The notes under the pieces: generated by a model
Databases searched by the model: none
What the model was told of the DNA's origin: nothing
The model's input: the letters and a program-made list of their open reading frames with translations, nothing else
Position numbers and translations under genes: made by a program
NCBI GenBank assembly: GCA_903875465.1
Contig: CAIQWB010000076.1
Span: forward strand, 1 to 56,231
Source of the DNA: an uncultured Verrucomicrobia subdivision 3 bacterium
GTDB lineage: Bacteria; Verrucomicrobiota; Verrucomicrobiia; Limisphaerales; UBA11358
Direction: 5' to 3'
Length of the DNA stretch: 56,231 nucleotides
Shown here: positions 1-56,231 of the stretch, piece after piece
Position numbering within the stretch: position 1 is the stretch's first letter
How the letters are laid out: each line of letters opens with the position of its first letter

Positions 1-109
1 ACATCCCAGCCATTTTACTTTCGGAGTTCGGGTTAAAAACTGCCCGCGACTGAACCGCAGTACGGGGGTGAAAACCGCCAGAAGTATTCAGAATTAAGGC
101 GAAGCCCGA

Positions 110-134
110 GCGATTTGGAACATTTCCAAGTCGC
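110..134. other. Stem-loop at the lplA stop codon
   Basis: An 11-bp stem (one G-T wobble when read on the plus strand) closes a 3-base loop. Its right arm reaches the first base of the lplA stop codon on the minus strand. No T-run follows on either strand, so it is not a classical intrinsic terminator. It may protect or end the lplA transcript. Nothing else is recognisable in bases 1-109. Confidence 0.4.
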
Positions 135-853
135 TAAAATTTCTGATTCCATTCCGCCGTCGCGTACTTTTCCCGGGCGAGCCGGGCGATTTCGGTCAGT
201 GGCGGGTCGGTTAATGGTTCATGGGCCTGCCATTCCTTCTGCAGGGCGGTTTTGACGCGGGCAGCGGGGACGGGCAGGTTCCGGACAAAATCGCGGTGCG
301 GACGGTGGCTGCGGTAATCGGGTTCCAAGGAGGGCATGGGAAGGAGCTCGCTGATGCGCTCCAGGTCGCATGCCAGGAGGAGGGTGCCGTGAAACAGCAG
401 CCAGTCGCGGCGCCGGCGCTGGGCATTGCCGGCAAATTTTTGTTCGCCAATCGCGAGGTCGGTGTGCCCCCGCACGATCACTGGCTGACCGGAAGCCGCT
501 GCCAGGGCCCGGCGATTGCGCTCCATAATATAATGATTGGCGCTGGTGATGTTACTGGTGGGCCCATCGGCGGTAATCGGCAGGATTAACGAGTAATTCA
601 AGCCACCCGGCATTTGGACCACGGTGCCGCCACCCGAACACCGCCGGAAAATGGGAATGCCCCGTGCCTGGCAGGCGGCGACGTTGACTTCGCGGGCAAT
701 GTGGTTGGCATAGCCCACCACGACAAAGGTCTCGCCTGGCTCCCAAAACAGCAGGGTGGCAGTCCCCTGGCCACGTTCGCAATGATCCAGCAGGGTCTCA
801 TCCAGCGCGAGGTTTTCGGCCGGAGTGGGCAGGGTTAGATCCAGGAAATTCAT
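134..853 (-). CDS. lplA: Lipoate-protein ligase A family protein
   Basis: The 239-aa product belongs to the biotin/lipoate A/B protein ligase fold. The family attaches lipoate or octanoate to the E2 subunits of 2-oxoacid dehydrogenases and to glycine cleavage H protein in the cytosol. Visible hallmarks are RRCSGGGTVVQMPGGLNYSL near residues 70-90, the substrate-binding loop, and GEQKFAGNAQRRRRDWLLFH near 135-155 with the lysine expected to contact lipoyl-AMP. It is shorter than E. coli LplA (about 338 aa) and lacks the C-terminal accessory domain, so it could be a LipM/LipL-like transferase or need a separate partner. It is divergent from aceE, 66 bases away, whose complex needs lipoylated E2; that fits a shared role. 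Confidence 0.85.
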   Translation of the reverse strand: MNFLDLTLPTPAENLALDETLLDHCERGQGTATLLFWEPGETFVVVGYANHIAREVNVAACQARGIPIFRRCSGGGTVVQMPGGLNYSLILPITADGPTSNITSANHYIMERNRRALAAASGQPVIVRGHTDLAIGEQKFAGNAQRRRRDWLLFHGTLLLACDLERISELLPMPSLEPDYRSHRPHRDFVRNLPVPAARVKTALQKEWQAHEPLTDPPLTEIARLAREKYATAEWNQKF

Positions 854-919
854 TATTGCCGGGTGGGATGCTAATTTGGCTGGTATTCGGGGGGCAAATT
901 AGGTCTAATATGGCGCAGG

Positions 920-3655
920 TTGTTTTCGCATTTGCAAAAAGAGCTTAATCAAGTGAACGTATCAAAAGAAGTAATTAAAAATTTTACGGATCGCGGCCTG
1001 GCCGCCTCCGGCAACTCCACTAGCGACAAATGGTCTGAGTCGCTCCAATCGGTGTTTGAACTGGCGCTGCAAAACGCCGGGCCGGAACGCACCTCCCAAT
1101 TACTGGAACAACTGACGGAACAACTGCGCAGTGCGCCGCGGACCAGCCCGGGCGTGACCACGCCGTATGTGAATACCATTTCGGCGGCCAATCAGGCACC
1201 GTTTCCGGGCAATCGCGATATTGAACGCCGGATCAAAAGCCTCATCCGCTGGAATGCCATGGCGATGGTGGTGAAGGCTAACTCGACCACGAACGTGGGC
1301 GGTCATATTTCCTCCTTTGCCTCCTCGGCCACCTTGTACGAAGTGGCGTTCAACCACTTTTTCCGCGGGGCCACGGATGATTTTCCGGGTGACATGGTTT
1401 ATTTTCAGGGCCATGCCGCCCCGGGGATGTACGCCCGCGCCTTCTTGGAAGGTCGCATTAGTGAGCAACAGTTGCAGAATTTCCGCCAGGAGCTCGCGGA
1501 TGGCGGCGGGTTGTCCTCTTATCCGCATCCCTATTTGATGCCGGAATTCTGGCAGTTCCCCACGGTGTCCATGGGTTTGGGCCCGATCATGTCGCTGTAT
1601 CAGGCGCGGTTTAACCGTTATCTGCACGCGCGTGGCCTGACCAAATGGAAGACGGAACCCAAGGTCTGGGCATTCCTCGGTGACGGCGAGTCGGACGAGC
1701 CGGAATCCCTCGGGGCCATCACGCTGGCCGGTCGCGAAAACCTGGACAATGTGGTCTGGGTAGTGAATTGCAATTTGCAGCGGCTCGACGGTCCGGTGCG
1801 GGGCAACGGCAAGATCATTCAGGAGCTCGAAGGTCTCTTCCGCGGCGCGGGCTGGAATGTCATCAAGGTTATCTGGGGCACGGCTTGGGATGAATTGATT
1901 CGGCGCGACAAGACCGGGTTGTTGATCAAGCGCATGGATGAATGCGTGGATGGCGACTACCAAAAATATGTCGTGGAGCCGGGCAGCTACACCCGCAAGC
2001 ATTTCTTCGGCAAATATCCGGAATTGCTTGAGTTGGTCAATCACCTGACCGACGAGCAAATCAACAAACTTCTGCGGGGTGGCCACGATGCGCGCAAAAT
2101 GTATGCCGCGTACAAATCCGCCACCGAGCACAAGGGCCAGCCCACGGTCATTCTGGCGAAGACCATCAAGGGCTATGGCCTGGGCGAGGCCGGGGAGGGC
2201 AAGAACATTTCCCACCAGCAGAAGAAGATGAATGAGAAGGAGCTGCGCGAATTCCGCAAGCGCTTCGACATTCCCATCAGCGACGACATTATCGCGGAAA
2301 CGCCGTTTTACCGTCCGCCGGCGGACAGTCCGGAGATCAAATATCTCCTCGAACAGCGGGCCAAGCTCGGCGGCTTTTTGCCGGCGCGCATCGTCAAGCC
2401 AGTCACGCTGGACGTGCCCAAGGCGGATTATTTCGGGGAATTTTACCGGGGTTCAGCCCGTGAAATTTCCACCACCATGGCCTTTGGCCGGTTGCTGAGT
2501 ATTTTGTTGCAGCACAAAGGCATTTCCCAAAACATTGTGCCCATCATACCGGATGAGGCGCGCACGTTTGGGCTGGACACCTTGTTCCGTGAAATCGGCA
2601 TTTATTCGCCCAAGGGCCAGTTGTACGAGCCCGTGGATCTGAACACCCTTTCGTTTTATCACGAGGCAAAGGACGGCCAGATCTTGGAAGAGGGCATCAC
2701 GGAGGCGGGTTCCATGGCCTCGTTTATCGCCGCCGGCACCAGCTACGCCACGCATCGCGTGCCCACGATTCCGTTCTACATTTATTATTCCATGTTTGGT
2801 CCGCAGCGGGTGGGTGACCTGTTCTGGCTGGCCGGGGATATTCGCGCCAAGGGCTTTTTGCTGGGCGCCACCTCGGGCCGCACCACGCTCAATGGCGAGG
2901 GGCTCCAACACCAAGACGGTCACAGTCTGCTGCTCGCCGGCACTGTGCCCACGTGTCTGCCTTATGATCCTGCGTTTGGCTATGAGCTCGCTGTGATCGT
3001 GGCGGAAGGCCTGCGCCGCATGTACGTCGCCAAGGAGGAAATTTTCTACTATATCGCGCTCTATAACGAGAACTACCTGATGCCGTTGATGCCTCCGGGC
3101 GTGGAAGAGGGTATTTTGAAGGGGCTCTACAAATTCAAGGCAGGCGCGGAAGGCCTGAAGGTCAAGGCCAACCTGATCGGCAGCGGTGCCATCATGACCT
3201 CGGCCCTGAAAGCCCAGACCATCCTGGCGGACCGCTACGGCGTCTCCGCGGATATTTGGAGTGCCACCAGCTACAAGTTGCTGCGTAACGAGGCCATCCA
3301 GACGCAAACGTGGAACATGTTGCATCCCACCGAGGCCCCGAAAAAATCTTATTTGGAAACCTTGCTGGCGAAGGAAACGGCTCCGTTTATCGCCGTCTCC
3401 GACAACGTCCGGACCATCCCCGACCAAATTGGACCCTGGGTGCCAGGCGGCTTGTTCACCTTGGGCACCGATGGCTTCGGCCGCAGCGACACCCGCACCC
3501 GGCTGCGCCGGTTCTTCGGGGTGGACGCGGAATCCACCGTGATTGGCGTGCTCTACGCGCTGGCGGAAAAAGGCGCCATCCAGCGGACGGTGGTGGCCCA
3601 AGCCATCAAAGACCTGGGCGTGGATCCGAACAAAATCCAGCCGCAGCTCGTCTAG
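920..3655 (+). CDS. aceE: Pyruvate dehydrogenase E1, homodimeric type
   Basis: This 911-aa protein aligns through its whole length with the E. coli-type single-chain E1 (887 aa), the thiamine-diphosphate enzyme that decarboxylates pyruvate and acetylates the lipoyl arm of E2. The thiamine motif is visible as FLGDGESDEPES followed about 27 residues later by NCN. Other family signatures are YFQGHAAPGMYARAFLEG, ARTFGLDTLFREIGIYSP and TSGRTTLNGEGLQHQDGHS. The listed start is TTG at 920. A GTG at 953, preceded by AAAGAG, would give an N-terminus closer to the family. E2 and E3 genes are not in the window. The gene ends 28 bases before a strong terminator and so is probably monocistronic. Confidence 0.96.
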   Translation: MFSHLQKELNQVNVSKEVIKNFTDRGLAASGNSTSDKWSESLQSVFELALQNAGPERTSQLLEQLTEQLRSAPRTSPGVTTPYVNTISAANQAPFPGNRDIERRIKSLIRWNAMAMVVKANSTTNVGGHISSFASSATLYEVAFNHFFRGATDDFPGDMVYFQGHAAPGMYARAFLEGRISEQQLQNFRQELADGGGLSSYPHPYLMPEFWQFPTVSMGLGPIMSLYQARFNRYLHARGLTKWKTEPKVWAFLGDGESDEPESLGAITLAGRENLDNVVWVVNCNLQRLDGPVRGNGKIIQELEGLFRGAGWNVIKVIWGTAWDELIRRDKTGLLIKRMDECVDGDYQKYVVEPGSYTRKHFFGKYPELLELVNHLTDEQINKLLRGGHDARKMYAAYKSATEHKGQPTVILAKTIKGYGLGEAGEGKNISHQQKKMNEKELREFRKRFDIPISDDIIAETPFYRPPADSPEIKYLLEQRAKLGGFLPARIVKPVTLDVPKADYFGEFYRGSAREISTTMAFGRLLSILLQHKGISQNIVPIIPDEARTFGLDTLFREIGIYSPKGQLYEPVDLNTLSFYHEAKDGQILEEGITEAGSMASFIAAGTSYATHRVPTIPFYIYYSMFGPQRVGDLFWLAGDIRAKGFLLGATSGRTTLNGEGLQHQDGHSLLLAGTVPTCLPYDPAFGYELAVIVAEGLRRMYVAKEEIFYYIALYNENYLMPLMPPGVEEGILKGLYKFKAGAEGLKVKANLIGSGAIMTSALKAQTILADRYGVSADIWSATSYKLLRNEAIQTQTWNMLHPTEAPKKSYLETLLAKETAPFIAVSDNVRTIPDQIGPWVPGGLFTLGTDGFGRSDTRTRLRRFFGVDAESTVIGVLYALAEKGAIQRTVVAQAIKDLGVDPNKIQPQLV

Positions 3656-3683
3656 TTCCTTTAATAATAAAGTTGAATTCACC

Positions 3684-3716
3684 ATCCCACCGGGCGAGGC
3701 CCGGTGGGATTTTTTA
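3684..3716 (+). terminator. Intrinsic terminator after aceE
   Basis: A perfect 11-bp stem (ATCCCACCGGG pairing with CCCGGTGGGAT) with a 5-base loop is followed directly by TTTTTA on the plus strand. It lies 28 bases after the aceE stop. This is the clearest Rho-independent terminator in the window. Confidence 0.93.
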
Positions 3717-3969
3717 TTGGGAAATTTTCATTCGCCGCCGGCCGCGAGGTTATTGGGTGCCACCATCAGTTAGAAAGGTTTGGCCGATTCTGTTTACCGG
3801 GTCTGCAAGGTGATTTGCGGTCAGAGCCGCAAGGTCCGGCTGGGTGTGTCACGCAAACATCCAAGGCGCAAACCCGATTATTGCCAGGGCAGGGAGCATG
3901 GCTACGTTTGCGGTTTCTGTTGGCGTGCGGGGCGAAATGGCTTAAATTAGGCGGGTAATTCGCATCAAA

Positions 3970-4512
3970 ATGAAAAAAAACATCGTTTTGGGGGTGACGG
4001 GCTCCATTGCCGCTCATAAGGCAGCGGATCTGGCGAGTCTCCTGACCAAACAAGGCCGGGCGGTGCGGGTGGTCATGACGGCGGATGCCCAGCGGTTCAT
4101 CACCCCTTTGCCGTTTAAAACTTTGTCCCGGCACCCGGTGGTCACGGAGCTTTACGATGAGGAGGAGGGCTGGCAGCCCACCCACATTAAACTGGCGGAT
4201 GAGGCGGACCTGTTGCTGATCGCCCCGGCCACGGCCCAGGTCATAGCCCGGCTGGCGCATGGGTTGGCGGATGATGCGCTGACGTGCATTGCGCTGGCGT
4301 TGAATCCCCTGGCCAAATTGTTGATTGCCCCGGCGATGAACGGGAAAATGTGGCAGCACCCCGCCACCCAGGCCAATGTGGCCACCTTGAAAGGCCGGGG
4401 GGCGGAATTCATCGGTCCGGACGAAGGGCTCCTATCCTGCGGCTATGAGGGGGTTGGCCGGCTGTGGCCGGTGGAAAAGATTGCCGCGCGCGCGGTGGAA
4501 CTCCTGGGGTAA
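3970..4512 (+). CDS. coaC: Phosphopantothenoylcysteine decarboxylase (stand-alone CoaC)
   Basis: The 180-aa protein is the FMN-dependent HFCD flavoprotein domain that converts 4'-phosphopantothenoylcysteine to 4'-phosphopantetheine in coenzyme A synthesis. Seen directly: N-terminal GVTGSIAAHKAADL for flavin binding, the THIKLA region with the likely catalytic His near residue 75, the PAMNGKMW substrate clamp and the flap motif LLSCGYEGVGR with its conserved Cys. Most bacteria carry this as the N-terminal half of a CoaBC fusion. Here the protein stops at the end of the decarboxylase domain, so CoaB must lie elsewhere. AGGCGGG lies upstream of the ATG. It is 8 bases before the sensor kinase gene, so the two are probably co-transcribed. 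Confidence 0.88.
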   Translation: MKKNIVLGVTGSIAAHKAADLASLLTKQGRAVRVVMTADAQRFITPLPFKTLSRHPVVTELYDEEEGWQPTHIKLADEADLLLIAPATAQVIARLAHGLADDALTCIALALNPLAKLLIAPAMNGKMWQHPATQANVATLKGRGAEFIGPDEGLLSCGYEGVGRLWPVEKIAARAVELLG

Positions 4513-4520
4513 GTTGATTT

Positions 4521-5930
4521 GTGGCCACTGAATTTTTCACCCGGGCCCAGGCCAACTGGTTAAAACGGCTGCCGACGCTGTTTGAAATTCCCGTGCCCGA
4601 CCCGGCGCGGTTGCGGCAGCGCATCGGGATGATGGAGGGTAATATGATCCTGCCGGTCAAGGCGGTATTTATCGCCATGATCGCCTACTCCTTCAATTAC
4701 CAGCAGCACTGGGTGGGGGAAATTATCAGCACCCTGGATGTGACCGTGGAGGAGATCCAGTATATTTTTTGGTTCTATATCCTGGCCAGTGTGGTGCTGG
4801 CGGTGGTGGTACTGGTTTCCCGAGTCCTGCCGCTGGCACTGGTCCAATGGACAGTGGTTACGAGCAGCATGGTCGACGGGCTGTTTATCGCCGGCATGGC
4901 CTTGCTGACCGGCGGGTTGGACAGTCTTTTGTTCTGGTTGTTTGTGGGCTTGATTGTGCGGAATTCGGTGAGCGTGCCGCCGGGATTCTCCCAGTTGTTT
5001 TTGAATTTTTTCATCAGCCTTTGCTATGTATTGGTGGCGATTTTGGATGTTTCGGTGATTGGCGGTCTGGATGACACCACCCGGCGGGCCTTTGATTTGA
5101 CCCCGCATGAGGAACTCGGGGAACCGTTTTTCCTGCGTTTGATCGTGTTGTGGCTGACGGCGTTGTGCGGGTATGGCTACCAGGCATTTCTGGAACGGCA
5201 GCGACTGGCGGCGGAGGAGGCTGCGGAATTTTCGGCCCGGGAGGGGCAACTACATTCGGCGGGGCGGCTGGCGGCGGAATTTGCGCACCAAATCAAGAAC
5301 CCCCTGGCGGTGATCAATAATGCGGCTTTTTCCCTGCAACGTTCGGCGCGGGAAGGGCGGGCAGCGGCGCCGGAACTGGTGTCGATCATCCAGGAGGAAG
5401 TGGCGCGGGCGGACCGGGTGATCACTCAAGTGATGGGGTATGCGCAATTGAGCGAGGGGCGGGTGGAAAAGCTGGAGGTGCTGGCCGAGTTGGAGCGGGC
5501 GCTGGAGCAGGTGTTTCCCGCCGCTGTCCCCACGGGAATAACAGTGCGGCGTGAGTTTGGCCGCAATTTCCCGCCATTGCTCATGCAGCGCAACCATTTG
5601 AACGAAGCATTGGTAAATCTGCTGCAAAATGCCCGGGAAGCCCTGGATGATTCAGGTGCGGTCGTCTTCACAGCCGAATGTGACCGGGAATTCACGGTGA
5701 CGATCTCGGTGGCGGACACCGGACCGGGCATTCCGCCGGAATTGATGGAGCGCATTTTTGAGGCCTATTTCACCACCCGGGAAAAGGGCACGGGACTGGG
5801 CCTGGCGATTGTGAAGCATAATGTGGAACTCTATGGCGGCCGGGTATTGGTTGAATCCGTGCTTGGACACGGAGCGAAATTTACGTTAATCTTTCCAGCA
5901 AAAACCTGGATGCAAACGAAAGCCAAATGA
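4521..5930 (+). CDS. Membrane sensor histidine kinase of an NtrC-type pair
   Basis: The 469-aa protein starts at GTG. Roughly residues 50-225 hold about five or six hydrophobic segments, with no large extracytoplasmic domain. Then follows a HisKA domain with the phosphorylated His near residue 256 (AAEFAHQIKNPLAVI) and a HATPase domain with the N box NEALVNLLQNAREAL, G1 box DTGPGIP and G2 box GTGLGLAI. Membrane-embedded sensors of this shape often read a lipid or membrane state; that is inference. The stop overlaps the start of the next gene by 4 bases (ATGA), so the pair is translationally coupled to the sigma-54 regulator at 5927. The GTG start is supported by its position right after coaC. 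Confidence 0.9.
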   Translation: MATEFFTRAQANWLKRLPTLFEIPVPDPARLRQRIGMMEGNMILPVKAVFIAMIAYSFNYQQHWVGEIISTLDVTVEEIQYIFWFYILASVVLAVVVLVSRVLPLALVQWTVVTSSMVDGLFIAGMALLTGGLDSLLFWLFVGLIVRNSVSVPPGFSQLFLNFFISLCYVLVAILDVSVIGGLDDTTRRAFDLTPHEELGEPFFLRLIVLWLTALCGYGYQAFLERQRLAAEEAAEFSAREGQLHSAGRLAAEFAHQIKNPLAVINNAAFSLQRSAREGRAAAPELVSIIQEEVARADRVITQVMGYAQLSEGRVEKLEVLAELERALEQVFPAAVPTGITVRREFGRNFPPLLMQRNHLNEALVNLLQNAREALDDSGAVVFTAECDREFTVTISVADTGPGIPPELMERIFEAYFTTREKGTGLGLAIVKHNVELYGGRVLVESVLGHGAKFTLIFPAKTWMQTKAK

Positions 5931-7342
5931 GCCTGCACCTTCCACCCGTCCTCGTTGTGGACGACGAAAAAAACATGCGTCTTTCGTTGCAGACCATGTT
6001 AAGGGATGAGGGCTACACCACGCGGCTGTCCGAATCTGCGGAGAACGCACTGGAACTGCTGGCCACCGAGTCGTTTTTCATGGTGATCACCGATGCGCGC
6101 CTGGGCGGGATGAGCGGTTATGAATTGCTGGGCAAAATCCGGTCGCGCTGGCCGGATTTGCCCACGTTAATGCTCACCGCCTACGCCACCCCCAAACTGG
6201 CGGTGGAGGCCATCAAGGCCGGGGCCATGGATTATCTGGCCAAACCTTTTGCTCCGGAAGAATTGTTTCACGCGGTGGCGCGGTGCGCTGAACGGCACAA
6301 ACTGTTGCGGGAAAATGCCGCGCTGCGCGCCCGGGCGGGGGAGGTCACGAGCCTGGAGCAAATCATCGGCGAAGCACCGGCCATGCGGGGCATTCGGCAG
6401 ATGATTCAGACAGTGGCGCCCACCGATGCCCGGGTGATGATTTTGGGTGAAAGCGGCACGGGCAAGGAACTGGTGGCGGGGGCGATCCACGGTCTGAGCC
6501 AGCGGCGGGGAAATAATTACGTACGCATCAATTGTGCCGCCATTCCTGAAAATTTGCTAGAGAGCGAACTTTTCGGCCACGAAAAAGGGGCCTTTACCGG
6601 GGCGCTCCGCCAAAAACTCGGACGTTTTGAGGAAGCAGACCAGGGGACGATTTTCCTGGATGAGATTGCCGACATGAGCAAGCCCCTGCAGGCCAAGCTA
6701 CTGCGGTTTCTGGAAGACGGATCTTTCACCCGGGTGGGGGGCACACAGGAATTGAAGGTGGATGTGCGGCTGATCGCTGCGACGAACCGCAATCTCACCC
6801 AGGCCATCCAAGACGAGACGTTCCGGGAGGACTTATATCACCGGCTTAATGTGGTCCAATTTCACCTGCCCGCGCTCCGGGAGCGGGGGGCGGATGTGGC
6901 CCTGCTGGCGGATTATTTTCTGAAGTTATTCCGCCTGAAGATGAATAAAAATGCCACCACCCTGGCGCCGGCCACCAGCCAGAAGCTGTTGTCCCACAAC
7001 TGGCCGGGGAATGTGCGGGAGTTGCGCAATGTCATTGAGCGGGCCTTGATTCTGGAAACTACCCGGGAAATCCAACCGGCCAGCCTTCCGGAGTTTGAAC
7101 GCGACCAAAGCCGCCAAAAAACGCAGGCGATTCAGGCGATTGCGGGAGAATCGCTGGATGACGCGTTGGGCCGGCTGGAGCGGGAGATCATCAATCATTC
7201 GCTGGAAGCCAACGGTTTTAGCCTGACGCGCGTGGCGGAATCCCTCAAACTAACCCGGCATGCACTGCGCTACCGAATGCAGCGCCTGAATATGAAACTG
7301 GCCAGTGAACCCGGTCCGGGCCGTGAGAATACTGATTTTTGA
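5927..7342 (+). CDS. NtrC-family sigma-54-dependent response regulator
   Basis: The 471-aa protein has three parts: a receiver domain with phosphoacceptor Asp56 (VITDARLGG) and LAKP lysine near 105; an AAA+ domain with Walker A GESGTGKE at 174-181, an intact GAFTGA loop at 221-226 and Walker B IFLDEIADM; and a Fis-type helix-turn-helix at the C-terminus (FSLTRVAESLKLTRHALRYR). The intact GAFTGA loop means it should contact RNA polymerase sigma-54. It is coupled to the membrane kinase before it and followed by genes of hopanoid type, so it may regulate that lipid pathway (inference). I did not find a convincing -24/-12 promoter in this run. Confidence 0.95.
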   Translation: MSLHLPPVLVVDDEKNMRLSLQTMLRDEGYTTRLSESAENALELLATESFFMVITDARLGGMSGYELLGKIRSRWPDLPTLMLTAYATPKLAVEAIKAGAMDYLAKPFAPEELFHAVARCAERHKLLRENAALRARAGEVTSLEQIIGEAPAMRGIRQMIQTVAPTDARVMILGESGTGKELVAGAIHGLSQRRGNNYVRINCAAIPENLLESELFGHEKGAFTGALRQKLGRFEEADQGTIFLDEIADMSKPLQAKLLRFLEDGSFTRVGGTQELKVDVRLIAATNRNLTQAIQDETFREDLYHRLNVVQFHLPALRERGADVALLADYFLKLFRLKMNKNATTLAPATSQKLLSHNWPGNVRELRNVIERALILETTREIQPASLPEFERDQSRQKTQAIQAIAGESLDDALGRLEREIINHSLEANGFSLTRVAESLKLTRHALRYRMQRLNMKLASEPGPGRENTDF

Positions 7343-7348
7343 CCAATT

Positions 7349-7612
7349 ATGTTAGCTGCAATCGAAGAACTCTCGACGCCCTTAGGCTCCCAGTTGCTCA
7401 ATTTTGGAGCGATGGCGGCCGCCATGCTGATTGCCGTGTCGGCGGCTTTTTATTGGGCAACGACGCATCAACGCAAGCGGAAGCGCAAACGGAAGCATCA
7501 TGGCCATGGCCGGATCAATCCCACCCGCGCGGAGGTCGGGGGCATGCCGGCGCCGCGTTCGGAGGCCGAGTCCCAGCACCGTAGCGACGGGCATTCTCCC
7601 TTTGATCCCTAG
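7349..7612 (+). CDS. Small membrane protein with a polybasic segment
   Basis: I do not recognise a family. The 87-aa product has a hydrophobic segment near residues 15-38 (FGAMAAAMLIAVSAAFYW), directly followed by a highly basic run (HQRKRKRKRKHHGHGR) and a polar, Pro/Ser/Glu-rich tail. By the positive-inside rule the basic run should be cytoplasmic. It begins 6 bases after the regulator stop and ends 3 bases before the hpnD-type start, so it is most likely a real gene in the operon. An overlapping frame starting at 7339 reads less like a protein and was not used. It could bind acidic lipids or the regulator; this is a guess. Confidence 0.6.
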   Translation: MLAAIEELSTPLGSQLLNFGAMAAAMLIAVSAAFYWATTHQRKRKRKRKHHGHGRINPTRAEVGGMPAPRSEAESQHRSDGHSPFDP

Positions 7613-7615
7613 GTA

Positions 7616-8485
7616 ATGCAACACAGTCAAGCCATCACCCGCAAGAGCGCCTCCAATCTGGCGCTCGCTTTTGTATTGCTGCCCAAGCCCCGGCGGGAGG
7701 CCATGGCAACCCTCTACGCCTTTTGCCGGGAAGTGGATGATGTGGCGGATGAGGATGCCGTGCCCACGGGCATCCGGCGCACCCGCCTTGCGGAATGGCG
7801 GGAAGATATCCGGGAGGCGTGCACGAATGGCCAGCCAAAATTCGTAGTGAACCAGGAATTTCAAGCCGTCATTCGGCAGTACGGCTTGCGCTTTGAGTTG
7901 CTGGATGAGTTGATCCAGGGGTGCGAGATGGACCTGGATACGCTGACCTATGAGGATTACGAGTCGTTGGAATTATATTGTCATCGGGTGGCCTCGGTCG
8001 TGGGGTTGTTGAGCATTGAGATATTTGGATATAAAAATCCCGCCTGCCGGGAGTACGCCCTGCATTTGGGGAAGGCCCTGCAACTCACCAATATCTTGCG
8101 GGATGTGCGGGCGGACGCCGAGCGGGGCCGGATTTACCTGCCACAAGCGGAACTCCGGCGCTTCCAAGTCAAACCCGAGGAAATCATGGGGAACCAGTAC
8201 ACGGAGCGTTACCTGGCCCTGGCCACCAGTGTGGCAGCGCGGGCCCGCCACTTTTATCAACTGGCCCGGCAAACCCTGCCGCCGGAAGACCGGCGGGCCA
8301 TGGTCGCGGCCGAGCTCATGGGGTCGGTTTACTGGCAGCTCCTGCTCAAATTAGAGCGCGAACAATTTAATGTGTTTGGGCCGGAGCGCATCCGGCTGGG
8401 CAAGGCGCACAAGCTGGCGTTGATTTTGCGATCGATGCTGGCGCATGCCGCCGGTTCCCGGCAATCCCCGTATGGCACCGCTTGA
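7616..8485 (+). CDS. hpnD: Presqualene diphosphate synthase (HpnD-like)
   Basis: The 289-aa protein is a trans-isoprenyl diphosphate synthase of the squalene/phytoene family. It shows the first Asp-rich motif in LYAFCREVDDVADED (about residues 35-50) and the second in LGKALQLTNILRDVRADA (about 150-170), which bind magnesium and the diphosphates of two prenyl chains. The start RKSASNLALAFVLLPKPRR and the motif GRIYLPQAEL resemble HpnD, which condenses two farnesyl diphosphates to presqualene diphosphate in bacterial squalene and hopanoid synthesis. Phytoene synthase is the main alternative. The HpnK-type gene that follows, overlapping by 14 bases, argues for hopanoids. HpnC, HpnE and the squalene-hopene cyclase are not in the window. 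Confidence 0.85.
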   Translation: MQHSQAITRKSASNLALAFVLLPKPRREAMATLYAFCREVDDVADEDAVPTGIRRTRLAEWREDIREACTNGQPKFVVNQEFQAVIRQYGLRFELLDELIQGCEMDLDTLTYEDYESLELYCHRVASVVGLLSIEIFGYKNPACREYALHLGKALQLTNILRDVRADAERGRIYLPQAELRRFQVKPEEIMGNQYTERYLALATSVAARARHFYQLARQTLPPEDRRAMVAAELMGSVYWQLLLKLEREQFNVFGPERIRLGKAHKLALILRSMLAHAAGSRQSPYGTA

Positions 8486-9305
8486 TTCCGTGCGCCGTTT
8501 GATCGTCAACGCGGATGATTTTGGAGCGTCGGCATCCATCAATGAGGCGGTCATTCGCGCTCATCGCCACGGTATCTTGACGACGGCCAGCCTGATGGTG
8601 AATGAGGCCGGCTGCAACGAGGCGGTCCAGCTGGCGAAGGCCAATCCCCGGCTGGGCGTGGGACTGCACCTCACCCTGTTGATGGGGCACTCGGCACTGC
8701 CGCCAGCACAAATCCCCGGCCTGGTGAACGATCAGGGGGAATTCAGCAACAACCCAGTGGGGGTGGGTTTTCGTTATTTTTTCCAGCCGCAATTGCGCGC
8801 CCAATTGCGCGCGGAAATTCACGCCCAGTTTAAACGGTTCCACGCGACCGGGCTGCCGCTGGACCATGTGAACGGGCACCTGCACCTGCATTTGCATCCG
8901 GTGGTTTTTGCCATCCTGATGGAAGACGCTGCGGCCTTGGGGATCCGGCACCTGCGGCTCACGCGGGATTGTTTTGCGCGGAGCCGGCGGATGGCCCGGG
9001 GGCGCTGGTTTTACCGGACCTCCCATGCGCTCATTTACGAATTGCTTTCGGGCCGGGCCCGCCAGCCGCTGCAAGCGCGGGGCATTCGCCATGCGCAAAT
9101 CACTTTCGGCCTGCTGCAAAACGCGGAGGTGGATGAGGCGTATGTTTTAAAATTGCTGCCGGAGCTGCCCCCGGGCGCTTCCGAACTTTACTCGCATCCA
9201 TCGCTGGAGGCCTTTAAACACGAGTATGAGGCCCTCATCAGCCCGCGGGTGAAAGACCGGGTACAGGACCTCGGCATTCAATTGATTCGTTATCAAGATT
9301 TGTGA
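8472..9305 (+). CDS. hpnK: HpnK/ChbG-type carbohydrate deacetylase
   Basis: The product (277 aa from ATG 8472; an in-frame ATG at 8445 would add nine residues) belongs to the YdjC/ChbG family of metal-dependent deacetylases. Metal ligands are visible in LIVNADDFGAS at the N-terminus and in VGLHLTLL and HVNGHLHLHLHPVV further on. The family removes acetyl groups from N-acetyl sugars. The best match in layout is HpnK, the hopanoid-associated member, thought to act on the sugar head group of extended hopanoids. It overlaps the synthase before it and is 1 base from the transporter gene after it, so all three are one transcription unit. Confidence 0.8.
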   Translation: MAPLDSVRRLIVNADDFGASASINEAVIRAHRHGILTTASLMVNEAGCNEAVQLAKANPRLGVGLHLTLLMGHSALPPAQIPGLVNDQGEFSNNPVGVGFRYFFQPQLRAQLRAEIHAQFKRFHATGLPLDHVNGHLHLHLHPVVFAILMEDAAALGIRHLRLTRDCFARSRRMARGRWFYRTSHALIYELLSGRARQPLQARGIRHAQITFGLLQNAEVDEAYVLKLLPELPPGASELYSHPSLEAFKHEYEALISPRVKDRVQDLGIQLIRYQDL

Positions 9306-9306
9306 T

Positions 9307-9753
9307 ATGACCAAAATACTAATCATTCTTTTCATCGCCTTTTCCTTTGAGGCAATTGGTGTTATCACCTTGAAAACGGGCATCAATCAGATTGCGGCCC
9401 GCTTCGATGCACGCGCCGCGACCACGCCCCGGTGGAAGAACACCTTGAAGCTGGTGGGGGACTGGTTCACCACGCGGTCGGTGCTGCTGGGACTGCTGCT
9501 GGAAACCATTTTTTTCATGCTGCTCCAATATTTGCTCGCGCAGCAGGATGTCAGTTTCATCTGGCCGCTCACCTCGCTGAGCTTTGTGATGACCACGCTG
9601 GCGGCGCAGTTTATTCTGAAGGAAAACGTGGATGCGCTGCGTTGGGGCGGAGTGGCGCTGATCATGCTTGGGGCGGCGCTGATCAGTTTTGGGGAGCATG
9701 CCAAGGAGAAGACGGCGCCGGCGCCAGTCACCGCCCCAGCAGCGGTCAAATGA
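9307..9753 (+). CDS. Small EamA/SMR-like membrane transporter
   Basis: The 148-aa protein has four hydrophobic segments and resembles half-size drug/metabolite transporters such as EmrE-like proteins and aminoarabinose-lipid flippase subunits. Seen: MTKILIILFIAFSFEAIGVITLKTG at the N-terminus, then SVLLGLLLETIFFMLLQYLL, VSFIWPLTSLSFVMTTLAA and LRWGGVALIMLGAALISFG, ending in an Ala/Pro-rich tail. The conserved charged residues are the Glu in FEAIG and the Lys in LKTG. Starting 1 base after the HpnK-type gene, it is a candidate flippase for the hopanoid or its glycolipid (inference). Its stop codon lies inside the left copy of the duplicated nucleosidase gene end. Confidence 0.75.
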   Translation: MTKILIILFIAFSFEAIGVITLKTGINQIAARFDARAATTPRWKNTLKLVGDWFTTRSVLLGLLLETIFFMLLQYLLAQQDVSFIWPLTSLSFVMTTLAAQFILKENVDALRWGGVALIMLGAALISFGEHAKEKTAPAPVTAPAAVK

Positions 9754-9772
9754 CTTGGACCAGCACCGCCGC
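9746..9772 (-). repeat. Displaced 3' end of the nucleosidase gene (left flank of insert)
   Basis: Read on the minus strand, these 27 bases match the last 27 bases of the nucleosidase gene at 11287-11313 with 23 identities, including the stop codon in the same frame. Translated, it gives AAVLVQVI-stop against AAVLVQAM-stop at the intact gene. The 11-base core TGGACCAGCAC is identical. The match ends sharply on the insert side. The reading is that this was the original end of the nucleosidase gene, overlapping the transporter gene tail to tail, before the Mrr-ORF6N insert moved it. Confidence 0.6.
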
Positions 9773-9784
9773 CTCTGCAGAATA

Positions 9785-10654
9785 TCAACGAAACTGGTCA
9801 AAGAAGGCATGATCAATCTCAAACACCTGCTTTTGCCGCACCCCGAGTTCTTTGCCTTGAAAAAGCTCAACTAGGCGCTCCCCATCAACCAATTCAATTG
9901 GCAAAACGCCCTCTCGATCAGCTTCCTTTTGTGCGTCGGAACTGAAAGTGCCTGTAGTGAGAAAAATCCCCTTGTCAGCACGTCCCATTGTGGCATTACG
10001 AAAGTCACCGACTTGTGCGCGGCTGACACTTCCACGAATCCGCTTACATTGAAACATTACTTTCAAGCCAACGAATGGATTGAGCCGCAATACACCACGC
10101 CCATCGATGCCCCCATCGTGGCTTTGGCCAAGCACAACCAATCGTTCCAAGCCATATTCGTGGAGTAGCCTTTTACACAGACGTTCAAAACCATCGGGTG
10201 GCAATGAGAGTAATACGTCAATCAATTCTTGTTCTTCGGCTTCCTCTGGGGCTTCGGTATCGTCTGTTGGTTCTGCGGCTTTCGGTGATATGGCAGCGGC
10301 TTTCTTTTGGCGGGCCTCGGCAAATATGGCAACCCACTTCAGAAAAATGGCGCGGCTTGCCTCCTCGTCGAGGTGGGTCTTGGCTCCCTTGGCAGTAATC
10401 GTCCATATGCCACGTTTTGTCGAATCAAGGAGTCCTTCCCATATGAGGTATTGCCGAGCCCATTGGACCTGATTGTGGAAACGTTCATTGCCGGACTTCA
10501 TTTTTGCCTCTACTACTTCCGATGGCAGCTTGAATTTTTCCGCAATCCAATCTGAGCATTCATGTGGGGATGCCTTGCCTCCTATAGAGCGCAAAGCATC
10601 CAGTAATGGTCCCATCCAGCGAATAAACTCAGCTCGTTTCGCTTTTTTTGCCAT
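9785..10654 (-). CDS. mrr: Mrr-family restriction endonuclease
   Basis: The 289-aa protein begins with an Mrr N-terminal winged-helix domain (about residues 5-100, AEFIRWMGPLLDALRSIGG to GIWTITAKGAKTHL), then an acidic linker, then the Mrr catalytic domain. The nuclease signature is present as GFERLCKRLLHEYG, the Asp in SHDGGIDGRG and the QxK motif in MFQCKRIRG. Family members are type IV enzymes that cut methylated DNA. The ATG at 10654 is chosen because AGAAGGA precedes it at the right distance; a TTG at 10681 would overlap the gene before it. It follows the ORF6N gene by 23 bases. Base composition is visibly richer in A+T than its neighbours, suggesting acquisition. Confidence 0.9.
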   Translation of the reverse strand: MAKKAKRAEFIRWMGPLLDALRSIGGKASPHECSDWIAEKFKLPSEVVEAKMKSGNERFHNQVQWARQYLIWEGLLDSTKRGIWTITAKGAKTHLDEEASRAIFLKWVAIFAEARQKKAAAISPKAAEPTDDTEAPEEAEEQELIDVLLSLPPDGFERLCKRLLHEYGLERLVVLGQSHDGGIDGRGVLRLNPFVGLKVMFQCKRIRGSVSRAQVGDFRNATMGRADKGIFLTTGTFSSDAQKEADREGVLPIELVDGERLVELFQGKELGVRQKQVFEIDHAFFDQFR

Positions 10655-10677
10655 AATGTCCTTCTGGGGTTGGGTCG

Positions 10678-11223
10678 TCAACGCTTGCGGGCGTTGGGTT
10701 TGGCGGCTTCAGGCTTCCCTCGAAAGCCGATTTCACGTTTCGGCTCTTCAGGCGGGGCCATTAGCTCCCGGATGGCGTCAAAGACATCCCTGAACTGAGC
10801 ATCGTATTTTTGTTCCAAGGCTTCCAGTTTGTGTGATAATTCGGCGTTGGAAGACAGCATCTCCCGCAAACGTACGAATGCCCGCATTATTTCGATATTC
10901 ACGTTAACCGCCCGCTCACTATTGAGCACACTGGAAAGCATGGCAATTCCCGGTTCCGTAAAAGCGTAAGGAGGCGTTCGGCCACCACCCCAACTTGAAA
11001 TCACGAATTGTGATTTCAAGTTTAGCCATTCCATGGTGGTGAGCTGAAACATGAAGTCGCTGGGGAACCGATTGAGATTTCGTTTAACCGCTTGAATCAA
11101 AGCACGAGGCTCCACTTGATAGAGATGTGCCAGTTCGAAGCTCAAGATTACTTTGTGACTGCGAACAAACAGGATGGATCGTTCGAGTCGCTCCAATGCA
11201 ACTAATGAACGGGATTCAATCAT
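10678..11223 (-). CDS. ORF6N-domain DNA-binding protein
   Basis: The 181-aa protein carries an ORF6N domain, a DNA-binding module known from phage antirepressors and many mobile islands. Seen: SHKVILSFELAHLYQVEPRA, LIQAVKRNLNRFPSDFMFQL and, after it, SSWGGGRTPPYAFTEPGIAM, the standard family core. Residues 110-150 form a likely coiled coil (SSNAELSHKLEALEQKYDAQ), and the tail is basic (KPNARKR). ATG 11223 is preferred over an upstream TTG at 11259, because family N-termini look like the shorter form. It precedes mrr in the same direction. Pairing with a nuclease suggests a regulator or target-recognition partner for Mrr; that role is inferred. Confidence 0.88.
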   Translation of the reverse strand: MIESRSLVALERLERSILFVRSHKVILSFELAHLYQVEPRALIQAVKRNLNRFPSDFMFQLTTMEWLNLKSQFVISSWGGGRTPPYAFTEPGIAMLSSVLNSERAVNVNIEIMRAFVRLREMLSSNAELSHKLEALEQKYDAQFRDVFDAIRELMAPPEEPKREIGFRGKPEAAKPNARKR

Positions 11224-11230
11224 GCTGCTG

Positions 11231-11259
11231 TTTTTAGCAGCGGTAATCGCAAATGGCAA
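11231..11259 (-). promoter_or_regulatory. Possible promoter of the ORF6N-mrr pair
   Basis: On the minus strand TTGCCA and TAAAAA stand 17 bases apart, giving 5/6 and 4/6 matches to the -35 and -10 consensus. Transcription would begin almost at ATG 11223, so the message could be leaderless. A 6-bp hairpin (GCTGCT/AGCAGC, 11224-11241) sits at the same spot. Weak evidence. Confidence 0.3.
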
Positions 11260-11286
11260 TTGATTTTCATGGATCGTTACTCTTCA

Positions 11287-11313
11287 TCACATGGCCTGGA
11301 CCAGCACTGCCGC
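11287..11313 (-). repeat. Intact 3' end of the nucleosidase gene (right flank of insert)
   Basis: These are the last 27 bases of the nucleosidase gene, the partner of the displaced copy at 9746-9772 (23 of 27 identical, same direction). Together they bracket the Mrr-ORF6N insert in the way attachment-site duplications bracket elements integrated at a gene's 3' end. No integrase is visible inside. Confidence 0.55.
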
Positions 11314-11907
11314 CAGCTTCGCCGCGGCCAACTGACAGCGCTTTTGCAAGTGCAGCAAGCCGCCAATTTTCCAAGGGGCTTTGGCGATGGTCCAGCCCAG
11401 TTTGCCGAAATCCAGGGTCATGTCCGGACGGTACAGTTGGTTGAAATCCAGGGGCAAATCCTCGCTGGCGGTGTCGGAGATGACGCGCACAGTGGCGCAG
11501 GGCAGCGACATTTCCCGGCAGACCGCTTGGATGGCGGCGGATTCCATTTCCACAACATCGGCTCCGGTGGTTTTGCGCAGTTCCGATTTTTCCGCCACGG
11601 TCACGGCCACTCGGTCGGTGCAGAGGATTCGGGCGGGGGTGGCCCCGGCGGCGGTGAGGCGGGCGGCCAGGTCCGCATCGGAAGTTTCAAAGACGACGGA
11701 CCCGGCGGTCAGTTTTGGCTCCAGTCCGCCGGCAAAGCCGCAGGTGAAAATCAACTCAACCGGCTGGCTGGCAAGAAACTGGCGCACAGCGGTTTCGGCG
11801 TTTTTACGGCCCATGCCGGTCACCAGAGTGGCGACTCCGGGGTGCGTGCCGGCCAGTTTGCGAAAGGCGGGGGCTTCTTCCTTGACGGCAAAACAAACGA
11901 GCTTCAT
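11287..11907 (-). CDS. Nucleoside phosphorylase-family hydrolase (HpnG- or MTAN-like)
   Basis: The 206-aa protein belongs to the purine nucleoside phosphorylase/uridine phosphorylase fold. Seen: the N-terminal strand MKLVCFAVKEEAPAF, the glycine-rich FTCGFAGGLEP, and the substrate motif VVEMESAAIQAVC, with the Met-Glu pair that binds ribose. MTA/SAH nucleosidase is one reading. The tail SDTASEDLPLDF, then YRPDMTLDFGKL and a Leu-rich end resembles HpnG, the enzyme that removes adenine from adenosylhopane. If the Mrr insert is removed, this gene sits tail to tail with the hpnD-hpnK-transporter run, which favours HpnG. The start overlaps the exonuclease stop by 4 bases. Confidence 0.7.
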   Translation of the reverse strand: MKLVCFAVKEEAPAFRKLAGTHPGVATLVTGMGRKNAETAVRQFLASQPVELIFTCGFAGGLEPKLTAGSVVFETSDADLAARLTAAGATPARILCTDRVAVTVAEKSELRKTTGADVVEMESAAIQAVCREMSLPCATVRVISDTASEDLPLDFNQLYRPDMTLDFGKLGWTIAKAPWKIGGLLHLQKRCQLAAAKLAAVLVQAM

Positions 11908-12623
11908 TTGATTCCGGCCAGGCGTTCTTTCCAGATGCGGTACAGTTCCACGGTGGCGCGGACGTCGCGCAGGCAGTATTCGGCGACCTCACGGCACTTG
12001 CCCTCGGCCATCATGGTGCCCACATCCATGCCGCTGACGCCGTGGCTCTTGGGGGATTCGATGCCGAACGCCTTGCAGTAAAAATCCAGGTTGAAACGCC
12101 GCGCGGCGCCGTCACGGCCGCTCACGCTGTAAAAGGTCAATTGTTCGGCGAGATCGCAATGCGGCTCGGTGGCGTAGCGGTAGCCCAGCCAGTTTTTCTT
12201 GGTGATGGGCACGTTCAGCAGGGCCGAGCGCAGGTAGACAAACGGCACATCGAAGCCGCGGCCGTTAAAGGTGACCACGGAATCGTAATGCCGGGCCACA
12301 TCCCAAAAAGCGGTCAGCAGCTCAAATTCATCGGCGCAGGGGACAAACTCCACGGGGCCGGCGTCGCCCTCGGCCTCCTCAAAATCCTCGGCGATATACA
12401 GCGTCTGGCCGCGTAGCGACTCGGCATTGAGCATGGCGATGCACACCACCTGGGAGGTGAAGGGCCAGAGACTCATGAAGCGGGTGATTTCCGCTTTCTT
12501 GGCTTCCTTGCCGGCGTCGTCGACCTGTTTCTCCGCCTCCCGAAACAAATATTCCTGCTGGGCCTCGTCAAAATTTTCGACCGGCAGCGCGGTGGTCTCG
12601 ATGTCAAATACGATGGTGGCCAT
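11904..12623 (-). CDS. DEDD 3'-5' exonuclease, PolB-associated type
   Basis: The 239-aa protein is a ribonuclease H-like exonuclease of the predicted PolB exonuclease group. Motif I is IVFDIETTALP at the N-terminus, motif II lies in VVTFNGRGFDVPFVYLRS, and motif III is EVAEYCLRDVRATVELYRIW, giving the four acidic metal ligands. It should degrade DNA or RNA from the 3' end; the substrate cannot be told from sequence. A charged insert, about residues 25-45 (REAEKQVDDAGKEAKKAEIT), separates motif I from the rest. The gene starts 3 bases after the rimO stop and overlaps the nucleosidase gene by 4 bases. Confidence 0.85.
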   Translation of the reverse strand: MATIVFDIETTALPVENFDEAQQEYLFREAEKQVDDAGKEAKKAEITRFMSLWPFTSQVVCIAMLNAESLRGQTLYIAEDFEEAEGDAGPVEFVPCADEFELLTAFWDVARHYDSVVTFNGRGFDVPFVYLRSALLNVPITKKNWLGYRYATEPHCDLAEQLTFYSVSGRDGAARRFNLDFYCKAFGIESPKSHGVSGMDVGTMMAEGKCREVAEYCLRDVRATVELYRIWKERLAGIK

Positions 12624-12626
12624 ATT

Positions 12627-14309
12627 TTAAACTGGTTCGGCAATCAGGTCATAATCCGTGTGCCCAATGATTTTGACTTTGGCGAAGGCTCCGACCGGCA
12701 GTTCGCCGCGCACATAGATGCGGCCATCGATGTCCGGGGCATCGGCTTCGCCGCGGGCCACGAGGTACTTGCCCTTGAGCTGGCGGGTGTGCGCGTCCGG
12801 TTCACGGATCAGGCCATGCTCCCAGGAGCTGATGTTGGCAGACTGCAATTGTTTCGCATCGGCACTGCCCTCCACCAGGACCTTCAGGGTGCGGCCGACA
12901 AACGCCTCGGAGACTTCCATGGCCACGGCATGCTGCGCGGCCATGGCGAGTTCGCGGCGTTTCTGCTTAACCTTGTCCGTGAGCTGGCCGGTCATGGCGC
13001 CGGCACGGGTGCCATCCTCTTTTGAATAGGCAAACACGCCGAGCCGTTCGAACTTGGTATCGCGAATGAATTTCAGCAGCGTTTGAAAACTCGCCTCCGT
13101 CTCCCCGGGAAAACCAACAATGAAGGTGGTGCGCAGGGCAATGCCGGGAACGCCGGCGCGGATTTTGGCGATGAGATCCACGATGTATTGCTGCGAGGTT
13201 TCGCGGCGCATGCGTTCGAGCATGTTTTCATGAATGTGCTGCAACGGCATGTCCACGTAGCGGGCCACCTTGGGGCAATCGGCGATGGTCTGGATCAATT
13301 CATCCGTCCAGTGCGCCGGGTGGGTATAAAGCAGGCGAATCCAAAAATCACCCTTCAGTGCATTCAGTGCGCGAAGCAGCGAGCAAATGGTGGTGGCATT
13401 TTCCGGGAGGGACTTCGCGGCGGCGGTAAATTTTTCCGGTGAGGAAATGGCGCGGCTGTGGTTGGCCCGGAGATCAAGACCGTAATAGGTGGAATCCTGG
13501 GAGATGAGGTTGATCTCCTTGACGCCCTCCGCGATCAAGGCCTTGGCCTCGGCCACGATGTCCGCCTGGGTGCGGCTGCGGTGGGAACCGCGCATGCGGG
13601 GGATAATGCAGAAACTGCAGGGATGATTACAGCCCTCGGCGATTTTCAAATAGGCAAAATGTTTCGGCGTGAGCCGGAAGCGGGGCGTGCCGAAGTCCGG
13701 AATGTAAACGGGGCGTTGGGCGACATCCAGGACGGCTGCCGTGGACAGGCTCGGCGGCGACACCACGGTTTTGGTTTTACCAAATTGACCGGTGCCCCGG
13801 ATGGACTCGGCTTTTTCATGGCCGGAGGGCTGGCCGCTTTTCTCGAGTTGGTTGAGGCGGCCGACCACTTTGACCTTATCGGATTTCGGCGCGGCGGGGG
13901 TGCTGGCCAGCCGTTGCGCCCGTTTGGCCATGGCCTGGCGGACGATGTCCGATACTTGGGCCACCTGGTCGATGCCCATGAAGGCATCCACTTCGGGCAG
14001 CAGTTTGGGCAATTCCTCGCGAAAGCGCTGGGGCAGGCAGCCGGAGACAATCAGGCTCTGGCCCCGATTTTGGGCGGTGCGAATCTCGCTGGATTCGAGA
14101 ATGGTGTCCACGCTCTCCTCCTGGGCAGAATCAATGAAGGAGCAGGTATTGACGATCAAGGCGTCGGCCTGGGCGGCGTCATTGGTGATTTCGATGCCGT
14201 CACGGAGCAGGGAGCCGAGCATGATTTCGGCATCCACGAGGTTTTTGGCACAGCCCAGCGAGATCAAACCGACGCGCACCGGGCGTTCTTTGATGATTTT
14301 CTTCGTCAC
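12627..14309 (-). CDS. rimO: Ribosomal protein S12 methylthiotransferase RimO
   Basis: RimO is a radical-SAM enzyme that adds a methylthio group to an Asp of ribosomal protein S12. The N-terminal UPF0004 domain has its three cluster cysteines in ISLGCAKNLVDAE, LIVNTCSFID and VSGCLPQ. The radical-SAM cluster is CNHPCSFCIIPRMRG, and a TRAM domain follows near the C-terminus. A GTG at 14309 gives the family-like start VTKKIIKERPVRVGLISLGC; the frame remains open upstream to 14651, with an ATG at 14420. At about 560 aa it is some 110 residues longer than typical RimO, mostly because of a low-complexity linker insert at 13722-13925. First gene of the rimO-exonuclease-nucleosidase operon. Confidence 0.93.
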   Translation of the reverse strand: MTKKIIKERPVRVGLISLGCAKNLVDAEIMLGSLLRDGIEITNDAAQADALIVNTCSFIDSAQEESVDTILESSEIRTAQNRGQSLIVSGCLPQRFREELPKLLPEVDAFMGIDQVAQVSDIVRQAMAKRAQRLASTPAAPKSDKVKVVGRLNQLEKSGQPSGHEKAESIRGTGQFGKTKTVVSPPSLSTAAVLDVAQRPVYIPDFGTPRFRLTPKHFAYLKIAEGCNHPCSFCIIPRMRGSHRSRTQADIVAEAKALIAEGVKEINLISQDSTYYGLDLRANHSRAISSPEKFTAAAKSLPENATTICSLLRALNALKGDFWIRLLYTHPAHWTDELIQTIADCPKVARYVDMPLQHIHENMLERMRRETSQQYIVDLIAKIRAGVPGIALRTTFIVGFPGETEASFQTLLKFIRDTKFERLGVFAYSKEDGTRAGAMTGQLTDKVKQKRRELAMAAQHAVAMEVSEAFVGRTLKVLVEGSADAKQLQSANISSWEHGLIREPDAHTRQLKGKYLVARGEADAPDIDGRIYVRGELPVGAFAKVKIIGHTDYDLIAEPV

Positions 14310-14477
14310 AAGTAAGGGATGATAGGCCAGAGTGGGGGTGGTGGGCGAGGCGGAAAATTCAAAAAGCCATGGCTTCGCCCAGCCAGAGCGGCGGGCATCG
14401 CTGGCAAACAAGTTTGACATGAGGTGGTGGGCATGGTGCATTGTCCATGATAAACCCATCAATTTGCGCACCCACTT

Positions 14478-14834
14478 ATGATTGCCATGCTTGCCACTTT
14501 GGAATTTACCGATTACGCGGTCATAGCATTCCTCCTGCTGATTTTCAGCGGGGCGGCTTTCGCTAATAATCGAACGCCGGTCAGCAACCCCCGGCTGGAG
14601 AGCCAGGTGCAGGACTTGCAGCGGAAGGTGGATGCGTTGCTGAGTTTTCATCGAATTTCTCCACCACCTCCGCCCCCCTCGGGATTATCACCGGAAGTGG
14701 AAGCCATGGCCTGTTTTCCGGAACAGAAAATTGCGGCCATCAAACGGTATCGGGAGGAGAATCCAGGTGTGGGACTCGCGGAGGCGAAGACGAAAATCGA
14801 GGAATTTGCTGCGAAATTTCCGCGGGTTCAATAG
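14478..14834 (+). CDS. Small membrane protein with an L7/L12-like C-terminal motif
   Basis: The 118-aa product has one hydrophobic segment near residues 13-29 (DYAVIAFLLLIFSGAAFA), a short coiled-coil stretch (ESQVQDLQRKVDALLSF), a proline run and then a C-terminal helix-turn-helix-like motif KIAAIKRYREENPGVGLAEA followed by KTKIEEFAAKF. That motif resembles the C-terminal domain of ribosomal protein L7/L12, seen also in some small bacterial membrane proteins. The role is unknown. It is divergent from rimO and ends 2 bases before the stop of the convergent sensor kinase gene. ATG 14487 is an alternative start. Confidence 0.65.
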   Translation: MIAMLATLEFTDYAVIAFLLLIFSGAAFANNRTPVSNPRLESQVQDLQRKVDALLSFHRISPPPPPPSGLSPEVEAMACFPEQKIAAIKRYREENPGVGLAEAKTKIEEFAAKFPRVQ

Positions 14835-14836
14835 CT

Positions 14837-16333
14837 TCAACCGACAGGCAGCCGCACCGTAAAGGATGTGCCCACGCCCGCTTCGCTGGCCACCTCCATG
14901 GTGCCGCCGTGAGCGGTGATAATGGCCTGGCAGATGGAGAGTCCCAAGCCATGACCGCCACTGGTGCGGGATTTGTCAGAACGATAAAATCGTTCGAATA
15001 CGCGGGGCAGGTCCTCGGCGGCGATGCCCAGGCCGGTGTCGCGCACGGTGATGACGGCCGAACCGTTTTGCAATTCCGTGCTCACCCGCACTTTGCCCTG
15101 GGGCCGGTTGTAGTGGATGGCATTGGTCAGCAGGTTGGTGAGGACTTGGGCAATCCGCTCGGAATCACCCGTGCATTCGAGCGGTTGAACCTCCAAAAGC
15201 ACCGTGACCTCGCGGTCGGCAGCCAGCGGCTGGACGAGGTCGGCGCAATCACGAATGACGGTGGCGAGGTCAAACTTCAGCCGTTTCATCGTTTCCTGGC
15301 CAGCATCCAGGCGGGCGAGGGCGAGCAGGGATTCGATCAACCGGCGCATGCGCTGGGCGGCACGCTGGCAGGTTTCCAAGGTTTGACGGTATTCGGCCGG
15401 ACTGCGTTCCCGGCTGAGACTTAACTGGGTCTGGGTGAGGATGACGGTGACGGGGGTGCGCAGTTCGTGGGCGGCGTCGGAGGTGAATTGCTGTTGCTGG
15501 GCGAACGCGGATTCCAGGCGGGCGAAAGTGGAATTCAGGACCGTGGCCAGCCGGCCGAGTTCGCTTTCTGTGTCAGCGAGGCTGATGCGCTGGGCGAGGT
15601 CGCCGGCGGAGATTTTGCTGGCGGTGGCGCTAATGTCTTCAATTGGCCGGATCGCCCGGCTGGCCAGCCACCAGCCGCCGCCCAGGCCCAGCAGAAGAAT
15701 CACACCGCCGGCGACGGTCAGCTTCACGGCCACCATGCGCAAGCCCAGTAATTCAGGGGCGAGGCTGCAACCCACCACGAAGGCACCGCCCAGAGGCATC
15801 TCCAATTTGTATTCAATGCGATCACCTTTAATGGCAAAATTGCGGGGATGCACGGCGTGATTTTCACCAGCACGGCGATCTTCCGGGGGCGGTTGGTGTA
15901 CGATCCGGTCCGCAGTGCTGAGGGCTTCCGCCGGGGCATTGGTGGAGCGCTGGACGATGCGGCCATCATGGCTGAACATGAGGAAATAAAAATTATTGGG
16001 ATCACCGGCATCAAACAGGCCCGCGGCCTGGGGGGCCAGGTGCAGACGGGGTGGTCCGCCCAACCGGTTTTCCGGCGGACCATCCTCCGGAAAATCACCC
16101 GGTGGAGGGCGGTCCAGGGGGGCATCATCCCCTTCCGGTCCACGCCCGGGACCATGATTGGGATGGAGTGAATTGGCCAGAAAATTGGCGCGGCGCTCCA
16201 GTTCGCTGTTGATCCGGCCGAGCAAATGGCCGCGCTCTAACGCGTAAGCAGTGATGCCAAATCCGGCCAGGATGACCAGGAGGATGAGTCCATACCAGAT
16301 TTGCAACCGCGCGCGGATGGAATTAAAAATCAT
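14837..16333 (-). CDS. OmpR-type sensor histidine kinase
   Basis: The 498-aa protein has two membrane segments (about residues 13-33 and 202-224) that enclose a sensor region rich in Pro, Gly, Asp and His. Then come a HAMP domain (ASRAIRPIEDISATASKI), HisKA with His near 289 (FTSDAAHELRTPVTVI) and HATPase with DTGLGIA and HGLGLSICQ. The His/Asp/Pro-rich stretch near residues 57-95 could bind a metal, as in CusS-like kinases; inferred. ATG 16333 gives a 4-base ATGA overlap with its regulator, so this start is preferred over TTG 16342. Confidence 0.92.
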   Translation of the reverse strand: MIFNSIRARLQIWYGLILLVILAGFGITAYALERGHLLGRINSELERRANFLANSLHPNHGPGRGPEGDDAPLDRPPPGDFPEDGPPENRLGGPPRLHLAPQAAGLFDAGDPNNFYFLMFSHDGRIVQRSTNAPAEALSTADRIVHQPPPEDRRAGENHAVHPRNFAIKGDRIEYKLEMPLGGAFVVGCSLAPELLGLRMVAVKLTVAGGVILLLGLGGGWWLASRAIRPIEDISATASKISAGDLAQRISLADTESELGRLATVLNSTFARLESAFAQQQQFTSDAAHELRTPVTVILTQTQLSLSRERSPAEYRQTLETCQRAAQRMRRLIESLLALARLDAGQETMKRLKFDLATVIRDCADLVQPLAADREVTVLLEVQPLECTGDSERIAQVLTNLLTNAIHYNRPQGKVRVSTELQNGSAVITVRDTGLGIAAEDLPRVFERFYRSDKSRTSGGHGLGLSICQAIITAHGGTMEVASEAGVGTSFTVRLPVG

Positions 16334-16980
16334 TCGATGCAATAACCGTGACCCCGGCGGGTACTGATAAATTCGTGGCCGAGTTTTTTGCGGAGGTTGG
16401 AGACGTGCACATCCAGCAAATTGGAAAGGGTGTCATCGTCATCGCCGAATAAATGCTCGTACAGGGTGGCGCGGGTAACCACTTCGCCCCGGTGCAAGGC
16501 GAGGTATTCCAACAGGGCATATTCGCGGGCGGTGATTTCCACGGGCTTGGTGTCCAGGGTGACAGTGCGGGCGGCAGTGTCGATCACCACCCGGCCGATT
16601 TCGAGTTGGTTGGTGGTGCGATTGGCACTCCGGCGGATGAGGGCCCGCAGGCGGGCGAAGAGTTCCGGCAAATCAAAGGGTTTGACCACATAATCGTCCG
16701 CGCCGGTGTCCAGGCCCTTGACGCGGTCGCGGGATTGATCCCGGGCGGTGAGCATCAGCACCGGGGTCTTTTTAGCGCGGCGGAGGTTTTTCAGGACGGT
16801 CCAGCCATCCATTTGCGGGAGCATGACATCCAGGATGATGGCGTCGTAGTCCACGGATTCGGCCTTGAACAGGCCGTCCTCGCCCTCGGCGGCGGTATCC
16901 ACAGCGTACCCTTCCTCGCGCAGGGCTTGGGCCATGCTGGCGAGCAAATCTGGTTCGTCTTCCACGATGAGCAGTCTCAT
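16330..16980 (-). CDS. OmpR/PhoB-family response regulator
   Basis: The 216-aa protein has a receiver domain with acidic pocket VEDEPD, phosphoacceptor Asp51 (IILDVMLPQMDGW), TARDQSRDR and conserved Lys in DDYVVKPFDLPELF, then a winged-helix DNA-binding domain ending LDVHVSNLRKKLG and ISTRRGHGYCIE. It is of the CopR/CusR/QseB kind and partners the kinase it overlaps. The 108 bases upstream hold its presumed promoter, but I see no clear match to consensus boxes. Confidence 0.94.
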   Translation of the reverse strand: MRLLIVEDEPDLLASMAQALREEGYAVDTAAEGEDGLFKAESVDYDAIILDVMLPQMDGWTVLKNLRRAKKTPVLMLTARDQSRDRVKGLDTGADDYVVKPFDLPELFARLRALIRRSANRTTNQLEIGRVVIDTAARTVTLDTKPVEITAREYALLEYLALHRGEVVTRATLYEHLFGDDDDTLSNLLDVHVSNLRKKLGHEFISTRRGHGYCIE

Positions 16981-17088
16981 GTTCCGTTCAAATTGTCAGG
17001 TTGCCGGGCGGGAGGCCAGTCCGGTTTGTCAGCGGCCAGAGTGACACAAGCCACCTTAAGCGGGGATTAAGAACGGACCACGAACGGA

Positions 17089-17667
17089 CTATTTAACTTC
17101 CGCTGCCCGCCGGGCCAGCAGCCATTTGCGCAACAAATTCACGGCCAGGGCAACACCAATCAACAGGCCCACCGCCAGGACCGTGCGCCAGAGGGCGGCG
17201 TGGTTCAGGGATTGGCCAAATGACAGGAAGGCAAAGGTGTAGCACATCTGGATGAGCATGGAATAAAGCAGGTAGCGGCCGAAATGCACCCGGGCAAACC
17301 CCAGGGTGTAGGTCTGGATGAAGAGCGGTGGTCCGGGGGTGATACGGATCAGTAAAATAAACTGGGTTTCATCGGCGGCGGCCACTTCCGGCAGGCGCTG
17401 GCCCCGGCGTTCCAGCCAGCGTCCCAAGGGGGCGCGGAACCAACTCCGGGCCATCCAATAACCGGCGATAAAATTAATCAAATAGGCCGCGCCCACAAAC
17501 AGCATGCCGGTGGCGGTGCCCAACCGGATGCCAATGGCCACGAGCAGGGGACTGGCCGGGCAGCCGAACAGGGGCAAAAAGGCGATGGCGAGGAACAACA
17601 ACACCGGATTGGCGTTGCTGACCACACTCAAAAATACCGACCACACATGTGCGATCCACTCCAGCAT
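17089..17667 (-). CDS. VTT (DedA/TVP38-like) membrane protein
   Basis: The 192-aa protein has five or six hydrophobic segments and the VTT-domain signature: FLPLFGCPASPLLVAIGIRL, a GYWMARSWFR loop, and the re-entrant motif ILLIRITPGPPLFIQTYTLG with the conserved Arg and Pro residues. Family members are linked to lipid scrambling or flipping and membrane homeostasis in bacteria and eukaryotes. It stands alone, downstream of no obvious partner; the sugar-nucleotide operon ends 96 bases before it in the same direction. Confidence 0.82.
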   Translation of the reverse strand: MLEWIAHVWSVFLSVVSNANPVLLFLAIAFLPLFGCPASPLLVAIGIRLGTATGMLFVGAAYLINFIAGYWMARSWFRAPLGRWLERRGQRLPEVAAADETQFILLIRITPGPPLFIQTYTLGFARVHFGRYLLYSMLIQMCYTFAFLSFGQSLNHAALWRTVLAVGLLIGVALAVNLLRKWLLARRAAEVK

Positions 17668-17763
17668 AAATTTGGTTTGTTAAATCACTCCCACGGGCAA
17701 ATTGGGCCACTTCGTTGATTGGTTCAGATTATCCCCCAGTGAGGGGCATAAACCAAGCGGATT

Positions 17764-18645
17764 TTAGAGCAGTGCGGAAAGGTCGCCGGGGGTCCGAGGC
17801 TGGCGGGGCAGCCGGGCTTGGATTTTCTGGAGGCGAGCACCGCAATGCAGCGGACGGAGCGCGGGCTGTTTTAGGTCGTTGGTGGAAATTGCTTCATACC
17901 CCGGGGCAGGGCTGGCTGGCACCAAGCCCAGGCTGCGGGCGGCGTCGCGGATGGCGCAAAACCATTGGACGCGGGTGGCATTTTCCTGATCGCCGGCGAG
18001 ATTCCAGACACCGGTTTCCCCGAGCTCCATCAAGCCCACGAGCCAGGCGGCGATATCGCCCGCCCAAGTGGGGTTCCCAATTTGGTCGGCCGGTAGTCGC
18101 AGGGTGCGGCCTTCGCTCAGGGCTTTGAGGGTTTGATAGACAAAATTCTTTTGCTGGGCCTCGCGACCCCAAACACAGATCACCCGGGGGATCAATCCCT
18201 GACCACCAAGGACGCTTTGGATCTGCTGCTCAGCCTCCCATTTGCTTCTGGCGTAGACATTGATGGGGTTGGGCTGGTCTGTCTCGCGGTAAGGTCCGGC
18301 CTGGCCATCAAACACATAGGTGGTGGAAACGTAGGCAAAACGACTGCCCAATTCCCGGCAGAGCTGCGCCAGTTGGACGGGTTGCTCGCAATTTTCTCGA
18401 TAAGCCCGGACGGGATTGCCCTCGCAGCCATCCACCCAAGTCCAGCCGGCGGCATGGACGACCCAGTCCGGTCGCACTTGGGCCAGGAGCTGGCGGGTGG
18501 CGTCGGGGTCGGCCAAGTCCAGCGGCAGGAGGCCGGGGTTTGGAAATTTGCGGTAGGTGCCGGTGACGGCATGCACCCGTGCGGCGGCTTCCGCCACAAG
18601 GTGTGAACCCACCAACCCCGAACCACCCACAACCAGAAGGCGCAT
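17764..18645 (-). CDS. NAD(P)-dependent sugar-nucleotide reductase (RmlD/AscF-like)
   Basis: The 293-aa protein is an extended short-chain dehydrogenase. Seen: the Rossmann motif VVGGSGLVGSHLV, HAAGWTWVDGCEGNP, catalytic Ser/Thr in YVSTTYVFDG and the YxxxK pair in INVYARSKWEAE. The RmlD family reduces a 4-keto sugar nucleotide. In the neighbourhood of rfbFGH it is more likely to act as the last step of a CDP-3,6-dideoxyhexose pathway, as AscF does for CDP-ascarylose, than on dTDP-rhamnose; no rmlA or rmlB is present. The start overlaps the epimerase stop by one base (TAATG). It is the last gene of the operon. Confidence 0.82.
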   Translation of the reverse strand: MRLLVVGGSGLVGSHLVAEAAARVHAVTGTYRKFPNPGLLPLDLADPDATRQLLAQVRPDWVVHAAGWTWVDGCEGNPVRAYRENCEQPVQLAQLCRELGSRFAYVSTTYVFDGQAGPYRETDQPNPINVYARSKWEAEQQIQSVLGGQGLIPRVICVWGREAQQKNFVYQTLKALSEGRTLRLPADQIGNPTWAGDIAAWLVGLMELGETGVWNLAGDQENATRVQWFCAIRDAARSLGLVPASPAPGYEAISTNDLKQPALRPLHCGARLQKIQARLPRQPRTPGDLSALL

Positions 18646-19190
18646 TAGAAGGGGGAGTTGAAGTCGGCTAGGGCGGGGAATTCCTGATCGCGTTTGGATA
18701 ACAAGGGCGCCGTTTCCCCCAGCGGCCAGGCAAACCCCAGGCTGTTCCAGCGAATGCCCTGGTCGGACGCGGGGTCATGAACAGTGCTGGTTTTGTAAAT
18801 CATCAAGGCCCCGTCGGTTAACGCCAGAAAACCGTGGGCGAAGCCCTGGGGGATGAACAGCGAAAGCCGGTTGGTGGCACTGAGTTCCAGGGCGCACACC
18901 CGGCCGTAGGTGGGCGAGGACCGCCGGATATCCAAGACCACATCGAGCACGGCCCCGCTGGCGCAATACACCAGTTTGTCATGCGCGGCGGGCGGTGCTT
19001 GAAAATGCATGCCCCGCACCACGTGACGGTGCGAAGTGGAATAAAATTCCTCCCGGGGGGTGAACGCCATCCCCAATTCCGCAAAAGCCGCAGCGTGAAA
19101 GGTTTTCACGAAGGTGCCCCGGTGATCGGCGAAACCTTTGGTTTCGAGGCAGATCAAACCGTCCAGTGGGGTTGGGCGGGCAATAAACAT
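18645..19190 (-). CDS. Sugar-nucleotide 3,5-/5-epimerase (RfbC/AscE-like)
   Basis: The 181-aa cupin protein matches the dTDP-4-dehydrorhamnose 3,5-epimerase family. Seen: FADHRGTFVKTFH, TSHRHVVRGMHFQAPPAAHD with the catalytic-base His, VLDVVLDIRRSSPTYG and LFIPQGFAHGFLAL. Given the rfbFGH genes just upstream, a 5-epimerase acting on a CDP-3,6-dideoxy-4-keto sugar (AscE-like) is the better guess. It lies 12 bases after rfbH and overlaps the reductase gene by one base. Confidence 0.83.
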   Translation of the reverse strand: MFIARPTPLDGLICLETKGFADHRGTFVKTFHAAAFAELGMAFTPREEFYSTSHRHVVRGMHFQAPPAAHDKLVYCASGAVLDVVLDIRRSSPTYGRVCALELSATNRLSLFIPQGFAHGFLALTDGALMIYKTSTVHDPASDQGIRWNSLGFAWPLGETAPLLSKRDQEFPALADFNSPF

Positions 19191-19202
19191 AGGGCTAAAA
19201 TC

Positions 19203-20717
19203 CTAAGCGGCCGGCGCGGTCACCCCGGTTTTCACAAAGGCATGAATAGTATCCAATTCGTAATCCAGCATGGCCTGGGTCAGGCCGGGATAGGTGCCCA
19301 GGAACAACGCCGTGTGCATAATGTCGTCCGCGCCCGTGAGCGGGGCGGCCACGCGGAAGGCGTCGGGGCGGTCTTTTTTCAATTGCACAAACACCGGCTG
19401 GCGGAGCAGGTTTCCGCCGAACAGCATGCGGTTGCCAATTTTTTTGCCATCCAGGTGCCGGCCCAAATCCGTGTGCGTGAAGGGCGAACCGGGGCGCACC
19501 CGGAGCATGAAGCCGAACCAGGAGCAGTCCGTGTGGCAGCCGGTCGCATCCCAGGCAAAACCTGCGCCGGGTGTCCAGCCGGTGGCGTGGGTGGGCAGGG
19601 AGAAATCGAAGAACTCGCCCAAGTCGGCCAGGCCAGTGCGCAGATAATCCCAGTTGCGTTTCCGCGCCCCGATGAAGGCGGGCAATTTTTTCAATTGCTG
19701 GCGGCCAATCGCGGCCTGTGGGTCGAGCGGTTTTAAGTTATAACCCAAATGGCTGTAGATATACTTGTGATCATAGCCTTCGGGCAGTTCCCCCAGCTGC
19801 CAGCCGAAGCGCTTGTGACAGGTGTTATCCTTGCCGGAGGGACACCAGCAGTCCCGGCCCCAGTCGCGAAAGCTTTCCGCGTACGTTTTGAGCCCCGGGC
19901 GGTGGACAATGTTCACCGCCCCGCCTTCCCCCATGGTGAGGTGGTGCGGCGGATAAAAGGATTGGGTGGAGAGGTCGCCCCAGGTGCCGGTATAGCGGGT
20001 AATGTTCCGGCCATCCGCAGGAATACCCGGGGAATTTTCCGTGAAGCCCAGGGCGGCGGCGCGGGTCAGGGGCAGGGAATAGGTGCAACCGAGGGCATCG
20101 CAATTGTCCTCCACCAGCCACAAATCATGCCGGCGGCAAAATTCCAGAACCGCGCCGATATCGAAGGGATTGCCCAGCGTATGAGCCATCATCACCGCCT
20201 TGGTTTTGCCGGGTACAAAGGCCTGCTCCAATTGTTCCACTCGGACGTTGCCGGTGGCCGGATCATTGTCGATGAACACGGGCACCGCACCGCATTGGAT
20301 GATGGGGGCCACGGTGGTGGGAAAGCCGGCAGCCACGGTAATGACTTCATCGCCAGGCTGAAGGCGCTTGTGCGGGGGGAGTTTGTGCGTGGTCAGCGCC
20401 GCCATCGCCACCAAGTTCGCAGACGAACCGGAATTAACCAGCAGGGAATATTTGACGCCCAGAAACGCCGCCAACTCCTTCTCAAAGGCCTCGCCCTCCG
20501 GTCCCAGCGTCAGCCAAAAGTCCAGCGTGGCGCCCACCGCGGCCACGACTTCGTCTTCGGTGAATACCCGTCCGGCATAGGGCACGGTGGAGGTCCCGGG
20601 GGTGAACGGGCGGTCCAGAGCCCCGGCTTCATAACCAGGGCGGTTGGCCTGGTGCATGCGGGCGGAGTATTCGCGGGTAAGGCGGAGAATTTCTGATTTT
20701 AAGGCTTCGTTGGTCAT
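19203..20717 (-). CDS. rfbH: CDP-4-dehydro-6-deoxyglucose 3-dehydratase (E1)
   Basis: The 504-aa protein is RfbH/AscC (E1), the PLP and [2Fe-2S] enzyme that removes the 3-OH of CDP-4-keto-6-deoxyglucose. The diagnostic His in place of the PLP lysine is present at 258 (SFYPPHHLTMGEGG). The cluster cysteines fit C206, C290, C292 and C300 (DNCDALG; DCWCPSGKDNTC), keeping the C-x-C-x7-C part. The spacing between the first two is 83 residues instead of 57, because of a 26-residue insert at about 215-240. Other signatures are GSSANLVAMAALTT and SHLGYNLKPLDPQAAIG. The reductase partner (E3, AscD-like) is not in the window. Third gene of rfbF-rfbG-rfbH. Confidence 0.95.
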   Translation of the reverse strand: MTNEALKSEILRLTREYSARMHQANRPGYEAGALDRPFTPGTSTVPYAGRVFTEDEVVAAVGATLDFWLTLGPEGEAFEKELAAFLGVKYSLLVNSGSSANLVAMAALTTHKLPPHKRLQPGDEVITVAAGFPTTVAPIIQCGAVPVFIDNDPATGNVRVEQLEQAFVPGKTKAVMMAHTLGNPFDIGAVLEFCRRHDLWLVEDNCDALGCTYSLPLTRAAALGFTENSPGIPADGRNITRYTGTWGDLSTQSFYPPHHLTMGEGGAVNIVHRPGLKTYAESFRDWGRDCWCPSGKDNTCHKRFGWQLGELPEGYDHKYIYSHLGYNLKPLDPQAAIGRQQLKKLPAFIGARKRNWDYLRTGLADLGEFFDFSLPTHATGWTPGAGFAWDATGCHTDCSWFGFMLRVRPGSPFTHTDLGRHLDGKKIGNRMLFGGNLLRQPVFVQLKKDRPDAFRVAAPLTGADDIMHTALFLGTYPGLTQAMLDYELDTIHAFVKTGVTAPAA

Positions 20718-20753
20718 GCGCAGGCTAGGTTCTTCAGCAACATCAGGGAAATT

Positions 20754-21860
20754 TCAGGCCCAGGGCAAGCCCTGGGTTCGAGCGGCATGGGTGTAGTCAG
20801 TAATTTGCTGGTTGGTCAGGGTTCGGGCGGCCAGATTTTGTTCCAAGCTGCCCCGGTACCAACCCACTGTTTGCGCAATGGTCTGCTCAAAGTTCCACAC
20901 TGGCTGCCAGGACAAAAAGTGGTGGGCTTTGTCGGTGGCCAGGTTTAACAGCTTGGCCTCATGCACGGCGTGGGGATCACTGCGGTCCTCCCAGCGGCCC
21001 GGCCAGTGCTTGAGCACTTCTTGCACGAGTGCTGCCACCGTGCGATTGGAGGTGAGGGCCGGTCCAAAATTGAACGCCGAGGCTAGTGGCGAGGCGGTGG
21101 CGCCGCGGGTATCTGCACCGAGTTGCGCCCCCAGCCACAGATAACCACTGAGGGGTTCCAGCACATGCTGCCAGGGGCGGGTGGCCACCTTGTTGCGCAC
21201 TGGAATCGCCGCGCCCTGTTGCAAGGCCCGGATGCAGTCGGGAATAATGCGGTCGGTCGCCCAATCGCCCCCGCCAATCACATTGCCCGCCCGCACCGAG
21301 GCCAGTCGGATTTCCGGGCCGCCGCTGGGGGTGGAAAAAAAGGACCGACGGTAGGCATGGATCACCAATTCTGCCGCGCCTTTGGAGGAACTGTAGGGAT
21401 CATATCCACCCATGGCATCCTCTTCCCGGTAGCTATGCACCCATTCCCGATTTTCGTAACACTTGTCGGTGGTGATGGCGATGACGGTGCAGGGTAGTTG
21501 TGCCAGGCGCACGGCTTCCAGCACATGGGCCGTGCCCAGGACATTGGTGGCATAGGTCTCCACGGGTTGGTCATAGGAGAGGCGAACCAGGGCCTGGGCG
21601 GCCAGGTGAAAAACAAATTCAGGCTGGCATTCCGCAACCACGGCGCGCACGGTGGCCAGGTCGCGAATATCGCCGATCCGGTGGTCCAGCCGGCTGGCGA
21701 GTCCCAATTGGTTAAACAAAGCGGGTTCGGTCGCCGGCGGCAGGGCCAGCCCGGTGACCTTGGCACCCAAACTCAGCAGCCACTCGGCCAGCCAGGCGCC
21801 CTTGAAACCGGTGTGCCCGGTTACCAGGACACGCTTGTTTTGATAGCAGTTATTGAACAT
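20754..21860 (-). CDS. rfbG: CDP-glucose 4,6-dehydratase
   Basis: The product (368 aa from ATG 21860) is an NAD-dependent dehydratase of the extended short-chain dehydrogenase family that makes CDP-4-keto-6-deoxyglucose. Seen: NAD motif VLVTGHTGFKGAWLAEWLL, HLAAQALVRLSYDQP, the catalytic Thr-Asp-Lys in ITTDKCYENREW and the YxxxK pair in GGYDPYSSSKGAAE. The start MFNNCYQNKRVLVTG is family-like and lies 4 bases after the rfbF stop; the frame is open further upstream inside rfbF, and that part is not coding. Confidence 0.95.
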   Translation of the reverse strand: MFNNCYQNKRVLVTGHTGFKGAWLAEWLLSLGAKVTGLALPPATEPALFNQLGLASRLDHRIGDIRDLATVRAVVAECQPEFVFHLAAQALVRLSYDQPVETYATNVLGTAHVLEAVRLAQLPCTVIAITTDKCYENREWVHSYREEDAMGGYDPYSSSKGAAELVIHAYRRSFFSTPSGGPEIRLASVRAGNVIGGGDWATDRIIPDCIRALQQGAAIPVRNKVATRPWQHVLEPLSGYLWLGAQLGADTRGATASPLASAFNFGPALTSNRTVAALVQEVLKHWPGRWEDRSDPHAVHEAKLLNLATDKAHHFLSWQPVWNFEQTIAQTVGWYRGSLEQNLAARTLTNQQITDYTHAARTQGLPWA

Positions 21861-21864
21861 GGGC

Positions 21865-22647
21865 TTACCAGGTTTTCCACGGAGCCTTGCCTTCGTTCCA
21901 CATCCGGTTGAGCAGCGTAAATTCCTGAAAGGTGTCCATCGGCTGCCAGAAACCATCGTGCGGATGAGCCATCAACTGGCCTTCGGCGGCGATTTTGCGC
22001 AGCGGTGCAGCTTCAAACATGATCTGGTCGCTATTTTGGAGGTAACCAAAAACCTTCTTGGACAAAACAAAATAACCCCCGTTGATGCGTCCTTCCGTGA
22101 CCTGGGGCTTTTCATTGAACGCTGTCACCTGGCGGGTGGTGCTCAGTTCCAATTCGCCGAACCGTCCGGGAGGGCGCACGGCGGTGAGGGTGGCCAGCCG
22201 GCCATGCTCTTTATGGAATGCCAGGCTCGCGTTGACATTTACATCACCCACGCCATCGCCATAGGTCAGGAAGAAGGTTTCGTCGGAGCCCAGGTATTTC
22301 TGGATGCGCTGGATGCGCCCGGCGGTGAGGGTGTCCTCCCCAGTGTCGGCCAGGGTCACGGACCAGTCTTCCTCATCGTGATGGGTGTGAAATTGCACGG
22401 CCGGATTGCGACCGAGGCGCAGGGTCACATCATTCATCATCCAGAGGTAATTACGGAAAAAGTCCTTGATCACTTCGCCTTTGTACCCGAGGCAGAGGAT
22501 GAATTCCTTGTGTCCCTGGGCGGCGTAGGTCTTCATGATGTGCCACAAAATGGGGCGGTTACCGATCGGCACCATGGGTTTGGGCCGGTACTCGGTTTCT
22601 TCGCGCAGGCGGGTGCCTTTACCACCACAAAGGATGACAACTTTCAT
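21865..22647 (-). CDS. rfbF: Glucose-1-phosphate cytidylyltransferase
   Basis: The 260-aa protein is RfbF, which joins CTP and glucose 1-phosphate to CDP-glucose, the first committed step to CDP-dideoxyhexoses. Seen: the nucleotidyltransferase signature VVILCGGKGTRLREETEYRP followed by KPMVPIGNRPILWHIM, the metal-binding GDGVGDVNV, and the substrate Lys in FNEKPQVTEG. The length equals that of the Salmonella and Yersinia enzymes. It is the first gene of the sugar operon; 70 bases separate it from the DUF218 gene upstream in the same direction. Confidence 0.96.
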   Translation of the reverse strand: MKVVILCGGKGTRLREETEYRPKPMVPIGNRPILWHIMKTYAAQGHKEFILCLGYKGEVIKDFFRNYLWMMNDVTLRLGRNPAVQFHTHHDEEDWSVTLADTGEDTLTAGRIQRIQKYLGSDETFFLTYGDGVGDVNVNASLAFHKEHGRLATLTAVRPPGRFGELELSTTRQVTAFNEKPQVTEGRINGGYFVLSKKVFGYLQNSDQIMFEAAPLRKIAAEGQLMAHPHDGFWQPMDTFQEFTLLNRMWNEGKAPWKTW

Positions 22648-22717
22648 ATAGAATCAATCCCTCCATGATGTTTTCCGGGGGCGCGGAGGTAAAGCTTCAA
22701 ATGCCAGGGGAAATTAT

Positions 22718-23332
22718 TTAAAAACCGCCAATAGGGGGCACGCCGTACCGGAACCAATAGCCGGCCAGTTTGAGATATTCCCATTTTACGTGGCCGCGGA
22801 TGATCTGGGGCTGCCAGGGGGAGGCGGGATATCCGGCGTAATCCGGCCGTGAATAAAAGACGATGTCCGGCGCGTAGTGTGCAAAGCACTGATGGACGCG
22901 GCGCGAATGATACCAACTGGTGACGAGGATGGCGTTGGTAACGCCCCATTGGTGCAGTAACGGCACGGTAAACCGGGCATTTTCACTGGTGTTCCGCGAC
23001 GTGTTTTCTTGAAAAATATTGGTGGCCGGCACGCCCCCGCGTTCCAGGAGTGCCCGGTTGGAGTCACCATCCCCGAGTCCGGTGCAAATAATCCGCGGGG
23101 CGGCACCGGCGCGGTAGAGTTCCAGGGCCTGTTGGGCCCGCTCCAATTTTCCACCGCCACCAACCAGCACCAGTGCCTCCGCCGTGACTGGTCCGCTGTC
23201 CACGGTGAGCAACTGCTGGGGAAAGCACAGCGCAACTCCGCCCGCCAGCAGGGCCAGCAGGGCCGCCCCGGCCAGCCACCAATGCCATTTCAGCCGGCGG
23301 CGATGAGGACGCGATGGAGGGCTAATGGACAA
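22718..23332 (-). CDS. DUF218 / YdcF-SanA family membrane protein
   Basis: The 204-aa protein has one N-terminal membrane anchor (WWLAGAALLALLAGGVALCF) and a DUF218 domain. Conserved parts are ALVLVGGGGKLERAQQAL, RIICTGLGD, the ENTSRNTSENARF loop and ILVTSWYHSRRVHQCF. Relatives such as SanA, YdcF and ElyC act in envelope integrity and handling of lipid-linked precursors. The place next to the sugar-nucleotide operon fits an envelope role. The start is uncertain: TTG 23332 is used, as no in-frame ATG precedes the membrane segment. Confidence 0.8.
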   Translation of the reverse strand: MSISPPSRPHRRRLKWHWWLAGAALLALLAGGVALCFPQQLLTVDSGPVTAEALVLVGGGGKLERAQQALELYRAGAAPRIICTGLGDGDSNRALLERGGVPATNIFQENTSRNTSENARFTVPLLHQWGVTNAILVTSWYHSRRVHQCFAHYAPDIVFYSRPDYAGYPASPWQPQIIRGHVKWEYLKLAGYWFRYGVPPIGGF

Positions 23333-23370
23333 TGGACAATGAACAGTGGTTAATGCCGATGGCGGCCAGG

Positions 23371-24195
23371 TTATTCATTACGTTGGTAGACTCTCACCCA
23401 ATCCACTTCGAAACGCATCGGGAAGGGGGTATGCGCTGGGTCGCCGCCGGTGGCGCCAATGGCCTGGTTTAACAAGATATACTCTGGATAATGAAAGGGG
23501 TTGCCCCGGTCCGCGTTATCCGCCGTGGCCAAAGCCAGGTGATTCATGAGCTGCCCATCCAGCAGCAAATCAATGTTGGTGGCGTTCCATTCCATGGTCC
23601 AAATATGGAAGGCATTGGACCATGCCTCGCCGCCCAGCGCCGTAATTGGTTTGGGCACAGCGGACCAGATGGCTTTGCCGTCCCGCTGGTAAACAAAGTT
23701 GGCGCGGATTTGACCGGTGTAATATTCCATGATGTCAATTTCCCCGCCAGCGGGCCAGCCAACGCCTGGACGATCGGCACCCAGCACCCAGAAGGCGGGC
23801 CAGCTGCCCAGTTGGGTATTTATGCGCCCGCGTACTTCGAACTTGCCGTATTTGAACTCCTGCCTATGGCGGGTGATGAGGCTGGCCGAGGTGTAATCAA
23901 TCCATTCGCGGCTGGTCCGCCAGTGGTTACTGCCGGGCACATATTTGGGATTGCGCTTGTGTTCCCGACGCCCCTCGATGATGAGAAAACCATTGGTGCA
24001 ATAAGCGTTTTCGGGCTGGTACCATTGCAATTCCTCGTTGCGCTCAAAGCCGTGTTCGTACCCCCAATTCGCCGGGTTGGGCGGACCGTTGCGGTCAAAT
24101 TCATCGTGCCAGACCATTTTCCAACCCTCCGCCGCCCGCACGGCAAAACCGAGGGGCAGTAACAACGCCAAGACCAAGGCCGTATGCAGCTTCAT
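23371..24195 (-). CDS. Secreted glycoside hydrolase family 16 beta-glucanase
   Basis: The 274-aa protein begins with a signal peptide (MKLHTALVLALLLPLGFAVRAAEG), followed by a single GH16 domain. The catalytic motif GEIDIMEYY gives nucleophile Glu152 and acid/base Glu157 with Asp154 between. Aromatic residues typical of the cleft (WHDEFD, NAYCTNGFLIIEG, SWPAFWVLG) are present. The family hydrolyses beta-1,3 or mixed-linkage glucans, agars or carrageenans; the motif and length fit laminarinase or lichenase best. ATG 24195 is chosen for its signal peptide. Confidence 0.9.
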   Translation of the reverse strand: MKLHTALVLALLLPLGFAVRAAEGWKMVWHDEFDRNGPPNPANWGYEHGFERNEELQWYQPENAYCTNGFLIIEGRREHKRNPKYVPGSNHWRTSREWIDYTSASLITRHRQEFKYGKFEVRGRINTQLGSWPAFWVLGADRPGVGWPAGGEIDIMEYYTGQIRANFVYQRDGKAIWSAVPKPITALGGEAWSNAFHIWTMEWNATNIDLLLDGQLMNHLALATADNADRGNPFHYPEYILLNQAIGATGGDPAHTPFPMRFEVDWVRVYQRNE

Positions 24196-24299
24196 ATAAT
24201 TTGAGATATCCGTTGGGTTTGCCGTCCGCGAATCGGCGCGGAATTCGTGCGGCATTCTCTCCCTGCCCGTCTGATTTGCAAGTTCTTTAGAACATCGGT

Positions 24300-24587
24300 T
24301 CAATGACTGGCGGTGCCAAACTGCCGCCAGTTCGTTTCCTTCATGTGGATTTTGAAATGTCGTGCGGCCGTTTGCAAGTTGGCGAAGGCCAAATCCCGCT
24401 CGGCTTCGGTCACGCCACCGACCTGATCAAAGCGGGCCATGGCATCGCGCACATGCGTGGCGTCGGTCATTGGCTCCTTGCGGGTTTTGGGAAAGGCGAA
24501 GGCCGAGGCCGGCAACGCCGCTTTTTCCGCCGTCGAGAGCCGGCCATGGGTGGTAGTCGGGCTAAATTTCCACGTGGAGTCGGACAT
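24300..24587 (-). CDS. Small DUF6582-like protein
   Basis: The 95-aa protein from ATG 24587 contains the pattern LPASAFAFPKTRKEPMTDAT followed by HVRDAMARFDQVGGVTEAE, typical of a small family often found as a domain in phage and mobile-element proteins but also as free proteins. The function is unknown. It lies between GH16 and alcohol dehydrogenase genes, all in the same direction. The frame is open further upstream into the dehydrogenase gene, but the sequence there is not family-like. Confidence 0.6.
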   Translation of the reverse strand: MSDSTWKFSPTTTHGRLSTAEKAALPASAFAFPKTRKEPMTDATHVRDAMARFDQVGGVTEAERDLAFANLQTAARHFKIHMKETNWRQFGTASH

Positions 24588-24627
24588 GGTATTGATTTTC
24601 GCTGGATGTTCAAACCGGCCGGTTTGC

Positions 24628-25662
24628 TTACGGGGCGGCAAAATCCAGCACCACACGCGAGGCCACGTCCCCATGTTCCAGACGTTTCAATACCTCGTTA
24701 ATCGCCGATAACGGTTGCAATTCAATGTCTGCCTTCACCCTGCCGGCGGCCGCAAAAGCCAGAGCTTCCGTCATGTCCTGTCGTGTGCCCACAAAAGAGC
24801 CACGGATCGTGATACAATTTGCCACCACGTCGAAGAGCGGGGTGGGGAATTCACCGGGCGGCAACCCCACCAAGACGCAGGTGCCCCGTTTGCGCGTCAT
24901 GCCCACGCCCTGCTTGAAGGCACCGAGCGAGGCGGCCGTGATCAGCACACCGTGCGCACCGCCGCCGGTGCCCTGCCTCACGGCCGTCACTGGGTCGCCG
25001 GATTTGGCATTCACCGTGAGGTCAGCTCCCAACTTTTTGGCATGGGCCAGTTTACCCTCATCAATGTCAATCGCGCACACCTGGAGCCCCATGACCTTTG
25101 CATATTGCACCGCCAGATGACCCAGACCGCCAATGCCGGAAATCGCGATCCATTCCCCGGGGCGCGCGCCCGTTTCCTTGATGCCTTTGTAGGTGGTGAT
25201 GCCCGCGCAAATCAGCGGGGCCGCCTCAGTCGAGGTAAGGCCGTCTGGGATGTGCGCCACGTAATCCGGGTCCGCCAGAATGTATTCGGCAAAGCCCCCG
25301 TTTTTTGTATAACCGCCAAACTGGGCGGCGGCGCACACCGTTTCCTCGGCCTTTAGGCAATATTCGCAATGGCCGCACGCCGAATAGAGCCACGGCACGC
25401 CCACGCGGTCGCCGTTTTTCACCACCGTGACTCCCGCGCCCACCGCCACCACCAGCCCAATGGCCTCATGGCCGGGGATGAAGGGCAGGGCGGGCTTCAA
25501 GGGCCAGTCGCCGTTCCAGGCATGCACATCCGTGTGACATACGCCGCACGCCTCAGTTTTCACCAGGATTTGGCCCGGTCCCGGCGTGGGCACGTCCCAC
25601 GTTTGCATTATCAATGGCTGTCCAAAGCTCTTCACCACCGCCGCTTGCATTTTTTGAATCAT
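24628..25662 (-). CDS. adhP: Zinc-dependent alcohol dehydrogenase
   Basis: The 344-aa protein is a medium-chain dehydrogenase of the AdhP type, oxidising primary alcohols such as ethanol with NAD. Catalytic zinc ligands are visible at Cys42 (GVCHTDVHAWNGDWP) and His65 (FIPGHEAIG). Four structural-zinc cysteines lie in CGHCEYC and the Cys at 110. The nucleotide motif ISGIGGLGHLAVQYAKVMG follows near residue 175. Length and motifs are standard. Located between YceI and a small DUF protein, with an aldehyde dehydrogenase upstream, so alcohol-aldehyde oxidation may be linked. Confidence 0.94.
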   Translation of the reverse strand: MIQKMQAAVVKSFGQPLIMQTWDVPTPGPGQILVKTEACGVCHTDVHAWNGDWPLKPALPFIPGHEAIGLVVAVGAGVTVVKNGDRVGVPWLYSACGHCEYCLKAEETVCAAAQFGGYTKNGGFAEYILADPDYVAHIPDGLTSTEAAPLICAGITTYKGIKETGARPGEWIAISGIGGLGHLAVQYAKVMGLQVCAIDIDEGKLAHAKKLGADLTVNAKSGDPVTAVRQGTGGGAHGVLITAASLGAFKQGVGMTRKRGTCVLVGLPPGEFPTPLFDVVANCITIRGSFVGTRQDMTEALAFAAAGRVKADIELQPLSAINEVLKRLEHGDVASRVVLDFAAP

Positions 25663-25707
25663 AATTTTTCAACGTAAGCCGGCCCCTTGCCGGGTTGCCG
25701 GTAACCG

Positions 25708-26313
25708 TCATTGCTGATCCGCTTCAATATTAATGAGGACATCCACGATGTTCCCAATCGCCCCCTGATCGGCCGCAATGCCGAAATCGCGCCGGTCGAG
25801 CGTCACGGCGGCTTCCCAACCGGAAATCGTCGCCCCCTTCATGCCCGGGCCAAAGCCCAGTGACTTCACCTTGAGCACCACTTCCTTGCTTACGTTTTTC
25901 AGGGTAAGTTTGCCCGTCACATCGTAGGTGTTGTCGCCCGTGCTTTTCCACGACTCGCTCTTGAAGGCCAGCGTCGGAAACGCCGCCGCCGCAAAAAAAT
26001 TCGTGGAACGCAAGTCGTCATCCCGCATTTTCGTGTTCGTGGTGATGCTGGCGACTTGCATAACCGCTTCCACCGTGCTGTTTTCCGGGTGATCGCGGTC
26101 CACGACAATAGTGCCTTTCACCTGGCTAAAATAGCCCGGGACCTTGGTGAAGAAGTGGGCGATGGAAAATCCCACCCACGAATGCACGGGATCAATATTG
26201 TAGGTTTCGATGGCCGCCTGGGCCGACGCCAGCGACCCGAGTGTGAGGAGGGAAATGAGGAGTGCGAGCAAGGAAAGTTTCATATTGAAGGTTTTAACAG
26301 GAATTGATTTCAT
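25708..26313 (-). CDS. YceI-family periplasmic lipid-binding protein
   Basis: The 201-aa protein has a signal peptide (MKLSLLALLISLLTLGSLASAQA, after ten leading residues; ATG 26283 is an alternative start) and a YceI lipocalin-like barrel. Conserved pieces are YNIDPVHSWVGFSIAHFF, GTIVVDRDHPENSTVEAVMQ, DLRSTNFFAAAAFPTLAFKS and VTLDRRDFGI. Family members bind isoprenoid chains and respond to stress. It lies between aldehyde and alcohol dehydrogenase genes on the same strand. Confidence 0.9.
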   Translation of the reverse strand: MKSIPVKTFNMKLSLLALLISLLTLGSLASAQAAIETYNIDPVHSWVGFSIAHFFTKVPGYFSQVKGTIVVDRDHPENSTVEAVMQVASITTNTKMRDDDLRSTNFFAAAAFPTLAFKSESWKSTGDNTYDVTGKLTLKNVSKEVVLKVKSLGFGPGMKGATISGWEAAVTLDRRDFGIAADQGAIGNIVDVLINIEADQQ

Positions 26314-26348
26314 AGGTTTAATAGATGGGACAATTTAAGTATTTTCTG

Positions 26349-26381
26349 GTTTTCCGGGCACCGGCCCGGGGAAAACTTTTT
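26349..26381. other. Stem-loop downstream of the aldehyde dehydrogenase gene
   Basis: GTTTTCC pairs with GGAAAAC around an inner GGGC/GCCC stem with a 2-base bulge. A TTTTT run follows on the plus strand only. The gene that ends here lies on the minus strand, so as a terminator it would work better in the opposite direction. Low certainty. Confidence 0.3.
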
Positions 26382-27769
26382 CAGGCCGCTGCGTCAATGG
26401 GTGCCACGCGCACCAGCTTTTTATTCACAAATTCCTGAATGCCCAGGCTGGCCAGCTCGCGCCCGTAGCCCGAATTCTTGATGCCGCCAAAGGGCAGCTC
26501 TGGCGAGGTCCATGTGGGGTGGTTCACAAACATCATGCCGGTTTCCACCCGGCTGGCCACGCGTCTGCCCCGCGCCACATCCCGGGTGAACACAGACCCG
26601 CCCAGGCCAAATTCCGAATCATTCGCCAGCGCGACCGCCTCATCCTCATTCTTCACCCGGAAGAACAGCGCCACCGGTCCGAAAAATTCCTCACGATACG
26701 CCGGATTGCTCGGCTCAATGTTGGTCAAAATGGTCGGTTCCATGAACGCGCCGGGCCGGTCAATCCGGTGGCCGCCCAGCACCAGCTTGGCTCCCTGGGC
26801 GACCGCCCGCTTAATTTGGTCCAGCAACGTCACCAGCGCGGCTTCCGTCGAGAGCGGTCCCAGCGTGGTCGCCGGATCCATCGGGTCGCCCGGTTGCAAA
26901 CCCCCCAGGGCCTTTTGGAATTGCTCCAGAAACGCGTCTGCCAGGGACTCCACCACGATAAACCGTTTCGCCGCCACGCAGCACTGGCCGGTGTTGTTCA
27001 TCTTGGCCCAGACCGCCCATTTGACCGTCTGCTCCAAGTCCGCATCTTCCAGGACAATGAACGCATCGCTGCCACCCAGCTCCATCGTGGATTTTTTGAG
27101 ATTCTGTCCTGCCCGGGCGGCCACCGCTTGCCCCGCCGCCACACTGCCCGTCAGCGCCACTCCCTTGATGCGGGGATCATCGATCACCCGGTTCACCTGG
27201 TCGTAAGAGATCAACAGGTTTGTATAAACCCCTTGCGGCGCCCCTGCCTCGAGCCATAATTCCTCAAACGCGATGGCACATTGCGGCACGCAGCCGGCGT
27301 GCTTCACCATGACCACATTACCTGCCATCAGGTTCGGCGCGGCAAAACGCGCCAGTTGATAATACGGAAAATTCCACGGCTCCACCCCGAACAGCACACC
27401 CAATGGAGTGCTCAGGATCTCCGCCTCGCCCACCAATGGCGCCAGCGGCTGCGGGGCCAGGAACCGCTCGGCATTTTTGGCATAATACTCAATAATGTCG
27501 GCACTGAGCTGTACCTCTCCCCGGGCCTGGTCAATCAACTTGCCCATCTCCAGCGTGACCGGCCGGGCAAAATCATTCAAGCGCATCTTCATGATCGCCC
27601 CCGCCCGGGTAACCACCTTCGCCCGCTCGGCAAATGATTTCATCCGCCACGTTTCATAGGCCGCCGCAGCCGTTTTCAACGCCGTCTCCAGTTGTTTGTC
27701 CGAGAGCTCCTTGAATTTCTTCAAGAGTTTGCCGTTGTAGGGGTTGATGCTTTGGTAACTCATGGTCAT
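26381..27769 (-). CDS. NAD(P)-dependent succinate-semialdehyde dehydrogenase family
   Basis: The product (about 460 aa from ATG 27763 or 27769) is an aldehyde dehydrogenase of the SSADH/GabD-like short group. Seen: cofactor and catalytic Asn in GVEPWNFPYYQLARF, catalytic Glu228 in STMELGGSDAFIVLED and catalytic Cys261 in NNTGQCCVAAKRF, plus EEFFGPVALFF and LPFGGIKNSGYGRELASLG. Many relatives are annotated as succinate-semialdehyde dehydrogenase; the true aldehyde is uncertain. The start MTMSYQSINPYNG is family-like, and the long upstream extension of the frame is rejected. Divergent from the GH71/99-like gene. Confidence 0.9.
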   Translation of the reverse strand: MTMSYQSINPYNGKLLKKFKELSDKQLETALKTAAAAYETWRMKSFAERAKVVTRAGAIMKMRLNDFARPVTLEMGKLIDQARGEVQLSADIIEYYAKNAERFLAPQPLAPLVGEAEILSTPLGVLFGVEPWNFPYYQLARFAAPNLMAGNVVMVKHAGCVPQCAIAFEELWLEAGAPQGVYTNLLISYDQVNRVIDDPRIKGVALTGSVAAGQAVAARAGQNLKKSTMELGGSDAFIVLEDADLEQTVKWAVWAKMNNTGQCCVAAKRFIVVESLADAFLEQFQKALGGLQPGDPMDPATTLGPLSTEAALVTLLDQIKRAVAQGAKLVLGGHRIDRPGAFMEPTILTNIEPSNPAYREEFFGPVALFFRVKNEDEAVALANDSEFGLGGSVFTRDVARGRRVASRVETGMMFVNHPTWTSPELPFGGIKNSGYGRELASLGIQEFVNKKLVRVAPIDAAA

Positions 27770-27964
27770 CACCCTATACCCCGCCCAGCCCCCCGCCATG
27801 GGGTCTATCCCGCAGTCCAAGTTTATCTTTTGATTGCGGCTACCCGTTTGATGTTGGAACCTGTCGGCATGTACCATGTTCCTCCGAGGCTGAAGCCGCA
27901 TCCCGGTGCTGGAAATACTCTTGGGTATGCGGCCCAAGCCTTGGGCAACTGTAAGTGCCCCACG

Positions 27965-29302
27965 ATGCTTTTGGGGCTGCCAATCCTGGTACTTGGCACA
28001 GTTGGTCAGTTGGCGAGTCAGACCATTAGTGATGTTCGCGCTGAACATGCCAAGCTCGGACCCTATACCGGTCCGGTAGCTAACGGCCTGGCGGCAAAAT
28101 CGCTGGCAGGCAAGGTGATGTGTGGTTATCAGGGCTGGTTTGGCGTACCGGGGGATGGCAGTCTGCGAAATGGCTGGCAGCATTGGACGAAAGGTCGTGG
28201 TCCGCTGGTGGATGGCAATGTGAAGGTGGATTTGTGGCCGGACGTTACGGAATTACCGCCGGCGGAACGCTTTCCAACGGGCTTCAAACTGGCGGATGGC
28301 CGACCGGCGGAGGTTTTTAGTTCTTTCTCAAAAGCGACGGTGTTGCGACATTTTCGGTGGTTGCAGGATTACGGAATTGACGGCGTCTTCGTTCAGCGTT
28401 TTGCCAATGGCCTGCGGAATCCAGCAACGCTGGAGCATAACAACACAGTGCTGGCGAGTTGCCGGGAAGGTGCCAACCGCCACGGGCGGACCTATGCGGT
28501 CATGTATGATTTGAGCGGCTTGGGCCCGGGCCGGATGGAAGAGGTGATGAATGACTGGCGGGCCTTGCGTAAAGCGATGCAAATCACCCGGGATCCCGCG
28601 TATCAATGCGAGCATGGCCAGCCGGTTGTGGCGGTGTGGGGCGTTGGCTTCAATGACCGGCGCGAATATACTGTGGACGAATGCCGCCGGTTGGTCGAGT
28701 TCCTCAAGGCTGATCCGGAGGCTGGTGGTTGCACCGTGATGCTGGGCGTGCCGGCGCATTGGCGGGAATCAAGTCATGACGCCGTTAGCGATCCCCGTTT
28801 ACTCGAAGTAATCTCCCGGGCCGATATTGTCAGTCCCTGGACAGTGGGGCGTTATGCCAGCCGGGAGGAGGCCCGGCGTTACGCGCAGGAATTGCTACAA
28901 CCCGATCTGGACTGGTGTGCGGCCCGCCACTTGGAATATTTGCCCGTGGTGTTTCCGGGATTTAGCTGGCATAACATGAAAGGTGGGCCGCTGAATCAAA
29001 TTCCACGGCAGGGCGGGGAGTTCTTCTGGACGCAATTCAACGAGGTGAAGCGGGCTGGGGCCAGCATGGTTTATGTGGCCATGTTTGACGAATTGGATGA
29101 AGGCACCGCCATTTTCAAATGTGCCAATAACGTACCGATGGGGGAACAGTCACAGTTTCTCACTTATGAGGGGCTGCCCAATGATTATTATTTGAGGCTG
29201 GCGGGCCAAGGGGGGAAATTATTGCGCGGGGAGGTCCCGCTGGACATCCGGGCAAGCCAGGCGGCCGGGCGATCGGCAGGCTCCCAAACCAACACTGAAT
29301 GA
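27965..29302 (+). CDS. Secreted GH71/GH99-like protein
   Basis: The product is about 445 aa from ATG 27965, which gives a signal-like N-terminus (MLLGLPILVLGTVGQLASQT). The rest resembles the GH71/99-like family often labelled xylosidase/arabinosidase in Bacteroidota and Verrucomicrobiota. Seen: KVMCGYQGWFGVPGDGS, HWTKGRGP, LQDYGIDGVFVQRFANGLR, YAVMYDLSGL and VFPGFSWHNMKGGPLNQIPR; acidic residues in MFDELDEGT probably line the active site. The substrate is unknown, perhaps alpha-mannan-like or other glycans. The frame is open back to 27692, with other ATGs at 27851 and 27869. Divergent from the aldehyde dehydrogenase. Confidence 0.78.
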   Translation: MLLGLPILVLGTVGQLASQTISDVRAEHAKLGPYTGPVANGLAAKSLAGKVMCGYQGWFGVPGDGSLRNGWQHWTKGRGPLVDGNVKVDLWPDVTELPPAERFPTGFKLADGRPAEVFSSFSKATVLRHFRWLQDYGIDGVFVQRFANGLRNPATLEHNNTVLASCREGANRHGRTYAVMYDLSGLGPGRMEEVMNDWRALRKAMQITRDPAYQCEHGQPVVAVWGVGFNDRREYTVDECRRLVEFLKADPEAGGCTVMLGVPAHWRESSHDAVSDPRLLEVISRADIVSPWTVGRYASREEARRYAQELLQPDLDWCAARHLEYLPVVFPGFSWHNMKGGPLNQIPRQGGEFFWTQFNEVKRAGASMVYVAMFDELDEGTAIFKCANNVPMGEQSQFLTYEGLPNDYYLRLAGQGGKLLRGEVPLDIRASQAAGRSAGSQTNTE

Positions 29303-29596
29303 ACTAACGAGAATGCGGGCGCAGCGAGGTTCTGTCTTGGCAGGGTGATTGGTGCATTGTTAGTGGGTAAGCAGTTGGCAGTTTAGGTGCAATCAAAATT
29401 CACAATAAAAGTGCTGGTAACTGTTCCCTATTATCTGAAGTTTTCGCGAAATATCTTGCCCTTAACTTTTACTGTTCCAAAATACCTTCTCGTGGCGACC
29501 GGGTGCATCAAGTCAATCCACTGGTTGGACGCCATGACAGGACACGTTAAAAGTTGACGACTTAAAAAAGTCGCCAACCTTGGGGTTAAACAGGAT
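29303..29596. other. Non-coding stretch before the tRNA gene
   Basis: There is no convincing gene in these 294 bases. A possible tRNA promoter is TTGGAC at 29525-29530 and TAAAAG at 29548-29553, 17 bases apart. A perfect palindrome CGACTTAAAAAAGTCG lies at 29558-29573, downstream of that and before the tRNA. Its half-sites equal those of the two palindromes in front of the porin operon at 34.5 kb. Confidence 0.4.
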
Positions 29597-29672
29597 GGGC
29601 TTGTAGCTCAGCGGTTAGAGCAGGCGACTCATAATCGCTTGGTCCCCGGTTCAAATCCGGGCGGGCCCACCA
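29597..29672 (+). tRNA. ileX: tRNA-Ile with CAU anticodon (AUA decoder)
   Basis: A complete 76-base cloverleaf with encoded CCA: acceptor stem GGGCTTG/CGGGCCC, D arm GCTC/GAGC, anticodon stem GGCGA/TCGCT with loop CTCATAA, and T arm CCCGG/CCGGG with TTCAAAT loop. A CAT anticodon usually means Met. However, the anticodon arm and D arm closely follow E. coli tRNA-Ile2 (GTTAGAGCAGGCGACTCATA), so it should be the isoleucine tRNA whose C34 is changed to lysidine by TilS in order to read AUA. An elongator tRNA-Met would carry a different anticodon stem. A T-run follows the CCA. Confidence 0.92.
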
Positions 29673-29683
29673 TTTTTAAAACC

Positions 29684-30022
29684 TCACAACAGCATTTTGA
29701 CCATGGCGGGCATGGGCGTTTGGGCCAGCTTGGGCTTGATCACTTTTTCCTGCAGGTGCTCCCGCAACAGGGTGTTTACCCATTCCCGCGAGGTTTCAAT
29801 TTCGCCCAGTTCCAAAAAGGTTTCACCATCCCGCTCGATTAGTTCATAATGTTTGACGCGGATTTGGAGGGCCGCATTTTCGCCTTTTAATTCCAAGGTG
29901 AGGCTTAGGGAACGGCTTTCGGTGTCGATAGCCAGTTCGGTCAGGGTGCCATATGGCTGGAGCCAGGTGGAATTCAGGGTTTTTCGAGCAGTGGAGTTGG
30001 CAAAATCGCTAAAAAAGCTCAT
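29684..30022 (-). CDS. Hypothetical protein, 112 aa
   Basis: I do not recognise this family. The protein has no signal or membrane segment. Residues 20-75 alternate polar and hydrophobic residues as in beta strands (LTELAIDTESRSLSLTLELK), and the C-terminus is helical and basic (EWVNTLLREHLQEKVIKPKL). The balanced composition, the good start and the place between the tRNA and the next gene support a real gene. It is convergent with the tRNA, ending 12 bases beyond it. Confidence 0.6.
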   Translation of the reverse strand: MSFFSDFANSTARKTLNSTWLQPYGTLTELAIDTESRSLSLTLELKGENAALQIRVKHYELIERDGETFLELGEIETSREWVNTLLREHLQEKVIKPKLAQTPMPAMVKMLL

Positions 30023-30097
30023 GGTTTAATGGCAGAATATCCGGCCGGAAGGCGAAGGGGAATCTTAAATGGTGGGGCCTACCCCGGCTGTTGGAAT

Positions 30098-30125
30098 TTG
30101 ACAAATAGCTGGTTTGGGACATATT
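30098..30125 (+). promoter_or_regulatory. Likely sigma-70 promoter of the gene at 30150
   Basis: A perfect -35 box TTGACA (30098-30103) and CATATT (30120-30125, 4/6) stand 16 bases apart, with GGAAGG and ATG 30150 following at suitable distances. One of the two best consensus promoters in the window. Confidence 0.45.
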
Positions 30126-30149
30126 GCGACTGGTGGAAGGTGCGTCGTT

Positions 30150-30707
30150 ATGAACATGTTGATGCCTAAATCGTTGTTTCTGACTGCGTTCGGTGCGTTC
30201 AGTCTGGTGTGTATCAATGTTTCCCTGTGGGCGGCTGAACCTGCTGCTTCCGAGGCAGCGGCCCCGGCGCTACCCTACGGGGTGCCTCAGGTAATCCAAT
30301 TATCCCAGGCCCAAATTAGCGAAAGCACCATTGTTGCCTACGTCAAGAATTCGGGCAATAGTTACGGGCTGGATGCCAGCCAGATCATTTATTTGCGGCA
30401 GCAAGGCGTTTCGGACAATGTCCTCAATGCCATGTTAAGCCAGCCCAAACCGGGCAGTGTGGCCGTTTCCGCTGTGTCCACTCTCGCCGCCCAAGCTCCC
30501 GCCCCGGTGGTGGCACCGGTTACCCAAGTAGTTGCCGCGCCTGTCACTTATGTTCCCGCTTCGACCGTTTATGTCATTCCGGACACGGCCACGGATCGTT
30601 ATTACAATTCTTACTATGCCTACCCCCGATATTATTCGCCGCTTTCCGTTTCCATCGGCTTCGGGGGATATTACCGGGGTTGCTCTCGTGGTGTCTGGCG
30701 TCGGTGA
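30150..30707 (+). CDS. Secreted protein of unknown function
   Basis: The 185-aa product from ATG 30150 starts with a signal peptide (KSLFLTAFGAFSLVCINVSLWAAEP). Residues 45-95 (VPQVIQLSQAQISESTIVAY to GVSDNVLNAMLSQ) look like a small helical domain in which two helices end in Gly-Val. Then comes a Pro/Ala/Val-rich linker and a Tyr-rich tail (RYYNSYYAYPRYYSP) ending in a Gly/Tyr patch. Similar secreted proteins occur in Verrucomicrobiota, but I know no function. GGAAGG precedes the ATG and a TTGACA promoter lies upstream. Confidence 0.65.
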   Translation: MNMLMPKSLFLTAFGAFSLVCINVSLWAAEPAASEAAAPALPYGVPQVIQLSQAQISESTIVAYVKNSGNSYGLDASQIIYLRQQGVSDNVLNAMLSQPKPGSVAVSAVSTLAAQAPAPVVAPVTQVVAAPVTYVPASTVYVIPDTATDRYYNSYYAYPRYYSPLSVSIGFGGYYRGCSRGVWRR

Positions 30708-30725
30708 AAGAGGCGGGCTTTTCCT

Positions 30726-31091
30726 GTGATTTTCGCGACTGTAAACCAATTCAAGCAGGTAATCCTTGTCAATTATCTGGGCCACATCAAGCCGGTGGAG
30801 CTCAAGCAAAGCCGCGAGGAGCTCAAAAGCCTGCTGGCCGAATTGCGTCCGGGTTTTCGAATGTTGGTGGATCTCTCCCAGTTGGCATCCATGGGGCTGG
30901 ATTGCCGGGCGGAATTAGGCCGCAACATGGATATGTTTTCGCAAGCCGGGGTGGGCCGGGTGGTGCGCATCATTCCGGATCCGACCAAGGATTTGGGCCT
31001 GAATATTCTAGCCGTGTTCCATTACCCCAATCATCCCGTCCTGGTCAGTTGTCGCACGGTGGCGGAGGGTTTTGAAAAACTGCTGGCTTGA
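30726..31091 (+). CDS. STAS-like conserved protein
   Basis: The 121-aa protein starts at GTG, preceded by GAAAGAGG. The pattern VILVNYLGHIKPVELKQSRE, LRPGFRMLVDLSQLASMGLD and a later VGRVVRIIPDP suggests the alternating beta-alpha fold of STAS or SpoIIAA-like domains. No phosphoacceptor Ser can be assigned with confidence. It lies 18 bases after the secreted protein gene in the same direction. Function unknown. Confidence 0.6.
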   Translation: MIFATVNQFKQVILVNYLGHIKPVELKQSREELKSLLAELRPGFRMLVDLSQLASMGLDCRAELGRNMDMFSQAGVGRVVRIIPDPTKDLGLNILAVFHYPNHPVLVSCRTVAEGFEKLLA

Positions 31092-31095
31092 CCCA

Positions 31096-31923
31096 TCAAA
31101 TATTCTGGGCGTAAGCGATAAATTTGCGGTATTCCCCGAGAATGGTTTGCAGGGCCAGGACAAACGCGCACACTTTCAAATATTCCGGCGGGGTGTTCGG
31201 CGTTTCCAGGATGATCTCAAAGGGCTGGGGCCGCGACCGGGGCGGGGCGCTGAGCACCCCTTCATAGCAATCCCGGATTACACCATTGCGGGCATTAAAG
31301 CCATCAATGACCGCCCGGCGGTCACGTGGCAGAAATTTTTCCGCCGCTTGCAGAGCGGGCTCAATTAAATGGCGGGTGAGTGTGGCCCCGCGGACAAAAC
31401 CATAGAAGCCATCGCTGGTGTTGTCCGTGTGGAGTGCGATGAGCCCCTGAAAGGAGCGCGAGGATAATTCGGCTTGCAACAATTTCACCTCTGGTTCGGC
31501 GGTGTCCCGCCAGAATTCCCGGTTCAAATCCCGGCCGCTGCGGGAGTGGCGCGTGTCATCCTCAAAGCCGGTGGGATTGCACACAGGATAGAGCGAGAGA
31601 TAATAACCTGTGGCCAGCTCTGGTTTGGCTTCCAACAATTTGATGAATTGCACCAGCGCATGGCAACCTTCGGGTTCATCGCCATGCACCCCGGCGAAGA
31701 TGCCCAGGCGAATGGGCGTGTCGCCTCCTTTGGGACCCACAAACAAATAACGTGGCAGGATATATGTTTCCCCGCCCACTTCGAAACGCGCGTCGTGGTT
31801 CACCACCAGATTGGCGGAAGTGGCCGCCAGTTCATCCAACGGAGCCAGCAGTTCAGCCAAGGAGCGCCGGCGGGGCGCTTGGTTCGTCCGGCTGAGGGCG
31901 GGGGAGAGTAGGGTGGTGGGCAT
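31096..31923 (-). CDS. M14-type zinc carboxypeptidase / succinylglutamate desuccinylase-like
   Basis: The 275-aa protein has the zinc site GIFAGVHGDEPEG (His80, Glu83) and a later His in LIALHTDNTSDGF, the substrate Arg in SRSGRDLNREFW, and a catalytic Glu in FEIILETPN. This matches the M14/aspartoacylase fold that hydrolyses C-terminal residues or N-acyl amino acids. No signal peptide is seen, so it is probably cytosolic. It starts 5 bases after the sulfate-binding protein gene and is the last gene of that operon. A role in releasing sulfur amino acids or de-acylating them is possible, but this is inference. Confidence 0.8.
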   Translation of the reverse strand: MPTTLLSPALSRTNQAPRRRSLAELLAPLDELAATSANLVVNHDARFEVGGETYILPRYLFVGPKGGDTPIRLGIFAGVHGDEPEGCHALVQFIKLLEAKPELATGYYLSLYPVCNPTGFEDDTRHSRSGRDLNREFWRDTAEPEVKLLQAELSSRSFQGLIALHTDNTSDGFYGFVRGATLTRHLIEPALQAAEKFLPRDRRAVIDGFNARNGVIRDCYEGVLSAPPRSRPQPFEIILETPNTPPEYLKVCAFVLALQTILGEYRKFIAYAQNI

Positions 31924-31928
31924 TAGCG

Positions 31929-32948
31929 TTATTTGGTTTGAAAGATTTGGTCAAAAACACCGCCATCGGCAAAATGAGTGGCCTGGGCTTTTTGCCAGCC
32001 TCCGAAGATGTCATCCACAGTCAGGAGGCGCAGGGTCGGGAACTGGGCGGCATATTTTGCCGCCACCTGCGGATCGCGCGGGCGATAAAAATTGCGGCCG
32101 GCAATGTCCTGGCCCTCGGCCGAGTAGAGGTACTCCAGATAAGCTTGGGCCACCTCGGTGTTCTTGTGCTTTTTGGCGGTTTTATCCACCAATGCCACCG
32201 GCGGTTCCGCAAGAATGCTCAGGGACGGGGTGATGATGTCAAATTTGTCCGCGCCATATTGCTTCACGGCGAGATGGGCCTCATTTTCCCAGGATAACAG
32301 CACATCCCCAATTTCCCGCTCGACAAAGGTGGTGGTGGCTCCGCGTGCGCCAGAATCTAGCACTGGGACATTTTTATAGAGCTTTGTGACAAATGCGCGG
32401 GCTTGAGCGTCGTCATTAGTGCTCTGATCAAGGGCATACGCATAGGCGGCCAGGTAGGCCCAACGCGCGCCGCCGGAGGTTTTGGGATTGGGTGTCACCA
32501 CGATCACACCCGGCTTTACCAAGTCCGCCCAGTCCTGCAAGTGCTTGGGATTGCCTTTGCGCACTAGGAAGACGATGGTGGAGGTGTAGGGGGTGCTACG
32601 GTGGGCGAGGCGCTCCTGCCAGTGGGCCGGCAGCAGACCCGCTTGCTGGGAAATGGCGTCGATGTCATACGCCAGCGCCAGGGTGACGACATCCGCCGCC
32701 AGGCCGTTGATAACGGCCTGGGCCTGTTTGCCCGAGCCGCCATTGGATTGGGAGACAACCACGTCATCCCCGGTTTTGGTTTTCCAGTATTTGGTAAAAG
32801 CCGCATTGTAATCGGCATACAATTCCCGCGTGGGATCGTAGGATACATTGAGCAATTTGACTTCTTTGGCGGGCGCGCTGGCCACCGCAGCCAGCAGCAG
32901 CAGCAGGCTGACCCGGCAGACTAACGAAAGAGTAAATTTGTTTTTCAT
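31929..32948 (-). CDS. sbp: Periplasmic sulfate/thiosulfate-binding protein
   Basis: The 339-aa protein carries a signal peptide ([20 protein letters not shown]) and the whole Sbp/CysP pattern: [78 protein letters not shown] and [12 protein letters not shown]. It binds sulfate or thiosulfate for an ABC importer. The permease and ATPase genes (cysT, cysW, cysA) are not in the window. It follows the porin gene by 30 bases, and an Rrf2 regulator stands upstream, consistent with control by sulfur status. Confidence 0.95.
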
Positions 32949-32978
32949 GGGAATTAGGGAAAATGATTGGCCAAATGG

Positions 32979-34448
32979 TTAAAATGCAAGTTGCAGCCGG
33001 GTAAAGAATACGTCCTCCGGATGACTGGTCACACTACCGGGCGTGCTGGTGGTGGAGGTGCCACCACCGGTAAAGGTGGTGTGGGAAAAGCTGGCGTCGG
33101 CCCGGAGGTTCTTGTTTAGGTACCAGTTAATGCCCACGGCCCATGCTTGGGCGGCTGAAGCCGAGGTGGCCGGATCGGAAAAGTAGGGAAACGCAGCCTG
33201 ATCAATGTTTAATTCCGCATAGCGGCCCACCACTTGCCAGGCACCCCAGTAACCTTTGCGCGGGTCAAATGGATGTTTTGGGGTAATGCCATTGAAAGAG
33301 GCTTCCTCACCCGTGAGTACCCAGCCACCGGTCACTTCCCAAGCCTTGTTTTCCAAAGTGGCGGAATGCAGCGGGACGGTCCCACTGGTTTCGACTGACT
33401 GGTCGGAAATGGCGTATTCGCCAAACAAACTCAGCGGGCCGTAATACCAGGAGGCCTGCGGTGAGAGGCGCCAATGCGCGCCGCTGGCCTGCACGGAACC
33501 ACTCGTCGGGTTATAAGCAAAAAACTGTTGCTGGCCGTCGGTGGTATAGCCAGATTGCGCGGGACTGGTGCTGCTGCCGGTGGTGTTGGGCAGGCCCAGT
33601 GTGTTGTTGATGGAAGCCTCGCCCCAGCCGCCACCCACCCCTGCCCCGAGGTTTTTCAAGGCGGGTGTATGTGACGTTTTGAACGGCATGACAAAAACCC
33701 GGCCATCAAACTCGCGGTTGTCCTGAAAGCTGTAATTACTGGTATTGCGGGCATCGCCAACCCCGTTGAAGATGCCGGCGGCGTAACTGACCAGACCTCC
33801 ACGAATATCGCCATGCAGTTCAAAACCCAAATCGCGATTCGGCACCAAATCCGTCACCAGGGAACGTTCGTTAAACGTAGTGTTCACATCGCCCTGCAAT
33901 TGTTCGAGACCAATCGGGGTTTTGAATTTCCCCGCTTGAAACTGCACTGCGGGCGAATAGCGATAATTGATATAGGCGTCAAATACGCTGGGAGTCGTCG
34001 CTGTGCTGGCACTGCCCGGGGAGGCGTTGCCAAATTCCGGCACCAGCAGAAAATCAAAGTCACGGAATACCGTGCCAGAAATGATTGGACGTGCCCGCCG
34101 CAACAAAAAGCCACTGTCACCGGGAATATTGTCGTCATGTCCGAACGTGCGGGTGTCCATCTGCAAAACACCATGCACCGCCAGTGAAAAATTGGTGTCG
34201 GCGCTACCAAAGGAAAATCCATTTGCACCGATGGTGATTTGGGGCAGGGTGGCGGCCTTGTCCGCAGCGCCCTGCTGATCCAGTTCCCGTTCGCGCTCCA
34301 AAATACGGATCTTTTGGTCCAGTGCCTGGACTTGGGCTTTCAAGGCTTCAATCTCGGCTTCATCGGAGGCCAGCGCGGGCAGGATGGTGGGCACACCTAG
34401 CACAGCGGCCAAGATCCAACGGTTCAATTTTATCCGGTTTTTATTCAT
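32979..34448 (-). CDS. Outer-membrane porin (OprO/OprP-like)
   Basis: The 489-aa protein from ATG 34448 has a signal peptide (WILAAVLGVPTILPALA), a short coiled coil (IEALKAQVQALDQKIRILER) that may anchor or trimerise it, and a beta-barrel pattern of the phosphate-selective porin family ending in the aromatic residue typical of outer-membrane proteins (FFTRLQLAF). LRRARPIISGTVFRDFDFLL is the usual first strand pair. As first gene before the sulfate-binding protein it may take up oxyanions such as sulfate (inference). The coupling fits an operon under the promoter at 34605-34632. Confidence 0.85.
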   Translation of the reverse strand: MNKNRIKLNRWILAAVLGVPTILPALASDEAEIEALKAQVQALDQKIRILERERELDQQGAADKAATLPQITIGANGFSFGSADTNFSLAVHGVLQMDTRTFGHDDNIPGDSGFLLRRARPIISGTVFRDFDFLLVPEFGNASPGSASTATTPSVFDAYINYRYSPAVQFQAGKFKTPIGLEQLQGDVNTTFNERSLVTDLVPNRDLGFELHGDIRGGLVSYAAGIFNGVGDARNTSNYSFQDNREFDGRVFVMPFKTSHTPALKNLGAGVGGGWGEASINNTLGLPNTTGSSTSPAQSGYTTDGQQQFFAYNPTSGSVQASGAHWRLSPQASWYYGPLSLFGEYAISDQSVETSGTVPLHSATLENKAWEVTGGWVLTGEEASFNGITPKHPFDPRKGYWGAWQVVGRYAELNIDQAAFPYFSDPATSASAAQAWAVGINWYLNKNLRADASFSHTTFTGGGTSTTSTPGSVTSHPEDVFFTRLQLAF

Positions 34449-34503
34449 ATTCAGGTGGCCCCGGTCGTCCGGCAAACCATTATTCATTCAGTTTAACATT
34501 TAA

Positions 34504-34524
34504 AAACGACTTTTAAAGTCGTTT
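34504..34524. promoter_or_regulatory. Palindromic operator candidate 1
   Basis: A perfect 10-bp inverted repeat with a one-base centre; its core is CGACTTTTAAAGTCG at 34507-34521. It lies in the leader between the promoter at 34605-34632 and the porin start at 34448. The core shares 13 of 15 bases with the second palindrome at 34588-34602. Probable binding site for the Rrf2 regulator encoded next door. Confidence 0.6.
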
Positions 34525-34587
34525 ATAATCAAGCGTCTAATCGAACCCCTCTGGGCTGGCTTGGCATTCGTGAGCTTATTAAAAACA

Positions 34588-34602
34588 CGACTTATAATGT
34601 CG
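34588..34602. promoter_or_regulatory. Palindromic operator candidate 2
   Basis: CGACTTATAATGTCG, an imperfect palindrome, lies just downstream of the -10 box of the minus-strand promoter, across the expected transcription start. A bound repressor here would block initiation. Confidence 0.6.
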
Positions 34603-34604
34603 AT

Positions 34605-34632
34605 ATTATCGGCGAATCAAAAGATTTGTCAA
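34605..34632 (-). promoter_or_regulatory. Sigma-70 promoter of the porin-sbp operon
   Basis: On the minus strand TTGACA (34632-34627) and GATAAT (34610-34605) are 16 bases apart, matching 6/6 and 5/6 of the consensus. The operator palindromes follow it. This is the best promoter in the window and places a separate start site between the Rrf2 gene and the porin. Confidence 0.7.
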
Positions 34633-34645
34633 AACTATTTTATTT

Positions 34646-35110
34646 TTATATCCCTTCGCCAGCGATGAAGCCTGCAGAGGTTAGTTCTTGCTTGGACACC
34701 GGCAGGACCCGGGCTACATCGCCCAGGGTGGAGCGGTCCATGATGCCCGCCACGTAATTGCGGGCATCCAGAAAGACTCGGCGAAACCGGCAGACGGATT
34801 CCTGGCTGCAACGGCTGTAACCAGTTACCGAAACGCAATCGATAGGAGCGAGGATGCCATCGAAGTGCCGGACGACTTCGCCCATGGTAATTTTGGTGGG
34901 GTTTTTGGCTAGTACGTAGCCACCACGAATGCCCGCCGTACTGCTTACCCAGCCTTGGGCCTTCAAATCCAGCATGATTTGTTCCAAAAACCGTTTGGGC
35001 ACGTCATTCCGCCGGGCCAGCTCGCGAATGGGAATGGGCAGCCCGCCGTAATTATCCACCAAAGTGAACAGGGCCCGCAGGGCGTAGTCCGTTTTTTTAG
35101 AAACGCGCAT
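34646..35110 (-). CDS. Rrf2-family transcriptional regulator with three cysteines
   Basis: The 154-aa protein is an Rrf2 winged-helix regulator. Seen: MRVSKKTDYALRALFTL, ELARRNDVPKRFLEQIMLDL as the recognition region, and the wing GIRGGYVLAKNPTKITMGEV. Cysteines at 92, 101 and 106 (DCVSVTGYSRCSQESVC) stand where IscR, NsrR and RsrR bind an iron-sulfur cluster, although the spacing (x8, x4) differs from IscR (x5, x5). CymR-type members without cysteines control sulfur genes. The target is probably the porin-sbp-peptidase operon just downstream. Its own promoter should lie in 35111-35219. Confidence 0.92.
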   Translation of the reverse strand: MRVSKKTDYALRALFTLVDNYGGLPIPIRELARRNDVPKRFLEQIMLDLKAQGWVSSTAGIRGGYVLAKNPTKITMGEVVRHFDGILAPIDCVSVTGYSRCSQESVCRFRRVFLDARNYVAGIMDRSTLGDVARVLPVSKQELTSAGFIAGEGI

Positions 35111-35219
35111 TTAAATACACGATAATCTGAGTTGGTTTTAAGTCAAGCCAAGTTGGGCCGGCGAGCAATTCGTCCCTGCCTGCAATAAGCTAAGGGGACG
35201 AACGAAGTGGCTCCAGCCG

Positions 35220-36308
35220 TTAACTGATAATCCGGCCACCTTCGTTGAGGAAGATACCCTTGAAATTCATTTCCAAAGCTTGCGGGTTGGAAGCCTTCGC
35301 AAGGGCCTCTTTTTCCGAAACTTTGCCTGATTTAACGAGGTTAAAGAGGCATTGGTTAAAGGAAATCATGCCGTCGTCCACGCCGGTTTCAATGGCCATG
35401 GTCAGTTTATCCAAACGGTTTTCCTCGAGCAATTTCCGTACCAGCGGGGAATTAATGAGGATTTCCAAAGCGGGCACCATGCGACCATTGAGGGAAGGCA
35501 CCATGCGCTGGCAGATGACCGCGCGCAATGTTCCGGCCAACTGGCGGCGCACCTGTTCACGCTCCTCAGCCTTGAAAAAGTCCAAGATGCGGGTGATGGA
35601 TTGGGCCGCATTGGTGGTGTGCAGGGTGGAAATTACCAAATGCCCGGTGTCTGCCGCGCTCATGGCCGCACCGAAGCTGATGTCATCGCGCATTTCGCCG
35701 ACCATAATGATGTCCGGGTCCTGCCGAAGGACGTGTTTCAAGGCGTGGTGAAAGGACTGGGTGTCCAGCCCGACCTCGCGCTGCTCGATCACCGATTGAT
35801 TGTCCTCAAACACAAATTCAATCGGGTCCTCCAAGGTGATGATGTGCTTTTTAAAATTATTATTAATGTGCTCGAGCATGGCGGCCAGCGTGGTGGACTT
35901 GCCGGAGCCAGTGGAGCCGGCAACGAGAATAATGCCCCGGTGTTCCTCGGCGACTTTCTTGATCTGTTCCAGCAACCCCAATTGCTCAAAACTGGGAATA
36001 GAAGAGCGCACGTGGCGCATGGCTAAGCACCACTGACCCCGCTGCTGAAAGAGGTTCGTGCGGAACCGGCCAATCTCGGGCACGTAATAGGAAAAATCCA
36101 CCTCGCGCTCCTCCTCGAGGCGTTTCTTCAAATGCACGGGGGTGATGGCTTCCACCACCTTGTTCATCCACTCAATGGTGGGGTAGGGGCACTCCACAGC
36201 GATGAGTTCCCGGCTGATTCGGAAAATCACGGGGGTTCCGGTTTTAATATGTATATCCGACGCCCCGCCCTCAACGGCAATTTTTAAAATTCGATGAAAT
36301 AGTTCCAT
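35220..36308 (-). CDS. pilT: PilT-like pilus retraction ATPase
   Basis: The 362-aa protein from ATG 36308 is a PilT/PilU-type secretion ATPase that retracts type IV pili. Seen: MELFHRILKIAVEGGASDIH, Walker A GSTGSGKSTT at 131-140, the Asp box ITLEDPIEFVF, Walker B DPDIIMVGEMRD with Glu205, and the His box HLVISTLHTTNA. The usual PilT motif AIRNLIRE is not obvious in the C-terminal part, so it may be a PilU-like paralogue. No other pilus gene lies nearby. The frame is open well upstream, but the family start is clear. Confidence 0.92.
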   Translation of the reverse strand: MELFHRILKIAVEGGASDIHIKTGTPVIFRISRELIAVECPYPTIEWMNKVVEAITPVHLKKRLEEEREVDFSYYVPEIGRFRTNLFQQRGQWCLAMRHVRSSIPSFEQLGLLEQIKKVAEEHRGIILVAGSTGSGKSTTLAAMLEHINNNFKKHIITLEDPIEFVFEDNQSVIEQREVGLDTQSFHHALKHVLRQDPDIIMVGEMRDDISFGAAMSAADTGHLVISTLHTTNAAQSITRILDFFKAEEREQVRRQLAGTLRAVICQRMVPSLNGRMVPALEILINSPLVRKLLEENRLDKLTMAIETGVDDGMISFNQCLFNLVKSGKVSEKEALAKASNPQALEMNFKGIFLNEGGRIIS

Positions 36309-36488
36309 GGGGAAAAAATAACAAATAACTGGCGCAACGCCACCGCGAAAACACGTTGCCGGTCGAAAACGGAGTGCCGCGGGGCCAGGTTCCGTCGATC
36401 GCCGGGCGACGAGGTTGCTGAAACCCGCCGCCGGGTGGTTTGAACCCGGCATTTTCCATTGCCCCGAGCCCGCCGGGAGTGCTATAAA

Positions 36489-37355
36489 ATGGCCATGACA
36501 AAGCACCGGATTGGCATTATTGGCGGCACGGGGTTGTACGGCATTGAAGGGTTTACCCACCAGAAATGGGTGAAGGTCAAGACCCCCTTTGGCGCGCCAT
36601 CGGATGACTTTCTCACCGGTCGCCTCGCCGGACGCGAGGTGGTGTTTCTCCCGCGTCACGGTCGTGGTCATCGTTTGCTACCCACCGAACTCAATCACCG
36701 CGCTAATATATGGGCGATGAAAAAGCTCGGTGTGCAATGGATCATCAGCGTCAGCGCCGTCGGTTCGCTGCAGGCAAAATACCAGCCCTGCGACATTGTG
36801 GTGATTGATCAATTTTTGGACCGCACCAAGCAATCCCTGAATCACACATTTTTCGGTCGGGGGATTGTTGCCCATGTTTCATTTGCGGAACCTTTAAGTG
36901 CGGAGTTGCGCAAAATTATTGTGGCGGCCGCGCACGGGGCCAAGGCCCGGGTGCATGACGGCGGCACCTATGTATGCATGGAAGGACCGGCCTTCAGCAC
37001 CCGCGCCGAATCCCTCGCCAACCACCATGCCGGTTACGATGTGATTGGCATGACCAATTTGGGCGAGGCCAAATGCGCCCGCGAGGCGGAGATTGCTTAC
37101 GCCACCATGGCCATGGCGACGGATTATGATTGCTGGAAGGAAGAAGAGCACGTGACGTTGGAAATGGTTCTGACCAATCTGCACCGCAACGCAGCCACGG
37201 CCAAGGCCGTGGTCGCCGCTGTGATTCCCCAAATACCGACCGAACCCACCTGGAAAGCCCACTCCGCGCTCAAAAACGCATTTCTCACGGATAAAAAACT
37301 CTGGCCGGCGAAAACCAAGAAGGAGCTGGCTCCACTTCTGGCGAAATACAAATAA
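36489..37355 (+). CDS. mtnP: S-methyl-5'-thioadenosine phosphorylase
   Basis: The product (288 aa from ATG 36489; ATG 36495 is equally possible) is an MTAP-type trimeric purine phosphorylase of methionine salvage. Seen: RIGIIGGTGLYGIEG, phosphate site LPRHGRGHRLLPTELNHRAN, SVSAVGSL, and the active-site DGGTYVCMEGPAFSTRAES, followed by VIGMTNLGEAKCAREAEIAY and ATDYDCW. It cleaves 5'-methylthioadenosine to adenine and methylthioribose 1-phosphate. Divergent from pilT, with no other salvage gene nearby. Confidence 0.94.
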   Translation: MAMTKHRIGIIGGTGLYGIEGFTHQKWVKVKTPFGAPSDDFLTGRLAGREVVFLPRHGRGHRLLPTELNHRANIWAMKKLGVQWIISVSAVGSLQAKYQPCDIVVIDQFLDRTKQSLNHTFFGRGIVAHVSFAEPLSAELRKIIVAAAHGAKARVHDGGTYVCMEGPAFSTRAESLANHHAGYDVIGMTNLGEAKCAREAEIAYATMAMATDYDCWKEEEHVTLEMVLTNLHRNAATAKAVVAAVIPQIPTEPTWKAHSALKNAFLTDKKLWPAKTKKELAPLLAKYK

Positions 37356-37427
37356 ATTGGCCGGCACCCTCCGGGGTGACCTTAATCCAAACGGTGTGTC
37401 CTTGCCGTTCCCGTAAGGATTTTACCA

Positions 37428-37454
37428 CCCTAAAGGGCAGGGAAACCCTTAGGG
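37428..37454. other. Nested palindromes before the TMTC/TPR gene
   Basis: CCCTAAAGGG and CCCTTAGGG are each near-palindromes and also pair with each other around an 8-base loop with a one-base bulge. They lie 75 bases before ATG 37530. This may be an operator or a leader hairpin; no function is assigned. Confidence 0.3.
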
Positions 37455-37529
37455 GTAGCTATTCCCGAGCCCGGTTCCTGCCTAAGCTTCCTGTGGCAAT
37501 TTCAGAAGTTGCCCGAATCAGAAGCTGGC

Positions 37530-39599
37530 ATGAATCAAAATGGGAATCCCTCAGGCACAGAGGTTTCGCGTGCCCCACGGCCTTGGGCGTTGAGCCGGTT
37601 TGGCACCGCCTTGACCCGGCTTTGGACCAAAACCGGCCCGGGCTGGACGAAAGTCTTGGGTGCGTCCGCACTCTTTTTATTGGTCTGGATCTGTTACCAG
37701 CCGCAACTACCAGGGAATTTCATCTGGGATGATCGCTTGGTGTTGAAGGGGCTCAATCCTTTGCTCACCGGCGAATTAACCCCTTGGTCCATATGGTTCC
37801 AAACCGATTTCGTCCTCGCCAATTTTGCCTTCTGGGGGGAATGGCTGGTCTGGGGAGATCATCCACTTGGTTATCACATCGTTAATCTCCTCCTGCACAG
37901 TCTGAGCGCGTGCCTGCTGTGGCGTTTGCTGGCGCGGTTGTCGGTGCCGGGCGCTTGGTTCGCTGCTGCAGTTTTTGCCGTGCATCCGGTCTGTGTGAAC
38001 ACGGTGGCCCGGATTGCGGAACTCAAAAATACCCTGTCGCTCACCTTGGTGTTATTGTCGTTTCTGCTTTATTTGCGCAGCGAATCCGGGATGAATGCCG
38101 CCGTGCAGCCGGCTGGCCCGGGGCGGTTGCGTTGGCCGGGTGCTGAATTTGGTTGGTACGCCCTCGCGCTACTGGCCTTTGTGCTCGCCCTCTTTAGCAA
38201 GACGACCATCCTGACGCTGCCTGTTTTCCTGCTCTTGAGCGCGTATTGGCAGCGCGGGCGGTTGGTGCCGGAGGATGGCTTCCGGACCGTGCCGTTTTTT
38301 ATCCTGGCGCTGGGCTTTGGGCTGATGTCCTCCTGGTTTCAGAAACATCAGGCTTTGGCCGGGGAAACCCTGCCCCCGGTAAGCTGGGAGGATCGGTTTG
38401 CCGTGGCCGGGCACGATGTCTGGTTTTATATCGGCAAAGATTTTTGGCCGTCCGGTTTGAGTGTGGTTTATCCCTGGTGGCACCCGGCCGAAGCCGTTGC
38501 CAGTGCCTGGCTGCCCCTGCTTGGGGTTGGGCTGCTGCTGGTAACCGGCTGGCATTACCGCCGCACTTGGGGCCGGCATCTGCTGTTCGGTTTTGGCTGT
38601 TTCACCGTGGCATTGTTTCCGGCGCTGGGCTTTATTGACGCGCAGTTTCAAACCTGGTTCCAGGTTTCGGATCATTTGCAATATCTGCCTTTAATTGCGG
38701 TGGTGGCGCTGGCCAGTTCCGTGCTGGCCGCCCGTTTGCCACGGGCCTGGTTTTCACCGGTTGCCGGCGTCATCCTCGCCACCCTTGTGGTTTTGAGCAG
38801 CCAGCAGGCGCGGGTCTTTGCCACCGATGAAACTCTGTGGCAGGACACCGTGGCCAAAAATCCCCAAGCGTGGATGGCCCATAACAACCTCGGCGTCATT
38901 CTCGCCCGGCAGGGGCATTTGCCGGCGGCGCGGGAACAGTTTGAAGCGTCCCTGGCAGCCAAACCGGGCAATGTGGCGGCGCAGGTGGACCTCGGCCATT
39001 TGCTGGCGCTCCAAGGTGACTTGGGCGGTGCACGGGAATTGCTGCAGGCGGCTTTGCGCAACAAGCTGGCCAATGTTGATGCCCACGAAAATCTCGCCCA
39101 AGTGTTGGCACAATTGGGCGACTTGCGGGCAGCAAAAACGCACTTTCAAGCCGCCTTGCAATGCGAGCCAAAATTGAACACCCGCTTGCAACTGGCCTCC
39201 CTGTTGTTCCAGACGGGTGATTATGCGAACTGTGCCTGGCAATATCGCCAAACGATCTCGGGGGAACCAGATCTGGTGGAGCCATTGAATAATCTGGCCT
39301 GGCTCCTGGCCACCTGTCCGGAGGACGGAGTGCGCAATGGCCTGGAGGCGGTGCGCTGCGCGGAAAAGGCCTGTGCCTTGACGCATTACCAGCACCCGGG
39401 TGCGTTGGGTACCCTTGCGGCCGCGTATGCCGAGGCTGGCCGGTTTGCGGAGGCGGTTAAAACCTGCCGGCAGGCCATTGATTTGTCGGAGTCAGCGGGG
39501 AACGCCAGTTTTTCCGCCATCAACAGCCAGTTGCTCCGGTTATATCAAATGGGCCGGCCTTACCATGCGCCACCCGCTCCCAACCGTACGGCTAGTTAA
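37530..39599 (+). CDS. Polytopic membrane protein with TPR repeats (TMTC/PMT-like)
   Basis: The product (689 aa from ATG 37530) has about ten hydrophobic segments in residues 40-400, then tetratricopeptide repeats. Seen: GNFIWDDRLVLKGLNPLLTG after the first membrane segment, as in TMTC and mannosyltransferase-like proteins; LGYHIVNLLLHSLSACLLWR; and TPR units such as AWMAHNNLGVILARQGHLPA, QVDLGHLLALQGDLGGAREL and VDAHENLAQVLAQLGDLRAA. Such proteins in Verrucomicrobiota and Planctomycetota are probably membrane glycosyltransferases, but the substrate is unknown. A TTG at 37509 would add seven residues. The 3' end overlaps the convergent RelE-like gene by 4 bases. Confidence 0.82.
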   Translation: MNQNGNPSGTEVSRAPRPWALSRFGTALTRLWTKTGPGWTKVLGASALFLLVWICYQPQLPGNFIWDDRLVLKGLNPLLTGELTPWSIWFQTDFVLANFAFWGEWLVWGDHPLGYHIVNLLLHSLSACLLWRLLARLSVPGAWFAAAVFAVHPVCVNTVARIAELKNTLSLTLVLLSFLLYLRSESGMNAAVQPAGPGRLRWPGAEFGWYALALLAFVLALFSKTTILTLPVFLLLSAYWQRGRLVPEDGFRTVPFFILALGFGLMSSWFQKHQALAGETLPPVSWEDRFAVAGHDVWFYIGKDFWPSGLSVVYPWWHPAEAVASAWLPLLGVGLLLVTGWHYRRTWGRHLLFGFGCFTVALFPALGFIDAQFQTWFQVSDHLQYLPLIAVVALASSVLAARLPRAWFSPVAGVILATLVVLSSQQARVFATDETLWQDTVAKNPQAWMAHNNLGVILARQGHLPAAREQFEASLAAKPGNVAAQVDLGHLLALQGDLGGARELLQAALRNKLANVDAHENLAQVLAQLGDLRAAKTHFQAALQCEPKLNTRLQLASLLFQTGDYANCAWQYRQTISGEPDLVEPLNNLAWLLATCPEDGVRNGLEAVRCAEKACALTHYQHPGALGTLAAAYAEAGRFAEAVKTCRQAIDLSESAGNASFSAINSQLLRLYQMGRPYHAPPAPNRTAS

Positions 39600-39970
39600 T
39601 ACGCGCGGGCAGAAGTTTTGGCGGCTTCGATGAGTTCCCAAAATTTGGGGTTTTCCTGGAGGGCCTCATCCTCCCCGGTTTTCAGGCCGGAGCGAAATAG
39701 GAAATCTTTCAAAGTGTGACGGCTGAGAATGCGGTGCACCAACACGCCCAGATCGTGCCGCTCAAAATACACGCGGTAATCCCCCACGCGGAAGCGGTGC
39801 AGGATGCGGCCGTCCATTTCGAGTTTGCCAAATTCATCCAGCTCCGTGCCGCGCACCTGCTGGGGCAGCCCGCGGAAATCCCCGAGGATTTGCAATTGCA
39901 ATTCCTTCGGCATCCGGGCCAGCTCGGCCGCACTCAGGGGCGTAAAAATGATTTGAAACGCGTTGATCAT
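39596..39970 (-). CDS. RelE/ParE-like toxin-fold protein
   Basis: The 124-aa protein from ATG 39970 has the RelE/ParE core: FQIIFTPLSAAELARMPKEL, the basic strand RILHRFRVGDYRVYFER and VLVHRILSRHTLKDFLF. In toxins this fold cleaves mRNA at the ribosome or blocks gyrase. A C-terminal extension of about 30 residues (KTGEDEALQENPKFWELIEA) goes beyond the usual 90 aa. No antitoxin gene is visible on either side, so it is an orphan or a chromosomal regulator. Upstream extension of the frame to 40138 is not family-like. Confidence 0.75.
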   Translation of the reverse strand: MINAFQIIFTPLSAAELARMPKELQLQILGDFRGLPQQVRGTELDEFGKLEMDGRILHRFRVGDYRVYFERHDLGVLVHRILSRHTLKDFLFRSGLKTGEDEALQENPKFWELIEAAKTSARAY

Positions 39971-40181
39971 CGCGTTGTCAGCATGGCACACCCGCCGAAA
40001 AATGTCACGGTCGGACTGCCGAACGAATCTGGCAATAACCCGCAGACCGCCGGGCTTGGGCGCGGCAATGGATGATGGCCAGACACCGCCCGCCGGGACG
40101 CCCACTGGCGGCACAATTTTATGTCGCCAACCAAACACTCTGGTCTGGGCGCTTTACATGGTTTTGGGCCGGGCGTAAATT

Positions 40182-43100
40182 TTGGCGTTCCCAAGCTGTC
40201 TGGTTGGAACATTTTGGGCTGGGATCCGGTCCATTGCTAGCGTGATTTCCTTGAATCCAAGTTCGGTGGGGTGCCCATGGTGCAGCGGTCGCTGGCTGAC
40301 CGCCGTACTGGCCACGCTCATGGCCGGATGGCTGGTGGTGCCGGCCGCTTGGGGGCGGGCGGATTATCTGGCGGACGTCTGGACGGCGGACAATGGTTTG
40401 CCGAACAGTTCCGTCACGGCCATCACGCAAACGCCGGACGGTTATCTGTGGGTGGGCACCTATAATGGCCTGGTGCGGTTTGACGGTGTGCGGTTTGTCA
40501 CCTTTGACCCCGCCGATGTGCCGGCGCTGGCGCACGCCCGGGTGCGGCGGCTGGCCGTGGATGCCGCAGGGACCCTCTATGTCAACACTTATGACGGTTC
40601 CCTGACCTCCTTTCGCAACGGCGTTTTCACGCGGGAATGGACTGGACGCGAGGGGAAGGATCCGGATGTGGACCTGGTGTCCTCGGCCAATGGGGTGGTC
40701 ACGTTTTTGTTGCATCGCGGCTCGTTGCGTCAGCGGCCCATGACGGCAGATCCCGGTTCGGGGTGGAAGGATGTGCTGCCGCCGGATCGCGCCGTGGGGG
40801 CCCTGGCCCTGGCGGACGCGGCCGGCACCATCTGGTATCGGGGTTTGGAGGGCGCCTTGTGGCGGCTGACTGACGGGCAGTTTGAGTCGCACCCGGTGGA
40901 GGAGGGACTGGGGGATGCCCAAGTGCAATGCCTGGCCACCGATGCGGCCGGTCATTTGTGGCTGGGTACTGACCAGGGCCTGCTGCGGCGGTCCGGCCGC
41001 CGTTTCGAATCCGTTACGCCGACCAATGGCGGACCAGTATCGGCGGCGGCCCTGGCAGTGAATGCGGATGGCTCTTATTGGACGATCGTGAATGGTCGTG
41101 TCCGCGCCGTGCGCGACCGGCAGTGGGCGACTGAGGCCGTGGCGTTGCGCGATGTCTTTGTCGGGGGACTGACCCAGTTGGGAGCCCACGCCGACCATCA
41201 TGGGGGCGTTTGGTTGCATGAATATCAGCGTGGTCTGTTTCATGTGGATGCCCAGGGCCAGGTGCGTCATTTCGACGCGGAACTGGGTTTTCCCGGCGAC
41301 CGCATCAATTGTTTGTTTGAGGATCGGGAAGGCAATTGGTGGGCCGGGCTGGATGCGGGCGGATTGGTACGGTTGCGGGAGCCCCGCTTTCACGCGCCGG
41401 CGGCTGAAGCGGAAACCGCCCCGAAACCGGCGCGGTCGGTATGTGAAGATGCCCAGGGCACCCTTTGGGTGGGTACTTTGGGCAATGGTCTGCAAAGCTG
41501 GCCGGCGGGGGCGGCGGCGGTGGGGCCGGTCATGGCGGGCGATCCTGCCCCCGGCTTTATTTTCTGCGCATATCCCGATGCGGCCGGGCGCTTGTGGGTC
41601 AGCGCGGGCCAGGAGGATTTGTACGTCGTGCAGGCCGGCGCCTGGCGGCGAATCGCCCCCGCCGTCCATGGGGTTAAATGCATTTTGGTGGATCATGCCG
41701 GCCAGGTGTGGGTGGGCACCAAGAATGGGTTGTATACGCAAGCTACTGCCGGTGCCGGGGAGTTTGTGCATCAGGCCAGCCTGGGCCGGAGTGAGGTGCG
41801 GGCGCTCGCGGAGGACGCGGCCGGCCAGGTGTGGGCCGGCACCGGGGAAGGGACGCTCTGCCGGCTGGCCCAGGGCGGCGTGACCGCCTACCACCCGGCG
41901 GAAAATACCGCCGCACCGCAGGCCATCTGGGCCTTGCTGCCCGACGCTGACGGCTCGGTTTGGGTGGGCACCTTCCGGGATGGCTTGTGGCGGTGGCACG
42001 ACGGCCGGTTCACGCATTTTGGCCGGCAGCAGGGCCTGCCGGACAACGTTATTTGCCAGATTCTCGATGACGGGATGGGCTGCCTCTGGCTGGGTTCGCA
42101 CCAAGGTATTTTTCGCGTGGCCAAGGCCGATCTGACCGCCCCGGTGACCGCTGCCGCCGGTTTGATTCCCACCATGGTTTATGGCCGGTCGGATGGCTTG
42201 CCATCGCTGGAATGTTCCGGCGGCTACCAGCCGGCAGCCTGGCGCGGGCAGGATGGCCGGTTGTGGTTCACCACCCTCAAAGGCGCGGTTTCCGTGCAAC
42301 CCCGGGATTTGCAACCCAATTTGCGCCCGCCTTCCGTGATCATCGAGGAACTGCAACTGGATGGCCAGAGCCTGCTTGCCCCGAATGCCGCCGGCCGCCC
42401 GGATGCCAGCCCGCCAAAGCCGCCGGCTGACCGCGCACGGCTGCTGGTAATTCCACCGGGCCGCCACCAGTTTGAATTTTTCTACACCGGCGTCAGTCTG
42501 GTTTCGCCGGACCGCGTCAAATTCCGGTATCAAATGGAGGGAGAGGATGCCGGCTGGGTGGAGGCCGGCGGCCAGCGCAGTGTCAAGTATGGCTACCTCG
42601 CGCCCGGTCCGCACCGCTTTCACGTCATCGCCGGCAACAGTGACGGCCAGTGGAACCTGACGGGCGACACCCTGGTGCTGCAAGTGGAGCCGTATATTTA
42701 CGAAACGGGCTGGTTCAGGGGGCTCGCGGCCCTGCTGGTCATCGGCGGTGTCTCCGGTTTCCTGCGGCACACCGCCACCCGGCGCTGGCGTCAGAAAATG
42801 GAGCGGCTGGAGCGCCAGCACGAACTGGAGCGCGAACGTATGCGCATTGCAAAGGACATTCATGATGACCTCGGCGCCAGCCTCACCCTCATTGCCGTCC
42901 TGGGTGACCTGGCGCAAAAAGAAAAAACCACCGACCGCCTTGAAAAAATGTCCGGGCTGGCGCGCACGGCCGTCAAATCCCTGGATGAAATCGTCTGGGC
43001 GGTGAACCCGCGCAACGACACGCTGGCCCACTTGATTGATTACGCCGGCCAGTTTGCCACCGATTATTTGCGCGATGCCGGCATCCGCTGCCTGCTCGAT

Positions 43101-43424
43101 TTTCCCGAGCAATCCCCCGGGCGCGAAGTGCCGGCCAATGTCCGGCACAATCTCTTTCTCGTGGTGAAAGAGGCCCTGCAAAACATCGTGAAACACGCCC
43201 GGGCCACGGAGGTCTGGCTGCGCATCACCGCCACCAGCGAAAGCCTGCGCATCGTGGTGGAGGATAATGGCTGCGGCTTCACCCGGCCGCCGGAGAACGC
43301 CCTGGCCGATGGGCTGCGCAACATCCGCCAGCGCCTCGAGGAAATCGGGGGTCATTGTGAGATTCAGAGCCGCCCCGGGTCCGGTACCATCATCACCATC
43401 GCCCTCGCCTGGCCCCCAGCCTGA
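40182..43424 (+). CDS. Beta-propeller sensor histidine kinase (HisKA_3 type)
   Basis: The roughly 1080-aa protein (TTG 40182; GTG 40242 is another start) has a signal segment (WLTAVLATLMAGWLVVPAAW). Two seven-bladed Reg_prop propellers follow, with blades such as GYLWVGTYNGLVRFDG, GHLWLGTDQGLL, GTLWVGTLGNGLQSW and GSVWVGTFRDGLWRW. Next come a Y_Y_Y domain near 770-840, one membrane span (WFRGLAALLVIGGVSGFL), a HisKA_3 dimerisation domain with His894 (AKDIHDDLGASLTLI) and HATPase (VVKEALQNIVKHAR, VEDNGCGF). It lacks the receiver and AraC domains of Bacteroidota hybrid systems. The NarL-type regulator 72 bases downstream is the likely partner. The ligand is probably an extracellular glycan or its breakdown product (inference). 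Confidence 0.93.
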   Translation: MAFPSCLVGTFWAGIRSIASVISLNPSSVGCPWCSGRWLTAVLATLMAGWLVVPAAWGRADYLADVWTADNGLPNSSVTAITQTPDGYLWVGTYNGLVRFDGVRFVTFDPADVPALAHARVRRLAVDAAGTLYVNTYDGSLTSFRNGVFTREWTGREGKDPDVDLVSSANGVVTFLLHRGSLRQRPMTADPGSGWKDVLPPDRAVGALALADAAGTIWYRGLEGALWRLTDGQFESHPVEEGLGDAQVQCLATDAAGHLWLGTDQGLLRRSGRRFESVTPTNGGPVSAAALAVNADGSYWTIVNGRVRAVRDRQWATEAVALRDVFVGGLTQLGAHADHHGGVWLHEYQRGLFHVDAQGQVRHFDAELGFPGDRINCLFEDREGNWWAGLDAGGLVRLREPRFHAPAAEAETAPKPARSVCEDAQGTLWVGTLGNGLQSWPAGAAAVGPVMAGDPAPGFIFCAYPDAAGRLWVSAGQEDLYVVQAGAWRRIAPAVHGVKCILVDHAGQVWVGTKNGLYTQATAGAGEFVHQASLGRSEVRALAEDAAGQVWAGTGEGTLCRLAQGGVTAYHPAENTAAPQAIWALLPDADGSVWVGTFRDGLWRWHDGRFTHFGRQQGLPDNVICQILDDGMGCLWLGSHQGIFRVAKADLTAPVTAAAGLIPTMVYGRSDGLPSLECSGGYQPAAWRGQDGRLWFTTLKGAVSVQPRDLQPNLRPPSVIIEELQLDGQSLLAPNAAGRPDASPPKPPADRARLLVIPPGRHQFEFFYTGVSLVSPDRVKFRYQMEGEDAGWVEAGGQRSVKYGYLAPGPHRFHVIAGNSDGQWNLTGDTLVLQVEPYIYETGWFRGLAALLVIGGVSGFLRHTATRRWRQKMERLERQHELERERMRIAKDIHDDLGASLTLIAVLGDLAQKEKTTDRLEKMSGLARTAVKSLDEIVWAVNPRNDTLAHLIDYAGQFATDYLRDAGIRCLLDFPEQSPGREVPANVRHNLFLVVKEALQNIVKHARATEVWLRITATSESLRIVVEDNGCGFTRPPENALADGLRNIRQRLEEIGGHCEIQSRPGSGTIITIALAWPPA

Positions 43425-43496
43425 AATGCACCTCATATCTTTATCCGATACCCGGCCGGCCAATCTGACTTAAGCTAAAACCCAGCCCATTACCGC

Positions 43497-44129
43497 ATGA
43501 GTATCAAAATTGCCATTGTTGAGGACCAGCATGACATGCGCCAGAGTTTGGTGGAATGGCTCAGCCATTCCGCCGGCTTGCGCTGTGTCGGCGCCCATGC
43601 CTCCGCCGAGGAGGCTTTGCAGCATATCCCCGGGGAAAACCCCGATGTGGTGCTCATGGACATCAACCTCAACGGCATGAGTGGCATTGAATGCGTCTCC
43701 CGCTTGAAGCAAAAGCTTCCCCAAGTGCAGGTGCTCATGCTCACCACCTATGAAGATGGCGACACCATTTTTGATTCCCTCCGGGCCGGGGCCAACGGCT
43801 ACCTCCTCAAGAACATGCCCCAGGCCGAACTCGTCCAAGCCGTCGAACAGGTGCATTCTGGCGGGGCGCCCATGTCCTTGCAAATCGCCCGCAAAGTCAT
43901 CAACCATTTTCACCGGGACACCCGGCCCGCCTCGGAATTGGAAAAGCTGACCGCCCGCGAGCTGGAAATCCTGCGCCTGCTGGCCAAGGGCTATATGTAC
44001 AAGGAAATCGCGGATCAACTCACCATCAGCATGAGCACCGTCCGCACCCATGTGAGTGCCATCTACGAAAAACTCCATGTCCAGTCCCGCACCGCCGCGG
44101 CCATGAAGCTGGTGGGCCGGGAGGAGTGA
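43497..44129 (+). CDS. NarL/LuxR-family response regulator
   Basis: The 210-aa protein has a receiver domain with acidic pocket VEDQHD, phosphoacceptor Asp55 (VVLMDINLNGMSG), Thr in MLTTYEDGD and Lys in GYLLKNMP, then a LuxR-type HTH: LTARELEILRLLAKGYMYKE, IADQLTISMSTVRTHVSAIY and KLHVQSRTAA. HisKA_3 kinases pair with this class, so the propeller kinase upstream is its natural partner. No recognisable terminator follows. Confidence 0.94.
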   Translation: MSIKIAIVEDQHDMRQSLVEWLSHSAGLRCVGAHASAEEALQHIPGENPDVVLMDINLNGMSGIECVSRLKQKLPQVQVLMLTTYEDGDTIFDSLRAGANGYLLKNMPQAELVQAVEQVHSGGAPMSLQIARKVINHFHRDTRPASELEKLTARELEILRLLAKGYMYKEIADQLTISMSTVRTHVSAIYEKLHVQSRTAAAMKLVGREE

Positions 44130-44262
44130 GCGCCAAACTCCAAAATTCTGGGCAGTGCCCACGGGTTGACGAGCCATGACGGAGTTCTGTTATTTGCGGT
44201 TGTAACCAATTTATAATAAATAGGTTGCAATTGTTGCGGGTGGTCTTGGCGGGGTTGGCGGT

Positions 44263-44289
44263 GCTTGACAAGGCTTGACAAGGCTTGAC
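44263..44289. repeat. Decamer tandem repeat, unit GCTTGACAAG
   Basis: There are 2.7 copies of a 10-base unit in direct tandem with no mismatch. The unit contains TTGACA, so it repeats a -35-like box every helical turn, but no -10 follows. Confidence 0.75.
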
Positions 44290-44507
44290 GCCGCCGGTGT
44301 TTTCCCAGGTCAGCGGTTGGTACCTGCCCGGGTTGGCAGGGCGATGCCAGTCGCCTAGGTCCAAAATCCAGCCTCGCTCCCACCCGCTCGGTGATTTGCA
44401 ACTTTGACTGGCCATGATTCACATTGATTTCCCGCGTTTTTGACCCGCGACGGCCGCCCGGGCAAACCCAATTGAGGCAGGACAGCCGTTCCTGGCACCT
44501 TGCGAAA

Positions 44508-44534
44508 GGCACGATTAGGCACGATTAGGCACGA
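44508..44534. repeat. Decamer tandem repeat, unit GGCACGATTA
   Basis: There are 2.7 copies of a different 10-base unit in direct tandem without mismatch, followed by a related GGCACGAGG at 44542. It has the same unit length and copy number as the array at 44263. Confidence 0.75.
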
Positions 44535-44804
44535 GTCTCGGGGCACGAGGCGCTGGAGGGGAGACCCCTGGCTGAATTTGAGGTTCCCCAGACCAGCGAG
44601 GGGTGGATTTAATTTTTTGGTCGGACTTGGCTGGACTGACTGGGATTTGGTTGGGGGCGCGCACGGCTGCGGCAGGCAATTATTCATTTAGCAACCATGT
44701 CAAAGAACAAGGGAACCACCTTATTACAACTCTAAAGAGTAGTATAAAGCTGGGTTAGGAATTGTCAAGCGAGGGCAGGGAAACCGAAAATGGCAATCCT
44801 GGGA

Positions 44805-46028
44805 TCAAACCTGCCGATTTGCCACCAGTGGTAATTCAAACCAAAAGGTGCTGCCCTGGCCCGGTTCGCTCGCCACGCCAATGACGCCGCCATGGGCCTC
44901 AATGGCCAGTTTGCAAAAGGCCAGGCCCAATCCGGTTCCAGCTTTGCGCCGGGGGCCGGATAATTGGACAAATTTATCAAATATTTTTTCCCGATCCGCC
45001 GCAGAAATGCCCTCGCTCCGGTCCGTCACGGTGACGCGGGCCACCTGGCCGGGCGCGGTGATGGCCACCTGAACCAGTTCGTTGGGCCGGGAAAACTTCA
45101 AGGCATTTTCGACCAGATTAACGATCACCCGTTTGATTAATTCGCGGTCGGCCACCACCACCACCGGCAACGACGCAGTGAGCACCACCCGGCCGGGGAG
45201 GTCCAGTTCCAGTTGCGCATTAATCACACTTTGGATTTCCTCCACGAGATTAAAGGTGCTGCATTCGACGGGCATCTGGCCGGACTCCATGCGGCTGATG
45301 TCGAGCATTTGATCCACCATGGACATGAGGTTGGCGGCGTTCCGTTCCAAAATGGTCAGCGTGCGGCGGGCCGGTTCGGTGGGGTGGGGAAGCTGTGCGG
45401 CCAGTAACTCCAACGCCACGGAGATGGAACCAATCGGGACGCGCATGTCGTGCGCGATCATGTGGGTGAGGCTGTCGCGCAACTGTTCCAGCTGGCGGAT
45501 ATGAGCCAGTTGCTCCAGCAGACTGCGTTGCTGCTGGAACAACTGCAACTGCACTTTGACCCGGGCTTTGATTTCGGCGGGTTGCAGCGGTTTGGTAATA
45601 TAATCCACCGCGCCGCAGGCGAAGGCGGCGACAATATTATTGGTGGCGGTGTGGGCGCTGCTAAAAATCACCGGAATACTGGCCAGCGCGGGATTGGCCT
45701 TGAGCCGTTCGCAGACTTCATAGCCATCCATGCCCGGCATGGCGATGTCCAGCAGGATTAAATCCGGGGGATGGGCCATGGCCGCATCCAAGGCGGTTGG
45801 TCCATTGAGGAAGGTGCGCAAATCATAACCCTGGGGGCCGAGAATGGCTTTTAATAGCTCCAGATTCGTGAGGCCATCATCCACCAGCATTATCACGGGT
45901 GGACGAGGTTCTGATGTTGGCAGGGTGGACACGCTTGGGGTTGGCAAAGAAAGAAATGGTTTTAACTGGCGATGCCGATTTGGCCGGACACGGCATGTGT
46001 GGCGAGAATGTTTTCGTCCGGAAAACAC
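44805..46028 (-). CDS. Response regulator-histidine kinase hybrid (REC-HisKA-HATPase)
   Basis: The product (up to 407 aa) is a soluble hybrid with an N-terminal receiver domain (PPVIMLVDDGLTNLELL; Asp94 in LILLDIAMPGMDGYEV; Lys in VDYITKPLQ), a short coiled coil, HisKA with His193 (LTHMIAHDMRVPIGSI), and HATPase with N box IVNLVENALKFS and G2 box GTGLGLAF. The G1 box reads DRSEGI instead of DxGxGI: the first glycine has become serine. The start is uncertain; the domain begins near residue 41, and a GTG at 45932 is an alternative. Receiver-first kinases take a phosphoryl group from another protein, perhaps in a relay with the NarL-type regulator upstream. Confidence 0.88.
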   Translation of the reverse strand: MFSGRKHSRHTCRVRPNRHRQLKPFLSLPTPSVSTLPTSEPRPPVIMLVDDGLTNLELLKAILGPQGYDLRTFLNGPTALDAAMAHPPDLILLDIAMPGMDGYEVCERLKANPALASIPVIFSSAHTATNNIVAAFACGAVDYITKPLQPAEIKARVKVQLQLFQQQRSLLEQLAHIRQLEQLRDSLTHMIAHDMRVPIGSISVALELLAAQLPHPTEPARRTLTILERNAANLMSMVDQMLDISRMESGQMPVECSTFNLVEEIQSVINAQLELDLPGRVVLTASLPVVVVADRELIKRVIVNLVENALKFSRPNELVQVAITAPGQVARVTVTDRSEGISAADREKIFDKFVQLSGPRRKAGTGLGLAFCKLAIEAHGGVIGVASEPGQGSTFWFELPLVANRQV

Positions 46029-46097
46029 ATGGTTCCACCGTTCTCAGGCGCATGGGTTGGTTCGGTCATAGCGGTATCAATCCTAATTACGCCAGTC

Positions 46098-46127
46098 ATA
46101 GTGCTTAAAGGAAGTGATGCGTGTCAA
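46098..46127 (-). promoter_or_regulatory. Possible promoter of the hybrid kinase gene
   Basis: On the minus strand a perfect TTGACA (46127-46122) is followed after 18 bases by CACTAT, a weak -10. It is the only candidate in the 244 bases between the two regulator genes. Confidence 0.25.
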
Positions 46128-46272
46128 CTGTAACACTGGGTTGACCCTGGTTGTGGTCGCATCAACCCAGCCAAGCGATTGCGTGCCAATAAACCGGCGA
46201 CTTTCCGCGAAAACAATTTGAGGCAGCGCCTCCGAGCGGGGCCGCGCGCTGGAGCAGGGCGCCGCTGGCAGG

Positions 46273-46920
46273 TCATTTTTTGCGCATTTGAAAATATTTG
46301 GCCACGGTTTCCCCGCGGGACCGCGTATGCAGTTTGGCATAAATGCGGCGGATGTAAGTGCGCACGGTTTCAAAGCTGACATCCAACTCACCGGCAATCT
46401 GCTTGGCCGCAAGGCCCCGGGCTAGTTTTTCCAGCACCTGCAATTCCCGGTGCGAGAGGGTTTCCTCCTCCTGGGCCGGCTGGTTCGCGGGCTTGGTCCG
46501 GAAGCTGGCGATGATCCGCCAGGCAATTTCACCGGTCATCAAAGCCCCGCCCTGCATGGCTTCCCGCATGGCCTCGAGGAGTTGTTTGGCGGCGGTGTGC
46601 TTGAGCAAATAGCCATTGGCTCCGGCCTTCAAGGCCTCAAAAATGTGCTCGGGCTCGGCGTGACCAGTAAGCATCAAAAGGGGTGCCTCGGGCCAGCGGT
46701 GCTTGATTTGGGCGGCGCAGGCGGTCCCGGAAATTCCGGGCAGGTCAATATCGAGTAGAATCAAGCCCGGCGGGTGGGCGGGCAATTCCCGCAGGGCGGT
46801 CTCCCCATCGGCCCAAAACCGGTCGCAATGAAAATCCGGGGATAGATTAATAAAATTGACGATGACCTCGCGAAAAAGCGGGTCATCTTCGATTACCACC
46901 ACTGAAATTGGAGCGGGCAT
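46273..46920 (-). CDS. NarL/LuxR-family response regulator
   Basis: The 215-aa protein has a receiver domain (VVIEDDPLF, Asp57 in LILLDIDLPGISG, Thr in MLTGHAE, Lys in GYLLKHT) and a LuxR HTH (LSHRELQVLEKLARGLAAKQ, IAGELDVSFETVRTYIRRIY and AKLHTRSRGETV). No kinase is directly linked; the hybrid kinase 244 bases downstream on the same strand is the nearest candidate. Confidence 0.93.
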   Translation of the reverse strand: MPAPISVVVIEDDPLFREVIVNFINLSPDFHCDRFWADGETALRELPAHPPGLILLDIDLPGISGTACAAQIKHRWPEAPLLMLTGHAEPEHIFEALKAGANGYLLKHTAAKQLLEAMREAMQGGALMTGEIAWRIIASFRTKPANQPAQEEETLSHRELQVLEKLARGLAAKQIAGELDVSFETVRTYIRRIYAKLHTRSRGETVAKYFQMRKK

Positions 46921-46976
46921 CCGGTTTTACTCCGCTGAGTATAAGCTGGAATGCCTCAAATTACAAAAAATTCTTC

Positions 46977-48338
46977 TCAACAGCCACTTACCTGGGCAAA
47001 AGCCGCATCCAGGACCTCCAGCACAAAGTCGGCATCGGCTTGGGTAATCACCATGGGCGGGGCGAAGCGGATGGTTTGGCCCCATAAGCCGCCTTTGCCC
47101 AGCAAGAGGCCCATTTCCCGGGCGGCTTCCAGCACGGCGGCGCATTCCGCTTTTGCGGGCGTCTTGGCGACCCGGTCTTTGACCAATTCAATGCCCAGAA
47201 GCAGGCCCTGGCCCCGGACATCGCCAATCAGGGGGTGTTTCCCTTTCAGTTTCTCAAAGCCCGCCTTGAGGTGGTTGCCTAGTTCCAAGGAATGCGCCTG
47301 CAACCCTTCCGTTTCGATCACTTCCAACACGGCTTTACCCATCGCGCTCACGACCGGGTTGCCCCCAAAGGTATTGAAATGAACTTTGCCGGTGAGGGTG
47401 GCCGCGATTTTGGCCGTGGTGACCACGGCGGCCAGCGGCGCCCCGTTGCCAATGCCTTTGGCCATGGTCACGATGTCGGGAATGACCCCATGGGTTTCAA
47501 AGCCCCAAAAATGGGTGCCCAACCGGCCAAAGCCAGTTTGGACCTCGTCGGCGATGCAAACCCCGCCCGCCGCCCGCACATGGCCGTAGGCGGCGTGCAG
47601 ATACCCCTCGGGAAATTCCACAAACCCGCCCACGCCCTGGATGGATTCCGCGATGAAGCCGGCGACTTTGCCGGAAGTGGCGTAATCGATCACCGATTTC
47701 ACATCGTCCGCGTATTTATGGCCGGCTTGGGCATCATCATAACCAAACGGTCCACGGTAAGGGTAGGGGGCGAGGGCATGATGCACCCCGAAACTGTGCG
47801 GCACATTAAATTTCCAGGAACTATGCGCGGTGACGGCCATGCCCGAGGCATTGCCGCCATGGTAGGCGTTGCGCAGGGCGATGAGGTCATAATTGCCGGT
47901 GTAAAGCCGGGCCATCAGCAAGGCCAGGTCGGTGGCCTCCGAGCCGGAGTTGACGAAGTAGCACACCTTGAGGTCGCCGGGCATTTTTGAGGCGAGCTTT
48001 TCCGCGAAGGCACCGATATTGGGGTTGAGATAAATCGTGGTGGAATGCTGGAGTAATTCATTCTGCCGTTGCGCCGCGGCGACGACGTGCGGATGGCAAT
48101 GGCCGACGCTGACGGTGACAATGCCGGCAATCCCATCGAGGTAGCGCTTGCCCGTCTCATCCCAGAGGTACTGCATTTTACCTTCCACCAGCATCAGCGG
48201 TTTTTGGTAGTAAAGGAACAGGCCGGGGCTGAGGAATTGCTGGCGCTGGGCCAGCACCTCGGCGGCACTCGGGCCGGTATAGGGCTGTGGTTGGTGGGAC
48301 GCAGGCGGCAGGAGGGGCATTTTCATGGGCAATAACAT
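46977..48338 (-). CDS. Class III aminotransferase (AGXT2-like)
   Basis: The 453-aa PLP enzyme shows [20 protein letters not shown], the phosphate loop [19 protein letters not shown], the PLP Asp in [14 protein letters not shown] and the Schiff-base Lys294 in [18 protein letters not shown]. The N-terminal half and the [16 protein letters not shown] stretch resemble alanine-glyoxylate aminotransferase 2, which also takes beta-alanine and 3-aminoisobutyrate. It follows an NCS1 nucleobase or hydantoin permease with no gap, so a role at the end of reductive pyrimidine breakdown is plausible, though dihydropyrimidinase genes are not in the window. GABA or acetylornithine aminotransferase are alternatives. 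Confidence 0.87.
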
Positions 48339-49829
48339 TTAAGCGCGGGGAGCGAGGGAGCGCAATCCCAGATACACGGTGAAGGCCACGGCAAATCCGA
48401 CAAACCAGGCATAGCTGTAGAGGCCGGCCAGCAGCGGGGGGATGCTGGTGGAGACCACCCAGTGCACCTGGACTAAAAAACCGGGCAAGCTGGGCAAGAC
48501 TCCGGCGATCAAGGCGGCCAGGGCGACCCAACTGTAGCCAGCGGAGAACTGGTATTCGCCGGCCGGCCGGTACAAGTCCGGCAAATTTAACCGGCAACGC
48601 CGCCAGACGTAATAGTCAGCGATCAAAATACCCCCGATGGGGCCAAGCAGGGCGCTGTAGGCAATCAGCCAGGTGAAAATGTAGCCCGAGGGATCGGCGA
48701 CCAGTTTCCAAGGCATCATGAGGAGGCCAATGGTGGCGGTGATGAAACCGCCGGTGCGAAAGGAAATGCGGCGAGGGGCCAGGTGGGCGAAGTCGTTGGC
48801 GGGACTGACGACGTTGGCGGCAATGTTGGTGGCGAGGGTGGCCACGCACAGAGCCAGCATGGCAATCACAAGGACCACTGGATTGGTAAACCGGGTCAGG
48901 ACATCGACGGGGTCCCACAGGGTTGTGCCATAAATCACGGCGGTGGCGGAAGTCACGGCCACCCCGATGAAGGAGTAGAGCGCCATGGCGAGGGGGAGAC
49001 CGACCGACTGGCCCAAGATCTGGTCGCGCTGGGTTTGGGCATAGCGGGAGAAATCCGGAATGTTCAGGGACAGGGTGGCCCAGAAGCCGACCATGCCGGT
49101 TAACGCCGGGAAAAAGAAGGTCCAGAACTGGCCAGCCTGGGGCTGGCCGGGGGCAAAGGCGGACGGTTGGGACAGGATGGGGCCGAAGCCGCCCGCGCGG
49201 TGCCCTGCCCAAGCCAGCAAGCCCAGGCCGAGCAGGATGAGCAGCGGGGCTTTGAGATTGAGCAGCCAGCGGATGCAATTTATGCCCCGGTGAATGACCA
49301 CGAGGTTGACGCCCCAGAACAAGAGGAAGCACAGGAATTGCAGGCCGGAGATGCCGAGCCAGTTGGTAACGGGACCGGGATGGAGGCCCAGCAGGGTGAG
49401 GCAGATTTTATAAATGGCCGCCCCGCCGATCCAAGTTTGGATGCCAAACCAGCCGCAGGCCACCAGGGCACGGAGCAGGGCAGGGAGATTGGCTCCCCGA
49501 GTGCCGAAGGCGGCGCGGCAATAGACCGGAAAAGGAATGCCGTAACGGGTGCCGGCGTGGGCATTGAGCAGCAGGGGAACCAGAACAATAACGTTGGCCA
49601 GGAAAATCGTGAGGACCGCCTGCCACCAATTCATCCCGCCGCTGATGAGGGAGGAAGCGAGCATGTAGGTGGGGATGCAGGCGGCCATGGAGATCCACAA
49701 CGCCGCGAAGGTGCCGGCGCGCCAATGGCGGCGCGAGGCGGGCACGGGCGCGAGGTCGGCATTGTAGAGCGGGCTGGATTGCAACTCGGCCTGCTCGACC
49801 TCGGAAAACACCGATGGCAACGAACTCAT
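48339..49829 (-). CDS. NCS1-family nucleobase/hydantoin:cation symporter
   Basis: The 496-aa protein has about twelve membrane segments and NCS1 signatures: RRHWRAGTFAALWISMAACI, PTYMLASSLISGGMNWWQAV, HAGTRYGIPFPVYCRAAFG, NIPDFSRYAQTQRDQILGQS and ATNIAANVVSPANDFAHLAP. These match Mhp1/PucI/FurA-type carriers of hydantoin, allantoin, uracil or cytosine coupled to sodium or protons. It is directly joined to the aminotransferase gene, so transport and catabolism of a pyrimidine-derived nitrogen source is the likely theme. Confidence 0.93.
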   Translation of the reverse strand: MSSLPSVFSEVEQAELQSSPLYNADLAPVPASRRHWRAGTFAALWISMAACIPTYMLASSLISGGMNWWQAVLTIFLANVIVLVPLLLNAHAGTRYGIPFPVYCRAAFGTRGANLPALLRALVACGWFGIQTWIGGAAIYKICLTLLGLHPGPVTNWLGISGLQFLCFLLFWGVNLVVIHRGINCIRWLLNLKAPLLILLGLGLLAWAGHRAGGFGPILSQPSAFAPGQPQAGQFWTFFFPALTGMVGFWATLSLNIPDFSRYAQTQRDQILGQSVGLPLAMALYSFIGVAVTSATAVIYGTTLWDPVDVLTRFTNPVVLVIAMLALCVATLATNIAANVVSPANDFAHLAPRRISFRTGGFITATIGLLMMPWKLVADPSGYIFTWLIAYSALLGPIGGILIADYYVWRRCRLNLPDLYRPAGEYQFSAGYSWVALAALIAGVLPSLPGFLVQVHWVVSTSIPPLLAGLYSYAWFVGFAVAFTVYLGLRSLAPRA

Positions 49830-49930
49830 TTTTAAAAATATTCGGGGTCCTTGTTACGAACTGCCCGGGAAGTAAAACCGAGCGCGGGAGGTGAATCAAG
49901 CTTTGCGCAGCCAAAATATGCCAGTTGGAG

Positions 49931-49967
49931 CCCGAGTTCACCACGCTCCTAGCATGGTGAACCCGGG
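49931..49967. other. Stem-loop between the NCS1 gene and the small secreted protein gene
   Basis: A stem of 13 positions with one mismatch (CCCG, GTTCACCA on the left; TGGTGAAC, CGGG on the right) around an 11-base loop. It lies downstream of the small secreted protein gene on the minus strand. It has no T-run but could end or stabilise the transcript of the S74 pair, or be part of the permease gene leader. Confidence 0.4.
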
Positions 49968-50006
49968 AAACTAGTTCAATTCCCGCAGGGCCGGTCACCT
50001 CCCGGA

Positions 50007-50444
50007 TTACTGCCGCAAGCGGAAGTACCAATTTCCCACCGGCGAATTGATGGTGACGGTGTTGGTGCCATGGGCGGTGGTGGTGGGATAACTGCTCACA
50101 GTCCAGCCGGCCGGGGCGGCCAGATCATTATTTTGCTCGAGTGAGTAATGGCCAGTGGCAGGCCAGGCAACCGTGATTTGATCGCCCGCCTGGGCGATGC
50201 TCAGCAAGGGCAGTCCGGGGGTTGGCACTACGACGATTTGCGCCCAAAAGCCGCCGGTGAACACATAACGCCCGCTGGTAATGGGCCCACCGGCATCTGG
50301 CTGGCCGATGGTGTTAAGCAAACGATAGCTGCCACCCGTGGTGGTGGATCCGCCGCTGGTAACTCGGGCGCATTTAAGGGAGTAACCCTGGCCGAAGCCC
50401 AGGGCGGGCAGCAGCAGAGTGAGGAAGAGGAGAGGTTTTTTCAT
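50007..50444 (-). CDS. Small secreted protein downstream of the S74 fibre gene
   Basis: The 145-aa protein has a signal peptide (KKPLLFLTLLLPALGFGQG). Residues 20-70 (SLKCARVTSGGSTTTGGSYR, LLNTIGQPDAGGPITSGRYV, FTGGFWAQ) are a motif I have seen in secreted proteins of Verrucomicrobiota and Planctomycetota, often beside repetitive surface proteins. The C-terminal part (ITVAWPATGHYSLEQNNDLA to GNWYFRLRQ) resembles a fibronectin-like or bacterial Ig-like strand set. It starts 7 bases after the S74 gene stop, so the two are co-transcribed. Its function is unknown; a partner, anchor or folding aid is possible. Confidence 0.75.
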   Translation of the reverse strand: MKKPLLFLTLLLPALGFGQGYSLKCARVTSGGSTTTGGSYRLLNTIGQPDAGGPITSGRYVFTGGFWAQIVVVPTPGLPLLSIAQAGDQITVAWPATGHYSLEQNNDLAAPAGWTVSSYPTTTAHGTNTVTINSPVGNWYFRLRQ

Positions 50445-50451
50445 AAATGCC

Positions 50452-50781
50452 TCATTTCTGCGCGGCCAGTTGCTTCACCAAGCACTGCAGGGCTTCCAAT
50501 TTCTGCTCCAGGTTTTTGATTTCGGCATCCTTCTGTTCCAGCTTCTGGTTCAAGCCTTGAATGGCCGCCAGAGCCACGCCACCCTCATCCACCACGGAGA
50601 TGTGTTTGTCATCGGTGCTCAACTGGAAGGCGGCCTGGAAGTCCTGGGCCATGGGGCCGATGTGTTGCGCCGCCTGGTCCTCGGTCTTGTAATTCCATTC
50701 GGTCACCGGGAGGGCGGCCACTTTGGCCAGTACCGTCTGGGGATCAATCGCTCGGAAATGCTCCTTCAGATTGCGGTCGCT
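50452..50781 (-). other. S74 intramolecular chaperone domain
   Basis: About 109 codons from the Ser of SDRNLK to the stop. The family folds the fibre as a trimer and is then released by a Ser-Lys reaction. The terminal LEQKDAEIKNLEQKLEALQC is a trimeric coiled coil in form. The S-D-R-x-L-K motif is intact, so self-cleavage is expected. Confidence 0.75.
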
Positions 50782-53700
50782 GGTCAACTGGACGCCATTG
50801 GCATACACGGTGCCGGCCAGATAGCAGGCCGTTTGCGTGCCGGGGGTGCCGATGCGGATGGTGTTGTTTTCACCCGTCACGCCGGTGTTGCCGATGTCGA
50901 TGTTATTGCTTTCGTTCGTGGCATAGGAGTAACCAGCTTGATTCCCGAGTGCGATATTACCACTGCCCCCGAAGCCACTGCGGGATCCAAGGTTGTACAG
51001 GGCCATATTGCCGACCGCCGTGTTGTTTTGGCCCTGCGTGTTCCAATAAAGCGCATTGTAGCCATCCCCCGTGTTGCCGCTGCCAGTGGTGTTCAACGAC
51101 AGGGCGGCAGAACCATCGGCAGTATTACCAAAACCGGTGGAATTTCCATAAAGTGCTGCATACCCATTGGCGGTGTTCGCCGCTCCGGTGGTATTGGCGG
51201 TAAGCGCACTATTTCCCGAGGCGGTGTTGTTGTTGCCGGTGGTGTTGGCGGCCAGCGCCTTGAAACCACTGGCAGTATTCGCAACGCCCTGCGTGTTGGC
51301 GGCCATCGCCTGGTAGCCGATGGCGGTGTTCTGCACGCCATTCGTATTGGCTTGGAGCGCCTTGTAGCCGACCGCGACGTTGTTGCCGCCAGTATCGCCG
51401 GAAGACAGTGTATAATCACCCAGCCCAACATCATTCATCCCGAGTCGCGCACTCTGGCCGGCGGCCAGACCGGCAAAGAAACCGCCGGCCTCGACCAGCA
51501 CGGTGTTGGTACCAGCGTAAACGGTGGCCGGAAAGGGCAGGGACAGGGCACCGCCCAAAGTGACGCTGCCGGCGGCGAAGCTCCCATTGCCATCGCGTTT
51601 GACGATGGTGCTGCTGGTGTTGGTACTGGTCGCTGTGTCGCCCAAGGTAATCGCGCCAGCGGTATTGGTGACGGTGATGTCGGCGTTGCCGGTCACGGAG
51701 GTGATCCCGGTGCCGGTGGTGCTCAAGGTGATCGTGCCGCCCAAGGCCACGGTGCCGCCGCCGGCGAGACCGGAACCGGTATTGATGGTGATGGCCCCGT
51801 TGCCGGGAAGTTGGGTGGCCGGCAGGGTGGCCGTGGTGCCCAACTGGCCATTGGTATTCACCACCACCACGAAGGAACCATTGGTGGCTAAAGTGGTTCC
51901 GTAGATACCGGCGATGTAAGTGTTGGTCTGCGTTCCCGGCATGCCGAGGCGGAGGGTATTGCCGTCGTTGGGATTTCCCGGGTTGCCAATCTCAATATTG
52001 CCACTCCTCACAGCGGAGTTACTGATGCCCGCTTGATATCCCAAGGCAATATTGTTGGACCCGGTTGAGTTATTGGCCAGGGCGCCATCGCCGATGGCCG
52101 TGTTGAAGGCCCCAATGGTGTTGCTGGCAAAGGCCGCATAACCATAGGCCACGTTGGCGGTTCCCGTGGTGGTGGCACTGACCCCGGATCCGATCAGTAA
52201 ATTGGCGTTGGTCTGGCCCGTGATTTGGGCGGCGCTGAGGCCCGTCAGGCCGCTGCCGTTGCCGGCGAAACTGTTGCCTGCATTATTGAAGGTCAGCGGC
52301 AGGAAGTTATACGTGCCACCGAGCGAGGTGGACGGTACCAGGCCGGTCAATTGGGCAGCATTGAGAAAGGTCAGGCCGTTGCCATTGCCGCTAAAACTGT
52401 TGCCGGTGTTGTTGAAGGTCAATGGACTGGAGTAAGTTCCGGACAACCCGCTGGAGGGCAGGATGCCCGTCAATTGGGCGGCATTAAGACTGGTCAGGCC
52501 GCTGCCGTTGCCGGCGAAGCTGCCGGTGAAACCGTTGCCGCTGCTAGTGAAGTTCACCGGACTAGGGTAAGGTCCGGTCAAGGCGGTGGGAGGTAAGATG
52601 CCGGTCAATTGGGCGGCGTTAAGACTGGTCAGGCCGCTGCCGTTGCCGGTGAAACTGTTGCCACTGCTGTTGAAGGTTAACGGACTGGAATAAGTTCCGG
52701 ACAACCCGCTAGAGGGTAAGATGCCGGTCAATTGGGCGGCGTTGAGACTGGTCAAGCCGCTGCCATTGCCGGTGAAACTATTGCCGCTGCTGCTGAAGGT
52801 TAACGGACTGGAGTAAGTTCCGGATAATGAGCTGGAAGGCACGATGCCCGTCAACGAAATCTGCGGATTGAATCCGCCGGAGGAGGCGAGCGGCGCGACC
52901 GCAGTCACTGATTGCACGCCGTAGGCGCCGAAATTGATGGTGCCCAACTGGCCGCTGCTATTGACCACCACCAATGAGCCGTTGGTTCCCAAGGTATTGC
53001 CATAGATGCCGGCGACGTAGGTGTTGGTCTGCGTTCCCGGCGTGCCGAGGTGGATGGTGCCGTTTTCACCCGCCAGGCCGAGGTTGCCGATGTCGATGTT
53101 AGCGCTTTCATTCGTGGCATAGGCGTAACCAGCGTTATACCCAATCGCGATGTTGTTAGAGCCCCCGGCGCCGCCATTAAACCCGAGTTGGTACAGGGCC
53201 TGATTGCCGACCGCCGTATTATTTTGGCCCAGGGCATTCCAATAAAGGACACTGGCACCGTCACCCGTGTTGCCGGCGCCGGTGGTGTTCAAGGCCAGGG
53301 CGCCAAAGCCCTCGGCTGTATTATTATAGCCGCTGGAGTTTAAATAAAGCGCTGAATACCCGTTGGCGGTGTTTTGCACCCCGATGGTGTTGGCGGAAAG
53401 CGCCTGGTCGCCCACAGCGGTGTTGTATTGGCCGGTGGTGTTGGCGGTCAATGCCCGGTAACCGCTGGCGGTGTTCGCAATGCCCCGCGTGTTGCTGGCC
53501 AGTGCCCGGTAGCCACTGGCGGTATTCTGCTGGCCATTCGTGTTGGCCTGGAGCGCCTGGTAGCCGACGGCCGTATTGAAACCGCCGGTGTCGCCAGAGG
53601 ATAGAGTATTATCGCCCAGCCCAACATCACGCATTCCGGCCGCAGCGCCCTGCCCGGCAGCCAGACCGGCAAAGAATCCGCCGGTCTCGGCCAGCAGGGT

Positions 53701-56231
53701 GTTGGTGCCAGCATAAACGGTGGCCGGAAAGGGCAGGTACAGGGTGCCGCCCAAAGTAACACTACCGGCGGCGAAGTTCCCATTGCCATCGCGTTTAACG
53801 ATGGTGTTGCTGGTGTTGGTGCTGGTCGCCGTGTCCCCCAGAGTAATTGCGCCAGCCGTTTTGGTGACGGTGATGTCGGCATTGCCGCTCACAGAGGTGA
53901 TCCCGGAGCCGGTGGTGCTTAAGGTGATGGTGCCGCCCAAGGCCACGGTGCCGCCGCCGGCGAGTCCAGACCCCGCAGTGATGGTAATGGCCCCGTTGCC
54001 AGGAAGCTGGGTGGCATTGAGGCCGGTCAGGCCACTGCCGTTGCCCGCGAAAGTACCGGTGAAGTTGTTGCTGGCATTATTGAAGTTCAACGCGTTGCTG
54101 TACGTACCAGACAGTGCGGCCGAAGGCACGGTGCCGCTGGTTAACTGGGCGGCGTTGAGAGCGGTGAGGCCAGTGCCGTTGCCCGCGAAACTGCCGGTGA
54201 AGCTGTTGCTGGCGTTATTGAGGTTCAAGGCGTTGCTGTACGTACCAGATAGTGCGGCCGAAGGCACGGTGCCGCTAGTCAACTGGGCAGCGTTGAGAGC
54301 GGTGAGGCCCGTGCCGTTGCCCGCGAAAGTACCGGTGAAACTGTTACTGGCGTTATTGAGGGTCAAGGCACCGGCGTACATTCCGGACAATGAGTTAGAA
54401 GGCACGATGCCCGTCAGCGAAATCTGCGGATTGAGTCCGCCGGAGGAGGCGAGCGGCGCGACCGCAGTCACTGATTGCACGCCGTAGGCGCCGAAATTGA
54501 TGGTGCCCAACTGGCCGGTGCAATTGACCACCACCAATGAGCCATTGGTTCCCAAGGTATTGCCATAGATGCCGGCGACGTAGGTGGTCAACTGAGTTCC
54601 CGGTGTGCCAAGGTGGATGGTACTGTTTTCACCTGCAAAACCTGAGTTGCCGATGTCGATGTTATAACTCTCGGTCCTTGAATAGGCGTAACCAGCATTA
54701 TAACCAAGGGCGATGTTGCCACTGCCCCCGCCGCCGCCATTGAACCCGAGTTGGTACAGGGCCTGATTGCCGACCGCCGTATTATTTTGGCCTTGGGCAT
54801 TCCAATAAAGCACATCCGCGCCATCGCCCGTGTTGCCGGCGCCGGTGGTGTTCAAGGCCAGGGCGCCAAAGCCCTCGGCCGTATTGTTATAGCCGCTGGT
54901 GTTTAAATAAAGCGCACTATATCCATTGGCGGTGTTTTGCACGCCATTCGTATTCGCGGAGAGTGCCTGGTCACCCGTGGCCGTGTTGTACTGGCCGGTG
55001 GTGTTGGCGGCCAGGGCTTTGAAACCGCTGGCGGTGTTCGCAATACCCCGGGTATTGGCGGCCAGTGATTGGTAACCAAGGGCGGTATTCTGCTGGCCGT
55101 TGGTGTTGGCTTGGAGCGCCTGGTAGCCAAGGGCCGTGTTGAAGGTGCCGCTGGTGTTAGCTTGCAACGCCTGCTCGCCCACCGCCACGTTGAAGCCGCC
55201 CGTGTCGCCGGAGGAAAGGGTGTTATCGCCCACCCCAACGTCATGCTTTCCGCCGGCCGCGCCCTGGCCGGCAGCCAGACCGGCAAAGAATCCGCCGGTC
55301 TCGGCCAGCAGGGTGTTGGTGCCAGCATAAACGGTGGCCGGAAAGGGCAGGTACAGGGTGCCGCCCAAAGTAACACTGCCGGCGGCGAAGTTCCCATTGC
55401 CATCGCGTTTAACGATGGTGTTGCTGGTGTTGGTGCTGGTCGCCGTGTCCCCCAGAGTAATTGCGCCAGCAATATTGGTGACGGTGATGTCGGCATTGCC
55501 GCTCACAGAGGTGAGCCCGGAGCCGGTGGTGCTCAAGGTAATGGTGCCGCCCAAGGCCACGGTGCCGCCGCCGGCGAGTCCAGACCCCGCAGTGATGGTA
55601 ATGGCCCCGTTGCCAGGAAGCTGGGTGGCGTTGAGTCCCGTCAGGCCACTGCCGTTGCCGGCGAAAGTACCGGTGTAACTGTTGCTGGCGTTATTGAAGT
55701 TCAAAGCGTTGCTGTAAGTGCCAGACAGTGCGGCCGAAGGCACGGTGCCGCTGGTTAACTGGGCGGCGTTGAGAGCGGTGAGACCAGTGCCGTTGCCGGC
55801 GAAACTGCCGGTGAAGCTGTTGCTGGCGTTATTGAGGTTCAAGGCGTTGCTGTACGTACCAGATAGTGCGGCCGAAGGCACGGTGCCGCTAGTCAACTGG
55901 GCAGCGTTGAGAGCGGTTAGGCCCGTGCCGTTGCCGGTGAAACTGTTGCTGGTGTTGTTGAAATTCAACGCGTTGTCGTAGGTGCCGGACAGCGCGGCCG
56001 AAGGCACAGTGCCGGTGGTTAACTGGGCGGCGTTGAGGCCGGTCAGGGCTGTGCCGTCGCCCGCAAATGCCCCGGTGAAGTTGTTGCTGGCGTTATTGAA
56101 GTTCAAAGTGTTGCTGTACGTACCTGACAGTGCGGCCGAAGGCACGGTGCCGCTGGTTAACTGGGCGGCGTTGAGAGCGGTGAGGCCCGTGCCATTGCCG
56201 GTGAAACTGTTGCTGGTGTTGTTGAAATTCA
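50452..56231 (-). CDS. Giant repetitive fibre protein with C-terminal S74 chaperone (5' end outside window)
   Basis: At least 1926 codons are open and continue past the window end. Three repeated blocks alternate. Linkers of 41-46 residues resemble VPSAALSGTYSNALNLNNAS followed by NSFTG(SFA)GNGTGLTALNAA. A block of about 130 residues begins GNGAITITAGSGLAGGGTVA. Arrays of 17-residue units (NTALGYQALQANTNGQQ type) occur three times, each closed by IDIGN, GTPGTQTNTYVAGIYGNTLG or a variant. The C-terminus is an intramolecular chaperone of phage tail-spike type: SDRNLKEHFRAIDPQTV with the Ser-Lys pair, then HIGPMAQDFQAAF, DEGGVALAAIQGLNQ and a coiled coil. In that family the chaperone cuts itself off before the Ser, here leaving about 109 residues. 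It is probably a trimeric surface fibre; no phage gene is near. Confidence 0.9.
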   Translation of the reverse strand, partial: NFNNTSNSFTGNGTGLTALNAAQLTSGTVPSAALSGTYSNTLNFNNASNNFTGAFAGDGTALTGLNAAQLTTGTVPSAALSGTYDNALNFNNTSNSFTGNGTGLTALNAAQLTSGTVPSAALSGTYSNALNLNNASNSFTGSFAGNGTGLTALNAAQLTSGTVPSAALSGTYSNALNFNNASNSYTGTFAGNGSGLTGLNATQLPGNGAITITAGSGLAGGGTVALGGTITLSTTGSGLTSVSGNADITVTNIAGAITLGDTATSTNTSNTIVKRDGNGNFAAGSVTLGGTLYLPFPATVYAGTNTLLAETGGFFAGLAAGQGAAGGKHDVGVGDNTLSSGDTGGFNVAVGEQALQANTSGTFNTALGYQALQANTNGQQNTALGYQSLAANTRGIANTASGFKALAANTTGQYNTATGDQALSANTNGVQNTANGYSALYLNTSGYNNTAEGFGALALNTTGAGNTGDGADVLYWNAQGQNNTAVGNQALYQLGFNGGGGGSGNIALGYNAGYAYSRTESYNIDIGNSGFAGENSTIHLGTPGTQLTTYVAGIYGNTLGTNGSLVVVNCTGQLGTINFGAYGVQSVTAVAPLASSGGLNPQISLTGIVPSNSLSGMYAGALTLNNASNSFTGTFAGNGTGLTALNAAQLTSGTVPSAALSGTYSNALNLNNASNSFTGSFAGNGTGLTALNAAQLTSGTVPSAALSGTYSNALNFNNASNNFTGTFAGNGSGLTGLNATQLPGNGAITITAGSGLAGGGTVALGGTITLSTTGSGITSVSGNADITVTKTAGAITLGDTATSTNTSNTIVKRDGNGNFAAGSVTLGGTLYLPFPATVYAGTNTLLAETGGFFAGLAAGQGAAAGMRDVGLGDNTLSSGDTGGFNTAVGYQALQANTNGQQNTASGYRALASNTRGIANTASGYRALTANTTGQYNTAVGDQALSANTIGVQNTANGYSALYLNSSGYNNTAEGFGALALNTTGAGNTGDGASVLYWNALGQNNTAVGNQALYQLGFNGGAGGSNNIAIGYNAGYAYATNESANIDIGNLGLAGENGTIHLGTPGTQTNTYVAGIYGNTLGTNGSLVVVNSSGQLGTINFGAYGVQSVTAVAPLASSGGFNPQISLTGIVPSSSLSGTYSSPLTFSSSGNSFTGNGSGLTSLNAAQLTGILPSSGLSGTYSSPLTFNSSGNSFTGNGSGLTSLNAAQLTGILPPTALTGPYPSPVNFTSSGNGFTGSFAGNGSGLTSLNAAQLTGILPSSGLSGTYSSPLTFNNTGNSFSGNGNGLTFLNAAQLTGLVPSTSLGGTYNFLPLTFNNAGNSFAGNGSGLTGLSAAQITGQTNANLLIGSGVSATTTGTANVAYGYAAFASNTIGAFNTAIGDGALANNSTGSNNIALGYQAGISNSAVRSGNIEIGNPGNPNDGNTLRLGMPGTQTNTYIAGIYGTTLATNGSFVVVVNTNGQLGTTATLPATQLPGNGAITINTGSGLAGGGTVALGGTITLSTTGTGITSVTGNADITVTNTAGAITLGDTATSTNTSSTIVKRDGNGSFAAGSVTLGGALSLPFPATVYAGTNTVLVEAGGFFAGLAAGQSARLGMNDVGLGDYTLSSGDTGGNNVAVGYKALQANTNGVQNTAIGYQAMAANTQGVANTASGFKALAANTTGNNNTASGNSALTANTTGAANTANGYAALYGNSTGFGNTADGSAALSLNTTGSGNTGDGYNALYWNTQGQNNTAVGNMALYNLGSRSGFGGSGNIALGNQAGYSYATNESNNIDIGNTGVTGENNTIRIGTPGTQTACYLAGTVYANGVQLTSDRNLKEHFRAIDPQTVLAKVAALPVTEWNYKTEDQAAQHIGPMAQDFQAAFQLSTDDKHISVVDEGGVALAAIQGLNQKLEQKDAEIKNLEQKLEALQCLVKQLAAQK
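50995..51400 (-). repeat. 51-base in-frame repeat array, copy 3
   Basis: Eight 17-codon units of the form NTAxGYxALxANTxGxx, from NNVAVGYKALQANTNG to QNNTAVGNMALYNLG. The nucleotide sequence differs from arrays 1 and 2 more than those two differ from each other, so this is the older copy. Confidence 0.85.
53191..53587 (-). repeat. 51-base in-frame repeat array, copy 2
   Basis: Eight 17-codon units, from FNTAVGYQALQANTNG to QNNTAVGNQALYQLG. Compared with array 1 it lacks exactly one unit. Confidence 0.88.
53588..54304 (-). repeat. Long direct repeat, copy B
   Basis: About 717 bases that match 55202-55918 at a constant offset of 1614 bases without gaps, with only scattered substitutions. It covers the block with the AGSGLAGGGTVALGG motif and two linker units. 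Confidence 0.85.
54754..55201 (-). repeat. 51-base in-frame repeat array, copy 1
   Basis: Nine 17-codon units, from FNVAVGEQALQANTSG to QNNTAVGNQALYQLG. The extra unit relative to array 2 is near the N-terminal end (TFNTALGYQALQANTNG). Confidence 0.88.
55202..55918 (-). repeat. Long direct repeat, copy A
   Basis: Partner of 53588-54304 at offset 1614 bases. Stretches of more than 80 bases are identical, for example around the segment encoding LPFPATVYAGTNTLLAETGG, which points to recent duplication or gene conversion. Confidence 0.85.

Follow-up and report, generated by a model that had tools for sequence, protein, structure and literature searches.

Insertion of an mrr-ORF6N segment at a nucleosidase gene end, and ORF6N as a putative reader of a palindrome within its own gene

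In the window analysed here, the whole 56,231-nucleotide stretch from an uncultured Verrucomicrobia subdivision 3 bacterium, the end of one nucleosidase gene occurs twice in the same direction, on either side of an mrr and an ORF6N gene, which raises the question of how these two genes came to lie there and what the ORF6N protein could do. A joint explanation, insertion at the 3' end of the nucleosidase gene together with an ORF6N protein acting as a putative dimeric reader of a palindrome inside its own gene, is in our judgement quite probable from the sequence comparisons given below. The features of the locus are as follows.

9307 to 9753, plus strand: EamA-type transporter gene, left flank (Pfam EamA 29.7 bits); last bases shared with the displaced nucleosidase end
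9746 to 9773, minus strand: displaced original nucleosidase 3' end (AAVLVQVI and stop), a 24/28 repeat; matches the gene end at the empty site of relative G012
9785 to 10681, minus strand: mrr gene, type IV-like restriction endonuclease (Pfam Mrr_cat and Mrr_N; PADLOC mREase_IV and PDC-S02)
10652 to 10654, minus strand: ATG, likely start of mrr
10678 to 11223, minus strand: ORF6N gene, ATG at 11221-11223 (Pfam ORF6N 97.8 bits; PADLOC PDC-S05 1.1e-50; PHROG anti-repressor)
11287 to 11314, minus strand: replacement nucleosidase 3' end (AAVLVQAM and stop), now attached; 24/28 repeat of 9746-9773
11287 to 11907, minus strand: nucleosidase gene (PNP_UDP_1), the insertion target (Pfam 67.8 bits)

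The insert and its footprint

The sequence-only reading had counted 23 identities in 27 bases between the two gene ends, which is correct, and the direct repeat extends to 24 of 28 at a spacing of 1,541 bases. The best score of the 28-mer in simulated 1.68-kb regions was 19/28 (n = 500), and the rest of the window gave at most 18/28 on the plus strand and 19/28 on the minus strand. Each copy closes with an in-frame stop on the minus strand, and the insert has a G+C content of 48-52% against mostly 55-63% in its surroundings (500-bp windows, starts 9750-10750), so that both the stops and the A+T richness described earlier were confirmed. The crossover can be placed at any point within the 28-bp repeat and no more finely. 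Between the repeats, mrr and ORF6N are the only genes with a family match, and neither a transposase nor, in agreement with the earlier reading, an integrase gene was found there; a search for tyrosine recombinases gave eight matches in this genome, all on contigs other than that of the window.

An empty site had been named as the decisive check, and the closest relative, G012, provides one: its nucleosidase and transporter genes (75% and 87% identity to those of the window) stand tail to tail with overlapping stops and no insert, and its nucleosidase end, ..RVI and stop (GTCATTTAA), resembles the far copy (GTCATTTGA), unlike the copy now on the gene (GCCATGTGA). Of 58 relatives, 31 have the convergent pair on one contig, the two matches being 4-253 nt apart (1,539 in the window), and in the other 27 the nucleosidase or transporter was missing, weakly matched or on a separate contig. 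One of the 31, G020, also holds a second pair that is separated by 1,189 nt and encloses another gene, so the spot is open to other DNA as well; a tail copy was looked for at this second pair and not found, and a repeat search at 10 loci (nine genomes) found a gene-tail copy in the gap at none. In G005, an inner gene segment of 28 bp is repeated directly after the gene match. Comparison of the repeat with the empty site shows that a 1.5-kb piece with mrr and ORF6N inserted at the nucleosidase 3' end, that a look-alike end arrived with it and that the old end stayed by the transporter, as the sequence-only reading had proposed.

Elements that integrate into a gene and restore its 3' end are a known class. 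The insert shares with them the duplicated gene end, the displaced old end and the intact gene, and has the direct repeats and restored gene expected of integrase-bearing genomic islands at gene 3' ends; it differs in lacking the integrase, and similar brackets hold cargo down to one gene. Tails of carB1, ribD, mfd and pheS form such brackets around other ORF6N genes or a relic, and a PIN-domain gene with a small partner, without ORF6N, as well as an Mrr homologue alone, were also found flanked by or next to carB1 ends. Of 103 ORF6N loci, 17 had direct-repeat brackets within 1.7 kb, compared with 30 of 721 control positions; the window repeat is below the length threshold of this count and outside the 17 loci, and several loci rich in local repeats (e.g. 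L136, L225, L231) contribute to both the 17 and the controls.

It could be argued that a transposase created the two nucleosidase ends as a target-site duplication, whose copies later drifted apart, and that no gene tail was imported, since two of the four differences in the window and seven of the nine between the pheS copies at L223 fall in changed codons. We consider this unlikely: in place of the short duplication of fixed length and the transposase expected of a transposon, the gene-end brackets vary from 28 to 151 bp, their copies are diverged and the insert carries no transposase. In addition, 19 of the changes separating the two carB1 copies of G010 fall in synonymous codons and five in changed codons, and both copies have therefore evolved as working gene ends. 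For the imported tail, DNA with a homologous gene tail would have joined at that tail, either with an integrase supplied in trans or by ordinary recombination. The footprint shows that insertion at a gene end is open to one or two genes that bring no integrase of their own, and carB1 in the genus of the window offers a place for studying this.

The two proteins and known systems

The Mrr protein has the same Mrr_cat and Mrr_N domains (89.9 and 74.9 bits, both over cut-off) as Mrr and type IV restriction enzymes, and matched PADLOC mREase_IV at 1.3e-24. Its pairing with ORF6N differs from those enzymes and was not seen again among loci L112-L319, against which a tblastn search with the window Mrr matched the window's own DNA only (flanks of a few kb, many of them truncated at contig ends). 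We therefore rejected a conserved Mrr-ORF6N unit, and since no Mrr gene was present at the other fetched ORF6N loci, the dedicated minimal mobile defence unit of the sequence-only reading is not supported.

The ORF6N protein scores well over the curated cut-off of 27.8 bits (PF10543) and matched the PDC-S05 models at E-values of 1.1e-50, 4.3e-48 and 3.6e-31, and is thus by profile a member of the phage anti-repressor group and of PDC-S05. No recombinase domain was found in it with Pfam, NCBIfam and PHROG profiles, and NCBIfam matched neither protein. A PDB sequence search with ORF6N gave no match, and its profile gave only weak rows of unrelated molecules (best E 0.028). Foldseek with the ORF6N model gave no PDB match at E<=0.001, and VIA-align 2 placed Ski-like and Dachshund DNA-binding fragments best (Z 7.1 and 6.4), with RacA at Z 4.8; these likenesses may reflect only a common arrangement, and a close structural relative was rejected on both searches.

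ORF6N genes are common, often multi-copy, candidate defence genes without proven function. PDC-S05 is counted among candidate systems in a source that describes most PDCs as not yet validated (PMC12988326), and 3,275 PDC-S05 loci are given for rumen genomes (PMC13356809). ORF6N is listed elsewhere with domain-swapping Bro-type proteins (PMC10111431), and Rha or Bro-N genes of phage ICP1 are described as adjoining CRISPR or nuclease genes (PMC8263062). Our literature search found no intragenic palindrome or binding code for the ORF6N family.

A palindrome within ORF6N genes and its residue-base code

The features that bear on the ORF6N protein as a DNA reader, with residues counted from the ATG, are these.

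10975 to 10986, minus strand: codons of residues 80-83, loop or wing after the palindrome; 82 and 83 covary with it
10992 to 11022, neither strand: intragenic palindrome ('tag') of two perfect 13-nt arms, starting at the N68 codon; position common to most ORF6N genes examined
11089 to 11106, minus strand: codons of residues 40-45, predicted recognition helix; 40, 41, 44 and 45 covary with the tag

Across many phyla, the coding sequence of ORF6N genes contains a palindrome in a constant position; 102 of 109 loci show at least 9 of 11 paired bases and a core close to CAANTTG. At the fixed centre, 97 of 110 rows have at least 10 of 13 pairs and 12 shifted centres give 0-2, in a recount that keeps off-centre genes and holds one gene twice (L062 = L112). 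Mean pairing is 12.25 of 13 in 95 genes (14 of the 109, with the best palindrome off the consensus centre, excluded) and falls to 4.99 when the peptides are recoded with the codons of their own gene, and coding constraint alone was therefore rejected as the cause, given that the recoded peptides pair at only about 5 of 13. The two arms change together, and the comparison shows that the palindrome is kept at its place by compensatory change in most members examined, beyond what coding would need. Some genes have two in-frame palindromes. A whole-genome pattern scan of 21 genomes gave 61 places, 46 of them with at least 7 of 9 pairs; 41 of these 46 lie at ORF6N genes and three at no known ORF6N gene. 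The window tag is the sole such site in its genome, allowing up to three mismatches.

The comparison also shows that bases of the tag covary with residues 40, 44, 82 and 83 (and 41 and 45) of the protein that the gene encodes. Residues 40, 44, 82 and 83 pair with tag positions 7, 4, 10 and 8, respectively, and the tag bases, synonymous third positions included, track the helix and wing residues as Q with A, K or R with C and E with G, over 19-23 tree contrasts per position. At position 4, in the 99 genes that remain when 10 of the 109 with a tag score <8 are excluded, A goes with Q44 in 57/59, G with E44 in 12/13 and C with K or R44 in 21/24 of two main C groups. Over all branches of a quick tree, 22 contrasts gave 19.4 in the same and 0 in the opposite direction, while the best of 77 control columns, itself in the same helix, reached 10.2 net and the next 5.4; well-supported branches alone left five contrasts, 4.2 in the same and 0.1 in the opposite direction, a number too small for significance. 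Base choice at position 4 was predicted in further genes in 36/38 and 9/13 cases, or 42/47 once L245 (already in the first set) and the repeats L300, L307 and L313 are dropped (45/51 with them), ORFs with a tag score <8 or a gap at the residue not being counted. The four exceptions among the 13 are two of TTGC type and two in ORFs with two ORF6N domains. In the predicted model, whose own numbering runs one below the ATG count, helix 39-48 holds the covarying residues 40, 41, 44 and 45, which are predicted to lie on the recognition helix of an HTH.

Proposed function and its alternatives

From the fixed palindrome and its code we infer that ORF6N is a self-addressed, autoregulating predicted DNA-binding protein. 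It would bind the intragenic palindrome as a dimer, so that each gene would carry the operator of its own product, and the bound protein would, though we are less sure of this, stop or lower transcription of its own gene, either as a roadblock or by a loop to upstream sites. As the window gene has no upstream site of the tag kind, looping cannot be general. Such feedback would persist wherever the gene lands, for example behind the 3' end of a host gene under read-through, and any incoming gene with the same tag would become repressible.

The PurR repressor of E. coli has an operator inside its own gene. Autoregulation through a coding-region site would be shared with repressors of this type; the ORF6N site differs in lying among the codons for the DNA-binding domain, at a place that is fixed across a family from many phyla, in changing with the recognition residues and in the upstream arrays of other members' sites that many of the genes add.

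Alternatively, the palindrome could be a recombination or mobility site at which ORF6N serves as an accessory DNA-binding factor, regulation being secondary. ORF6N genes are indeed repeat-bracketed more often than control positions, reach up to 10 matches in some genomes and sometimes hold two palindromes, yet in the window and the other examined brackets the palindrome is away from the insert boundary, the protein has no recombinase domain and similar brackets enclose cargo free of ORF6N, and we find this alternative improbable. Far less probable is that another protein reads the palindrome and that the covariation reflects contacts within ORF6N between helix residues and residues encoded by the tag. 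Tag-coded residues 71 and 74 do covary with residue 44, but the association persists among synonymous codons that leave the amino acid unchanged: Ser71 is TCA with Q44 in 56/58 and TCG with E44 in 12/13, Leu69 is TTG with R82 in 69/70 and TTA or CTA with K82 in 16/17, and the same is seen for AAA/AAG at Lys70 and AGG/AGA at Arg70. Least probable of all is that the palindrome acts as a hairpin of the ORF6N mRNA, serving as an attenuator or as a site for an RNase or a protein, with an indirect residue covariation, for although the arms would make a long transcript stem in every gene having them, G.T mismatches (17) do not exceed A.C mismatches (28), which points to DNA rather than RNA, the tag bases follow recognition-helix residues and the same palindromes occur in arrays upstream of the start.

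Under self-addressing by ORF6N, the codons of the DNA-reading loop would double as the palindrome that is read, so that a single stretch of DNA would carry both specificity and address, which would change jointly. The code would give ORF6N a testable mode of action, with many natural specificity variants, each with its own target. The upstream arrays contain palindromes equal to the internal tags of other members: 29 of 40 half-sites are identical to the tag of another gene, against 0.1% in shuffles (tags of 35 genes, 14 arrays, incomplete genomes), and many ORF6N genes would thereby come under other family members. That this network would let small mobile or defence cargo genes identify and exclude one another is a tentative proposal, somewhat short of probable. 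If it is true, each gene would answer to its own tag and many also to the tags of others upstream, and an incoming gene with the same address would be silenced via its own coding sequence, with no rescue by a change of promoter; exclusion of this kind would explain both the coexistence of related small cargo genes and the keeping of the operator in their own codons.

A match of upstream sites to co-resident paralogues was tried and rejected, as such matches are rarer than in label shuffles (7/40 within one change against 12.1; 0.45% of shuffles <7). Tags of co-resident paralogues were alike in 4 of 32 pairs against 8.0 by chance (P 0.06), only a trend towards distinct tags. The palindrome and its tie to the recognition residues had been missed by the sequence-only reading. 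Among the plasmid and phage loci, the tag scored 8 at L292, L294, L295 and L299, 7 at L293, L296 and L298, and 5 at L297.

The insertion at the nucleosidase gene end

The 3' end of the nucleosidase (PNP_UDP_1) gene is found on both sides of the mrr and ORF6N genes, where the sequence-only reading had placed it, with 24 of 28 positions identical:

9746-9773, far copy, beside the EamA-type transporter gene
11287-11314, near copy, now on the nucleosidase gene

The best match to this 28-mer elsewhere was 19/28 at most, in simulated regions and in the rest of the window alike. The gene content described for the insert, mrr (Mrr_cat, Mrr_N) and ORF6N (PF10543), and its higher A+T content (48-52% G+C versus mostly 55-63% in the region) were borne out, and the empty site expected by the same reading exists in the nearest relative, G012, where the nucleosidase and transporter genes lie tail to tail, their matches 4 nt apart. 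The nucleosidase of G012 ends in ..RVI*, its stop overlapping the transporter end, like the far copy and unlike the near copy. In our reading of the match tables, the convergent pair lies 4-253 nt apart in 31 of 58 relatives, versus 1,539 nt in the window. From these empty-site ends and convergent pairs it follows that the far copy is the gene's former end and that the near copy arrived with the insert; comparison shows an insertion with a displaced gene end. One of the 31, G020, has an extra second pair, 1,189 nt apart; there (contig C341, locus L019, about 155-1343, one of two G020 contigs with the pair) a different gene lies between transporter and nucleosidase, and a search for a tail copy found none.

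Gene ends at other ORF6N loci

Direct repeats within 1.7 kb bracket 17 of 103 ORF6N loci versus 30 of 721 control positions, and the clear cases are gene tails (names carB1, ribD, mfd and pheS assigned by Pfam).

Table. Repeated gene tails and gene starts (genome or locus; length, identity)
carB1 tail: G068; 129 bp, 96%
carB1 tail: G010; 130 bp, 82%
carB1 tail: G066; 65 bp, 88%
carB1 tail: G023; 31 bp, 87%
ribD tail: L164; 151 bp, 95%
mfd tail: L167; 55 bp, 89%
pheS tail: L223, 4454-4527 and 4798-4871; 74 bp, 89%
duplicated start region of next gene: L237; 36 bp
duplicated start region of next gene: L253; 34 bp

Between the carB1 copies of G010, 19 changes fall in synonymous codons and 5 in changed codons, the mainly synonymous pattern expected if the tail derived from another functional gene. 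The pheS copies enclose a small ORF, for which a Pfam search gave no match, and an ORF6N-type palindrome that is apparently an ORF6N relic. In L237 (3331-4034, reverse orientation), ORF6N has been inserted where a large gene begins (open over about 1,470 codons), and the duplicated 36 bp of that gene's start read into the ORF6N frame. In L157, the terminal part of a small upstream ORF (IGFKKAVEALNEKMEKK) is repeated as the ORF6N C-terminus (3954-4009 and 4487-4542), as if ORF6N had acquired it in frame.

By our own reading, further partial carB1-end matches occur in about a dozen of the 49 genomes of the genus, some at contig ends, and the carB1 3' end seems to be a hot spot for insertion there. 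Cargo between or beside these ends includes, as well as ORF6N, a PIN-domain gene and its small partner (L358), an Mrr_cat gene (L363, contig C155 of G015) and other genes in series (L357). Such partial end copies, at times several in a row and with small cargo of various kinds, stand at carB1 loci L251, L242, L224, L234 and L350-L364, and the neighbour of the L363 Mrr_cat gene gave a sub-threshold IS200-like transposase match (19.7 bits, cut-off 23).

An intragenic palindrome and its residue-base code

The ORF6N gene of the window carries a palindrome, hereafter its tag:

10992-11022, inverted repeat with two perfectly matching 13-nt arms, within the gene

A palindrome lies mostly at the same codons in 109 other ORF6N loci (80 and 29 from two collections, one gene in both) collected by peptide patterns or protein similarity, independently of the palindrome. 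With the centre fixed, at least 10 of 13 pairs are complementary in 97 of 110 rows, versus 0-2 rows at 12 shifted centres; the mean over 95 genes is 12.25 pairs of 13, versus 4.99 when these peptides are recoded with the codon use of their own gene. Both arms vary jointly, mainly at positions 4, 5, 7, 8, 10 and 13 along the arm, and this sequence comparison shows the palindrome and its compensatory change in ORF6N genes. Among the arm mismatches, G.T is not in excess, which favours a palindrome that acts as DNA. The window genome holds the site once at up to 3 mismatches. A degenerate pattern hit 61 places in 21 genus genomes (6 when read backwards), 46 of them with at least 7 of 9 pairs: 41 inside ORF6N genes or shortly upstream of them, 2 at ORF6N-like relics (G066) and 3 elsewhere. 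The ORF6N genes of L229, L231, L237 and L155 have two in-frame palindromes of different types, a few tens of bases apart.

Tag bases go with residues of the encoded protein (numbered from the ATG). Among 99 genes, position 4 is A with Q44 in 57 of 59, G with E44 in 12 of 13, and C with K or R44 in 21 of 24 from two main groups, three genes of rarer groups being outside the table; G at position 7 goes with K40, G at position 8 with Y83, and at position 10 G goes with R82 and A with K82. Glutamine-adenine, arginine or lysine-guanine (opposite C) and glutamate-cytosine (opposite G) are familiar contacts. Path-disjoint contrasts on a quick tree made without the covarying columns ran in the same direction in 19.4/22, 19.0/23, 16.3/19 and 17.0/19, with none opposite, while the best of 77 control columns reached 10.2 net, within the same helix, and the next 5.4; with the starred branches alone, position 4 keeps 5 contrasts, a number too small for significance. 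Synonymous codons follow suit, in Fisher tests that ignore the relatedness of genes: Ser71 is TCA with Q44 (56/58) and TCG with E44 (12/13; P 1.6e-11), Leu69 is TTG with R82 (69/70) and TTA or CTA with K82 (16/17), Lys70 is AAA with R/G40 (18/20) and AAG with K40 (10/12), and Arg70 is AGG with K40 (44/46) and AGA with R/G40 (13/14). Since residues track bases that leave the peptide unaltered, the DNA itself would appear to be read, and comparison shows a residue-base code of ORF6N tags.

A second set of 51 loci comprised 30 in other genera of the phylum, seven on plasmids (sources Bacteroides, Parabacteroides, Sulfuricurvum, Haliovirga and Butyrivibrio), one in a fecal phage and 13 in the genus itself. 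Its ORFs with a tag score of at least 8 have the expected position-4 base in 36 of 38, and one of the two exceptions, L231, carries another tag that does agree. Score 8 was reached at four of the eight loci on plasmids or phage, with three at 7 and L297 at 5. In a third set, drawn from three genomes with many copies, 9 of 13 fit, the misses being a TTGC type, whose residue set is its own, and ORFs in which the ORF6N domain occurs twice. Single ORFs of this two-domain kind were seen at L308, L309 and L312 of G200. With genes seen before removed, 42 of 47 fit. In L292 and L293 (Bacteroides and Parabacteroides plasmids), ORF6N directly follows a gene annotated as a site-specific integrase, with ArdA antirestriction genes nearby.

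Working model and upstream arrays

An AlphaFold2 model of the window ORF6N (62 sequences, mean pLDDT 75.5, pTM 0.62) has a predicted helix-turn-helix with residues 40, 41, 44 and 45 on its second helix (model 38-47), most tag-coded residues and 80-83 being placed in a low-confidence loop ahead of strand 85-88; solved structures resembling it were weak matches. ORF6N very probably binds the tag of its own gene as a dimer. Such binding inside the gene would, on a slight preference, bring about feedback control of that gene, and, more tentatively, newcomer genes with the same tag might be excluded. A promoter-independent operator would suit ORF6N because the gene often sits behind other genes' ends, and the labels PDC-S05 and anti-repressor agree with a regulator of mobile or defence cargo. 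No report of an intragenic site in the ORF6N family was found by title and abstract start, subscription papers and preprints being outside the search; pairing ORF6N with palindrome returned one phage-genome paper.

Upstream of the window ORF6N gene, no further palindrome of the tag kind was found. Elsewhere, 31 of 109 ORF6N loci hold 58 further palindromes, 42 of them (own count) no more than 700 nt upstream of the tag, i.e. around or before the gene start, and two ORF6N genes have six each at similar distances. Among 40 upstream sites of 14 genus genes, 29 half-sites are identical to the internal tag of a different ORF6N gene and 36 differ from one by no more than one change, versus 0.1% and 0.5% of shuffled half-sites. 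Four of the 40 match their own tag exactly, and matches within one change to members in the same genome are fewer than in label shuffles (7 versus 12.1).
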